A DNA stretch of 36,275 nucleotides from Rhodospirillales bacterium (GTDB taxonomy: Bacteria > Pseudomonadota > Alphaproteobacteria > BOG-932 > Roseiterribacteraceae): assembly GCA_028291345.1 (NCBI GenBank), contig JAQGIF010000175.1:1-36275 (forward strand). Direction: 5' to 3'. Shown here one piece after another: positions 1 through 36,275 of this stretch (position 1 is the first letter of the stretch; each line of letters starts with the position of its first letter). Made by a program: the position numbers and the translations under genes. The notes beneath the pieces were generated by a model. It was not told where the DNA came from. It saw nothing but the letters and a program-made list of their open reading frames with translations, and made no database searches.

Positions 1-65
1 ACTCTCAAGCCGCGGGCGGCATAACGCGTTCGGCGGGGAGCACCGGCATGTTGGCGGAACTCCAC

Positions 66-285
66 ATGTCTCGTTTCGTCGTGAATGAGGGGCCGGATTT
101 CATCCGGCCCCTCAGCTGCGGCGAGCATTTCTTCCACCTTTATGCACAGGTGCGCGGAGATCGAGGGGGCGATGGAGTTCGACGCGCTCCGATCGGCGCT
201 GAACCAGGTTCGCGAATGGCATCCTGCATTGAAGGCCCGCATCGCGCCGATGGAGGGCGAGCGGTCGTCGTCGAAAACGAGATGA
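66..285 (+). pseudogene. Remnant of a condensation/PapA-type acyltransferase N-terminus
   Basis: Two adjacent forward frames together read like the start of a condensation-superfamily protein (NRPS condensation, wax-ester or PapA-type acyltransferases). The first frame, from ATG 66, gives RPLSCGEHFFHLYAQV. After about position 152 the reading continues one frame over with CAEIEGAMEFDALRSALNQV and HPALKARI, resembling the beta-strand and helix that open these proteins. A frameshift, probably with a small deletion, separates the halves. The frame closes at 285, so only about 70 of the usual 400 or more residues remain, and the HHxxxD active-site motif is absent. Family assignment is by eye on a short stretch. 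The real start may lie elsewhere because a strong hairpin sits at 86-114. Confidence 0.42.
86..114. repeat. 13-bp perfect inverted repeat (hairpin)
   Basis: Arms 86-98 and 102-114 are perfectly complementary around a 3-base TTC loop and are very GC-rich (core GGGGCCGGAT / ATCCGGCCCC). No T-run follows on either strand, so it is not a classical rho-independent terminator, but such stems often end alphaproteobacterial transcripts. It overlaps the reading frame of the decayed acyltransferase. Confidence 0.5.
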
Positions 286-539
286 TTGAGATGGAGCACT
301 TGACGCGGTGGAAAAAGCTCTGTGTCGGCTGGTAAGAACAACGCGTGCGCCAAGCACCAGCGGTCTACGGGAGCCCGATTGGTTGGATAGGCGTCGCTCT
401 TCGGAGTGGCAGTCTTCGGGCGAGAGATCATCGGGCGTTCTCATAATTTAGGGCCCGAGATATATAAAGAATCGCTAGAGGAAGTCATTGAACCATACCA
501 TATGTAGATTTATTATTGCATAAATTGCCCCATTGGTGG

Positions 540-696
540 GAGCGCAATCCGTCCTGTCCGAGTCGTGAGGGCTTCCGTTCGGAGCGATAATCTGATTCAT
601 CATGTGTGCTGGATGAGGCCAGCATGCATGGCGAAATCCTTGTCGGAGGATTTGCGGGCGCGGGTGATTGCTGCGGTGGATAATGGGTTATCGCGG
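540..696 (+). mobile_element. IS630-family element, 5' remnant of the transposase
   Basis: The ATG at 628 opens a frame reading MAKSLSEDLRARVIAAVDNG then LSR. This matches the first helix-turn-helix of IS630-type transposases, which typically begin with SLSxDLRxRVxAAxxxGLSRR. Similarity stops after about 23 codons, near 696, and the frame runs into the neighbouring kinase remnant until TGA at 712-714. The DDE catalytic domain is missing. The left edge near 540 is a guess from where the AT-rich sequence ends; I could not identify terminal inverted repeats. This is a dead fragment. Confidence 0.5.
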
Positions 697-1095
697 CCTG
701 CACCAGATTGTTGAAATCATGAGCAATGCCACCCGACAATTGGCTCGCCGCTTCCATGCGCTGGACTCAGCGCCAGCTGGTCTTCCGCGCGGCGGCGCTC
801 CTCGATCTCGCTCGATAGCCTCTCATCGGCTCCGACAAGATTTGTAGTGCGTTCGGCGACGCGCTGTTCAAAGGGGGGGGCACCGTAAAGCCGCGGGTTG
901 ACCTACCGCCCGCCGGAGAGCCTCGGCGACCAGGTCGGCCTCCGCCAGCCCGGTCGGGCCGCTGGGGGCGAACTCCGCTCGTCCGAGCGCGTCGGCCCGG
1001 TCGACGAGCCCTTCGATCGGGCGAGCGGTGCCGTCAGCGATCCGGCGGGCCATCAACGCGCCGAACCCGATAAGCGTGATTCTCAACGCGGGAAG
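695..1095 (-). pseudogene. Sensor histidine kinase remnant (HAMP, coiled coil, H-box), frameshifted and truncated
   Basis: Read leftward, three frame segments line up as one hybrid histidine kinase. First comes a membrane exit and HAMP-like stretch (ARRIADGTARPIEGLVDRAD, then LGRAEFAPSG and LAEADLVAEALRRA). Next is a linker coiled coil (FEQRVAERTTNL, EIEERRRAEDQL). Last is the phospho-acceptor H-box (MEAASQLSGGIAHDFNNLVQ). The frame changes once at a run of eight G at 873-880 and again just before the H-box codon ATG at 749-751, where one extra C fits. Similarity ends at about 695 against the IS630 remnant. The sensor domain and the ATP-binding domain are both missing, so it cannot work as a kinase. 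Confidence 0.62.
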
Positions 1096-1155
1096 ATTCC
1101 TTGCGCGGGAATGAATCGCCCGACTCGTTACAAACCAAACCGGTCGGAGGAACTC

Positions 1156-1353
1156 ATGGACCCGCACAATAGAGATCGCCAGCCCGAGGAGATATCGAAT
1201 CGCGGCAAAGTGATCGGCTTGGCCGTCGCGGCCGCGCTGATCGGCTTGGGCTGGCTGCTGATCCAGTCTCTAGGCGGGGCGGCGCAGACCCAGGATTGCG
1301 TGATGTCCGGTCGCACGAACTGCGCGCCGATCGAGACGCCCGGCAACCCGTGA
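1156..1353 (+). CDS. Small single-span membrane protein with a C-terminal cysteine pair
   Basis: A 65-residue protein with a good ribosome-binding site (GGAGG at 1146-1150, five bases before the ATG). A charged, Arg/Asp-rich N-terminus is followed by one hydrophobic span (about residues 16-36, IGLAVAAALIGLGWLLIQSL) and a short polar tail ending QDCVMSGRTNCAPIETPGNP. The CVMSGRTNC pattern recurs in small uncharacterised alphaproteobacterial membrane proteins as I remember them, which supports a real gene. The charge pattern suggests N-in, C-out, placing both cysteines in the periplasm where they could form a disulfide. The function is unknown. It is the only intact gene between the decayed stretch and the tRNA-flanked island. 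Confidence 0.72.
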   Translation: MDPHNRDRQPEEISNRGKVIGLAVAAALIGLGWLLIQSLGGAAQTQDCVMSGRTNCAPIETPGNP

Positions 1354-1396
1354 TGAAACCGACGAATTCACCGCCTGAAAGATAGGCAATGGCAGA

Positions 1397-1418
1397 TTGG
1401 TCGGAGTGAGAGGATTCG
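1397..1418. repeat. Distal att-like copy of the tRNA-Pro 3' end
   Basis: This 22-base stretch begins TTGGTCGGAGTGAG and ends AGGATTCG. It is identical to 3793-3814, which contains the complement of the encoded CCA, the acceptor stem and part of the T-arm of tRNA-Pro. Identity stops abruptly on both sides. The rest of the tRNA is not present here. Confidence 0.7.
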
Positions 1419-1456
1419 CTGCGGGTTCGCTTGGCCAGGCGCTTAATTTGGCGTTC

Positions 1457-1726
1457 TTAATGTCGATGTGCCATCGCTCCGTCCGGCGCAGCCAGATTTT
1501 GGACAAGGCGCCCCTCGACAAGCTCCATCTGGATTGATTCGACATGGCGATCTTTGGCGATCTTTACCCAAAATTTGCGATGCCCCCCGCCTGCTGGCAC
1601 GATCTCTCGTACGGAAACATGGCGTCCACCGAGATTCATTGAGAGCGAGGCTTCCGCGCTCACGGTTGGAAAACGAATCCGAAATAGCTTTATCGCTTCT
1701 GTGGCAGTTTCAACGGGTGTGTTCAT
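1457..1726 (-). CDS. Small hypothetical protein
   Basis: An 89-residue protein read leftward from ATG 1726. The start is chosen because GAGGAAGGG lies about seven bases upstream; an ATG six codons earlier (1744) has no such site. The sequence is soluble and mixed alpha/beta in character (ETATEAIKLFRIRFP, then SVREIVPAGGGHRKFWVKIA), without signal peptide or membrane span. I do not recognise a family. It lies inside the tRNA-Pro-flanked segment, next to the distal repeat and downstream of the MBL-fold gene on the same strand, separated from it by about 295 bases without a gene. Confidence 0.5.
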   Translation of the reverse strand: MNTPVETATEAIKLFRIRFPTVSAEASLSMNLGGRHVSVREIVPAGGGHRKFWVKIAKDRHVESIQMELVEGRLVQNLAAPDGAMAHRH

Positions 1727-2021
1727 CGATTCGCCCTTCCTCATACTGTGCGAAGCGGATCACGAGCCCTCTGGTTCCCGGCTTATGGTCACTTAACTTC
1801 CGAAGATCGTGCCGACGAATTTTTCCGCGCTTGCCGCAATACGCCTCCGAGCGACGGTTCATCATCGCTGCGCTTGACCGGTCGCTACGGCTGCGGTTTG
1901 AAGCCATCCTTCGTCGGTCAGGAGGGCGAAGTGCGAGGAGATCAGTCGTTCCTTTAGGTCAGCCTGGCAGCTAATGACATTCCTTTAGTTCGACATTCAT
2001 TTGATCGTCGGGGGAATCTCC
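1727..2021. other. Non-coding stretch inside the putative island
   Basis: About 295 bases between two leftward genes. Open frames exist on both strands, but none has a convincing start, codon pattern or recognisable protein. No clear hairpin with a T-run was found. Confidence 0.4.
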
Positions 2022-3209
2022 TTACGCACTAAAGATGAAGCGGGTACCGGTGTAGGAGCGTACGAGCCTGCCTGGCATCTCAACCATGGCTAGGTCGGAG
2101 AACACGTCGCCCGTGCAATGCATGGGGATGATGTAATCCGGGTCGATTTCCTTAAGCGCGGCAACGGTTTCCCGGACATAATCGGGCTTTTGGGGCGCTA
2201 AGTGGAAGCCACCCAGTACGGCATGCACCTTGTGTTCGCCCGACGCGGCCTGGGCGCGTTTCACGATATTAACGACGCCCCGGTGGCTGCACGAGGTAAG
2301 GATGACGAGGCCTCTGCCCTTGAGATTGTAGACCGTGGCGATTTCGTGGCGGAACTGGTCGGGAATGATGGTTTGCGTCCGCTCATCCTCGGGCAGTTTG
2401 TCGGCGTAGCAGCCGATTCCGTCCTTCACGCCGATGGTCATGACCGAGGGCGCCAGTACCTTCTCGAAACTACTGAGCTCGATCTGGCCGGTTGTGAAAG
2501 CATGGCCAGCGATCACCGACGGTCCTTCGGCATAAGTCACCGCCAGATCGGCTTCCTCCAAAGCCTTGCGGTCGAGCGCCCCGAAATTCCCCTTGGTCGG
2601 CGGCGCCTTCCATTCGCGCGAACAGAAACACTCTTCGCCACCAAGATGGAGCGGCAGCTTGGCCTTAAGCCTGCCTTTGTTGTGTTCGAGGAGGCCGACC
2701 AGCCCGCCGAAATGGTCGTAATGGCCGTGGCTCAGGACCAGCGCGTTGAGTGCAGCCGGGTCGATTTTGAGAATCTCGAGATTGTTGTTGAGGGTCTCGG
2801 ATGTAAAGCCGAAGTCGATGAGCACGCGCCTCGTTTCGGAGCCGCTCTGCGATTCCGCATGAAGCGCCAGGCCAAACTCGCTGAGTAACGCCTTTCTCGG
2901 CGGCAAGTCGCTCAGCGCAAAGCCGAAGCGCTGGATCTCGAGATTGCCCATGGTCGAGTTGGGCGCAACGGCGAGCTGATAGCTGTCGGTGACCACCGTC
3001 ACCGTTAGTTTATCAATGGTCGGTACTGCGCCGGGAAGAAGTGCCGCGGCCCGCGTCGGTCGCGATCCGACCAGAAGCGATGAGACGAGTGTCGCGAATG
3101 CCGCAGCGCCGCCACCGCAGAGAACGTCCCGCCGCTTAACCATGTCGTCATCTTCGCTACGTTGCTCTACCTCAATGGCCGCTGCTGGATCCAGTTGTGG
3201 ATTGATCAT
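2022..3209 (-). CDS. Tat-exported metallo-beta-lactamase-fold hydrolase
   Basis: A 395-residue protein with a twin-arginine signal (KRRDVLCGGGAAAFATLVSS, residues 25-44) ending near PTRAAA, so it is probably exported folded to the periplasm. The MBL-fold metal site is clear: HGHYDHFGG at residues 161-169, then SCSHRG, GGFHL and PMHCTG, which supply further ligands. The long N-terminal part before HxHxDH and the SCSHRG/GGFHL motifs resemble the COG1237 branch (annotated as related to dihydropteroate-type synthases), whose substrates are mostly unknown. The start at ATG 3209 is preferred over an upstream one because GGAGG lies five bases before it. The gene is inside the tRNA-flanked segment and appears monocistronic. 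Confidence 0.85.
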   Translation of the reverse strand: MINPQLDPAAAIEVEQRSEDDDMVKRRDVLCGGGAAAFATLVSSLLVGSRPTRAAALLPGAVPTIDKLTVTVVTDSYQLAVAPNSTMGNLEIQRFGFALSDLPPRKALLSEFGLALHAESQSGSETRRVLIDFGFTSETLNNNLEILKIDPAALNALVLSHGHYDHFGGLVGLLEHNKGRLKAKLPLHLGGEECFCSREWKAPPTKGNFGALDRKALEEADLAVTYAEGPSVIAGHAFTTGQIELSSFEKVLAPSVMTIGVKDGIGCYADKLPEDERTQTIIPDQFRHEIATVYNLKGRGLVILTSCSHRGVVNIVKRAQAASGEHKVHAVLGGFHLAPQKPDYVRETVAALKEIDPDYIIPMHCTGDVFSDLAMVEMPGRLVRSYTGTRFIFSA

Positions 3210-3413
3210 TGCGGCCTCCGGCGATGTGCACTCAGCGCGATAGCTCTGCCAGTATGAAGCTCCAACGGCGTGAAAGCTCCGTGGTTCCAATCACCGCCGA
3301 TCGACGGACGCCGACGTGATGCGTCGGCCTAAAACTTTCCCCTTGGGCTCTAACTCGAGTATGTCGAACGAGTTCGGATCATCCACGCCAATGGCATCGC
3401 GGCAGGTTTTTAA

Positions 3414-3554
3414 ATGAACTACGTTTGGAGCGTTTTGCGGGAGCGTGCAGTCTACATCTCGTTTGCCGGCGACGCCTTCCACTTCGACGTCTCGTGGCTG
3501 GGTATAGTTCTGATCGTTGCCGCGATGATCCTTTGGCGGCGACTCCGGAGATAA
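3414..3554 (+). CDS. Very small single-span membrane protein candidate
   Basis: A 46-residue ORF from ATG 3414. It has an aromatic and charged N-terminal half (MNYVWSVLRERAVYISFAG) and one C-terminal transmembrane span (WLGIVLIVAAMIL), closed by a basic WRRLRR tail that would anchor it with the C-terminus inside. A weak ribosome-binding site (GCAGG) lies seven bases upstream. The orderly amphipathic-then-hydrophobic layout argues for a real gene, and the next small ORF is in the same frame 57 bases downstream. It overlaps, on the opposite strand, a 63-codon GTG-start frame that I consider less likely. Confidence 0.4.
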   Translation: MNYVWSVLRERAVYISFAGDAFHFDVSWLGIVLIVAAMILWRRLRR

Positions 3555-3611
3555 TCCGAGTCGGCATTTGATCGAGCGCAGAATGATCCGGGAGACATAG
3601 GGACAGCAGTA

Positions 3612-3725
3612 ATGCTATTGGCACAAATGGCACTAACGGCAACCGACAAGGCCGCTTTCGATCGCCAAATAAAGGATGAGCCCGTACCAGCTACCGCAAT
3701 GGTCGTTGCCGCTTGGCACCCTTAG
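3612..3725 (+). CDS. Very small ORF ending in a terminator
   Basis: A 37-residue ORF (begins MLLAQMALTATDKAAFDRQI, ends VVAAWHP) with AGGGA eight bases before the ATG. Its TAG stop lies at the loop of a rho-independent terminator at 3716-3736, as is common for last genes of transcripts. It shares the reading frame of the preceding membrane ORF, and codons between the two are open after that stop, so both could be pieces of one former gene broken by a TAA at 3552-3554. Function unknown. Confidence 0.35.
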   Translation: MLLAQMALTATDKAAFDRQIKDEPVPATAMVVAAWHP

Positions 3726-3736
3726 GGTGCTTTTTT
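3716..3736 (+). terminator. Rho-independent terminator
   Basis: A 6-bp GC-rich stem (GCACCC 3716-3721, GGGTGC 3725-3730) with a TTA loop is followed directly by six T on the plus strand. It ends a rightward transcript, most likely the two small ORFs at 3414 and 3612, and faces the leftward tRNA-Pro gene. Confidence 0.7.
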
Positions 3737-3765
3737 ACTTTACTGGGCGCCAAATACAACGACCT

Positions 3766-3794
3766 AACATATTAATCTGTTGAGATAATATGTT
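3766..3794. repeat. 9-bp AT-rich inverted repeat next to the tRNA 3' end
   Basis: AACATATTA (3766-3774) and TAATATGTT (3786-3794) are perfect inverted copies separated by 11 bases. The right arm touches the tRNA-Pro 3' end and the att-like repeat. It could be a recombinase arm or core site, an operator, or a weak leftward processing or termination hairpin for the tRNA. The symmetry is seen; the role is not known. Confidence 0.5.
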
Positions 3795-3814
3795 GGTCGG
3801 AGTGAGAGGATTCG
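3793..3814. repeat. Proximal att-like repeat within tRNA-Pro
   Basis: The 22 bases are identical to 1397-1418. They cover the CCA end, acceptor strand and part of the T-arm of tRNA-Pro on the minus strand. Because this copy lies in an intact tRNA, the gene would have been reconstituted by insertion, as is usual for tRNA-targeted elements. Confidence 0.7.
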
Positions 3815-3870
3815 AACCTCCGGCCTCTACGTCCCGAACGTAGCGCTCTACCAGGCTGAGCTACACTCCG
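3794..3870 (-). tRNA. tRNA-Pro (anticodon CGG)
   Basis: The minus strand folds as a full 77-base cloverleaf with an encoded CCA. The acceptor strands are CGGAGTG and CACTCCG. The D-arm contains AGCTCAGCCTGGTAGAGC. The anticodon stem CTACG/CGTAG encloses the loop TTCGGGA, giving anticodon CGG, which reads CCG proline codons. The T-arm is GGAGG TTCGAAT CCTCT. It lies downstream of the polyprenyl synthase on the same strand, and its 3' end forms one side of the repeat pair described at 1397. Confidence 0.95.
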
Positions 3871-3951
3871 ATAACCGCTCTTGCGCGGCAGGGGGCGACA
3901 TGTAGCGCAGACATTGTCCCGCCGCAAGCGCACCAGGGAGATCCTCGATTT

Positions 3952-5001
3952 TTAAAATTCCCGCTCGATGCAGAATTCGACAAGCGAAGCCAGAACGCCG
4001 CGCATCGGACGCGCCGACAAAGTCATCAGTGCATCGATGGCCAGGACGCCAAGTTTGCGTGCGAGCCCGATCGAGTCGGCAAAGCCGTTATGCCGCTGGA
4101 TCAGCGTGATGGCTTGGTCTAGGTCGCCCTCGCGATGCTCCATGTCCTCGAGCGTCCGCCGCCAGAATGCCCGCTCGACATCGTTGCCCCGATCGATGGC
4201 ATAAACGACCGGAAGGGTCATCTTTCCCTCGCGGAAATCGTCACCGATCGTCTTGCCGAGCAGCGCCTCGTGCGCCGAATAGTCGAGCACGTCGTCCACG
4301 ATCTGGAAGGCGATGCCGAAATTGAGACCGAACTGGTGCAGCGCATCGGCATCTGCCGAGGGACGATTCGCGACGATCGCGCCGATTTCACATGCTGCCG
4401 CGAACAAGGCCGCCGTCTTGGCCGAGGCGACTGCGAGATATTCCGTTTCCGATGTGCCGAGATTGTTGGTGGTGGCGAGTTGAAGCACCTCGCCCTCGGC
4501 AATGACGGCCGAGGCGCGGGACAGGATGCGCAGCACGTCCAGCGATCCGTCCTCGACCATCAGTTCGAAGGACCGGCTAAACAGGAAATCGCCGACCAGC
4601 ACGCTGGCCTGGTTGCCGAACAATGTGTTGGCCGAGGACTGGCCGCGCCGCCGCTCGCTCTCATCCACGACATCATCGTGAAGCAGGGTCGCGGTGTGGA
4701 TGAACTCGACCGCGGCGGCCAGCTTATGGTGGCGGCTGCCGGAATAGCCGCACAGTTCCGCCGCCGCCAAGGTCAGCAACGGCCGCAGCCGCTTGCCGCC
4801 CGCGGCTACGATATAACCGGCCAGCTGGGGAATGAGCGCGACCGGAGACTGCATGCGGTCGACGATGATCCGGTTGACGGATTGCATGTCGCCGGCCAAG
4901 AGGCTGCTTAGCCGGTCGAGCGCCGCGACCCCGCGGTCCCGCTCGGTGGGGTCGGAATCGGCGCCGCCGCGTCCGAGGCGACGTTCGGCCGCCGCGATCA
5001 C
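3952..5001 (-). CDS. ispB: Long-chain polyprenyl diphosphate synthase
   Basis: A 349-residue trans-isoprenyl diphosphate synthase that condenses isopentenyl diphosphate onto an allylic primer to make the C40-C50 side chain of ubiquinone. GGKRLRPLL (residues 68-76) is the substrate-binding start. The first aspartate-rich motif is LLHDDVVDESERRRG (DDxxD at 109-113) and the second is FQIVDDVLDY. A GKT motif follows in the second half, as usual. The start codon is GTG at 5001 with AGGA upstream; no in-frame ATG precedes it. Chain length cannot be read directly: octa- or decaprenyl is likely by family. It is divergent from the DUF2007 gene, with 218 bases between them holding both promoters. Confidence 0.93.
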   Translation of the reverse strand: MIAAAERRLGRGGADSDPTERDRGVAALDRLSSLLAGDMQSVNRIIVDRMQSPVALIPQLAGYIVAAGGKRLRPLLTLAAAELCGYSGSRHHKLAAAVEFIHTATLLHDDVVDESERRRGQSSANTLFGNQASVLVGDFLFSRSFELMVEDGSLDVLRILSRASAVIAEGEVLQLATTNNLGTSETEYLAVASAKTAALFAAACEIGAIVANRPSADADALHQFGLNFGIAFQIVDDVLDYSAHEALLGKTIGDDFREGKMTLPVVYAIDRGNDVERAFWRRTLEDMEHREGDLDQAITLIQRHNGFADSIGLARKLGVLAIDALMTLSARPMRGVLASLVEFCIEREF

Positions 5002-5219
5002 GGCCCGATCCTGCGTGCTAGGGAAAAAAGCGTCAGCCCAGTCATAAGATTAAAATCCACTGGTCACAGCCGGAGTGACTGATCGAAGGACCAAAAGGCA
5101 ATCGGCAGCCAGCTTTACCTCGATCGATGTGAATGAGAACATAGAGACGCCGCCCTTCCGGTCAAGATTTGCGTGATCGGCGTTGTTCCATCGGCATTCT
5201 TCGAACATCATGCAGGTTG

Positions 5220-5432
5220 ATGAAAGAGCTGATCCGCACTAACGACATCGTATTCATTTCCTGGCTGCAGGCCACCTTGGCTGGGGACGGAATCGAGGCG
5301 GTCGTTTTCGATCAATATGTCAGCGCAATCGAGGGTCAGGCCGGGCCGGTGCAGCGCCGCGTCATGGTTCTCGACGAGGATTTCGCGCGCGCGCAATGGC
5401 TTTTGAACAGCGAACGGCCGCCGCTCACATGA
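5220..5432 (+). CDS. DUF2007 small signal-transduction-like protein
   Basis: A 70-residue protein starting MKELIRTNDIVFISWLQATL, with the core GIEAVVFDQYVSAIEG and the end VMVLDEDFARAQWLL. This is the DUF2007 pattern, a ferredoxin-like/PII-like fold described as a putative prokaryotic signal-transducing domain. ATG 5220 is chosen over an upstream start at 5169 because the family begins with this MxELIRTND stretch; a weak AGG site precedes it. It abuts the downstream methyltransferase gene, so the two are likely one transcript. The biochemical role of the family is not established. Confidence 0.85.
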   Translation: MKELIRTNDIVFISWLQATLAGDGIEAVVFDQYVSAIEGQAGPVQRRVMVLDEDFARAQWLLNSERPPLT

Positions 5433-5451
5433 CGAAAAGGGGAACCGCCCG

Positions 5452-6195
5452 ATAGTCACCGACGATCATCTGCTCGGCGGCCGTGTCCGCCTGACACAGC
5501 CGGTGCAAGGCTATCGTGTCGCGATCGATCCCGTCCTGTTGGCCGCGTCGATCGTCGTCGGCCCGGATGAGCAGGTTCTCGATGCTGGCTGCGGCACCGG
5601 CGCTGCGGCGCTATGCCTCGCGGCGCGTGTCGTAAATTGCGCCCTGACCGGCGTCGAGCTGGATGCGGAACTGGCGGCACTCGCCCGGTCCAATGTGGCG
5701 GCGAACGGCATGGGCGGCCGAATTGTCATTGCCGAAAATTCCTTCGATGGCTACGCGAACGCAAATCCGGCCGCGTTCGATCAGGTTATGAGCAATCCGC
5801 CCTTTTACGCCGGTGAGCGCCATACGCGCTCGCCGAGCGAGACCAAGGCGGCGGCGCATGGCGAGCGCGCGATGAACCTCCCAGACTGGATCAAGGCCGC
5901 CGCAACGGCGCTCAGGCCTAGTGGACGTCTGACCTTGATCCATCGCGCCGACCGGCTTGGCGATCTTTTGAGCGCGTTCGAAGGCCGGTTCGGCGCGGTG
6001 GTCATATTTCCGCTATGGCCGAAGCCGGGCATCGAGGCGAAGCGGATACTGGTGATCGCCATCAAGGGCCGGCGCACCCTGCCCCGGCTCTTGCCCGGGC
6101 TTGTGCTCCATCGGGCGGACGGCACCTATACGGCCCAAACCGAGGCGATTCTGCGCGATGCCGCTCCATTGGATTTCGGGGAAGGATCGGCATAA
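5452..6195 (+). CDS. TrmN6-like tRNA1(Val) adenine-N6 methyltransferase
   Basis: An S-adenosylmethionine-dependent methyltransferase of the YfiC/TrmN6 family, which modifies A37 of tRNA1(Val). Motif I is LDAGCGTGAAALCLA and the catalytic (D/N)PPY-type motif is SNPPFY. A second domain typical of the family closes the protein (RPSGRLTLIHRADRL, PLWPKPGIEAKRILV). The conserved N-terminus VTDDHLLGGRVRLTQP begins at 5455, yet no ATG, GTG or TTG precedes it in frame. The best candidate is ATA at 5452, ten bases after AAAAGGGG. The first standard start, GTG 5503, would cut off the conserved opening. An ATG at 5429, overlapping the DUF2007 stop, is out of frame and stops after eight codons, so a start mutation or one-base indel is also possible. 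Confidence 0.8.
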   Translation: MVTDDHLLGGRVRLTQPVQGYRVAIDPVLLAASIVVGPDEQVLDAGCGTGAAALCLAARVVNCALTGVELDAELAALARSNVAANGMGGRIVIAENSFDGYANANPAAFDQVMSNPPFYAGERHTRSPSETKAAAHGERAMNLPDWIKAAATALRPSGRLTLIHRADRLGDLLSAFEGRFGAVVIFPLWPKPGIEAKRILVIAIKGRRTLPRLLPGLVLHRADGTYTAQTEAILRDAAPLDFGEGSA

Positions 6196-6204
6196 ACTGC
6201 CGTT

Positions 6205-6450
6205 ATGAAATTCCTCGTTTTCATCTCATTGCTCGTTTCAGGCTGGTACATCCTGCGCTGGCTCCAGCAATTCGAAAACGGTCGACGGCTGAATCGGGAG
6301 CGCGGCGCCGGGCGGCGAAACGGCACGCAGCCCCGCCGGATGATGCGCACGACCGATACGATTCTCTGCAAGCGCTGCGGCACCTATGTGCCGTCCGATT
6401 TCCCGACCGCCTGCGACCGAGGCGACTGCCCGTTTCCCGGCATCGGCTGA
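6205..6450 (+). CDS. Small membrane-anchored zinc-ribbon-like protein
   Basis: An 81-residue protein. An N-terminal hydrophobic span (FLVFISLLVSGWYIL) is followed by a basic linker and a C-terminal cysteine cluster: CKRC in ILCKRCGTYVPSD, then CDRGDC. This is the layout of PP0621-type proteins, with one membrane anchor and a treble-clef or ribbon-like CxxC...CxxxxC metal site facing the cytoplasm. It starts nine bases after the methyltransferase stop and probably shares its transcript. Biochemical role unknown. Confidence 0.72.
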   Translation: MKFLVFISLLVSGWYILRWLQQFENGRRLNRERGAGRRNGTQPRRMMRTTDTILCKRCGTYVPSDFPTACDRGDCPFPGIG

Positions 6451-6541
6451 TCGGCAGGCGGCGCGCCCGCTACGCTTGATCGTCGCGCGGCCCGTCGCGT
6501 AAGGTGCGCGGCTCTTTCACAGGATACGCAGCATAATATAA

Positions 6542-7417
6542 ATGGCCGATAAAGCGACCAGTTTTCAGGAAATCATCCTGCGTCTCCAGCAATTCTGGGC
6601 GGCGCAGGGCTGTGTGGTCCTGCAGCCTTATGACCTGGAAATGGGCGCCGCCACGTTCCACCCGGCGACGACCTTGCGGGCGTTGGGCAAAAGCCCCTGG
6701 CGCGCTGCCTATGTCCAGCCCTGCCGCCGCCCATCGGACGGGCGCTATGGCGAGAATCCGAACCGGCTCGGGCACTATTATCAATTCCAGGTCATCATGA
6801 AGCCGTCGCCAGCCAACAGCCAGGAACTCTATCTGAAGAGCCTGGAAGCGTTGGGTATCGACCCGATGCTGCACGACATACGCTTCGTCGAGGACGATTG
6901 GGAAAGCCCGACATTGGGCGCTTGGGGCCTTGGCTGGGAGGTATGGTGCGACGGCATGGAGGTGACGCAGTTCACCTATTTCCAGCAGGTCGGCGGCATC
7001 GAATGCGACCCGGTCTCGGTCGAGCTGACCTATGGGCTGGAGCGCCTGGCCATGTATGTGCTGGATCGCGACAATGTCTATGACCTGCCCTATAACGATC
7101 CCGCCAGCGCCACACAACTGACTTACGGCGACGTCTTCCTGGAAGACGAGCGCCAATTCTCCGCCTATAATTTCGAGGCAGCGAATACCGACAAACTCAA
7201 ACATCATTTTGAAGATGCAGAGCAGGAATGCCATGCGTTGCTGGAGCGTGCCCTGCCGCTCCCCGCCTATGAGCAATGCATCAAGGCCAGCCACCTGTTC
7301 AATTTGATGGATTCGCGTGGCGTGATCAGTGTCGTCGAGCGTCAGGCGCAAATCGGCCGGGTTCGGGCCTTGGCCCGTGCCTGCTGCGAAGCCTATCTGG
7401 CGAAGACCGGTGGCTGA
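6542..7417 (+). CDS. glyQ: Glycine--tRNA ligase alpha subunit
   Basis: A 291-residue alpha subunit of the bacterial (alphabeta)2 glycyl-tRNA synthetase, which carries out glycine activation. The family signatures are all present: [58 protein letters not shown], and [18 protein letters not shown]. The only clear upstream ribosome-binding sequence (AGGA at about 6521) is unusually far from the ATG (about 18 bases), but the N-terminus fits the family. It is followed by an overlapping acetyltransferase gene and then glyS, which encodes the partner subunit. Confidence 0.97.
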
Positions 7418-7985
7418 GCCGTTCCGCATTCGGGACGCGACGGAGGCCGACATCCCCTCGATTACCGCCATTTACCGGTGGGAGGTCGAAAGCGGCGTCG
7501 CGACTTTCGAGGAAGTCGCGCCGTCTGAACAGGACATGTTGGGCCGGATGACCGCCATAAAGCGACTGGCCCTGCCCTACCTTGTCGCCGAGCGGACCGA
7601 CGGCATCCTCGGCTATGCCTATGCCGGCCTGTTCCACCCCCGCGCCGCCTATCGCTATACGCTGGAAGACACGGTCTATATCCGCCTTGACGGCCGGCGG
7701 CTGGGTGTGGCGCGCGCCTTGCTCGTCGAATTGATCGCGCGCTGCGAAGCGATCGGTTGCCGCCAGATGATGGCGCTGATCACCTATTCCACCGACAACG
7801 CCTCGGTCGCGCTACACACCGCACTGGGCTTCCGCTCGATGGGTGTCGCTCAGGCGGTGGGATTCAAGTTGGGGCGCTGGCTCGACGTGGCGTATATGCA
7901 GCGGCCGATCGGCGCCGCTGATTCGATTTCGCCGGACAGACCGGTACTGGGGCTTCCTTCCCCACAGAGAAACAATGATGCGTGA
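7410..7985 (+). CDS. GNAT N-acetyltransferase, phosphinothricin/MnaT-like
   Basis: A 191-residue acetyl-CoA-dependent N-acetyltransferase of the Pat/YncA type (phosphinothricin, methionine sulfone or sulfoximine acetylation in characterised members). Characteristic segments are [35 protein letters not shown], the acetyl-CoA loop [15 protein letters not shown] and [16 protein letters not shown]. The GTG start at 7410 lies inside the last codons of glyQ (8-base overlap), and the 3' end overlaps the glyS start by 11 bases. The three genes are therefore translationally coupled. The natural substrate is not deducible. Confidence 0.88.
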
Positions 7986-10209
7986 GTTCCTGCTCGAAAT
8001 ACTCTCGGAGGATATACCTGCCCGCATGCAGGTGCAGGCGGCGGACGATCTGAAGCGGCTGATCACGGACAGCTTGGTATCGGCCGGGCTGACCTTCACA
8101 TCCGCAGTCGCCCATTCGACGCCGCGCCGGCTGGTGCTGGTGATCGAAGGCATGCCGGAAAGCTCGCTGGAGCGGTCGGAGGAGCGCAAAGGCCCCAAGG
8201 TCGGCGCGCCCGATGGCGCCATCCAAGGCTTTCTGAAATCCACCGGACTGACGTCGATCGATCAGGCGGAAATCCGCGAGACCGATAAGGGCCAAACCTA
8301 TTTCGCCGTGCGGAAGGTCCCTGGGGAGTCAGCTGAGACGGTAATCGGGCGCGCAATCGAAAGCGCGATCAACGCCCTGCCTTGGCCGAAATCCATGCGT
8401 TGGGCCGACGGGCGGCGACGCTGGGTTCGCCCGATCTCCGGCATCCTGGCGATCTTGGACGGCAAGCCGATCGCGCTAACCGGTGAAAATGACCTGCCGG
8501 TCGCTGGCGCAACGACATCGGGTCATCGCTTTCTTGGCCCCGGCTCGTTCACAGTGAAGAGTTTCTCCGACTACGAACGCCAATTGGCGGAGCATCACGT
8601 CGTTCTGGATCGCGAGAAGCGCAAATGGCGCATCCAGGGCGATGCCAAGCGCTTGGCTGAAGCCCATGGGTTGGTCGCAGTCCATGACGAGCCGTTGCTG
8701 GAAGAGGTCGCCGGGCTGGTCGAATGGCCGATCGTGCTGATGGGCTCGATCGACGACGCCTTCATGGATCTGCCGTCTGAGGTACGCCGCACGACGATGC
8801 GCGCCAACCAGAAATATTTCACCTTGGAGGATACGAAGGGCAAACCCGCCCCGCGCTTCCTGATCGTCGCCAATATGGAAACCGAGGATGGCGGCACGGC
8901 GATCGTCGCCGGCAACGAGCGCGTGCTGCGCGCCCGCCTGTCGGACGCCCGCTTCTTCTACGACCAGGACCGCAAGACCAAACTGGCCGATCAGCGGCCG
9001 AAGCTGGCGAAGATCGCGTTCCACGCCAAGCTGGGCTCAGTGCTTGACCGGGTTGAACGACTGGAAACTTTCGCGGTCGAGATCGCCGGATATGTGGAGG
9101 GTGCCGAAGCTACGATGGCGACAGAGGCCGCCGCCCTCTGCAAATCTGACCTTGTCAGTGGCATGGTCGGAGAGTTCCCTGAATTGCAAGGGCTTATGGG
9201 GCGTTATTATGCGCTCGATGAAAACGCGCCGCACCATGTCGCCGACGCAATTCGCGATCATTATAAGCCCCTTGGCCCAAACGACGCCTGCCCAACCGAG
9301 CCGGTTTCGGTGGTGCTAGCATTGGCAGAAAAAATCGACACACTAGTCGGGTTTTTCATGATTGGTGAGTTACCGACGGGGTCAAAAGATCCGTTTGCCC
9401 TTCGCCGGGCGGCATTGGGAGTCATTCGTCTGATTGTAGAAAATGGACTCAAGCTTCCACTAAAGGAGATTATTAATGCGGCGGCACTTCGAATATTTAG
9501 TCAACTTATTGACGCTCCATATTCCAAACTTGAAGCGAGCTTGACCGAGACCTCTAGGGCAATATTGGAGGCCCCCAAAAATACCGGAGCTGACAGTGCT
9601 CGAACAATTAGAAATTTTGTCGAATCCCAGGCGGGAAAGCTTACAGAAAAACAAAAAGAGCTCGTGCAGCCGATATCGGAAAATTTGGATAAACTTCTCC
9701 CCTTCTTCGCCGACCGCCTGAAAGTCGTCCTGAAGGAACGCGGCGTTCGCCACGATCTGATCGATGCGGTATTCGCGCTGGGCGGTGAGGACGATCTGGT
9801 GCGGCTATTGGCCCGGGTCCAGGCGCTGCAGGACTTCCTGGCGACCGATGACGGGGCCAATCTGCTGACGGCGTATCGCCGTGCCGCCAATATCTTGAAG
9901 ATCGAGGAAAAGCGCGACGGCGTATCCTATGACGGCGCGCCCGACGCCACGCTTTTATCACTGGACGAGGAGCGAGTACTGGCAGCCTCATTGGAGGCCG
10001 CCGGCGCTGGCGTCGACCCCTTGATCGCAGCGGAGGATTTTGCCGGAGCAATGACGAAATATGCCGCGCTGCGGCCGGTCGTCGACGCGTTCTTCGATGC
10101 CGTGACGGTCAATACCGACGATTCGGACATCAGGGGTAATCGCTTGCGCCTCTTGTCTCGCATCCGCAGCACGCTTAACAAGATTGCTGACTTCTCGCGT
10201 ATCGCCTAA
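7975..10209 (+). CDS. glyS: Glycine--tRNA ligase beta subunit with an extra low-GC segment
   Basis: The 744-residue beta subunit, which binds and recognises tRNA-Gly. It opens with [17 protein letters not shown], as in the family, and has FLGPGSF, LPSEVRRTTMRANQKYF and the HD-like region LCKSDLVSGMVGEFPELQG. The C-terminus (KERGVRHDLIDAVFALGGED) leads to the anticodon-binding domain. Two adjacent ATGs at 7975 and 7978 are both possible. E. coli GlyS is 689 residues; this one is about 50 longer. The extra length falls at 9451-9690, between LKLPL and LLPFFADRLKV, where GC drops to about 44% by hand count and codons become AT-rich. The reading frame stays open, so the gene should be functional. 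Confidence 0.96.
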   Translation: MMREFLLEILSEDIPARMQVQAADDLKRLITDSLVSAGLTFTSAVAHSTPRRLVLVIEGMPESSLERSEERKGPKVGAPDGAIQGFLKSTGLTSIDQAEIRETDKGQTYFAVRKVPGESAETVIGRAIESAINALPWPKSMRWADGRRRWVRPISGILAILDGKPIALTGENDLPVAGATTSGHRFLGPGSFTVKSFSDYERQLAEHHVVLDREKRKWRIQGDAKRLAEAHGLVAVHDEPLLEEVAGLVEWPIVLMGSIDDAFMDLPSEVRRTTMRANQKYFTLEDTKGKPAPRFLIVANMETEDGGTAIVAGNERVLRARLSDARFFYDQDRKTKLADQRPKLAKIAFHAKLGSVLDRVERLETFAVEIAGYVEGAEATMATEAAALCKSDLVSGMVGEFPELQGLMGRYYALDENAPHHVADAIRDHYKPLGPNDACPTEPVSVVLALAEKIDTLVGFFMIGELPTGSKDPFALRRAALGVIRLIVENGLKLPLKEIINAAALRIFSQLIDAPYSKLEASLTETSRAILEAPKNTGADSARTIRNFVESQAGKLTEKQKELVQPISENLDKLLPFFADRLKVVLKERGVRHDLIDAVFALGGEDDLVRLLARVQALQDFLATDDGANLLTAYRRAANILKIEEKRDGVSYDGAPDATLLSLDEERVLAASLEAAGAGVDPLIAAEDFAGAMTKYAALRPVVDAFFDAVTVNTDDSDIRGNRLRLLSRIRSTLNKIADFSRIA
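9451..9690 (+). other. Low-GC segment inside glyS
   Basis: About 240 bases with roughly 44% GC (106 of 240 counted by hand), inside an otherwise clearly GC-rich gene. The encoded peptide includes EIINAAALRIFSQLIDAPYS and RTIRNFVESQAGKLTEKQKE, a predicted helical, Lys/Glu-rich linker between conserved blocks. AT-richness starts gradually from about 9170. This looks like an in-frame insertion or a recombined allele segment. Confidence 0.6.
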
Positions 10210-10271
10210 CCGCCCTTTAGGGCCCGCGATATGAGAGCCTATTGGTGTTTCGTTTGGTGAGGAATAGCGAC

Positions 10272-12998
10272 ATGAGCACGACCACGGCCGCGCGGACCAA
10301 TCCCGCCGCAACCGATTCGCGCAAATGGGTTTACAGCTTCGGCGGCGGCAAGAACGAAGGCCGCGCTGACATGAAGAACCTGCTGGGTGGCAAAGGGGCC
10401 AACTTGGCCGAAATGTCGACCCTGGGCCTGCCCGTTCCGCCCGGCTTCACCATCACGACCGAGGTCTGTACCGCCTATTACGCGAATGGCCGCCGCTATC
10501 CCGACGATCTCGACGGTCAGATCGATGCGGCCATGGCGGTGCTGGAAAAATCGATCGGCGCCGGCTTCGGCAAGGTCGAAAACCCGCTGCTGGTTTCGGT
10601 CCGTTCGGGCGCGCGCGTGTCGATGCCGGGCATGATGGATACCGTTCTCAACCTCGGCCTCAACGATGAGACGGTGCAGGGACTGGTTGATCGTTCGGGC
10701 GATCCCCGTTTCGCCTATGACAGCTATCGCCGCTTCATCCAGATGTACGGCAATGTCGTTTTGAACATCGACCATCACGAATTCGAAGACGTGCTCGAGA
10801 GCTTCAAGCGCGACGGCGACCTCAACCTCGACACCGACCTGACGGCCGAGGATTGGCAGGAGGTCATTCGCGGATACAAGAAGGTGGTCGAGCACGCCAA
10901 AGGCAAGCCCTTTCCGCAGGACGTCAAGGAACAGCTGAACGGCGCGATCGGCGCGGTGTTCGGCAGCTGGATGAACCCGCGTGCCAACACCTATCGCCGC
11001 CTGCACAACATCCCCGAGGCCTGGGGCACGGCCGTGACCGTCCAGGGCATGGTGTTCGGCAATATGGGAGAGGATTGCGCGACCGGCGTCGCCTTCAGCC
11101 GCAACCCATCGACGGGCGAGAATGCCTTCTACGGCGAGTATCTGATCAACGCTCAAGGCGAAGACGTCGTGGCCGGCATCCGAACGCCGCAGCATCTGAC
11201 CATCGCAGGCAAGCTAGCCAACCAGTCGACCCTGCCGGCGATGGAAGAGACAATGCCCGGCGTGTTCAAGGACCTGGTGGCTGTCCGTGACAAGCTGGAG
11301 ACGCATTACCGCGACATGCAGGACCTGGAATTCACGGTCCAGCAGGGCAAGCTCTATATGCTGCAGACCCGGTCGGGCAAGCGCACGGCCGCCGCGGCGC
11401 TCAAGATCGCGGTCGAAATGGCGAGCGAAGGCCTGATCAACCATGAAGAAGCGATCAAGCGTATCGATCCGATGGCGCTGGACCAGCTTCTGCATCCGAC
11501 GCTCGACCCCAAGGCGTCGCGCGATGTGATCGCGCGCGGCCTGCCCGCCTCCCCCGGTGCGGCATCGGGCAAGATCGTGTTCAAGGCCGACCAAGCCGAG
11601 CAGATGGCTCAGTCCGGCGAGAAGGTCATTCTTTGCCGCATCGAGACCAGCCCTGAGGATATTCACGGCATGCACGCCGCCCAGGGCATCATGACCACGC
11701 GCGGCGGCATGACCAGCCACGCCGCGGTGGTTGCGCGCGGCATGGGACGCCCCTGCGTCTCGGGCGCGGGCGATATCCGCATCGATTACAAGGAAGGCAC
11801 GCTCACGGTCCGGGGCCGGGTGATGAAAGCCGGCGACATCATGACGATCGACGGTTCGACCGGCGAAGTCATGGTCGGTTTGGTTCCGACCAAGCAGCCG
11901 GAGCTGTCGGGCGATTTCGCCACCTTGATGGGTTGGGCCGACGCCGAGCGCCGCATGAAGGTGCGGGCCAACGCCGAAACCCCGCTGGACGCCCAGACGG
12001 CCCGCCGTTTCGGAGCGGAAGGTATCGGGCTGTGCCGTACCGAGCATATGTTCTTCGACGCCGAGCGCATCCTGGTGGTGCGCGAAATGATCCTGGCCGA
12101 TGACGAGGCCGGCCGCCGCGTGGCATTGGCCAAGATCGAGCCGATGCAGCGCCAGGACTTCGTCGAGTTGTTCAAGATCATGACCGGGCTGCCGGTAACG
12201 ATCCGCCTGCTCGACCCACCGCTGCACGAGTTCCTGCCCCATGGCGAAAAGGAAATCGCCGAGGTCGCGGCCGCGCTGAAGCTCGATCTGCCGAAAGTAA
12301 GGAACCGCCTGGCGGAACTCAGCGAATCCAACCCGATGCTGGGCCATCGCGGCTGCCGCCTCGGCATTTCCTATCCGGAAATCTATGAGATGCAGGCCCG
12401 CGCTATTTTCGAGGCGACGGTTCAGGTCAAGGCCGACACGGGTGAGACGGTGACGCCGGAGATCATGATCCCGCTGGTCGGCACCAAGAAAGAGCTCGAC
12501 ATCCTGAAAGTGGTGATCGACCGCGTGGCGGCGGAGATCGGCACGCGCGAAGGGCGCACGATCGCCTATCAGGTCGGCACCATGATCGAGCTGCCGCGCG
12601 CCGCGCTGCGGGCCGGCCAGATCGCCGAGACGGCCGAGTTCTTCAGCTTCGGCACCAACGACCTGACCCAGACGACCTTCGGCCTGTCACGCGACGATTC
12701 CGCGAGCTTCCTGCCTGCCTATCAGCGCAACGGCATATTGGAGCACGACCCGTTCGTGACCCTGGACACGGTCGGTGTAGGCGAATTGATCCAGATAGCC
12801 GCCGAACGCGGCCGCGCCACCCGCCCGACGCTCAAGCTCGGCATCTGCGGCGAACATGGCGGCGACCCCGCTTCGATCAAGTTCTGCGAGACGGTTGGGC
12901 TGGATTACGTGTCCTGTTCACCCTACCGGGTGCCGATCGCCCGCCTGGCGGCGGCGCAGGCAGCGCTGCTGTCGAAGGATGCGAAGAAGGCGGGCTAG
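10272..12998 (+). CDS. ppdK: Pyruvate, phosphate dikinase
   Basis: A 908-residue enzyme interconverting pyruvate + ATP + Pi and phosphoenolpyruvate + AMP + PPi. The ATP-grasp domain begins with GGKGANLAEMSTLGLPVPPG and contains MPGMMDTVLNLGLND. The swivelling phosphohistidine domain shows GGMTSHAAVVARGMGRPCVS, with the catalytic His in TSHAA. The C-terminal TIM barrel has GIGLCRTEHMFF, GTNDLTQTTFGLSRDD and the catalytic cysteine region LGICGEHGGDP. The ATG at 10272 follows GAGGAA and gives the family N-terminus (WVYSFGGGK); an upstream in-frame start at 10242 is less likely. It lies 62 bases after glyS, the usual order in many alphaproteobacteria. Confidence 0.97.
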   Translation: MSTTTAARTNPAATDSRKWVYSFGGGKNEGRADMKNLLGGKGANLAEMSTLGLPVPPGFTITTEVCTAYYANGRRYPDDLDGQIDAAMAVLEKSIGAGFGKVENPLLVSVRSGARVSMPGMMDTVLNLGLNDETVQGLVDRSGDPRFAYDSYRRFIQMYGNVVLNIDHHEFEDVLESFKRDGDLNLDTDLTAEDWQEVIRGYKKVVEHAKGKPFPQDVKEQLNGAIGAVFGSWMNPRANTYRRLHNIPEAWGTAVTVQGMVFGNMGEDCATGVAFSRNPSTGENAFYGEYLINAQGEDVVAGIRTPQHLTIAGKLANQSTLPAMEETMPGVFKDLVAVRDKLETHYRDMQDLEFTVQQGKLYMLQTRSGKRTAAAALKIAVEMASEGLINHEEAIKRIDPMALDQLLHPTLDPKASRDVIARGLPASPGAASGKIVFKADQAEQMAQSGEKVILCRIETSPEDIHGMHAAQGIMTTRGGMTSHAAVVARGMGRPCVSGAGDIRIDYKEGTLTVRGRVMKAGDIMTIDGSTGEVMVGLVPTKQPELSGDFATLMGWADAERRMKVRANAETPLDAQTARRFGAEGIGLCRTEHMFFDAERILVVREMILADDEAGRRVALAKIEPMQRQDFVELFKIMTGLPVTIRLLDPPLHEFLPHGEKEIAEVAAALKLDLPKVRNRLAELSESNPMLGHRGCRLGISYPEIYEMQARAIFEATVQVKADTGETVTPEIMIPLVGTKKELDILKVVIDRVAAEIGTREGRTIAYQVGTMIELPRAALRAGQIAETAEFFSFGTNDLTQTTFGLSRDDSASFLPAYQRNGILEHDPFVTLDTVGVGELIQIAAERGRATRPTLKLGICGEHGGDPASIKFCETVGLDYVSCSPYRVPIARLAAAQAALLSKDAKKAG

Positions 12999-13068
12999 GT
13001 TCAGTCGCCCATCACGCAGGATTTTCCCGGGAAATTTACGTCGCGTTGAGCGGCTCAGATTCGCTTAA

Positions 13069-13094
13069 GGCGTCTTTTCGTTCGAAAAGACGCC
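13069..13094. terminator. Bidirectional terminator between ppdK and the amidohydrolase
   Basis: A perfect 12-bp inverted repeat (13069-13080 and 13083-13094, starting GGCGTCTTTTCG) with a TT centre lies 71 bases after the ppdK stop. In the hairpin the GC-rich base GGCGTC/GACGCC is followed by T4/A4 pairs. The convergent genes on either side make it a likely shared terminator. The rest of 12999-13266 shows a short TTTCCCGGGAAA palindrome at 13023-13034 and no gene. Confidence 0.55.
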
Positions 13095-13266
13095 GATTCT
13101 CCAACGCGACACGCGACCAGAGCAGATCGGCAACGCAAACCATCGGCAGTAACCTGTCGAAGGTCCGCGTTTCCAATAGAATCGCAAAAACATGATCTGG
13201 AGCAGAACAAAATATCAGGATGGATAGCGTGACTCCGGCACCGGGCGCCCTACTCGATAGCTCGGC

Positions 13267-14997
13267 TCAGGCTGGCGGTACCGAGCGCTGCCCCCGCACC
13301 AGCCGTCCCGGCAGCGCGCCGGTCGGTGCGCCGTCGCGATAGACGACCGCACCATTGACGATGGTCGCTACGTAACCCACCGCGTCCTGGGTCAGGCGCC
13401 GGCCGCCACTGGGCAGGTCGTATGCGACGGTCGGCGGCCGCAGGTTCAGCCGCTCCCAATCGATGATATTGAGATCGGCCTTGAAGCCGGGCGCGATCCG
13501 GCCGCGGTCCAGCAGGCCGACGACCCGTGCCGTGTCGACGGTCAGCGCCTTCACCGCCTCGCCCAGCGTGAGTTTTCCGCCCCGGGCACGGTCGCGGACG
13601 AAATGGGTCAGCATGAAGGTCGGTAGGCTGGCGTCACAGAGATAACCCAGATGCGCACCGCCATCGCCGAGCCCCAGCACAGTGTGTTCGTGGCTGACCA
13701 TCTCCAAGGTCACATCGAGATTGCGCTCGATGAAATTCATCACCGGCAGGATCAGGACAGCGCGGCCGCCGTCTTTCAGCATCTCGTCATAGGCGAGGTC
13801 CTGGGGCGTGATGCCCGCGGCGCGCGCCCGGGCGCCGAGCATGGTCTCGGGCTTGGGCTCGTAATTGGGCGGATTGCCCATCACGAACATGGTTTCGAAA
13901 CTGCGCAGCAACGGCGCGGCTGGATGATCGGTGGGGCCTTGCGCCTCCGATATGATGCGTGTCCGCAGGTCGGAATCGTGCAGCGCCTTCAGTTTGTCGG
14001 CGACCGACAGTGATGACAAGGCCTGATAGCTGGGACAGATCATGAAGGGGTTCATCGTCAGTTCGAAGCCGAGCAGCAGGCCGATGGGCCGCCCCGGTAC
14101 CTGGGCGGCGACCGGCAGGCCGTCGCGGTTGGCCTCGGTCACCCAATCCATGATCGTGCGCCAGCGTTCGGGTGCGTGATGCCATTGCCCGACGGCAATG
14201 GAAAGCGGCCGGCCGGACGCCTCGACAATTCGGCGCAGCATCGGCAGTTCCTGTGCCACGTCCTCGAAGTCGGAAACAAGCTGGAGGACCCCCTTCCCGG
14301 CCGCTTTCAGGCCGAGCGCGATCCCGGTCAACTCATCCTCGGCGGCGGTCAGTGTTGGAACCGAACTGCCGTCGCTCGCGCGATGATTGATCGTGCGGGA
14401 GGTCGAAAAGCCCAACGCCCCGGCATCCATGGCCTCAGCCGCCAGCCGCGCCATCAGTGCGATATCTTCGCCGGTGGCTGCCTCGCGGTTCGCCCCGCGC
14501 CCGCCCATCGCATAGACGCGCAGCGCCGAATGCGGCAACTGCGCCGCGAAATCGATGTCGTAGTCGCGCGCGGCGAGGCTATCGAGATAGTCGGGGAAGC
14601 TGGTCCAGTTCCACGGCAGGCCGGCGGCCAGCACGGGTTCTGGCAGATCCTCGACGCCCTCCATCAGCCGCATCAGGCGCTGCCGGTCTTCCGGCCGGCA
14701 TGGCGCGAAGCCGATGCCGCAATTGCCCATGACGGCTGTGGTGACGCCATGACCGGAAGTCGGGCGCAACCGATGCTCCCAGGTCACTTGGCCGTCATAG
14801 TGGGTGTGAATATCCACGAAGCCCGGCGTAATGACGAGCCCCAACGCTTCGATCTCTTCGCCGCCGGTTATCGGCAGGTCGCGCCCGACCGCCATGATGA
14901 TTCCGCCTGAGATGGCGATATCACCGATAAACGGCTCGCCGCCAGATCCATCGGCGATCAACCCGCCGCGAATAACCAGATCAGCTTCATGCGCCAT
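13267..14997 (-). CDS. D-aminoacylase / N-acyl-D-amino-acid deacylase family amidohydrolase
   Basis: A 576-residue metal-dependent amidohydrolase of the COG3653 group. It has an N-terminal beta-sandwich strand (ADLVIRGGLIADGSGGEPF) and the first metal motif TPGFVDIHTHYDGQ (HxH). GHGVTTAVMGNCGIGFAP is nearly diagnostic for D-aminoacylase-like proteins, and a late LGLGDGGAHLGYLCD carries the catalytic Asp. The C-terminal strand region is GRIAPGFKADLNIIDWERL. ATG 14997 is chosen because GGAGGAG lies upstream; longer frames add an unrelated leader. No signal peptide is seen, so it is probably cytoplasmic. Substrates in this family vary (N-acyl-D-amino acids, carbamoyl compounds), so the substrate is not settled. 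Confidence 0.88.
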   Translation of the reverse strand: MAHEADLVIRGGLIADGSGGEPFIGDIAISGGIIMAVGRDLPITGGEEIEALGLVITPGFVDIHTHYDGQVTWEHRLRPTSGHGVTTAVMGNCGIGFAPCRPEDRQRLMRLMEGVEDLPEPVLAAGLPWNWTSFPDYLDSLAARDYDIDFAAQLPHSALRVYAMGGRGANREAATGEDIALMARLAAEAMDAGALGFSTSRTINHRASDGSSVPTLTAAEDELTGIALGLKAAGKGVLQLVSDFEDVAQELPMLRRIVEASGRPLSIAVGQWHHAPERWRTIMDWVTEANRDGLPVAAQVPGRPIGLLLGFELTMNPFMICPSYQALSSLSVADKLKALHDSDLRTRIISEAQGPTDHPAAPLLRSFETMFVMGNPPNYEPKPETMLGARARAAGITPQDLAYDEMLKDGGRAVLILPVMNFIERNLDVTLEMVSHEHTVLGLGDGGAHLGYLCDASLPTFMLTHFVRDRARGGKLTLGEAVKALTVDTARVVGLLDRGRIAPGFKADLNIIDWERLNLRPPTVAYDLPSGGRRLTQDAVGYVATIVNGAVVYRDGAPTGALPGRLVRGQRSVPPA

Positions 14998-15017
14998 CGT
15001 CGTCTCCTCCGTCTGAT

Positions 15018-15032
15018 GGCGCTTAAAGCGCC
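15018..15032. terminator. Short palindromic hairpin between two leftward genes
   Basis: GGCGCTT (15018-15024) and AAGCGCC (15026-15032) pair perfectly around a single base. It lies between the GT4 gene stop (15068) and the amidohydrolase start (14997) on the minus strand. There is no T-run, so it may be a weak terminator or just a palindrome. Confidence 0.3.
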
Positions 15033-15067
15033 TTGTCAAGGAGATTATGCCGAGTATCCCGCGAACG

Positions 15068-16210
15068 CTACCGTGACGAGGCGCCGATGATCTCCAGCAG
15101 CTTCCGCTCCAGCAGCGCTGATTGGCGGTCCGCATCGAAGCGGGCACGGACATCGGCATAGGCTTCGGCGCGCAAGCGACCCGCCAGGTCAGAATCGGTC
15201 TTCAGCGACAGGATGGCCTGGGCGAGCAGGGTTGGATCCGCCTCGGCAGCCAGCAGGCCGGTTACGCCATCGGAGACGATCTCCGGAACGCCGGCATGAC
15301 GGGAAGCGACCACCGGGACGCCGAGCGCCATCGCCTCCATGATGACGGTGGGCAGACCTTCGGAATCTCCACCGTCCGCTGTGCGGCTGGGGACGGCCAG
15401 GAGCAGCGCCCGGCGCATAGCGGCATGAACTTTCTTCTCAGGCAACCAGCCATGGAAGCGGACCGCGATCCCGGTCTCCTTCGCCCGCCGCTCCAGGTCG
15501 CCGCGCGCCGAGCCGTCGCCAACCACGGATAGTTCCAGTGCGGGATAGGTCTGTTTGGCGACGGCCATCGCTTCGATCAGCGTGTCGACGCCCTTCTTTT
15601 CGACCAGCCGCCCGACGAACAGGACCGTATCGCTGACGCCCAGCGGCGGCAGCACAACCTCCGGCGGAATGTCGATACCGAGATAATGGGTCTGAAGTTT
15701 TCCAGCCGGGAAGCCGCGAGCGATCAGCCGGTCGCGGACGAACTGTGAGACGCACAGGATGGTATGCGCCGTCTCGGCCATCGCCCGACGCCGGCGCTGA
15801 AAGATGGTCGGCAGCAGCTTCCGTTCGTCAAAATGCTTCTCCTTGGTGGCGTCGCCGCCATGGAACGTCACAACAAGCGGCAAGCCGGTATGGCGCACCA
15901 GCGGCAGCGCCAACGCGCCGCCCAGGCCGAATTGGGCATGGATCAACGCCGGTTTGCGCGTGGCGACGACGCGATCGAGCTTGGCTGGAATATGGCCCCA
16001 TTGGCGGAAGGCCGTTCGTCCATAAGCCCCCGCCAATCCCGGCGCGGCCAGGATCAGCGCATCCTTCGGTGCGAGCGGCCCTCGCTTAGTGCCGACATAG
16101 ATCGGTTCCAGCTCGTGGAACGCCTTATATTGCCGCTGGATGAAAGATTCGGAGCGCACCCCGACTGTGTCGCGATAGACCAGGATCGTCGGGACGTCGG
16201 AACGGGGCAC
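15068..16210 (-). CDS. Glycosyltransferase family 4
   Basis: A 380-residue GT-B fold glycosyltransferase, likely adding a sugar to an LPS or exopolysaccharide intermediate at the cytoplasmic face. The N-terminal half has HAQFGLGGALALPL and VVTFHGGDATKE. The C-terminal nucleotide-sugar domain has VLFVGRLVEKKGVDTLIEAM, LSVVGDGSARGDLE and the EX7E-type region GDSEGLPTVIMEAMALGVPV followed by SRHAGVPEIV. The start is GTG 16210, one base beyond the stop of ygfZ upstream (TGA-C-GTG), which suggests translational coupling. An in-frame start upstream, inside ygfZ, is possible but unneeded. The acceptor is unknown. Confidence 0.9.
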   Translation of the reverse strand: MPRSDVPTILVYRDTVGVRSESFIQRQYKAFHELEPIYVGTKRGPLAPKDALILAAPGLAGAYGRTAFRQWGHIPAKLDRVVATRKPALIHAQFGLGGALALPLVRHTGLPLVVTFHGGDATKEKHFDERKLLPTIFQRRRRAMAETAHTILCVSQFVRDRLIARGFPAGKLQTHYLGIDIPPEVVLPPLGVSDTVLFVGRLVEKKGVDTLIEAMAVAKQTYPALELSVVGDGSARGDLERRAKETGIAVRFHGWLPEKKVHAAMRRALLLAVPSRTADGGDSEGLPTVIMEAMALGVPVVASRHAGVPEIVSDGVTGLLAAEADPTLLAQAILSLKTDSDLAGRLRAEAYADVRARFDADRQSALLERKLLEIIGASSR

Positions 16211-16211
16211 G

Positions 16212-17084
16212 TCAGGGCTGGGTCTGGGCGACCAAGGGGGCGAGCGCATCCGGAAGTTCGGGTGTCAGAATGGTGCCGGCCATGTCGATAGAGCCGGGTT
16301 GGCGTAGCCGTTCCAGCCTGATCAAAGCCAATCCGATGTCGCCGGAGGCTGCGCGCATCTCGCCGACTTCCATGCCATTCTCCATCAAGGGCGTTCCGAC
16401 CGCCGGTACCGCCCCGCCAATCGTCACGGGTACGAGCCGCTTCTTGATCAGGCCGCGATAACGTGTCCGCGCTGTCAGTTCTTGCCCGGTATAGCAGCCC
16501 TTGTCCCAGGCCACGCCGTTCAGCAGATCTATATTATTTTCGAGCAGGATGGCCTTCCCGATCTCCATGTCGCGGCTGCCGTCAGGGACCGCCCGTGCGA
16601 TGCGCAGCCGGTCGTAGATTTCGAAGGGCAGTTCGGATAGGCCGCCATCCCCGAACACCACCGCATCCATGCCTGCAGGCAGCACTATGCGCGAGCCCAA
16701 GGCGGCCACGCGCGGATCGGCATAAGCGATGGCCCCGGCGATTGCCGGCACAGCGCCCAGCACGGCGTAAACTGCATAGTCGGCCTGCGCGATCTCGATT
16801 TTCGAGCGCAGCTTGTAGACCTTCAGCCGCTGGGCGAGGTCGCCGCGCCGGTCGGCCTCGCAGTCGATCAGCAGCGACTCGCCGTCGGCGATCAGGAAGA
16901 AATCGTGCAGAAATTTGCCCTGCGGTGTCAGCAGGCAGGCATAGACCGCGTGGCCGGATGCCGCGGCGTTAACGTCATTCGACACGAGCCCCTGCAGGAA
17001 GGTCAACCTGTCCGGTCCGGAGAGGCGCAGGAAACCACGATTGGGCAATCGCACGAAGCCGCTCATCTGATCGTCACTTTGCAT
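16212..17084 (-). CDS. ygfZ: YgfZ/GcvT-like folate-binding protein
   Basis: A 290-residue tetrahydrofolate-binding protein that supports maturation or repair of some Fe-S enzymes. It shows the family opening (RGFLRLSGPDRLTFLQGLVS, with ND following) and the signature DKGCYTGQELTARTRYRG containing the conserved cysteine of KGCYxGQE. Starts at 17111, 17084 and 17066 are all in frame. I chose 17084 because a GGAG lies upstream and the N-terminus fits; it is not decisive. It is divergent from the GT9 gene, with about 125 bases between the starts. Proximity of ygfZ to pyrC and LPS genes is a recurring alphaproteobacterial arrangement. Confidence 0.9.
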   Translation of the reverse strand: MQSDDQMSGFVRLPNRGFLRLSGPDRLTFLQGLVSNDVNAAASGHAVYACLLTPQGKFLHDFFLIADGESLLIDCEADRRGDLAQRLKVYKLRSKIEIAQADYAVYAVLGAVPAIAGAIAYADPRVAALGSRIVLPAGMDAVVFGDGGLSELPFEIYDRLRIARAVPDGSRDMEIGKAILLENNIDLLNGVAWDKGCYTGQELTARTRYRGLIKKRLVPVTIGGAVPAVGTPLMENGMEVGEMRAASGDIGLALIRLERLRQPGSIDMAGTILTPELPDALAPLVAQTQP

Positions 17085-17208
17085 TACCGTCGAGGCTCCG
17101 CATCCTGCCAACCCGCCGCTGCGCTTTGCGCGGCGGGACCGGCTTGTCTATAACCGACCTATTGCATTTTTGATAATCGTCCGAAGCGCCAGGCCCATAG
17201 CGTTCAGT

Positions 17209-18168
17209 GTGAATATTCTTTTCATTACAGCCAACCGCCTGGGCGATGCCGTGCTCTCAACCGGCATTCTGGGCACTCTGATCGATCGCTATCCAGGCGC
17301 CCAGATCACCATCGCCTGCGGTCCGTTGGCTGCGTCTCTATTCACTGAGATTCCCCAGGTGGTTCGCGTCATCGAACTGGTCAAGAAGCCGCGCCATGGC
17401 CACTGGTGGTCGCTATGGCTGCAAACGGTCGGCACACATTGGGATTTGATTGTCGACTTGCGGAATACGCTGGTGAGCCGGCTGTTGCGCACCCACACAA
17501 TGAAGATATTCAAGGGCCTGAAGCCACGGCAACATATGGTCGAGGGATTGGCCAGCCTGCTGAATGCCGATCCCAAGGATGCCGGCCCGCGTCTCTGGCT
17601 GAACAGCGCCGCGCTCGAACAGGTTGCCGGCGCTATTCCACGGCAGGTTCCGCTTCTGGCGCTTGCGCCCGGAGCCCACGGGTTCGGCAAACGCTGGCCG
17701 AAGGAGCGCTATGCCGAACTGGCGACCCGCCTGCTCGCCCCCAATGGCGTCTTGGCTGGCGGCAGGCTGGTGGTCCTGGGCGCGCCCGGGGAGCGTGGGG
17801 AGGCCGATCCGAGCATCGCTGCCTTGCCCGCGGACAGTGTCATCGATCTCGTCGGCCGGACCGATCCGTTGCTCGCTGCCGCATGGCTGGCCCGGGCCGA
17901 TCTCTATGTCGGCAACGATTCCGGCCTGACGCATCTGGCCGCCGCCGTCGGCGCGCCGACTTTGGCCCTGTTCGGGCCGGGTATTCCCGCGCGCTATCGC
18001 CCCTGGGGTGCATCGGCGACCTATCTGATCGCCAATGACGACCCGAACCGCACGATCGACATGTGCAAGATCGATGACATGTTGGCCCTGGCCGAGATGG
18101 AGAAGCTCTCGGTTGACCAGGTCGTCGCGGCGGCGGAAGCCAGCTACATGCTGGGATGCGCCGCATGA
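17209..18168 (+). CDS. Glycosyltransferase family 9 (heptosyltransferase-like)
   Basis: A 319-residue ADP-heptose:LPS heptosyltransferase-type enzyme of the inner core of LPS. The N-terminus NILFITANRLGDAVLSTGIL, the phosphate-binding region ALAPGAHGFGKRWPKERYAE and the nucleotide-binding GNDSGLTHLAAAVGAPTLAL (then FGP) are all typical. The GTG start at 17209 precedes the NILFITANRLG strand; a TTG 13 codons earlier adds an untypical leader. The stop overlaps the next gene's ATG (ATGA at 18165-18168). The true acceptor and donor sugar cannot be told. Confidence 0.9.
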   Translation: MNILFITANRLGDAVLSTGILGTLIDRYPGAQITIACGPLAASLFTEIPQVVRVIELVKKPRHGHWWSLWLQTVGTHWDLIVDLRNTLVSRLLRTHTMKIFKGLKPRQHMVEGLASLLNADPKDAGPRLWLNSAALEQVAGAIPRQVPLLALAPGAHGFGKRWPKERYAELATRLLAPNGVLAGGRLVVLGAPGERGEADPSIAALPADSVIDLVGRTDPLLAAAWLARADLYVGNDSGLTHLAAAVGAPTLALFGPGIPARYRPWGASATYLIANDDPNRTIDMCKIDDMLALAEMEKLSVDQVVAAAEASYMLGCAA

Positions 18169-18929
18169 GCATCAGCGTCGTGATGTGCGTGCGCAACGAA
18201 GAGGCGCAACTGGCTGAGTGTCTTGGCACGCTGGGATTCGCGAGCGAGATCGTCGTCGTCCTCGACCGATCCACAGACAAATCGAAGGCAATTGCCGTGC
18301 AATTCGCCGCGCGGATTGTCGAGGGCGCATTCGAACGCGAAGGCGAGCGCCGTCATGCGGGTATCGATGCCGCCGCCGGGCCGTGGATCTTCGAAGTCGA
18401 CGCGGACGAGCGCGTCACCAGGGAACTTGCCGCCGAAATCGTCAAGACCGCCGCGACATCCAGGGCCGATCGCCATCTGATCCCGGTCGATAATTTCATC
18501 GGCATGCATCTTGTCCGCTATGGCTGGGGCGCCGCCTTCGGCAAGGGCGCCTATGTAGGCCTGTTCCGCAAGGGCACGAAAATATGGGGCAATCAACGGG
18601 TGCATCCCAAGCTGGTGCTAAGCGGCACCGCCGGGGACAGGCTGCAATCGCCGCTCAAGCATTATGTCGACCGGAATATCAGCGAAATGATCGCGCGGCT
18701 CGACCGCTATTCGACACTTAGGGCGCGGGATCTGCGCGAAGCATGGCGCGAAAACGGCGAAGTCAGCGAGACACTGGGGAAAAACGTCGCGCGCATATTC
18801 GGACGGTTTTACAAATGTTTTTGGCGGCGGAAGGGTTATCGCGAGGGCAAATGGGGGTTCCTGATCGCTCTCATGGCCGGCCTCTTTCCCATCCTGTCCT
18901 ATCTCAAAGCGGTGCTGGAAGATGAATGA
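18165..18929 (+). CDS. Glycosyltransferase family 2, WaaE/KdtX-like
   Basis: A 254-residue GT-A fold glycosyltransferase. It opens with SISVVMCVRNEEAQLAECL. IVVVLDRSTDKS follows, then the DxD-type metal/UDP motif EVDADERV and a WaaE-like middle (LIPVDNFIGMHLVRYGWG, KIWGNQRVHPKL). The C-terminal hydrophobic helix GFLIALMAGLFPILSYLKAV would tether it to the inner membrane. This pattern is that of lipopolysaccharide core beta-glucosyltransferases WaaE/KdtX. ATG 18165 overlaps the GT9 stop, and the 3' end overlaps the O-antigen ligase start by eight bases, so the set is coupled. Confidence 0.88.
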   Translation: MSISVVMCVRNEEAQLAECLGTLGFASEIVVVLDRSTDKSKAIAVQFAARIVEGAFEREGERRHAGIDAAAGPWIFEVDADERVTRELAAEIVKTAATSRADRHLIPVDNFIGMHLVRYGWGAAFGKGAYVGLFRKGTKIWGNQRVHPKLVLSGTAGDRLQSPLKHYVDRNISEMIARLDRYSTLRARDLREAWRENGEVSETLGKNVARIFGRFYKCFWRRKGYREGKWGFLIALMAGLFPILSYLKAVLEDE

Positions 18930-20142
18930 CGCGGGACGCGGTGACGCGTCACCGTCATTGGCGGAATCGACCTTCTCGATAATAACCGTCGCTTTCGCCC
19001 TGGCCGGTCCGCTCCTGTCCGCTGCGCCGCTGGGCATGTCGCCTTTGCTGATCGCCTCGGCCCTGCTGGCCTATGCCGCCGAACGATTTCAGAGCGGAAG
19101 CTGGCCGCCGTTGCCCACAACGGTCCTGATCGTTTTTTCCGCGTTTATAGTATGGTGTGGTCTATCGTTGATCTGGGATCTGAATCCCGCGAGCGGCGCG
19201 CGCAAGCTGGTGGACGTTACGGCGGTCGCGCTGTCGCTATTGGCATTGCTCAGCCTTGGGGAACGGGCCAGCCCCTGGCAGCGCCGCCGGCTTTGCAAGG
19301 TCCTAATCGGCGGCGTCGCGGCCGGTTTTGTTCTGCTCGCAATTGAGACGTTGTTCGATTTCCCGCTTTACCGCCTGGTGATGGGCAGCGCCAACCCCAA
19401 GCTTGCCGATCTGGTCGAGGCGAAACGATCGGTCGACGCCCTGCCCTTGCTGGTCTGGCCGGCCTGCTTCGCGCTGGCTCGCCTGGGATTGCCCTGGATC
19501 GGCGTCATCGTCGCGGCCCTGTTCAGCGTGGCGTGCATAAAGCTGACCGCGTCCTCGGCGACATTAGGCATGTTCTTTTCCCTCGTCGTCTTCGCGATTT
19601 CGTTCTTTTCCGTGACCTGGGTTCGCAGGCTGCTGGCCTTGGGAACCGTCCTTGCCTTTATTCTGGTCATCCCAGTGGCGATCATCGGCTATGACGAAGG
19701 CGGAACGGCATCGCACTGGTTGAAGCATTCGGCTCAGCATCGGGTGGAAATCTGGCATTTCGCGGCGGAACGTTCGCTGGAGCGTCCCGGGCTCGGCTAC
19801 GGTTTCAACGCCTCACGCTATGTGCCTAACGGCGATGCGGTTTCGGCGTTTCTGCCGCCGGGCCAGTCGCTGATACCGCTGCACCCGCATAATGCGTTTC
19901 TGCAAATCTGGCTGGAAATCGGCGCAGTCGGCGCACTCATCGTTGCCTCCGGGCTCCTGGCGATGCTGCGCGCTGTCGGACGCTGGCCCATGGGCATGGC
20001 CCGGTTTATCCTGTCGGGATATGCGGCAGGCATCGTCGTCGCCGCGCTCGCTTTTGGCATTTGGCAAAGCTGGTGGATGGCGACACTCGCCTTCAGTGTC
20101 GCCACCTATAGAATGATCGGACCCGGACAAGAACATGGCTGA
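18922..20142 (+). CDS. O-antigen ligase / Wzy-like polytopic membrane protein
   Basis: A 406-residue inner-membrane protein with about ten or more hydrophobic spans, of the WaaL/Wzy_C family, which transfers polymer to lipid A-core or polymerises O-units. The large periplasmic loop has the signature [20 protein letters not shown] then GYGFNASR, and [20 protein letters not shown] containing the essential His (HPHNxFLQ). Its start overlaps the GT2 gene and its stop overlaps the pyrC ATG (20135). Ligase and polymerase cannot be told apart from sequence alone; the neighbouring core transferases favour ligase. Confidence 0.88.
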
Positions 20143-21175
20143 AACGCTGACCATCCGCCGCCCGGACGATTGGCACCTGCATCTACGCGACGGCGCGGTA
20201 CTGAAATCGGTTCTGCCCTACACCACGCAGCAATTCGGCCGCGCCATCGTGATGCCGAACCTGACTCCGCCGATCACGACGACGGCGGCGGCAAACGCCT
20301 ATCGCAACCGCATTGTTGCCGCCATACCGGAAGGCGTCAGCTTTAAGCCGCTGATGACCGCCTATCTGACGAACGGCACGGATGCCGATGCTTTGGCTGC
20401 GGGTTATCGCGACGGCGCCTATGTCGCTGCGAAGCTCTATCCGGCCCATGCCACGACAAATTCGTCGGCCGGCGTTACCGATATTCGCAATATCGATGGC
20501 GTTCTGGAGCGCATGGCCGAGGTCGGCATGCCGCTGCTGGTGCATGGAGAGGTCACAGATCCTGCCGTCGATATCTTCGACCGGGAAGCAGTGTTCATCG
20601 ATAAGGTTCTCGAACCGCTGATAAAACGCCTGCCAACGCTTCGCATTGTTTTCGAACATGCCACGACCGAGCGCGCGGTGCAGTTCATCCGGCAAGCGGG
20701 CGCCCACATCGGCGCGACGATCACGCCGCATCATCTGCTGCTGAACCGCAACGCGATGTTCCAGGGCGGAATCCGGCCACATCATTACTGCCTACCGGTC
20801 GTTAAGCGGGAAAAACACCGGCTGGCGTTGGTCGAAGCGGCAACGTCGGGCGATCCGCATTTTTTCCTGGGAACCGACAGCGCCCCGCACGCGGTAGCGG
20901 CAAAGGAAACCGCATGCGGTTGTGCCGGCATATTCAACGCGCCGACCGCGATTGAGCTTTATGCCGAGGTTTTCGACAGCGCCGGAGCGCTGGATCGCCT
21001 GGAAGCATTTGCGTCGCTCAACGGACCGCGCTTTTATGGCCTGCCGGTCAACCAGCAGACCATCACATTGGAGCGGTCGCCCATGACCGTGCCCGATGCG
21101 GTCGCGCTGCCCGATGGCGGCGAAATCCGTCCCTTCCGTGCCGGCGAAACACTCGCCTGGCGCTTCGTCACTTAA
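20135..21175 (+). CDS. pyrC: Dihydroorotase (class II)
   Basis: A 346-residue zinc enzyme that cyclises N-carbamoyl-L-aspartate to dihydroorotate in pyrimidine synthesis. The first metal motif is DWHLHLRDG (H14, H16). [10 protein letters not shown], the carboxylated-lysine region [43 protein letters not shown] and FLGTDSAPH follow in the class II order. The length equals that of E. coli PyrC (about 348). The ATG sits eight bases inside the end of the O-antigen ligase gene, so its translation is coupled to an envelope gene. pyrE follows 15 bases later. Confidence 0.96.
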
Positions 21176-21190
21176 GCCCACAGGATCATC

Positions 21191-21868
21191 ATGCAGCTTC
21201 CCTCCGGTCTCGCCACACCTGAAGCCATTGCCGAGCAAAGTGCCCGCATCCTGCTGGAAATCAACGCGGTTTCGTTCAATGCCCGCGAACCCTTCACCTG
21301 GACCTCGGGCCGCAAGGCGCCAACCTATGTCGATTGCCGCAAGGTGATCTCATTCCCGCGGGCACGTACCGCCCTGCTCGATTTCGCCGCCGCGACGGTG
21401 ATCCGCGACATTGGCTATGAAGCGCTCGACGCGATCGCCGGCGGCGAGACGGCAGGGATTCCTTATGCGGCTTGGCTGTCGGATCGTCTGGGGTTGCCGA
21501 TGCAATATGTCCGCAAGCAGCCCAAGGGTTTTGGGCGCGGCGCGCAGATCGAGGGTGTGCTGAACGAGGGTGACCGAACCTTGCTCGTCGAGGATCTGGC
21601 GACCGATGGCGGAAGCAAGCTGAAATTCGTCGAAGCGCTGCGCCACGCGGGGGCCAAGGTCAGCGACACCTTCGTGATCTTCCACTACGGCATCTTCCCA
21701 CAAAGTGTCACCTCGCTCGCCGAAATCGGTGTTCGCCTTCATGCACTGACGACGTGGCACGATGTCCTGAAGGTCGCCCGCGCCGATGGCTATTTCGACG
21801 CCCACACGCTGGACCAGGTCGAAAGCTTCCTCAGCGATCCAGACCGCTGGAGCGCCGATAACGCCTGA
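21191..21868 (+). CDS. pyrE: Orotate phosphoribosyltransferase
   Basis: A 225-residue enzyme joining orotate and PRPP to give orotidine 5'-phosphate. The orotate-binding FTWTSGRKAPTYVDCRKVIS is near the N-terminus. AGGETAGIPYAAWLSDRLG and YVRKQPKGFGRGAQIEG follow, with the PRPP motif TLLVEDLATDGGSK. ATG 21191 has no strong ribosome-binding site but follows pyrC closely, so the genes are likely cotranscribed. Its 3' end overlaps or abuts the EamA gene depending on that gene's start. Confidence 0.96.
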   Translation: MQLPSGLATPEAIAEQSARILLEINAVSFNAREPFTWTSGRKAPTYVDCRKVISFPRARTALLDFAAATVIRDIGYEALDAIAGGETAGIPYAAWLSDRLGLPMQYVRKQPKGFGRGAQIEGVLNEGDRTLLVEDLATDGGSKLKFVEALRHAGAKVSDTFVIFHYGIFPQSVTSLAEIGVRLHALTTWHDVLKVARADGYFDAHTLDQVESFLSDPDRWSADNA

Positions 21869-22763
21869 GCTTTCCCTTTCGCCCATCACGAGTGCGGCCC
21901 CGGATCGAGGGGGCCTCTCCTCGGCAATAACGGCGGTCGCCATTTGGGGAATGGTGCCGGTGGCGCTGCGCTATTTCGTCAGCGTCGCCGATCCGCTCGC
22001 CTTCAGTGCGATCCGTTTCGGCACGTCCGCCCTGTTCGCACTGCCCCTATTCATTTGGGCGCGCCCTTGGCGCTGGCCGCGCAGTGACATCGCGATGACG
22101 GTTCTGTGCGGCTTCTTCGCCATGCCAGGGCTGAACATTCCCAATGTGCTGGCCGCCCGGACGATCCCGGCAGGCGGTATCGGGCTGCTCAGCGCGACCG
22201 AACCGATCTTCATCATCATCTTCGGGCTAGCCGCCGTCCGCTCAGGACCGACTTGGCGCATCGTGATCGGCACGGTGATCGCGCTGGCAGGCGTTGCGCT
22301 CGCCATGTCGAAGGGAACCTCGGCGCTCTTCGAGGCCGCCAATTTCGGCAATGTCCTCTACGGCCTGCTCGGTGCGGCGTCGTGGGGCGCCTATACCGTT
22401 CTGGGCGCTCCGCTGGCGCGTCGTTATGGCGGGTACCGCTGGACCGGTGGTGTGCTGGTGACCGGCGGCGTGATGAGCGTCGGGATGATGGCGCCGATAT
22501 TACCCGCCGAATCCTGGCCTGCTCCCGCGATCTATGGCGAGATCGCGGTCCTCAGCCTGTTCAGCAGCCTGCTGGGGTTTCTATTGTGGAACTACGGGGC
22601 CGCCCGTATTTCAGCCCAGCTGATCGGCCCCCTTCTCTATCTGATCCCGGTCTTCGGCATTATCGGCGGCGTCACGATTCTAGGCGAGCCGCTGACATGG
22701 CAGATGGCAATGGGCGGCGCGGTGATTCTGGGTGGGGTCGCCATCGGCGAAGGGCGGATCTGA
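21786..22763 (+). CDS. EamA/DMT-family inner-membrane transporter
   Basis: A drug/metabolite-transporter superfamily protein with ten predicted spans in two EamA repeats: SAITAVAIWGMVPVALRYFV is span 1, WGAYTVLGAPLARRYGG starts the second repeat and LLYLIPVFGIIGGVTILGEP is the usual conserved late segment. The only ATG that keeps span 1 is 21786, giving 325 residues but an 83-base overlap with pyrE and a non-hydrophobic leader. ATA at 21858, five bases after GGAG, would give 301 residues and an 11-base overlap and looks more natural. ATG 21951 would cut span 1 in half. Substrate unknown. Confidence 0.85.
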   Translation: MAISTPTRWTRSKASSAIQTAGAPITPELSLSPITSAAPDRGGLSSAITAVAIWGMVPVALRYFVSVADPLAFSAIRFGTSALFALPLFIWARPWRWPRSDIAMTVLCGFFAMPGLNIPNVLAARTIPAGGIGLLSATEPIFIIIFGLAAVRSGPTWRIVIGTVIALAGVALAMSKGTSALFEAANFGNVLYGLLGAASWGAYTVLGAPLARRYGGYRWTGGVLVTGGVMSVGMMAPILPAESWPAPAIYGEIAVLSLFSSLLGFLLWNYGAARISAQLIGPLLYLIPVFGIIGGVTILGEPLTWQMAMGGAVILGGVAIGEGRI

Positions 22764-22775
22764 TGCCGCGCCCGA

Positions 22776-23756
22776 TCAGAAGTCCGCCCCCACCGCTGCC
22801 TTGAATTCGCCGAGAGCACGCAAGCGGGCTTCGACACCGGTCCATTTCTTGCCAGTCGTGCGAACTCCCGTCTCCTCCGGCCCGAGATTGGCCCAGGGCG
22901 CGGTCACCCAATAGCGATTTGCGCCGAATTTCTTCCACCAATGGGCATAAGCGACGCATTCTTCCAGTGTCTGCGGCTGCTTCATTCCGGTCTTGGGCAT
23001 TGGGAAACGCGGATCGTAGAAATAGATCGCACCCTCGATCCCGATCGACGCGGGATCGCGCCCGGCCGCCACTGCGTGGCGTTTAATATTCTCCCAATCC
23101 GCGCCGATCTCTTCCGGATCCAGGCAGGGATAGTAAGGGAACCAGCCATCGGCCAGCTGCCCGGTCCTGCGCTGCGCCACCTTAGACTGGCCACCCAGCC
23201 AGATCGGGATCGGCTGCTGGGGCGGCAGCGGATTGATGCCCACATCGTTCAGCGTATGGAACTTGCCCAGGTAACTGACTGTCTGCTCACACCAGAGCTT
23301 GCGCATCACGACCATCTGCTCTTCGAGTATCTTGCCGCGGTCCTCGAAATTGACGCCTAGCCCCTCATATTCGACATCGTTCCAGCCGGCGGCGAGCACC
23401 AGCCGCAACCGACCGCCGCTCAAGATCGAAACCTCGGCTGCCTGCTTGGCGAGAACCGTCGACTGACGCTGGGGTCCGACCAGGATGCCGGTGGAGAATT
23501 CTAGAGACTTGGTGATCGCCGACATGTAGCCGAAGAGGACCATCGGCTCGTGCCAAGGCGTATGCACGTCATAAAGCGGAGCCTGACCGAGATAAGGTTT
23601 CCAGTCCGGCCGGTTGGTCAGGTCCGCGCCCAGAATGTGATCGCCGATCGTCACATAGCTATAGCCGAGATCCTCGACGCCCTGGAGAAATTCCGTGAAC
23701 GCTCCGGGATCGGTGCCGATCAGATGCTCCGGCATGCTCGTTCCAAGTTTCATCAT
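22776..23756 (-). CDS. Luciferase-like (LLM class) flavin/F420-dependent oxidoreductase
   Basis: A 326-residue (alpha/beta)8 barrel of the bacterial luciferase-like family, using reduced FMN or F420. Typical stretches are KLGTSMPEHL, YVTIGDHIL, the LSGGRLRLVLAAGWNDVEYE block and PIPIWLGGQSKVAQRRTGQL. Two adjacent ATGs (23756, 23753) are possible starts. It converges on the EamA gene (12 bases between stops) and diverges from the AsmA-like gene. Whether it is a monooxygenase or a dehydrogenase, and whether it uses F420, is open. The nearby flavin-reductase fragment at 25.8 kb is a conceivable former partner. Confidence 0.85.
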   Translation of the reverse strand: MMKLGTSMPEHLIGTDPGAFTEFLQGVEDLGYSYVTIGDHILGADLTNRPDWKPYLGQAPLYDVHTPWHEPMVLFGYMSAITKSLEFSTGILVGPQRQSTVLAKQAAEVSILSGGRLRLVLAAGWNDVEYEGLGVNFEDRGKILEEQMVVMRKLWCEQTVSYLGKFHTLNDVGINPLPPQQPIPIWLGGQSKVAQRRTGQLADGWFPYYPCLDPEEIGADWENIKRHAVAAGRDPASIGIEGAIYFYDPRFPMPKTGMKQPQTLEECVAYAHWWKKFGANRYWVTAPWANLGPEETGVRTTGKKWTGVEARLRALGEFKAAVGADF

Positions 23757-23962
23757 GGCAGCATTTTCCCTTATTTATCGGTATTGATTTGCGGCGAGTA
23801 TATACGCCGTTGCGCGGAGAACCACCCGGCGATTGTGCGGAATTCCTCGCAATAGGTTGAATGTCCGACACTGCGCCGTGGGCGAAAGCATTCTGGATTC
23901 CTCCCCCGATCGCAGGTTAGTGTCGGCACGACCGCGACGTTCGGCGGTAGGAGATAATTGCA
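23757..23962. promoter_or_regulatory. Divergent intergenic region between the LLM oxidoreductase and AsmA-like genes
   Basis: About 205 bases that must hold promoters in both directions. An AGGAG at 23949-23953 serves the rightward gene. I found no convincing -35/-10 pair or operator symmetry by eye. Confidence 0.35.
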
Positions 23963-25786
23963 CTGTTCGTTCGCCGTATCGCACCCATCGCATTGATCGT
24001 CGTTCTGTTGCTTGCCGTGGGCGGCCTGTTCGCAGTGGGGCATTTCGATCTCGCCGCTCCGGTATCGCGCTATCTATCCCATAAGGTCGGGCGCAAGCTG
24101 GCCATCGGGTCGTTGCGGGTGACCCTGGGCAACCCGATCGCGCTCGAGGTTCGGAGCGTGTCGCTTGCGAACGTGAAAGGCGGCAGCCAGCCCGAGATGA
24201 TCGCGCTGGCATATCTCAAAGCCGAGATCGCGCCTTCGACGATCCTGTTCGGCCCTATGGTCCTGCGTGGCCTCACGATCGATGGCGCGGAAATCCTGCT
24301 TGAGCACGGGCCTGACGGCTACCCGAACTGGAAACCTGCTCCGCCGGCCTCGCGCATCTTGCCCAAACCAGAAGGCCGGCGCGTCATACCGGCGCTGCTC
24401 GATGCCCATTTCCACAATATCGAGATCGATGTCCGCACCTCCAGCGGCAACGTCCTGCGTACGCGGCTCAATGACGTAGCGGTCTCGGCCGTGACCCCTG
24501 ACAGGCCGGTCTCGATGATCGGCGACGGCAGCTATAATGGGATCCGAATCCATGCGGACATCGGGTTGCCGTCCTTCTCTGCTCTGCATACCAAGACTGC
24601 CAAACTCGCGGTCAAAATGAAGCTGATGAGCGGCACGACAAGCTTGGCGTTCGAAGGAACGGCTGCCGACCCGCTAGATGCCGATGGGGTCGACGGCCGA
24701 ATGATCCTCAATGCGCCCAAGCCACGGGAACTGCTGGCCCTTGCAGGCTTTACCGGGCAAATCGATCTGCCGTTAACCTTCGCGGGCGCCTTTTCGAGGA
24801 ACGACACGCTGTGGCGGCTGGTAAACGGCGCAGGCACGCTCGATGGCGACACACTCAGGGCCAACCTCCAGATGCAGGAAGGCGCGCGGCATCAGCCGGA
24901 TGCGATCACCATCGACACCGCTGTTAGAAATCTGGATCTCGACGCGCTGGTCCCTGCGGGCGATCCTAAGCAGCCGGTCGGCAAAATGTCCTTGCTCGTC
25001 GATCCCGATCCGGGCGCGGTGGTCGATGCCCATGTGGCCGCCGGCCACTTCGCGTATCGCACGATTCAGGCCGATGCCTTCGATTTCAAGGCTAAGCTTG
25101 CGCCCGGCCTTCTGACCGTCGAGCAGATCGCGGCGAACGTTGCCGGCGGTTCGGCCAAATCCCGCGTGACCATAACCCGGCGCAACGACAAGGGCGTCGT
25201 CGATTTCGACGGCTCGCTGAACGGTGTCGACGCCGCCAAGCTGGCGAAACTGATGGGCTGGGGGCCCTTGCCGGTAAGTGGCCCGGTTAGCAGCCAAGTG
25301 AGCGGCAGCATGACCGGGGCGACGTTATCGGAGGCGCGCCGCGTCAATCGTATCGTTGCCGTATTGTCGATGAGCGGCGGCACGATCGACAGGCATCTGG
25401 TCGGCATGGCGTCGACCGATGTGAGGTCGCTGTTCGGCGGGCGAACCGGCCTGAGCCAGCTCATATGCCTGCTGGCAGTCCTCGATCTGCATGACGGCGT
25501 GGGCACGATCGCACCGCTGACGATCAAGACGTCGGATGGAACAATCGTCGGTAGCGGCACCTACGACTCCTTGCACGACCTAATCGATCTGACGATCGGC
25601 ACCCAATCCTCCACGACGAGCTACTTCGCGCTCGATGTACCGGTTCGGATCAGCGGCCCGGTATCTGACTTCACCGTTCGTCCGGCTTTCGGCGCGTCGC
25701 GGGCCATGCAGCTTACCGGCAATATCGCGGATTTACCGGGCGATTTGCGGGCATTCGCCGCAAGCAACGCCTGCCTGGCACGTTAG
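23963..25786 (+). CDS. AsmA-family envelope protein
   Basis: A protein of about 607 residues: one N-terminal membrane span (IAPIALIVVLLLAVGGLFAV) followed by a long periplasmic beta-rich region. VSRYLSHKVGRKLAIGSLRV and LRGLTIDGAEILLEHGPDGY (then PNW) are AsmA signatures, and a C-terminal AsmA-like repeat is present (SLFGGRTGLSQLICLLAVLD). The family is linked to phospholipid transport to, and assembly of, the outer membrane. No ATG or GTG starts the frame early enough. A CTG at 23963 lies nine bases after AGGAG and keeps a basic RR before the span. TTG 23993 would remove it. ATT 23957 is a third candidate. Confidence 0.85.
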   Translation: MFVRRIAPIALIVVLLLAVGGLFAVGHFDLAAPVSRYLSHKVGRKLAIGSLRVTLGNPIALEVRSVSLANVKGGSQPEMIALAYLKAEIAPSTILFGPMVLRGLTIDGAEILLEHGPDGYPNWKPAPPASRILPKPEGRRVIPALLDAHFHNIEIDVRTSSGNVLRTRLNDVAVSAVTPDRPVSMIGDGSYNGIRIHADIGLPSFSALHTKTAKLAVKMKLMSGTTSLAFEGTAADPLDADGVDGRMILNAPKPRELLALAGFTGQIDLPLTFAGAFSRNDTLWRLVNGAGTLDGDTLRANLQMQEGARHQPDAITIDTAVRNLDLDALVPAGDPKQPVGKMSLLVDPDPGAVVDAHVAAGHFAYRTIQADAFDFKAKLAPGLLTVEQIAANVAGGSAKSRVTITRRNDKGVVDFDGSLNGVDAAKLAKLMGWGPLPVSGPVSSQVSGSMTGATLSEARRVNRIVAVLSMSGGTIDRHLVGMASTDVRSLFGGRTGLSQLICLLAVLDLHDGVGTIAPLTIKTSDGTIVGSGTYDSLHDLIDLTIGTQSSTTSYFALDVPVRISGPVSDFTVRPAFGASRAMQLTGNIADLPGDLRAFAASNACLAR

Positions 25787-25794
25787 AGAGTGGC

Positions 25795-26139
25795 TTGTTC
25801 CGGCGCCGGTGCTGTGATCAAGTCTACACGCAGGTTCGCCCTCAACTCCTGGGCAAGGATGGCAAGGGCCTCGCTTTCACCCTCTTCAAGCCGACGAAGC
25901 TGGAGGAGGGCAAGCCCTCCGTCCAAAGCTTCAAAAAAGGGCCTGACCGGCCGCCGGTCCAGGATGCGGCGATCGGCACGGTTGGATGCGCGGTCAAGAC
26001 TGTCGTCGAGGAAGGCAACCACCACATCGTCATCGGCAAGGTGATCAAGGCTCATCTGCTGAAGCCGATCGAGGGCCGCCTCGGCGCCGCGATCCTGGAA
26101 ATGAAGGATCTGGGAGACATGGTGTTCCACCGCGGCTGA
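25795..26139 (+). pseudogene. Flavin-reductase-like C-terminal fragment
   Basis: The forward frame has strong GC bias at third positions and reads AAIGTVGCAVKTVVEEGNHH then IVIGKVIKAHLL. It ends near DLGDMVFHRG. This resembles the second half of flavin reductase-type FMN-binding proteins (typical: DGALAWLDCEV...AGDHxIVIGRV...PLxYxRG). The N-terminal flavin-binding half (about 60-70 residues) is missing, and the frame opens only with a TTG eight bases after the AsmA stop, so it is probably a 5'-truncated leftover. A long opposite-strand frame here has no recognisable family. It lies at the end of the leftward SDR operon. Confidence 0.4.
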
Positions 26140-26143
26140 ACGA

Positions 26144-26905
26144 TCAGCCGAAATAAGCCTGTCCACCATCCAGCGGAAGCGTGAGCGCGGTAACATAACC
26201 AGCGTCCGGGCCGACCAGGAAAACCACTGCCCGACCAATATCCAGCTCGCTGTCGCCGATTCGGCCGAGCGGAATCGTCGACAGCATAGCGTTCGACCCG
26301 ACAGGATCGGATTCGACCCATTGCTCCAGCGCCGGGGATAACGCGAACGGGGCTATCGTGTTGACCCGGATTCCATCCTGCGCCCATTCGTGCGCCGCGG
26401 CCCGGCTGAGCGAGCGGATGGCCTGTTTCGCGGCTGAATAGACGCCATAGCCCCTGGCATCCCATCGCACCGGGGCTGAACTCGCAAGATTGATGATGTT
26501 GCCGCCCCCGCGCCCCTTCAGGTACGGGCGAACGGCTTTCATGAAACGGAATGTAGCGAACGGCCCGGAATCGAACACTTCGACAAAAGCCTCGTCATCG
26601 AGATTGTCCAGCAGGTCATTGCGGACGATCTGTGCGTTGTTTACCAGAATATCGATGCCGCCGAAGGCTGCGAGGGTCCGTTGGACGGCGTTGGCGATAT
26701 CGGACGGATTGCGGACATCGCAGACGATCGGGATTGCCCGGCTGCCGGCATCCTCTATTCGTGCGCAGACCCGCGCCAGTTTCGCCTTTGTACGGCCGGC
26801 AGCGGCGATCGCCGCCCCTTCTTTGGCGAGCGCCAGCGCGATCCCCTCACCAACGCCCTGCCCCGCGCCTGTGACGATCGCGACTTTGCCATCCAACTGG
26901 CCCAT
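26144..26905 (-). CDS. Short-chain dehydrogenase/reductase
   Basis: A 253-residue classical SDR, an NAD(P)-dependent alcohol or keto oxidoreductase. The cofactor motif is TGAGQGVGEG (residues 12-21). The usual NNAG appears as NNAQ (89-92), a variant at the adenine-side loop. The catalytic triad is visible as the Ser in NLASSAP (about 142-143) and YSAAK (Y156, K160). The C-terminus ends LTLPLDGGQAYFG, as in FabG-like members. ATG 26905 begins MGQLDGKVAIVTG; a longer frame upstream is an overlap with the previous gene. It is the last gene of the leftward oxidative set and probably oxidises or reduces a hydroxylated intermediate. Confidence 0.9.
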   Translation of the reverse strand: MGQLDGKVAIVTGAGQGVGEGIALALAKEGAAIAAAGRTKAKLARVCARIEDAGSRAIPIVCDVRNPSDIANAVQRTLAAFGGIDILVNNAQIVRNDLLDNLDDEAFVEVFDSGPFATFRFMKAVRPYLKGRGGGNIINLASSAPVRWDARGYGVYSAAKQAIRSLSRAAAHEWAQDGIRVNTIAPFALSPALEQWVESDPVGSNAMLSTIPLGRIGDSELDIGRAVVFLVGPDAGYVTALTLPLDGGQAYFG

Positions 26906-26910
26906 CGTGG

Positions 26911-27336
26911 CTAAAGCCCGATGGCCTTCAGCGCTGCCAGCGCGACATCCTCGTCGATTTCCTGGTTCGCGCCCGAAACGCCGATTCCACCCAGCACCAT
27001 TCCGTCCTTGATCACTGGATGTCCGCCCTTGGCGGCGACATAGCCGGGGATCGAATCGATGATCTTTTGCTCCGAGACCGGGATCGAATTCACATAAACC
27101 TCCCACTGCCCAGTCGACATGCCGGTATTCACCGCGGTGAAGGCCTTCCGGTTGGCGGTAGTCTCCGCGATACGCGCCGTGCCGGGAAAACTGATGAAGC
27201 CGGCCAGGTTGGTGGCGTGGTCCAGGATCGTGATGTGAAGCTTCGCGTCTAATTCCTTGGCGCGGGCGACGGCGGCGTTCAGCATCGCCTGGATGGCATC
27301 GATCGAGAGGGTCGCGCGGGGAACGCCGATCTGCAT
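26911..27336 (-). CDS. HbpS/GlcG-like heme-binding family protein
   Basis: A 141-residue protein of the GlcG/HbpS (PduO C-terminal, DUF336) family. It contains AIQAMLNAAVARAKELDAKL, ITILDHATNLAGFISFPG, KAFTAVNTGMS and the glycine-rich end GGHPVIKDGMVLGGIGVSGA, which is the clearest signature. Some family members bind heme or degrade it; others act in cobalamin or catabolic pathways. AGGAG lies seven to eight bases before ATG 27336. It sits between a P450 gene and an SDR on the same strand with gaps of only 14 and 5 bases, so a heme-related role beside P450s is a reasonable inference. No signal peptide is seen. Confidence 0.88.
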   Translation of the reverse strand: MQIGVPRATLSIDAIQAMLNAAVARAKELDAKLHITILDHATNLAGFISFPGTARIAETTANRKAFTAVNTGMSTGQWEVYVNSIPVSEQKIIDSIPGYVAAKGGHPVIKDGMVLGGIGVSGANQEIDEDVALAALKAIGL

Positions 27337-27350
27337 GTCTGTCTCCTGCT

Positions 27351-28589
27351 TCAATGGCTGCGGGTGCGGTAGGAAAGGTGAAGCGCCTTGAGCGTACGCA
27401 GCGACAGGCCGGGGATATGCGACAAGGTCTCGTGACCCGGCGCCAGGCGGATGTCGTCGAAGGCCGCCAGCAGCGAGCGGAAAGCGGTGTAGAGTTCCAG
27501 CCTGGCATAGGGCGAACCGATGCAATGGTGGACGCCTTGGCTGAAGGCCAGATGCGTGCGGCCGTTGGGACGGCGAAGGTCAAACTTCCCGGGCTCGTCG
27601 AACTGCTCGGGGTCGCGATTGGCCGCCGCGAAGCGGATATGAACCATCGCACCCTTTGGGATTATCACGCCGCGCAACTCATAGTCCTGGACGGCGATGC
27701 GGAAGAATCCTTGGCTGGGCGATTCCATCCGCAGCACTTCCTCGACGAAATTCTCGACCTGGCTGGGATCGGCGCGCAGCTCCGCGGCGATATCAGGGTT
27801 CTGTGCCAGGATCGCCATACCGGCGGCGAGTGCGCTGGTCGCGGTTTCATGCCCGCCGACGATCAGATGCTCCGACAGGCCAACGATCTCCGACAGCGGC
27901 AAGGGCGCGCCTTCCCGCGTCCTGGCGTTTAGCATATCGGTCAGCACATCCTCGCCCGGATTGCGCCGCTTCTCGTCGAGATGCTTCATTAGATATTTTT
28001 GAAGCGCGACCTCCTCACGGGCGACGACGATCTCACGTTCCTCGGTCAGCCCGTAACTCAGCGGCTCGACCCAGACGTCCGACCAATGCTTGATCTGGTC
28101 GGCATCGGCATAGGGCACGCCCAGCAGGTTGGTGATGACCCGCATCGGTAGCCACCAGCAGAATTGTTGCATGAATTCGCATTCGGTCTTGCCGCGCATA
28201 CCATCTATCAGCTCGTCGACGGTGGCCTGAACGAACTCCGCCTGTGCCTTGACCCGTGCCGGAGAAAAGGCGTTGCGCACCGCGATCCGATAATTCGTAT
28301 GTGCGGGCGGATCGGTGGTGAATTTGGTATCGCGCGGAAAGCCCTCGGTTTCGAGGATTTCCTGCGCCGCCTTTCGTTTGATCAGCTGCGCAGCGGGCAA
28401 TCCGCGCATGTCCATCGACCAGATTTCCGGATGGGCGACGACAAATTGGATGTCCTTGTACTTGCTGATCACATAGGCGCCGATCTCAGGCATGAAATAG
28501 ACCGGGGCCTGCTCCAGCAAGGCATCATAGTAGGCGAATGGAGACTCCTGGATCTCAGGGTCCATTAGGCTGTGTTCCTGGATTTTCAT
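27351..28589 (-). CDS. Cytochrome P450 (class I bacterial type)
   Basis: A 412-residue soluble P450. The heme-thiolate loop is AFSQGVHHCIGSPYARLEL, with Cys 356. The K-helix ExxR is in FVEEVLRMES. The I-helix oxygen-activation motif is IVGGHETATS, with Gly-Gly-His-Glu-Thr in place of the more usual AGxD/ET. It has no fused reductase, so ferredoxin and ferredoxin reductase must come from elsewhere; none is encoded here. ATG 28589 gives MKIQEHSLMDPEIQESPFAY, the normal length before the first strand, although its ribosome-binding site is weak. It follows the broken dehydrogenase gene and precedes the HbpS-like gene in one leftward set. Confidence 0.93.
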   Translation of the reverse strand: MKIQEHSLMDPEIQESPFAYYDALLEQAPVYFMPEIGAYVISKYKDIQFVVAHPEIWSMDMRGLPAAQLIKRKAAQEILETEGFPRDTKFTTDPPAHTNYRIAVRNAFSPARVKAQAEFVQATVDELIDGMRGKTECEFMQQFCWWLPMRVITNLLGVPYADADQIKHWSDVWVEPLSYGLTEEREIVVAREEVALQKYLMKHLDEKRRNPGEDVLTDMLNARTREGAPLPLSEIVGLSEHLIVGGHETATSALAAGMAILAQNPDIAAELRADPSQVENFVEEVLRMESPSQGFFRIAVQDYELRGVIIPKGAMVHIRFAAANRDPEQFDEPGKFDLRRPNGRTHLAFSQGVHHCIGSPYARLELYTAFRSLLAAFDDIRLAPGHETLSHIPGLSLRTLKALHLSYRTRSH

Positions 28590-28624
28590 GTCGGCGCTCT
28601 TCGCGTTGTCGGGAATTGATCCAT

Positions 28625-28990
28625 CTAAAAACCCTCCGCGTAGGCCGCGATATCGACCACGTCCTGCGCGCCGTATGGCGACGGGAACAGCTTCGGCATC
28701 GGCGGTTTCGGAGTCTTGATCCATGCGGATAGTTGCATCGCGTCGATCCGCGCTTTGATGTCCTTGATGCTGTGCCCGGCCAAAGCCGTTCCGTCGGCGC
28801 CGTGACAGGCGACGCAGCTTTGCAGATACAAGGCCTTGCCGTGTGCGGCATCGCCTGGCTTCAAAGCGGCCTGCGCGCCGGGCTCGGACGCGATACCCGC
28901 GTGCCGGACCGCCGGACGGACGGCGTCTGTCACCGCCATGATCACCACTGTCGGCGGCCCCGCGCCGGGCTTTTCAGCTGGTGCCACCAT
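28625..28990 (-). pseudogene. c-type cytochrome domain, detached C-terminus of a quinohemoprotein
   Basis: The frame encodes a single-heme cytochrome c domain: GKALYLQSCVACHGADGTAL (heme site CVACH), the probable axial Met in KPPMPKLFPSPY, and the end DVVDIAAYAEGF. The segment before it, rich in Pro, Gly and Ala, looks like an interdomain linker, and there is no signal peptide. A c-type cytochrome must reach the periplasm to receive heme, so this ORF on its own would not mature. Together with the overlapping, frame-shifted PQQ fragment upstream, it fits a quinohemoprotein alcohol dehydrogenase whose middle was deleted near 28975-28990. Confidence 0.55.
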
Positions 28991-29817
28991 CTGAGCGCGC
29001 CGGTTGCCGCGTCCAGAACGACCAGAGAATCGGTGTAGAGGTTTTTCCCGGGACGAAATGCCGGGTTGAGCGCCGGAGCCGGATTTCCGACCGGCACAAA
29101 CAGCTCACCGGTCGCCGCATCCAGCGTATAGGAGGACCACATCGCGCCGCCGCCCTTCTGCACCGTATCGCTCACCTGCCAGCTTTCCGCCCCCGGCTCG
29201 TTGCCGGTTAGGATCGTATTGAACCACCAGACTTCCCGGCCGGTCGCGACGTCGAAGGCCATCATCCGCCCTTTGATCCCCAAATCGCCGCCGGCCGTAC
29301 CCATAAAGACCAGGTTGCGCCAGGCGATCGGCGCAGATGTCAGCGATTCTCCCTTGGTCGCGTCGGTGACAACGACATTCCACAAGACGCCGCCAGTTTC
29401 AGCATCCAGCGCCATCAGACGCTCATCGGTCATGCTCCGGAATATATTGCCCTCGAGAAAGGCCGCGCCGCGATTGACCGGCACCGATACGGGTCCTTTC
29501 GGCACGTAATCTGCCCGCCACCGTTCGGCGCAGGTCCGGCCGTCGAGCGCAACCGTTGTCGTCGGCCCGGTAACATAGATGACGCCGTCGATCACCAGCG
29601 GGCCGGCCTGGAATGCCCCGGGATCGGCGATCCTGGCGCCGCATATCTGAGCCAGGGCTTTCACATTCCCCTTATTGATCCCGGTCAGCGCGGAATAACG
29701 CTGCCCTCCGTAGCCCTTATTATAGGTCGGCCACTCGGCGCTGATCGTGTCTTTCGCCGAGCAGAGGCAGCCAAGCAGCCCGGCCAGAAGGGCTAATGCC
29801 GTCGCGCGCGATTTCAT
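28942..29817 (-). pseudogene. PQQ-dependent alcohol dehydrogenase, N-terminal half only
   Basis: 291 codons start at ATG 29817 with a signal peptide (ATALALLAGLLGCLCSA). The N-terminal blades of an eight-bladed PQQ propeller follow: EWPTYNKGYGGQRYSALTGI, GPLVIDGVIYVTGPTTTVAL, VATGREVWWFNTILTGN, SSYTLDAATGELFVPVGNPA. Family members have about 550-600 residues before any cytochrome domain. Here the protein breaks at LRWWHQL, where the family continues with an HDxHDWD-type stretch, and ends after a short shifted tail. The catalytic Asp region and about half of the propeller are gone, so the enzyme is probably dead. Confidence 0.65.
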
Positions 29818-29829
29818 TGGTGCGACCGG

Positions 29830-30423
29830 TCAGGCATCGGACCAGTCGAAATCCATCCGCTTGGCCGTGAACCGCCATTCGCCATTCAGGCGGGCGAACT
29901 TGTCGCTATAACGGCCACCGCCACCGATCGAGGGTGGACTGCCCCTGTCGATATGCAGCACGAAGAAATAGGAATCGGCCTCGGCGGTCCCCGCCACCTC
30001 ATTCACCGCGATGTGGGTGTTGGTATAGATATGCCGGTACATATGTTCGCCGGTGACGCCCGTAATCGGTTTCGACGACGCCGCCATCACCTCCGCCATC
30101 TTTTTTGCGACGCCTTCCGCGCCTTGCGCCCAGACTGCACCGTTGAGCTCCAGCGTTCCCTTTTCGCCGAATAGCTGCCCCCATTTCGCATAATCCGCGG
30201 CGTCCAGCAGAAACGAGTACATCGCCAGCAGATTGCGGATCTGCTCGTGCGCGGGTGCGTCTGCGCTGGTTTTCTTCAAGGGCTCGGCCATTGCGGTGGA
30301 GGCCAAACCGGCAAGCAACGTTCCCGCCACCGCGCCCTTCGTCAGGGTTCCGACCACTCCGCGACGGTTCATTCCGCGATCCGCGCGCTCTGCCGTTCGA
30401 CCGGAAATATCCTCCGTCCCCAT
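29830..30423 (-). CDS. Exported NTF2/SnoaL-like protein
   Basis: A 197-residue protein. A Tat-like or long Sec leader (MNRRGVVGTLTKGAVAGTLL, then AGLASTAMA) precedes a single alpha+beta NTF2-like domain. Its parts read HEQIRNLLAMYSFLLDAADY, FGEKGTLELNG, MYRHIYTNTHIAVNE, ADSYFFVLHIDRG and GGGRYSDKFARLNGEWRFTA. This is the SnaL-like_4/ring-hydroxylating-beta-like pattern often seen in aromatic or terpenoid catabolism gene sets. ATG 30423 is supported by GGGAGG six bases upstream. Catalytic residues of characterised dehydratases or cyclases cannot be assigned, so its role is open. Confidence 0.82.
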   Translation of the reverse strand: MGTEDISGRTAERADRGMNRRGVVGTLTKGAVAGTLLAGLASTAMAEPLKKTSADAPAHEQIRNLLAMYSFLLDAADYAKWGQLFGEKGTLELNGAVWAQGAEGVAKKMAEVMAASSKPITGVTGEHMYRHIYTNTHIAVNEVAGTAEADSYFFVLHIDRGSPPSIGGGGRYSDKFARLNGEWRFTAKRMDFDWSDA

Positions 30424-30450
30424 GACAATCCTCCCTGCTTGTCGGCTTAT

Positions 30451-30525
30451 TTAAATTAGCCGTTTTGCCGCCGTCACTTCACTCCGCCAGTGGGCTTGGT
30501 ACAAGCGCGATTTACGATCGTTCAT
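30451..30525 (-). CDS. Tiny ORF overlapping the P450 stop
   Basis: A 24-codon ORF starting at an ATG that overlaps the P450 stop (ATGA at 30525-30522) and ending TAA at 30451-30453, 27 bases before the NTF2-like gene. The peptide is strongly basic (MNDRKSRLYQAHWRSEV then TAAKRLI). The overlap invites coupled reinitiation, but no family or other evidence supports it. Confidence 0.2.
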   Translation of the reverse strand: MNDRKSRLYQAHWRSEVTAAKRLI

Positions 30526-31721
30526 GTCGAAATAGCAGCGCACGATACCATCAGTCTTTCTGGCGCCCGCACGACCGGGTTGTTGGCCCGCCAGCGGATC
30601 GGTTCTTCCAGCGCAAAACCGCAGCCGGCCACGAACAGCTCCTCGAACACCACCCGGGCCTCCATGCGGGCCAACCCCGCCCCCAGGCAGAAATGCGCGC
30701 CGCCGCCGAAGGTCAGCAGTGCCGAGGCATCGCGGTCGATGTCGTAGATATCCGGGTCGGCGAACATTTTGGGGTCGCGATTGGCGGCGGTGAAGGAGAA
30801 GAAAAGGTCGCTGCCGGCCGGGATGCGGACGCCGCCCAACTCGAAATCGACCGGAGTACGGCGCGTGGATGACGGAGCGGACGGGCAATGCCGCAGCGAT
30901 TCGTCGACTGCACCGGAAATGAGTGCGGCGTCGGCTTGCACGCGGCTGATCGCACCGGAATTTTCCATCAGTTCGACCAGCGTATTGGCGATCAGACCGG
31001 CGGTGGTGTCGATGGCGGCCGTCACGATCAGGACTGAATTAGCGATCACCTCAGCCTCGCTCAGGCATTCGTTCTGCTTGTCCGCTGAACTCAGCATATC
31101 GACGATGCCACCGGTCCTTTGCCCGCGCGACTGCTGTATCTTGTCTTGGAAATAGGGCGTCAGGCCCTGCACCGCCGCGAAGCCATCATGTCGATGGACG
31201 GTCTCGCCGAGGAACAGCGGCTCGACATGCGTGGCCCACTCCAGCGCATCGATGGCGAAAAGGTTGCGCACCACTTCGGAAGGCAGCTTGGAAGCAACGG
31301 CGGCAACAAAATCCGCCGGTCGCTGGTTGGCGGTTTCGATAAATGGACGAATGAGTGTCCGCGCGGTCTGCCGTATGATCGGCTCCAGTTGGGCGAGTGA
31401 CCGTGGCGAGAAGACCCGGCTGACCAGCCCACGCGCCAGACGATGCTCGTCACCGTTCAGCGACATCAGCCAGTTGCGGACGACCGATTCGACCGGGCTG
31501 TCCTGCCCGAATGCGGCGGAGACGCCACTGCCGGCGCGTAAAATCGGATTTCTAAGCGCGCTGTTGACCAGATCCCACTCGGTGACCAGGAACACGCCCT
31601 CGCCCGCATCATAGACAGGCGCGTGTTCGCGAATCCGTTTCCAGATCGCGAAATAGTCGTCCCGCACCCCGAGCTCCAGGATGCGCCAGCCGACAGGTAT
31701 CCCCAAAATATCGTTCGACAA
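30522..31721 (-). CDS. Cytochrome P450, second copy of a different subfamily
   Basis: A 399-residue soluble P450. The heme loop is TFGGGAHFCLGAGLAR (Cys 345), the K-helix motif is VDESLRHCPS and the I-helix reads IVTAAIDTTAG, with Ala-Ile-Asp-Thr-Thr matching the acid-alcohol pair. It clearly differs from the P450 at 27.4-28.6 kb, so it is not a recent duplicate. The only start that keeps the N-terminus (MSNDILGIPVGWRILELG) is TTG 31721, with a weak upstream site. It heads the leftward set and is divergent from the cytochrome P460 gene. No ferredoxin gene is nearby. Confidence 0.92.
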   Translation of the reverse strand: MSNDILGIPVGWRILELGVRDDYFAIWKRIREHAPVYDAGEGVFLVTEWDLVNSALRNPILRAGSGVSAAFGQDSPVESVVRNWLMSLNGDEHRLARGLVSRVFSPRSLAQLEPIIRQTARTLIRPFIETANQRPADFVAAVASKLPSEVVRNLFAIDALEWATHVEPLFLGETVHRHDGFAAVQGLTPYFQDKIQQSRGQRTGGIVDMLSSADKQNECLSEAEVIANSVLIVTAAIDTTAGLIANTLVELMENSGAISRVQADAALISGAVDESLRHCPSAPSSTRRTPVDFELGGVRIPAGSDLFFSFTAANRDPKMFADPDIYDIDRDASALLTFGGGAHFCLGAGLARMEARVVFEELFVAGCGFALEEPIRWRANNPVVRAPERLMVSCAAIST

Positions 31722-31755
31722 GAGTCCGTTGACCGGATGTGGTTAAGCGTGCAGG

Positions 31756-31777
31756 CATGCCTTAGAAACACGGCATG
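31756..31777. promoter_or_regulatory. Inverted repeat in the divergent P450/P460 promoter region
   Basis: CATGCC (31756-31761) and GGCATG (31772-31777) are perfect inverted arms with ten bases between, roughly one and a half helical turns centre to centre. It lies in the 109-base divergent region, a natural place for a shared operator. The symmetry is short and may be chance; no regulator gene is in the window. Confidence 0.25.
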
Positions 31778-31830
31778 GGCAAGGTTCATCAAGAAACCGG
31801 AGCAACCAACGAGTTTGGGCGGGGTGTGGG

Positions 31831-32400
31831 ATGATCCGTTTGTCGGCGGTTGCGATTGTCGCTTTGGGAGTATTTTCGCCGGTGTTGTCACTGGCCAAGG
31901 CCGCTTATGACGCCGACGGCAAGCTGCAATTCCCGAACGGCTATCGGAGCTGGGTCTATCTCTCGAGCGGCTTCAGCATGTCCTACAGCCCGACGCCTGC
32001 CGGCGGCGAAGTGTTCGACAATGTGTTCGTCGATGCCGATTCCTATAAACTTTTCGTCGAAACCGGGACCTGGCCCGACGGAACCGAACTGATGCTGGAA
32101 ATACGGAGCGCCGAGCAGAAGGGATCGATCAATAAGAGCGGTCACTTCCAGGGCACAGTCGCCCATACGGAGATTCACGTTAAAGATACCAGTCGCTTCA
32201 AGGACGGCTGGGCGTTCTTCGCCTTCGCCGATCAGGCATCGGCGACCGTGATCCCAACCTCCGCCAACTGCTATTCCTGTCATCAGGCACATGCGGCAGT
32301 CGATACGACATTCGTTCAATTCTATCCGACGTTGATGCCGATCGCGCAGGCGAAAAAGACGCTCAGTCCGGCCTATGTCGTGGAAGAAGCAAAACGCTGA
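31831..32400 (+). CDS. Cytochrome P460-family periplasmic heme protein
   Basis: A 189-residue exported protein with signal peptide (MIRLSAVAIVALGVFSPVLS) and a beta-rich domain of the cytochrome P460 family: FPNGYRSWVYLSS, FDNVFVDADSYKLF, WPDGTELMLEIRSA and the C-terminal heme site NCYSCHQAHAAVDTTFVQFY (C147, C150, H151). Characterised members oxidise hydroxylamine or bind NO; others are cytochrome c'-beta. A lysine in EIHVKD (K118) might be the candidate for the heme cross-link, which I cannot align reliably. It starts at ATG 31831 after a G-rich stretch. It is the first gene of the rightward set, with the dehydrogenase gene 25 bases downstream. Confidence 0.88.
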   Translation: MIRLSAVAIVALGVFSPVLSLAKAAYDADGKLQFPNGYRSWVYLSSGFSMSYSPTPAGGEVFDNVFVDADSYKLFVETGTWPDGTELMLEIRSAEQKGSINKSGHFQGTVAHTEIHVKDTSRFKDGWAFFAFADQASATVIPTSANCYSCHQAHAAVDTTFVQFYPTLMPIAQAKKTLSPAYVVEEAKR

Positions 32401-32425
32401 CGCGACGCACCCGAGGGGGAAATTC

Positions 32426-33361
32426 ATGAAGGCTGTTAACTATATCGGCGGCAAGGTCGCGCTGATGGATGTGCCGGCCCCGGCTGGGCCCGGGGTGCGG
32501 GTCAAAATCACGTCGGCCGGGATCTGCGGCTCCGATCTTGCGATCCTGGATAGCGGATTCGAGATCGCCGGCATTCCGGGTCACGAAATGGCGGGTCTGT
32601 TGGCCGACGGCACGCCGGTCGCGATTGAGCCCGTCATCCCCTGCGGTACTTGCGAATTCTGCCTGTCTGGCCACTACCAGGTCTGCCGCTCAGGTACCGA
32701 GCGCATCTTTGGCGTCGGCCGGAACGGCGGCATGGCCGAGGAGATCATCGTGCCGGAACGGTGCCTGGTCAGGCTGCCGTCGCGGCTGGATATCGGCACC
32801 GCCAGTCTCGTCGAGCCGTTGGCGGTGGCGGTCCACGGCCTGCGTCGCGCCGGTGCCAAGCCGGGCGACCGGGTGGTCGTTATCGGCGGTGGCACAATCG
32901 GGCTCTGCGCCGTCGCGGCGGCCGTCGCCATCGGCTGCAAGGTCAGTCTGGCCGCCCGCCACGATCATCAGAAGGCGGCCGGTGCGCAGCTGGGCGCTGA
33001 CGAGCCGCGCGGTGAGTACGACATCTCTGTCGACAGCGCCGGCAGCGTCTCAGGCGCCAGGGATGGCTGCGAGTGGCTGCGACCCAACGGCAAGCTGCTG
33101 CTGCTGTCGGCCTCATGGGAGGATGTCCGCCTGCCGGGATTGGTCTTGGCCTCGAAGGAGCCGGAGATCGTCAGCTCGACCATGTACAGCCAGGACGGCG
33201 TGACGCGCGATATCGACAATGCCGCCTATCTGCTCGGCAACAATCCGGTGATCGGCCAGGTGATCATCACCCACCGCTTCCCCCTCGCCGCCGCCGAAGA
33301 GGCGTTCGCGATGGCGCGCGACCGCAAGGCCGGGGTCATCAAGGTGCTGTTGGAGCCCTGA
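32426..33361 (+). CDS. Zinc-dependent alcohol dehydrogenase (MDR family)
   Basis: A 311-residue medium-chain dehydrogenase, slightly short for the family (about 340). Catalytic zinc ligands are in GICGSDLA (C34) and IPGHEMAG (H53, E54). The structural-zinc cysteines are in PCGTCEFCLSGHYQVC (C73, C76, C79, C87). The NAD(P)-binding turn is VVIGGGTIGL, and the segment after it is compressed, which accounts for the short length. ATG 32426 follows GAGGGGGA. It probably oxidises an alcohol or polyol intermediate in the cytoplasm, upstream of the isomerase-like gene that starts three bases later. Confidence 0.92.
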   Translation: MKAVNYIGGKVALMDVPAPAGPGVRVKITSAGICGSDLAILDSGFEIAGIPGHEMAGLLADGTPVAIEPVIPCGTCEFCLSGHYQVCRSGTERIFGVGRNGGMAEEIIVPERCLVRLPSRLDIGTASLVEPLAVAVHGLRRAGAKPGDRVVVIGGGTIGLCAVAAAVAIGCKVSLAARHDHQKAAGAQLGADEPRGEYDISVDSAGSVSGARDGCEWLRPNGKLLLLSASWEDVRLPGLVLASKEPEIVSSTMYSQDGVTRDIDNAAYLLGNNPVIGQVIITHRFPLAAAEEAFAMARDRKAGVIKVLLEP

Positions 33362-33363
33362 GC

Positions 33364-34182
33364 ATGCTAGAGTATTGTTTCGAAACGGTGAACTGGTCGC
33401 CCTATCTGGGTTTCGCGCGCCCCGACCTGACTGCGATGATCAAGGCGGCGTCGGCGACCGGCTATCGCTGGATCTCGTTCGACCTACCCAGTATCGCCTA
33501 TTTCGTCGCCAATGACGGAACGATCGAAGCATTGCGGGACCTGATAGAGGCGCATGGGCTCAAGATGCTCGCGGTCCATTCGCTGGCGATCAACAACGAT
33601 GTCACCGGGATCGAGATTCTCGCGCGCTCCGCCGTGGAGATCGGCGGCAAGCTCCGAGCGCTATATCTGCATGGCGGCGTAATCGCACCGATCGATGACA
33701 AGGTCATCGCGGCGACGCGGCGCGCCGACCGGATCTGCCGAGACGCCGGCCAAGAGCTGGCGATCGAGTTCCTGCCGTTCCTGCCCTTGGCGACCATCGG
33801 TCAGACCCACGACCTGCTCGACGCGGCCGGCGTCACCGGACGCAATTTCGTGGTCGATAGCTGGCACTTCTTCAACGGTCCGGACGGCCAAGGCCCGAAC
33901 GGCTGGGCGGCACTGGACAGTATTCCGGCCGACAGGATCGCCTATGTCCAGTTCAACGATCACGGGCGGATGGAAAGCGACGACCTTCTCTTCGAGACCA
34001 CCCAGAAACGGCTTATGCCGGGCGACGGTGTTTTCGATTTGAAGCAGTTCGCCGATCGCATTCGGGCTTCCGGCTTCGACGGAATTGTGGGACCGGAATT
34101 GCTGTCGAGCGCGACGCGAAACCTGCCGATAGAACAGTTCGCACGGCAATTGATGGAAACATCCGCGCCTTATTGGCGATAA
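33364..34182 (+). CDS. TIM-barrel sugar phosphate isomerase/epimerase-like protein
   Basis: A 272-residue protein of the AP-endonuclease-2/xylose-isomerase-like barrel superfamily (YcjR/IolE type). Metal-site segments are IEFLPFLPLATIGQTHDLLD (first Glu), VVDSWHFFNGPDG (Asp, His), YVQFNDHGRM (Asp, His) and GIVGPELLSS (last Glu). These give the usual E-D-H-E set for a divalent metal. It starts two bases after the dehydrogenase stop and 18 bases precede the PQQ gene, so it is one operon. The substrate could be a hydroxylated or sugar-like intermediate, and it is not specified by the motifs. Confidence 0.85.
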   Translation: MLEYCFETVNWSPYLGFARPDLTAMIKAASATGYRWISFDLPSIAYFVANDGTIEALRDLIEAHGLKMLAVHSLAINNDVTGIEILARSAVEIGGKLRALYLHGGVIAPIDDKVIAATRRADRICRDAGQELAIEFLPFLPLATIGQTHDLLDAAGVTGRNFVVDSWHFFNGPDGQGPNGWAALDSIPADRIAYVQFNDHGRMESDDLLFETTQKRLMPGDGVFDLKQFADRIRASGFDGIVGPELLSSATRNLPIEQFARQLMETSAPYWR

Positions 34183-34200
34183 AGAAAACGGAGAAGAGCA

Positions 34201-36081
34201 ATGCAGTTCGGCAAGATGGCCCGCGGCGGCTGGATGATGGTTTCACTGATGATCGCCGCCGGTTATGCGGTGCAAGCGCGCGGCGACAGCGATCCAGTCC
34301 CCTCGCCCAGCGCGTCGCAACCCGGCGCTGCGCTTTATGCCGAACGTTGCGCCCAATGCCATGACCACCCCGTCGACCGCATCCCGCCCCGCGCCTTCCT
34401 GTCCATCGTCAAGACGCCCGAGCAGGTCGTGACCGCGTTGAGCGCGGGCGTGATGCAGCCGATGGCGGCGGGACTCAACCCCGACCAGATCAAGTCGCTG
34501 GCAGTCTTCATCACGGGGAAGGAACCCGGGGCGACCCATGATCCCGACCCCGAAGCCAATCGCTGCGCCAAGCCGGCGAGTTCGATCGCACTCGGCCCGG
34601 ACGACTGGAACGGCTGGGGTCATGACTCGGGCAATGCGCGCTTCCAGGCGGACGCCGGGATCAAACCCGCCAATATCCCGCGTCTGAAGGTCAAATGGGT
34701 GTTCGCCTATCCCGGCAATGTGGCCGACGGCCAGCCGGTTATCGTCGGTGGCATGCTGTTTATCGCCAATCGCGCTGGCCGGGTTTTCGCGCTCAACGCC
34801 GAGACCGGCTGCACCTACTGGTCGTTTTTGGCTGAGGGCGGTGTTCATGCCGGCATCAGCGTCGGCGCGTTGCCCGACGGCAAATCCGCCGCTTATGTCA
34901 CCACCGAGAATGGCTATCTTCGTGCGCTGGATGCGCTGACCGGCGCCCCGGTCTGGACGACGCGGGTCGAAGATCATCCGGCGACGCGCCTCACTGGATC
35001 GCCAACTTTGTTTGACGGCCGGCTATATGTGCCCTTGTCGTCCCTCGAAGAGGTTTCGCTCTTCAACGCGAACTATGCCTGCTGCACCTTCCGCGGCGGG
35101 ATCGCCGCCGTCGACGCGGTAACCGGCAAGATTGTCTGGAAAACCCATACGATCGCACAGGAGCCGAAACAGATCGGCGTCAGCGCCTCGGGAACCAAGC
35201 TGTTCGGTCCGGCCGGTGTTGCCATATTCTCCGCGCCGACGATCGATCCGAAGCGCAAGCTGGTCTATGCGGGCACCGGAAATTCCTACACGCAGGACTC
35301 GATCGATACCGCCAACGCGGTCATCGCGTTCGATCTCGAAACCGGCGCGCGACGCTGGGTGGCCCAGGCGTTACCCGATGACAATGTCTGCCCTAAGGCG
35401 CTGAAGTCGGAGGAGTGCCCCCATACCGGCCCGGACTTCGACTTCGCCGCGCCGCCGGTTCTGCGCACGCTGCCGAACGGAAAGGAGATATTGGTCGCGA
35501 TCTCGAAAGCCGATGAGGCGTTCGGTTTCGACCCCGACCAGAACGGTAAGTTGGTCTGGCGGCAAACGCTCGGCAAGGGCAGCCGCACTGCCGGAGTTTG
35601 GGGTATGGCCGCCGACGCGACGCGGATCTATGTCGGCGGCGCCGACGTCCGCCCGCAGCCCGGGGTCACCGTCGGTGGGCTGAACGGCGTGGATATCGCG
35701 ACCGGGAAGCTCGACTGGCGCACCCCTGCCCCGCCGGCGGTCTGCGGCTGGGGCGACGCCCAAACCCCGCTTTCGATTGCCAACGGCGCAGTCGGTTGCT
35801 CACCGGCTCAGCCTGGCGCGATCGCGGCCATTCCCGGTGTGGTGTTCTCCGGGTCGGTTGATGGGCATATCCGCGCCTTCTCGAGCAATGACGGCACCAA
35901 GCTGTGGGATTTCGACACGGGCCAGCATTTCAAGGCCGTTAACGCCGACACCGCGATCGGCGGTAGCATCAGCAATGGCGCGGAGGCGGTAGCCAAGGGC
36001 GTGCTCTACGTGAACTCAGGCTCGGCCGGCGTGCATCAGCCGGGGAACGCGCTGATCGCCTTCACGGTCGACGGGAAATAG
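34201..36081 (+). CDS. Cytochrome c/PQQ-dependent dehydrogenase, polyvinyl-alcohol-dehydrogenase type
   Basis: A 626-residue periplasmic quinohemoprotein. A leader (GGWMMVSLMIAAGYAVQARG) is followed by an N-terminal cytochrome c domain with heme site CAQCH (C50-H54) and probable axial Met in VMQPMAAGL (M85 or M88). The PQQ propeller then follows from about residue 137. The order cytochrome first, propeller second, plus NYACCTFRGGIAAVDAVTG with vicinal cysteines C294-C295 and blades such as LVYAGTGNSYTQDSIDTANA, is the pattern of polyvinyl alcohol dehydrogenase (cytochrome). Members oxidise secondary alcohols and pass electrons to cytochrome c. It is the last gene of the rightward set. The substrate here need not be PVA. 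Confidence 0.92.
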   Translation: MQFGKMARGGWMMVSLMIAAGYAVQARGDSDPVPSPSASQPGAALYAERCAQCHDHPVDRIPPRAFLSIVKTPEQVVTALSAGVMQPMAAGLNPDQIKSLAVFITGKEPGATHDPDPEANRCAKPASSIALGPDDWNGWGHDSGNARFQADAGIKPANIPRLKVKWVFAYPGNVADGQPVIVGGMLFIANRAGRVFALNAETGCTYWSFLAEGGVHAGISVGALPDGKSAAYVTTENGYLRALDALTGAPVWTTRVEDHPATRLTGSPTLFDGRLYVPLSSLEEVSLFNANYACCTFRGGIAAVDAVTGKIVWKTHTIAQEPKQIGVSASGTKLFGPAGVAIFSAPTIDPKRKLVYAGTGNSYTQDSIDTANAVIAFDLETGARRWVAQALPDDNVCPKALKSEECPHTGPDFDFAAPPVLRTLPNGKEILVAISKADEAFGFDPDQNGKLVWRQTLGKGSRTAGVWGMAADATRIYVGGADVRPQPGVTVGGLNGVDIATGKLDWRTPAPPAVCGWGDAQTPLSIANGAVGCSPAQPGAIAAIPGVVFSGSVDGHIRAFSSNDGTKLWDFDTGQHFKAVNADTAIGGSISNGAEAVAKGVLYVNSGSAGVHQPGNALIAFTVDGK

Positions 36082-36275
36082 ACAGCGAAAAGATTACGGG
36101 CTGTCGGTGTCTTTCTTGGTCGCCTGATAAGAGTTGCCGCCGGGCGATCCGATCGCAGTGCCCGGATCCCCGGGGTGAATGAATTACGTGTCAAGGCGAA
36201 CTGGTACACGTCCCAGGGAAATGACGGTTACGATGCAGGCCTCATTTCGCCACGGTGGGTAAATGAAAGGCAAAG
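36082..36275 (+). pseudogene. Open partial frame at the window edge, possibly TonB-receptor-like
   Basis: After the dehydrogenase stop, one forward frame stays open to the end of the window. Its last third reads NELRVKANWYTSQGNDGYDA then GLISPRWVNERQ, which resembles strands near the C-terminus of TonB-dependent outer-membrane receptors. The earlier part (36085-36170) is Arg/Gly-rich and looks non-coding. A GTG at 36175 could start a short ORF instead. This is most likely a remnant or the edge of a gene whose nature needs sequence beyond the window. Confidence 0.2.

Follow-up and report, generated by a model that had tools for sequence, protein, structure and literature searches.

The polyvinyl-alcohol (PVA) dehydrogenase of Sphingopyxis 113P3 carries an N-terminal heme c before a PQQ propeller. 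Work on the P460 fold has, to our knowledge, dealt almost exclusively with nitrifiers and methanotrophs. A heme cross-link to lysine is the defining feature of cytochromes P460; in the portion of that work available to us, every cross-link-deficient form tested showed no NH2OH oxidation, and a Lys70Ala variant acquired peroxidase-like activity (PMC11928373). According to the accessible part of the genome paper, the pva operon of Sphingopyxis 113P3 is located on the chromosome (PMC4611681).

Here, we analyzed a window of 36,275 nucleotides, a whole stretch of DNA from a Rhodospirillales bacterium of a sparsely sampled group (contig JAQGIF010000175.1), in which two arms of genes diverge from a short intergenic region. 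Our main reading, with a probability of roughly 55%, is that the locus is a genus-level catabolic divergon that combines hydroxylation by P450s and an LLM-class enzyme with periplasmic alcohol oxidation, together with an accessory P460-fold protein. The features are as follows.

22776–23756, minus strand: LLM-class oxidoreductase, F420-type (TIGR03619, 215 bits against a cut-off of 166.9), a conserved neighbor of the module
23993–25786, plus strand: AsmA-like ORF between the LLM and SDR genes, named from sequence character only (no Pfam match)
25795–26139, plus strand: weak flavin-reductase-like fragment (PF01613, 21.6 bits, below the 27-bit cut-off), probably a remnant
26144–26905, minus strand: SDR-family oxidoreductase (PF13561, 4.1e-49)
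26911–27336, minus strand: HbpS/GlcG-like protein (PF03928, 6.9e-25)
27351–28589, minus strand: cytochrome P450 A, P450A (PF00067, 1.6e-29; heme motif FSQGVHHCIG)
28625–28990, minus strand: cytochrome c piece, C-terminal part of a broken quinohemoprotein, in a different frame (PF13442, 1.3e-7)
28942–29817, minus strand: N-terminal half of the broken PQQ dehydrogenase (PF01011, 1.6e-43)
29830–30423, minus strand: SnoaL_4/NTF2-like exported protein (PF13577, 1.6e-18)
30522–31721, minus strand: cytochrome P450 B, P450B (PF00067, 1.4e-26; heme motif FGGGAHFCLG)
31722–31830, no strand: divergent intergenic region of 109 bp between P450B and the P460-fold gene
31831–32400, plus strand: P460-fold monoheme cytochrome c with no cross-linking Lys (PF16694, 2.7e-23, 83.1 bits against a cut-off of 27)
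32426 (ATG)–33361, plus strand: zinc-type medium-chain alcohol dehydrogenase, Zn-ADH (PF08240, 1.9e-15)
33364–34182, plus strand: xylose-isomerase-like TIM barrel (PF01261, 4e-18)
34201–36081, plus strand: quinohemoprotein alcohol dehydrogenase with N-terminal heme c and PQQ propeller (PF01011, 5.4e-32)

All genes named in the first-pass annotation were present on the strands given there, with family matches well above chance, and the rightward arm of P460, zinc dehydrogenase, TIM barrel and PVA-dehydrogenase-type quinohemoprotein does start from a gap of exactly 109 bases; Zn-ADH begins 25 bp past the P460-fold gene. The description of the two P450s as unrelated did not stand: they are distant, at 24–27% in cross-matches. 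The heme-thiolate motif of P450s, FxxGxxxCxG, is intact in both P450A and P450B (103.5 and 93.7 bits to PF00067, respectively). The nearest solved relatives of P450A are tailoring P450s such as PikC. Those of P450B include CYP125- and CYP124-type enzymes, yet hundreds of P450s match, and this likeness may offer only a hint of the substrate. Read by eye, the SnoaL_4/NTF2-like protein has a twin-arginine-like leader.

The intact quinohemoprotein has the domain order of PVA dehydrogenase, with CxxCH at 50–54 and PF01011 at 136–453; its heme domain scored 25.8 bits, just under the 27-bit cut-off. CxxCH and CC motifs were invariant in an 18-sequence alignment. The structure model matched quinoprotein alcohol dehydrogenases at low confidence (mean pLDDT 62.5), too weak to support claims about the active site. 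Given this model, and since the vicinal cysteines of 1yiq fall at a different alignment position from the CC motif, we infer PQQ binding from family only. The other PQQ dehydrogenase gene is indeed broken, as had been suspected. Compared with an intact relative in a sister species (L105:7894–9747, 617 aa, 55%), ~240 middle codons are missing, and the cytochrome c piece, which aligns with the C-terminus of that relative, lies in another frame; the internal deletion and frame change across 28625–29817 leave the propeller and heme domain without a common frame. The PQQ fragment has 14 matches in this genome, itself included. We also found pqqB, pqqC and pqqE in this genome; no PqqE above the cut-off was found in the sister genome.

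In the sister species (G001), LLM-HbpS-P450A-NTF2-P450B and ADH-TIM-PQQ occupy the same chromosomal site on contig L032, with order and orientation kept. All eight shared genes are open, with no internal stops, and are under purifying selection (dN/dS 0.034–0.102, approximate ratios as dS exceeds 1). Identity between the two species is 90% for the LLM gene, 86% for the HbpS-like gene (dN/dS 0.085), 88% for P450A (0.058), 78% for the SnoaL_4/NTF2-like gene (0.068), 79% for P450B (0.072, with a TTG start in both species) and 87% for Zn-ADH (0.047). The LLM gene adjoins HbpS there, with no AsmA-like ORF between them; the broken PQQ gene is missing, NTF2 and P450A being 37 bp apart, and a search of contig L032 found no counterpart of the SDR at this locus. 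Hence, not all nearby genes belong to the module.

In the sister species, a fatty-acid-hydroxylase gene and a TetR gene occupy the slot of the P460 gene, and behind them lies a P460 remnant of 55 bp, seen at the DNA level; a tblastn search of that stretch with the P460-fold protein gave no match among those listed. Hence, P460 was ancestral there but is dispensable, and the remnant led us to drop the idea that P460 is a pure newcomer in the window. Between the two species, one slot is filled either by the P460-fold heme protein or by a gene of the fatty-acid-hydroxylase family accompanied by a TetR of its own. The divergent promoter region of the sister species contains two TetR-type palindromes that occur nowhere else in its genome (L032, 8169–8184 and 8201–8216). 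Neither is present in the 109-bp region of the window, which also lacks the TetR gene, so regulation differs by species, and shared regulation of both arms is suggested for the sister species only. The proposal that both arms form one locus is upheld, both by their retention together at the same site, order and orientation in the sister species and by the two operator-like palindromes in the shared promoter region there.

The first-pass annotation had also proposed a neighborhood check for a conserved P460-ADH-TIM-PQQ order, and this check found no third genome with it. The gene set was seen in no sampled genome beyond that of the window (G000) and the sister genome, and hence we regard the module as genus-level. 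Among 385 class genomes, 19 had a match to P450A and 18 a match to PQQ, with the best 3–4 candidates per genome scored, such that paralogues could be missed; outside these two genomes, no P450A-PQQ pair within 20 kb was among the listed pairs, the nearest (~23 kb) being in G271. The TIM protein matched in only these 2 of 385 class genomes (E 1e-25) and in 1 of 398 phylum genomes (1e-15). Elsewhere, no P460 gene was found beside an alcohol-oxidation operon: G356 has subtilase and sensor-type genes there, and second P460 copies adjoin P460 in G301, G378 and G099. We examined six of the 32 plasmid records with a match; in the five that carry annotation, no PQQ or alcohol-dehydrogenase gene is annotated within 3–5 kb of the P460 copy. 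In open-licence literature, the combination of P460 and an alcohol dehydrogenase gene cluster matched only one paper, which by its title and abstract concerns Tn7-like transposon cargo, and neither PQQ/P450/LLM gene clusters nor a SnoaL/steroid/P450 association in Sphingobium was found.

A catabolic role that joins cytoplasmic hydroxylation to periplasmic alcohol oxidation is reasonable, and the locus most likely serves to break down, by oxidation, a hydrophobic alcohol or a terpenoid- or branched-lipid-like compound. We infer every catalytic step, the substrate class and the role of the P460-fold protein as follows. In the cytoplasm, P450A, P450B and the nearby LLM oxidoreductase would hydroxylate a hydrophobic compound. 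In the periplasm, the quinohemoprotein would oxidize an alcohol group and deliver the electrons to the respiratory chain by way of its N-terminal heme c. Zn-ADH and the TIM-barrel enzyme might process the oxidized product further, and the exported SnoaL-like protein might isomerize or dehydrate it. The P460-fold protein would be a dispensable accessory for gas binding or peroxide handling rather than a hydroxylamine oxidase. The locus supplies defined candidates for substrate screening, namely two P450s and one quinohemoprotein.

Other explanations were weighed against this catabolic divergon. The arms might instead be two independent, adjoining operons, one for P450s and one for alcohol oxidation, with separate substrates. 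A PQQ+ADH pair does recur alone in this genome (L034; 68% and 55%), arranged divergently with racemase-, SDR- and glyoxalase-like genes, and TetR-ADH-TIM-PQQ could be self-contained; however, both species that have either arm have both, and the palindromes of the sister species sit between the arms, and so we consider this unlikely, if still a serious alternative. A biosynthetic tailoring cluster, in place of a catabolic one, would suit the PikC-type relatives of P450A, and both SnoaL-like and TIM-barrel enzymes are also known from biosynthetic pathways. Periplasmic quinohemoproteins, however, are chiefly enzymes of respiratory oxidation, and no PKS, NRPS or terpene cyclase was noticed among the window ORFs read, making a biosynthetic cluster decidedly improbable. 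Degradation of PVA or another polymer appears least plausible, with only a very slim chance. The quinohemoprotein combines an N-terminal heme with a propeller and matches, at 37%, a PQQ protein encoded on the 243-kb plasmid of Sphingopyxis 113P3, which degrades PVA, but no oxidized-PVA hydrolase was noticed at the locus, and the family is a broad one, matched in 18 of 385 class genomes and represented by several paralogues in this genome. Moreover, judging by the accessible part of the genome paper, that plasmid gene lies outside the known, chromosomal pva operon (PMC4611681).

The P460-fold protein bears on two further readings. Its best PDB matches are P460 crystal structures (7e-24), and it has a c-type heme motif CxxCH within NCYSCHQAH. 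The cross-linking lysine at position 106, present in 14 of 18 natural aligned sequences, is Leu, which places the protein outside the definition of the P460 family; the product is better read as a putative Lys-less, c'-beta-like heme protein. A true P460-type gene for nitrogen-oxide or hydroxylamine detoxification, in a route with a nitrogenous substrate, would accord with the PF16694 match, with these structures and with the Glu retained at the position-131 equivalent, which corresponds to the catalytic carboxylate. Against it stand the Leu, the loss of the Phe76 cap, the inactivity of cross-link-deficient P460s in the available part of the P460 work (PMC11928373), and the decay of the gene in the sister species, and we judge it highly improbable. 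The nitrogen-oxide role that the first-pass annotation had attached to this protein was discarded on account of its residues and of that decay. A further, speculative and rather improbable reading is that Lys-less, Glu-keeping P460-fold proteins (from the window, G356 and Mesorhizobium AR10) form a third functional class of periplasmic heme peroxidases or peroxygenases, in this operon perhaps acting directly on the organic substrate or clearing peroxide during quinohemoprotein-driven alcohol oxidation. If true, the P460 fold would have a role unconnected with nitrogen chemistry, one that other oxygenase genes could take over, as at the sister locus.

Compared with known systems, the catabolic divergon shares parts with several. 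Among annotated proteins, those closest to the TIM protein (~30%) are encoded in catabolic neighborhoods: on pNL2 of N. aromaticivorans, beside genes for a SnoaL-type 'steroid Delta-isomerase', LLM, amidohydrolase and SDR proteins, and in Rhodococcus WAY2, beside LLM, ADH, amidohydrolase and thiolase genes. LLM and SDR relatives are thus nearby as in the window locus, and an ADH relative in Rhodococcus, although the LLM and ADH proteins are only 21–25% similar to those of the window, and no quinohemoprotein, P450 or P460 relative was found in the 20-kb stretches of pNL2 and WAY2. The quinohemoprotein resembles the PVA dehydrogenase of Sphingopyxis 113P3 in having its heme c ahead of the propeller; the locus, in contrast, has other neighbors, and neither in the window genes read nor at the sister locus did we notice pva-operon partners (oxidized-PVA hydrolase, cytochrome c).

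The P460-fold protein shares its fold, heme motif and distal carboxylate with Nitrosomonas cytochrome P460, but lacks the cross-linking Lys and the Phe cap, and its gene context is unrelated to nitrogen metabolism. It resembles cytochrome c'-beta, as far as sequence can tell, in its P460 fold, lone CxxCH heme and missing Lys. Yet its top-scoring PDB matches are P460s, not c'-beta; it clusters with the proteins of G356 and Mesorhizobium and separately from the c'-beta of Thermus; and, instead of the hydrophobic distal pocket typical of c'-beta, it retains the Glu of active P460s. In the accessible part of the P460 work, polar pockets are known in a few c'-beta members, Leu likewise replaces the Lys in Nitrosospira NpAv c'-beta (Leu105), and the Leu106/Glu131 pairing of the window protein has a likeness in the engineered, cross-link-deficient K106L/A131E NsP460 (PMC11928373). 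Like that laboratory double mutant, this natural protein of an alcohol-oxidation operon combines a missing cross-link with a catalytic Glu, and offers a clean test of the purpose of the cross-link and of the function of such a 'halfway house' protein.

Profile and sequence comparison recovered every gene named in the first-pass annotation at its place, and both the arrangement and the 109-base divergent region that it described were correct. The window is a single contig (C372, 36,275 bp) of a draft genome (G000; 5.63 Mb, 401 contigs, completeness 97%, contamination 3.9%), and the comparison collection holds only five genomes of its order. The locus is best read as a catabolic divergon (probability about 55%). 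Read by eye only, Sec-like leaders are predicted on the P460-fold protein and the quinohemoprotein, and a twin-arginine-like leader on the SnoaL-like protein.

Layout of the locus; right-arm starts and spacings were read from sequence.
31722-31830, divergent region
31831-32400, +, P460-fold gene, 25 bp before the zinc dehydrogenase (ADH) gene
32426, +, ATG start of ADH, preceded by a GAGGGGG box; 2 bp to the next gene
33364, +, start of the TIM-barrel (TIM) gene; 18 bp to the next gene
34201-36081, +, quinohemoprotein (PQQ) gene
Left arm, −, P450B, SnoaL-like (NTF2), broken PQQ gene (28625-29817), P450A, HbpS-like, SDR; gaps mostly short

A sister species (G001) carries a matching locus (stretch L032), in which the order and orientations of all eight shared genes are identical to those in the window (tblastn identities: LLM, the F420-type oxidoreductase, 90%, HbpS 86%, P450A 88%, NTF2 79%, P450B 81%, ADH 87%, TIM 76%, PQQ 72%). 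PyrC-like and pyrE genes precede LLM in both. All eight pairs retain stop-free open frames, with dN/dS ratios (NG86) from 0.034 (LLM) to 0.102 (TIM), compared to 0.053 and 0.022 for two adjoining pyrimidine genes; the ratios are approximate because synonymous change exceeds one per site. These low ratios show constraint on the eight shared genes. The SDR, an AsmA-like ORF and the PQQ fragment are absent from the G001 locus, and in G002, which is 65% complete and the third genome of this genus, neither P450A nor TIM was matched at the thresholds used.

At E 1e-10 no P460 gene was matched in the G001 genome, where a fatty-acid-hydroxylase-family gene (PF04116) stands in its place together with a TetR gene. 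A 55-bp stretch (L032 9858-9912) directly upstream of ADH, in matching orientation, aligns with the 3' part of the window P460 gene at 78%. Its local alignment score of 50 exceeded those of all 1000 dinucleotide-preserving shuffles (highest 33) and all 500 simpler shuffles (highest 28); the best other L032 tile scored 25 (two tiles covering the stretch set aside), while the reverse strand reached 32. One frame reads DSVDTTIFRFYPTLPPIAHA, resembling the conserved QFYP stretch of the P460 family, and the frames shown retain no CxxCH. Given this remnant, the operon of the common ancestor most likely began with a P460 gene that was later lost in G001.

Between P450B and the fatty-acid-hydroxylase gene of G001 lie two palindromes, TAAGACACTTGTCTTA (L032 8169-8184) and TAAGGCAGTTGTCTTA (L032 8201-8216), the second extending into the annotated first codons of the hydroxylase gene. 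The pattern matched nowhere else in G001, nor in the G000, G002, G003 and G004 genomes, the window included. The count alone is unremarkable, because a few sites per genome (1 and 3 in G001) also matched a reversed-pattern control, and 6/200 shuffles of L032 reached two sites. What speaks for these candidate operators is their pairing, 32 bp apart, beside the TetR gene, which has no close relative in G000 (best 32%).

P460 structures were the best matches of the window P460-fold protein (7e-24). Aligned to the Nitrosomonas AL212 chain 6e17, which carries Glu131 where native NsP460 has Ala131 (PMC11928373, Table 2), it has Leu for the cross-linking Lys106, keeps Glu as the position-131 carboxylate and lacks the Phe76 cap. 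Lys is present in 14 of the 18 natural sequences aligned and replaced in four (window Leu, G356 Leu, Mesorhizobium AR10 Met, Thermus Phe). The window, G356 and Mesorhizobium proteins, alone among the 18, lack Lys yet keep Glu, and these three cluster apart from Thermus (support 92/83, not starred; Mesorhizobium branch long). As set out in PMC11928373, the cross-link defines P460 and its absence c'-beta, Leu is among the natural replacements, the cross-link-deficient P460s tested had no activity on NH2OH, and peroxidase-like activity is reported for NeP460 Lys70Ala and one c'-beta; Lys70Tyr is described as lacking NH2OH oxidation reactivity (PMC5872139). The earlier surprise at a nitrogen-oxide protein heading this operon was probably misplaced. 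In G356 (L096 9905-10543 and 10895-12610), the closest P460 relative (about 54%, likewise Lys-less) precedes a subtilase gene and adjoins a gene for a protoglobin-MCP chemoreceptor, a hint of gas sensing. Tandem P460 pairs in three sampled genomes (L098, L099, L100) have Glu at position 131 in one copy and Phe in the other.

Compared to its closest intact relative (L105:7894-9747, 55%, a 617-aa C-heme PQQ enzyme), the broken PQQ gene lacks about 240 codons and has a frame change; an assembly error is possible. This relative neighbours genes of a meta-cleavage pathway, for an FAA-hydrolase-family protein, an acetaldehyde dehydrogenase and a DmpG-type aldolase, as well as one for an amidohydrolase. 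The wider meta-cleavage locus (L105 4042-12707, G001:C24) also holds a sulfotransferase, the amidohydrolase and the C-heme PQQ dehydrogenase. Matches to the fragment numbered 14 in G000 (counting itself), 11 in G001, two in G002 and none in the two sister-genus genomes. PqqB, pqqC and pqqE of G000 adjoin genes for an XoxF-like dehydrogenase and RuBisCO. This group (L108, G000:C287, 2856-13690), with the RuBisCO large subunit and the XoxF-like PQQ dehydrogenase, possibly points to methylotrophy or autotrophy. No PqqE in G001 rose above the cut-off; a gap may hide it, or the cofactor may be taken up from outside, a route that PMC12124388 describes for many Gram-negatives.

In the intact quinohemoprotein, a CC pair (residues 294-295, CCTFRG in the window) is invariant in 18/18 aligned quinohemoproteins. 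It lies at a different position from the vicinal-cysteine site of 1yiq and is possibly a family hallmark. A sibling module within G000 (L034, G000:C52, 1709-6592) has a second quinohemoprotein (68% to the product of 34201-36081) divergent from a second Zn-ADH (55%), accompanied by Asp/Glu-racemase, SDR and glyoxalase-family genes.

Among 385 class genomes, TIM was matched in two, P450A in 19, PQQ in 18 and P460 in nine; at phylum level, TIM was matched in one of 398. No listed pair of P450A and PQQ within 20 kb fell outside G000 and G001 in the class set. These searches argue for a module at genus level among the genomes sampled. The polymeric substrate proposed earlier is unsupported, because the relative on the 113P3 plasmid lies outside the pva operon, itself chromosomal according to the genome paper (PMC4611681). 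TIM relatives at about 30% occur on plasmids of Novosphingobium aromaticivorans (pNL2) and Rhodococcus WAY2, in catabolic stretches with LLM, SDR, amidohydrolase, SnoaL-type or ADH genes; the LLM and ADH that these stretches have in common with the window are only 21-25% similar.
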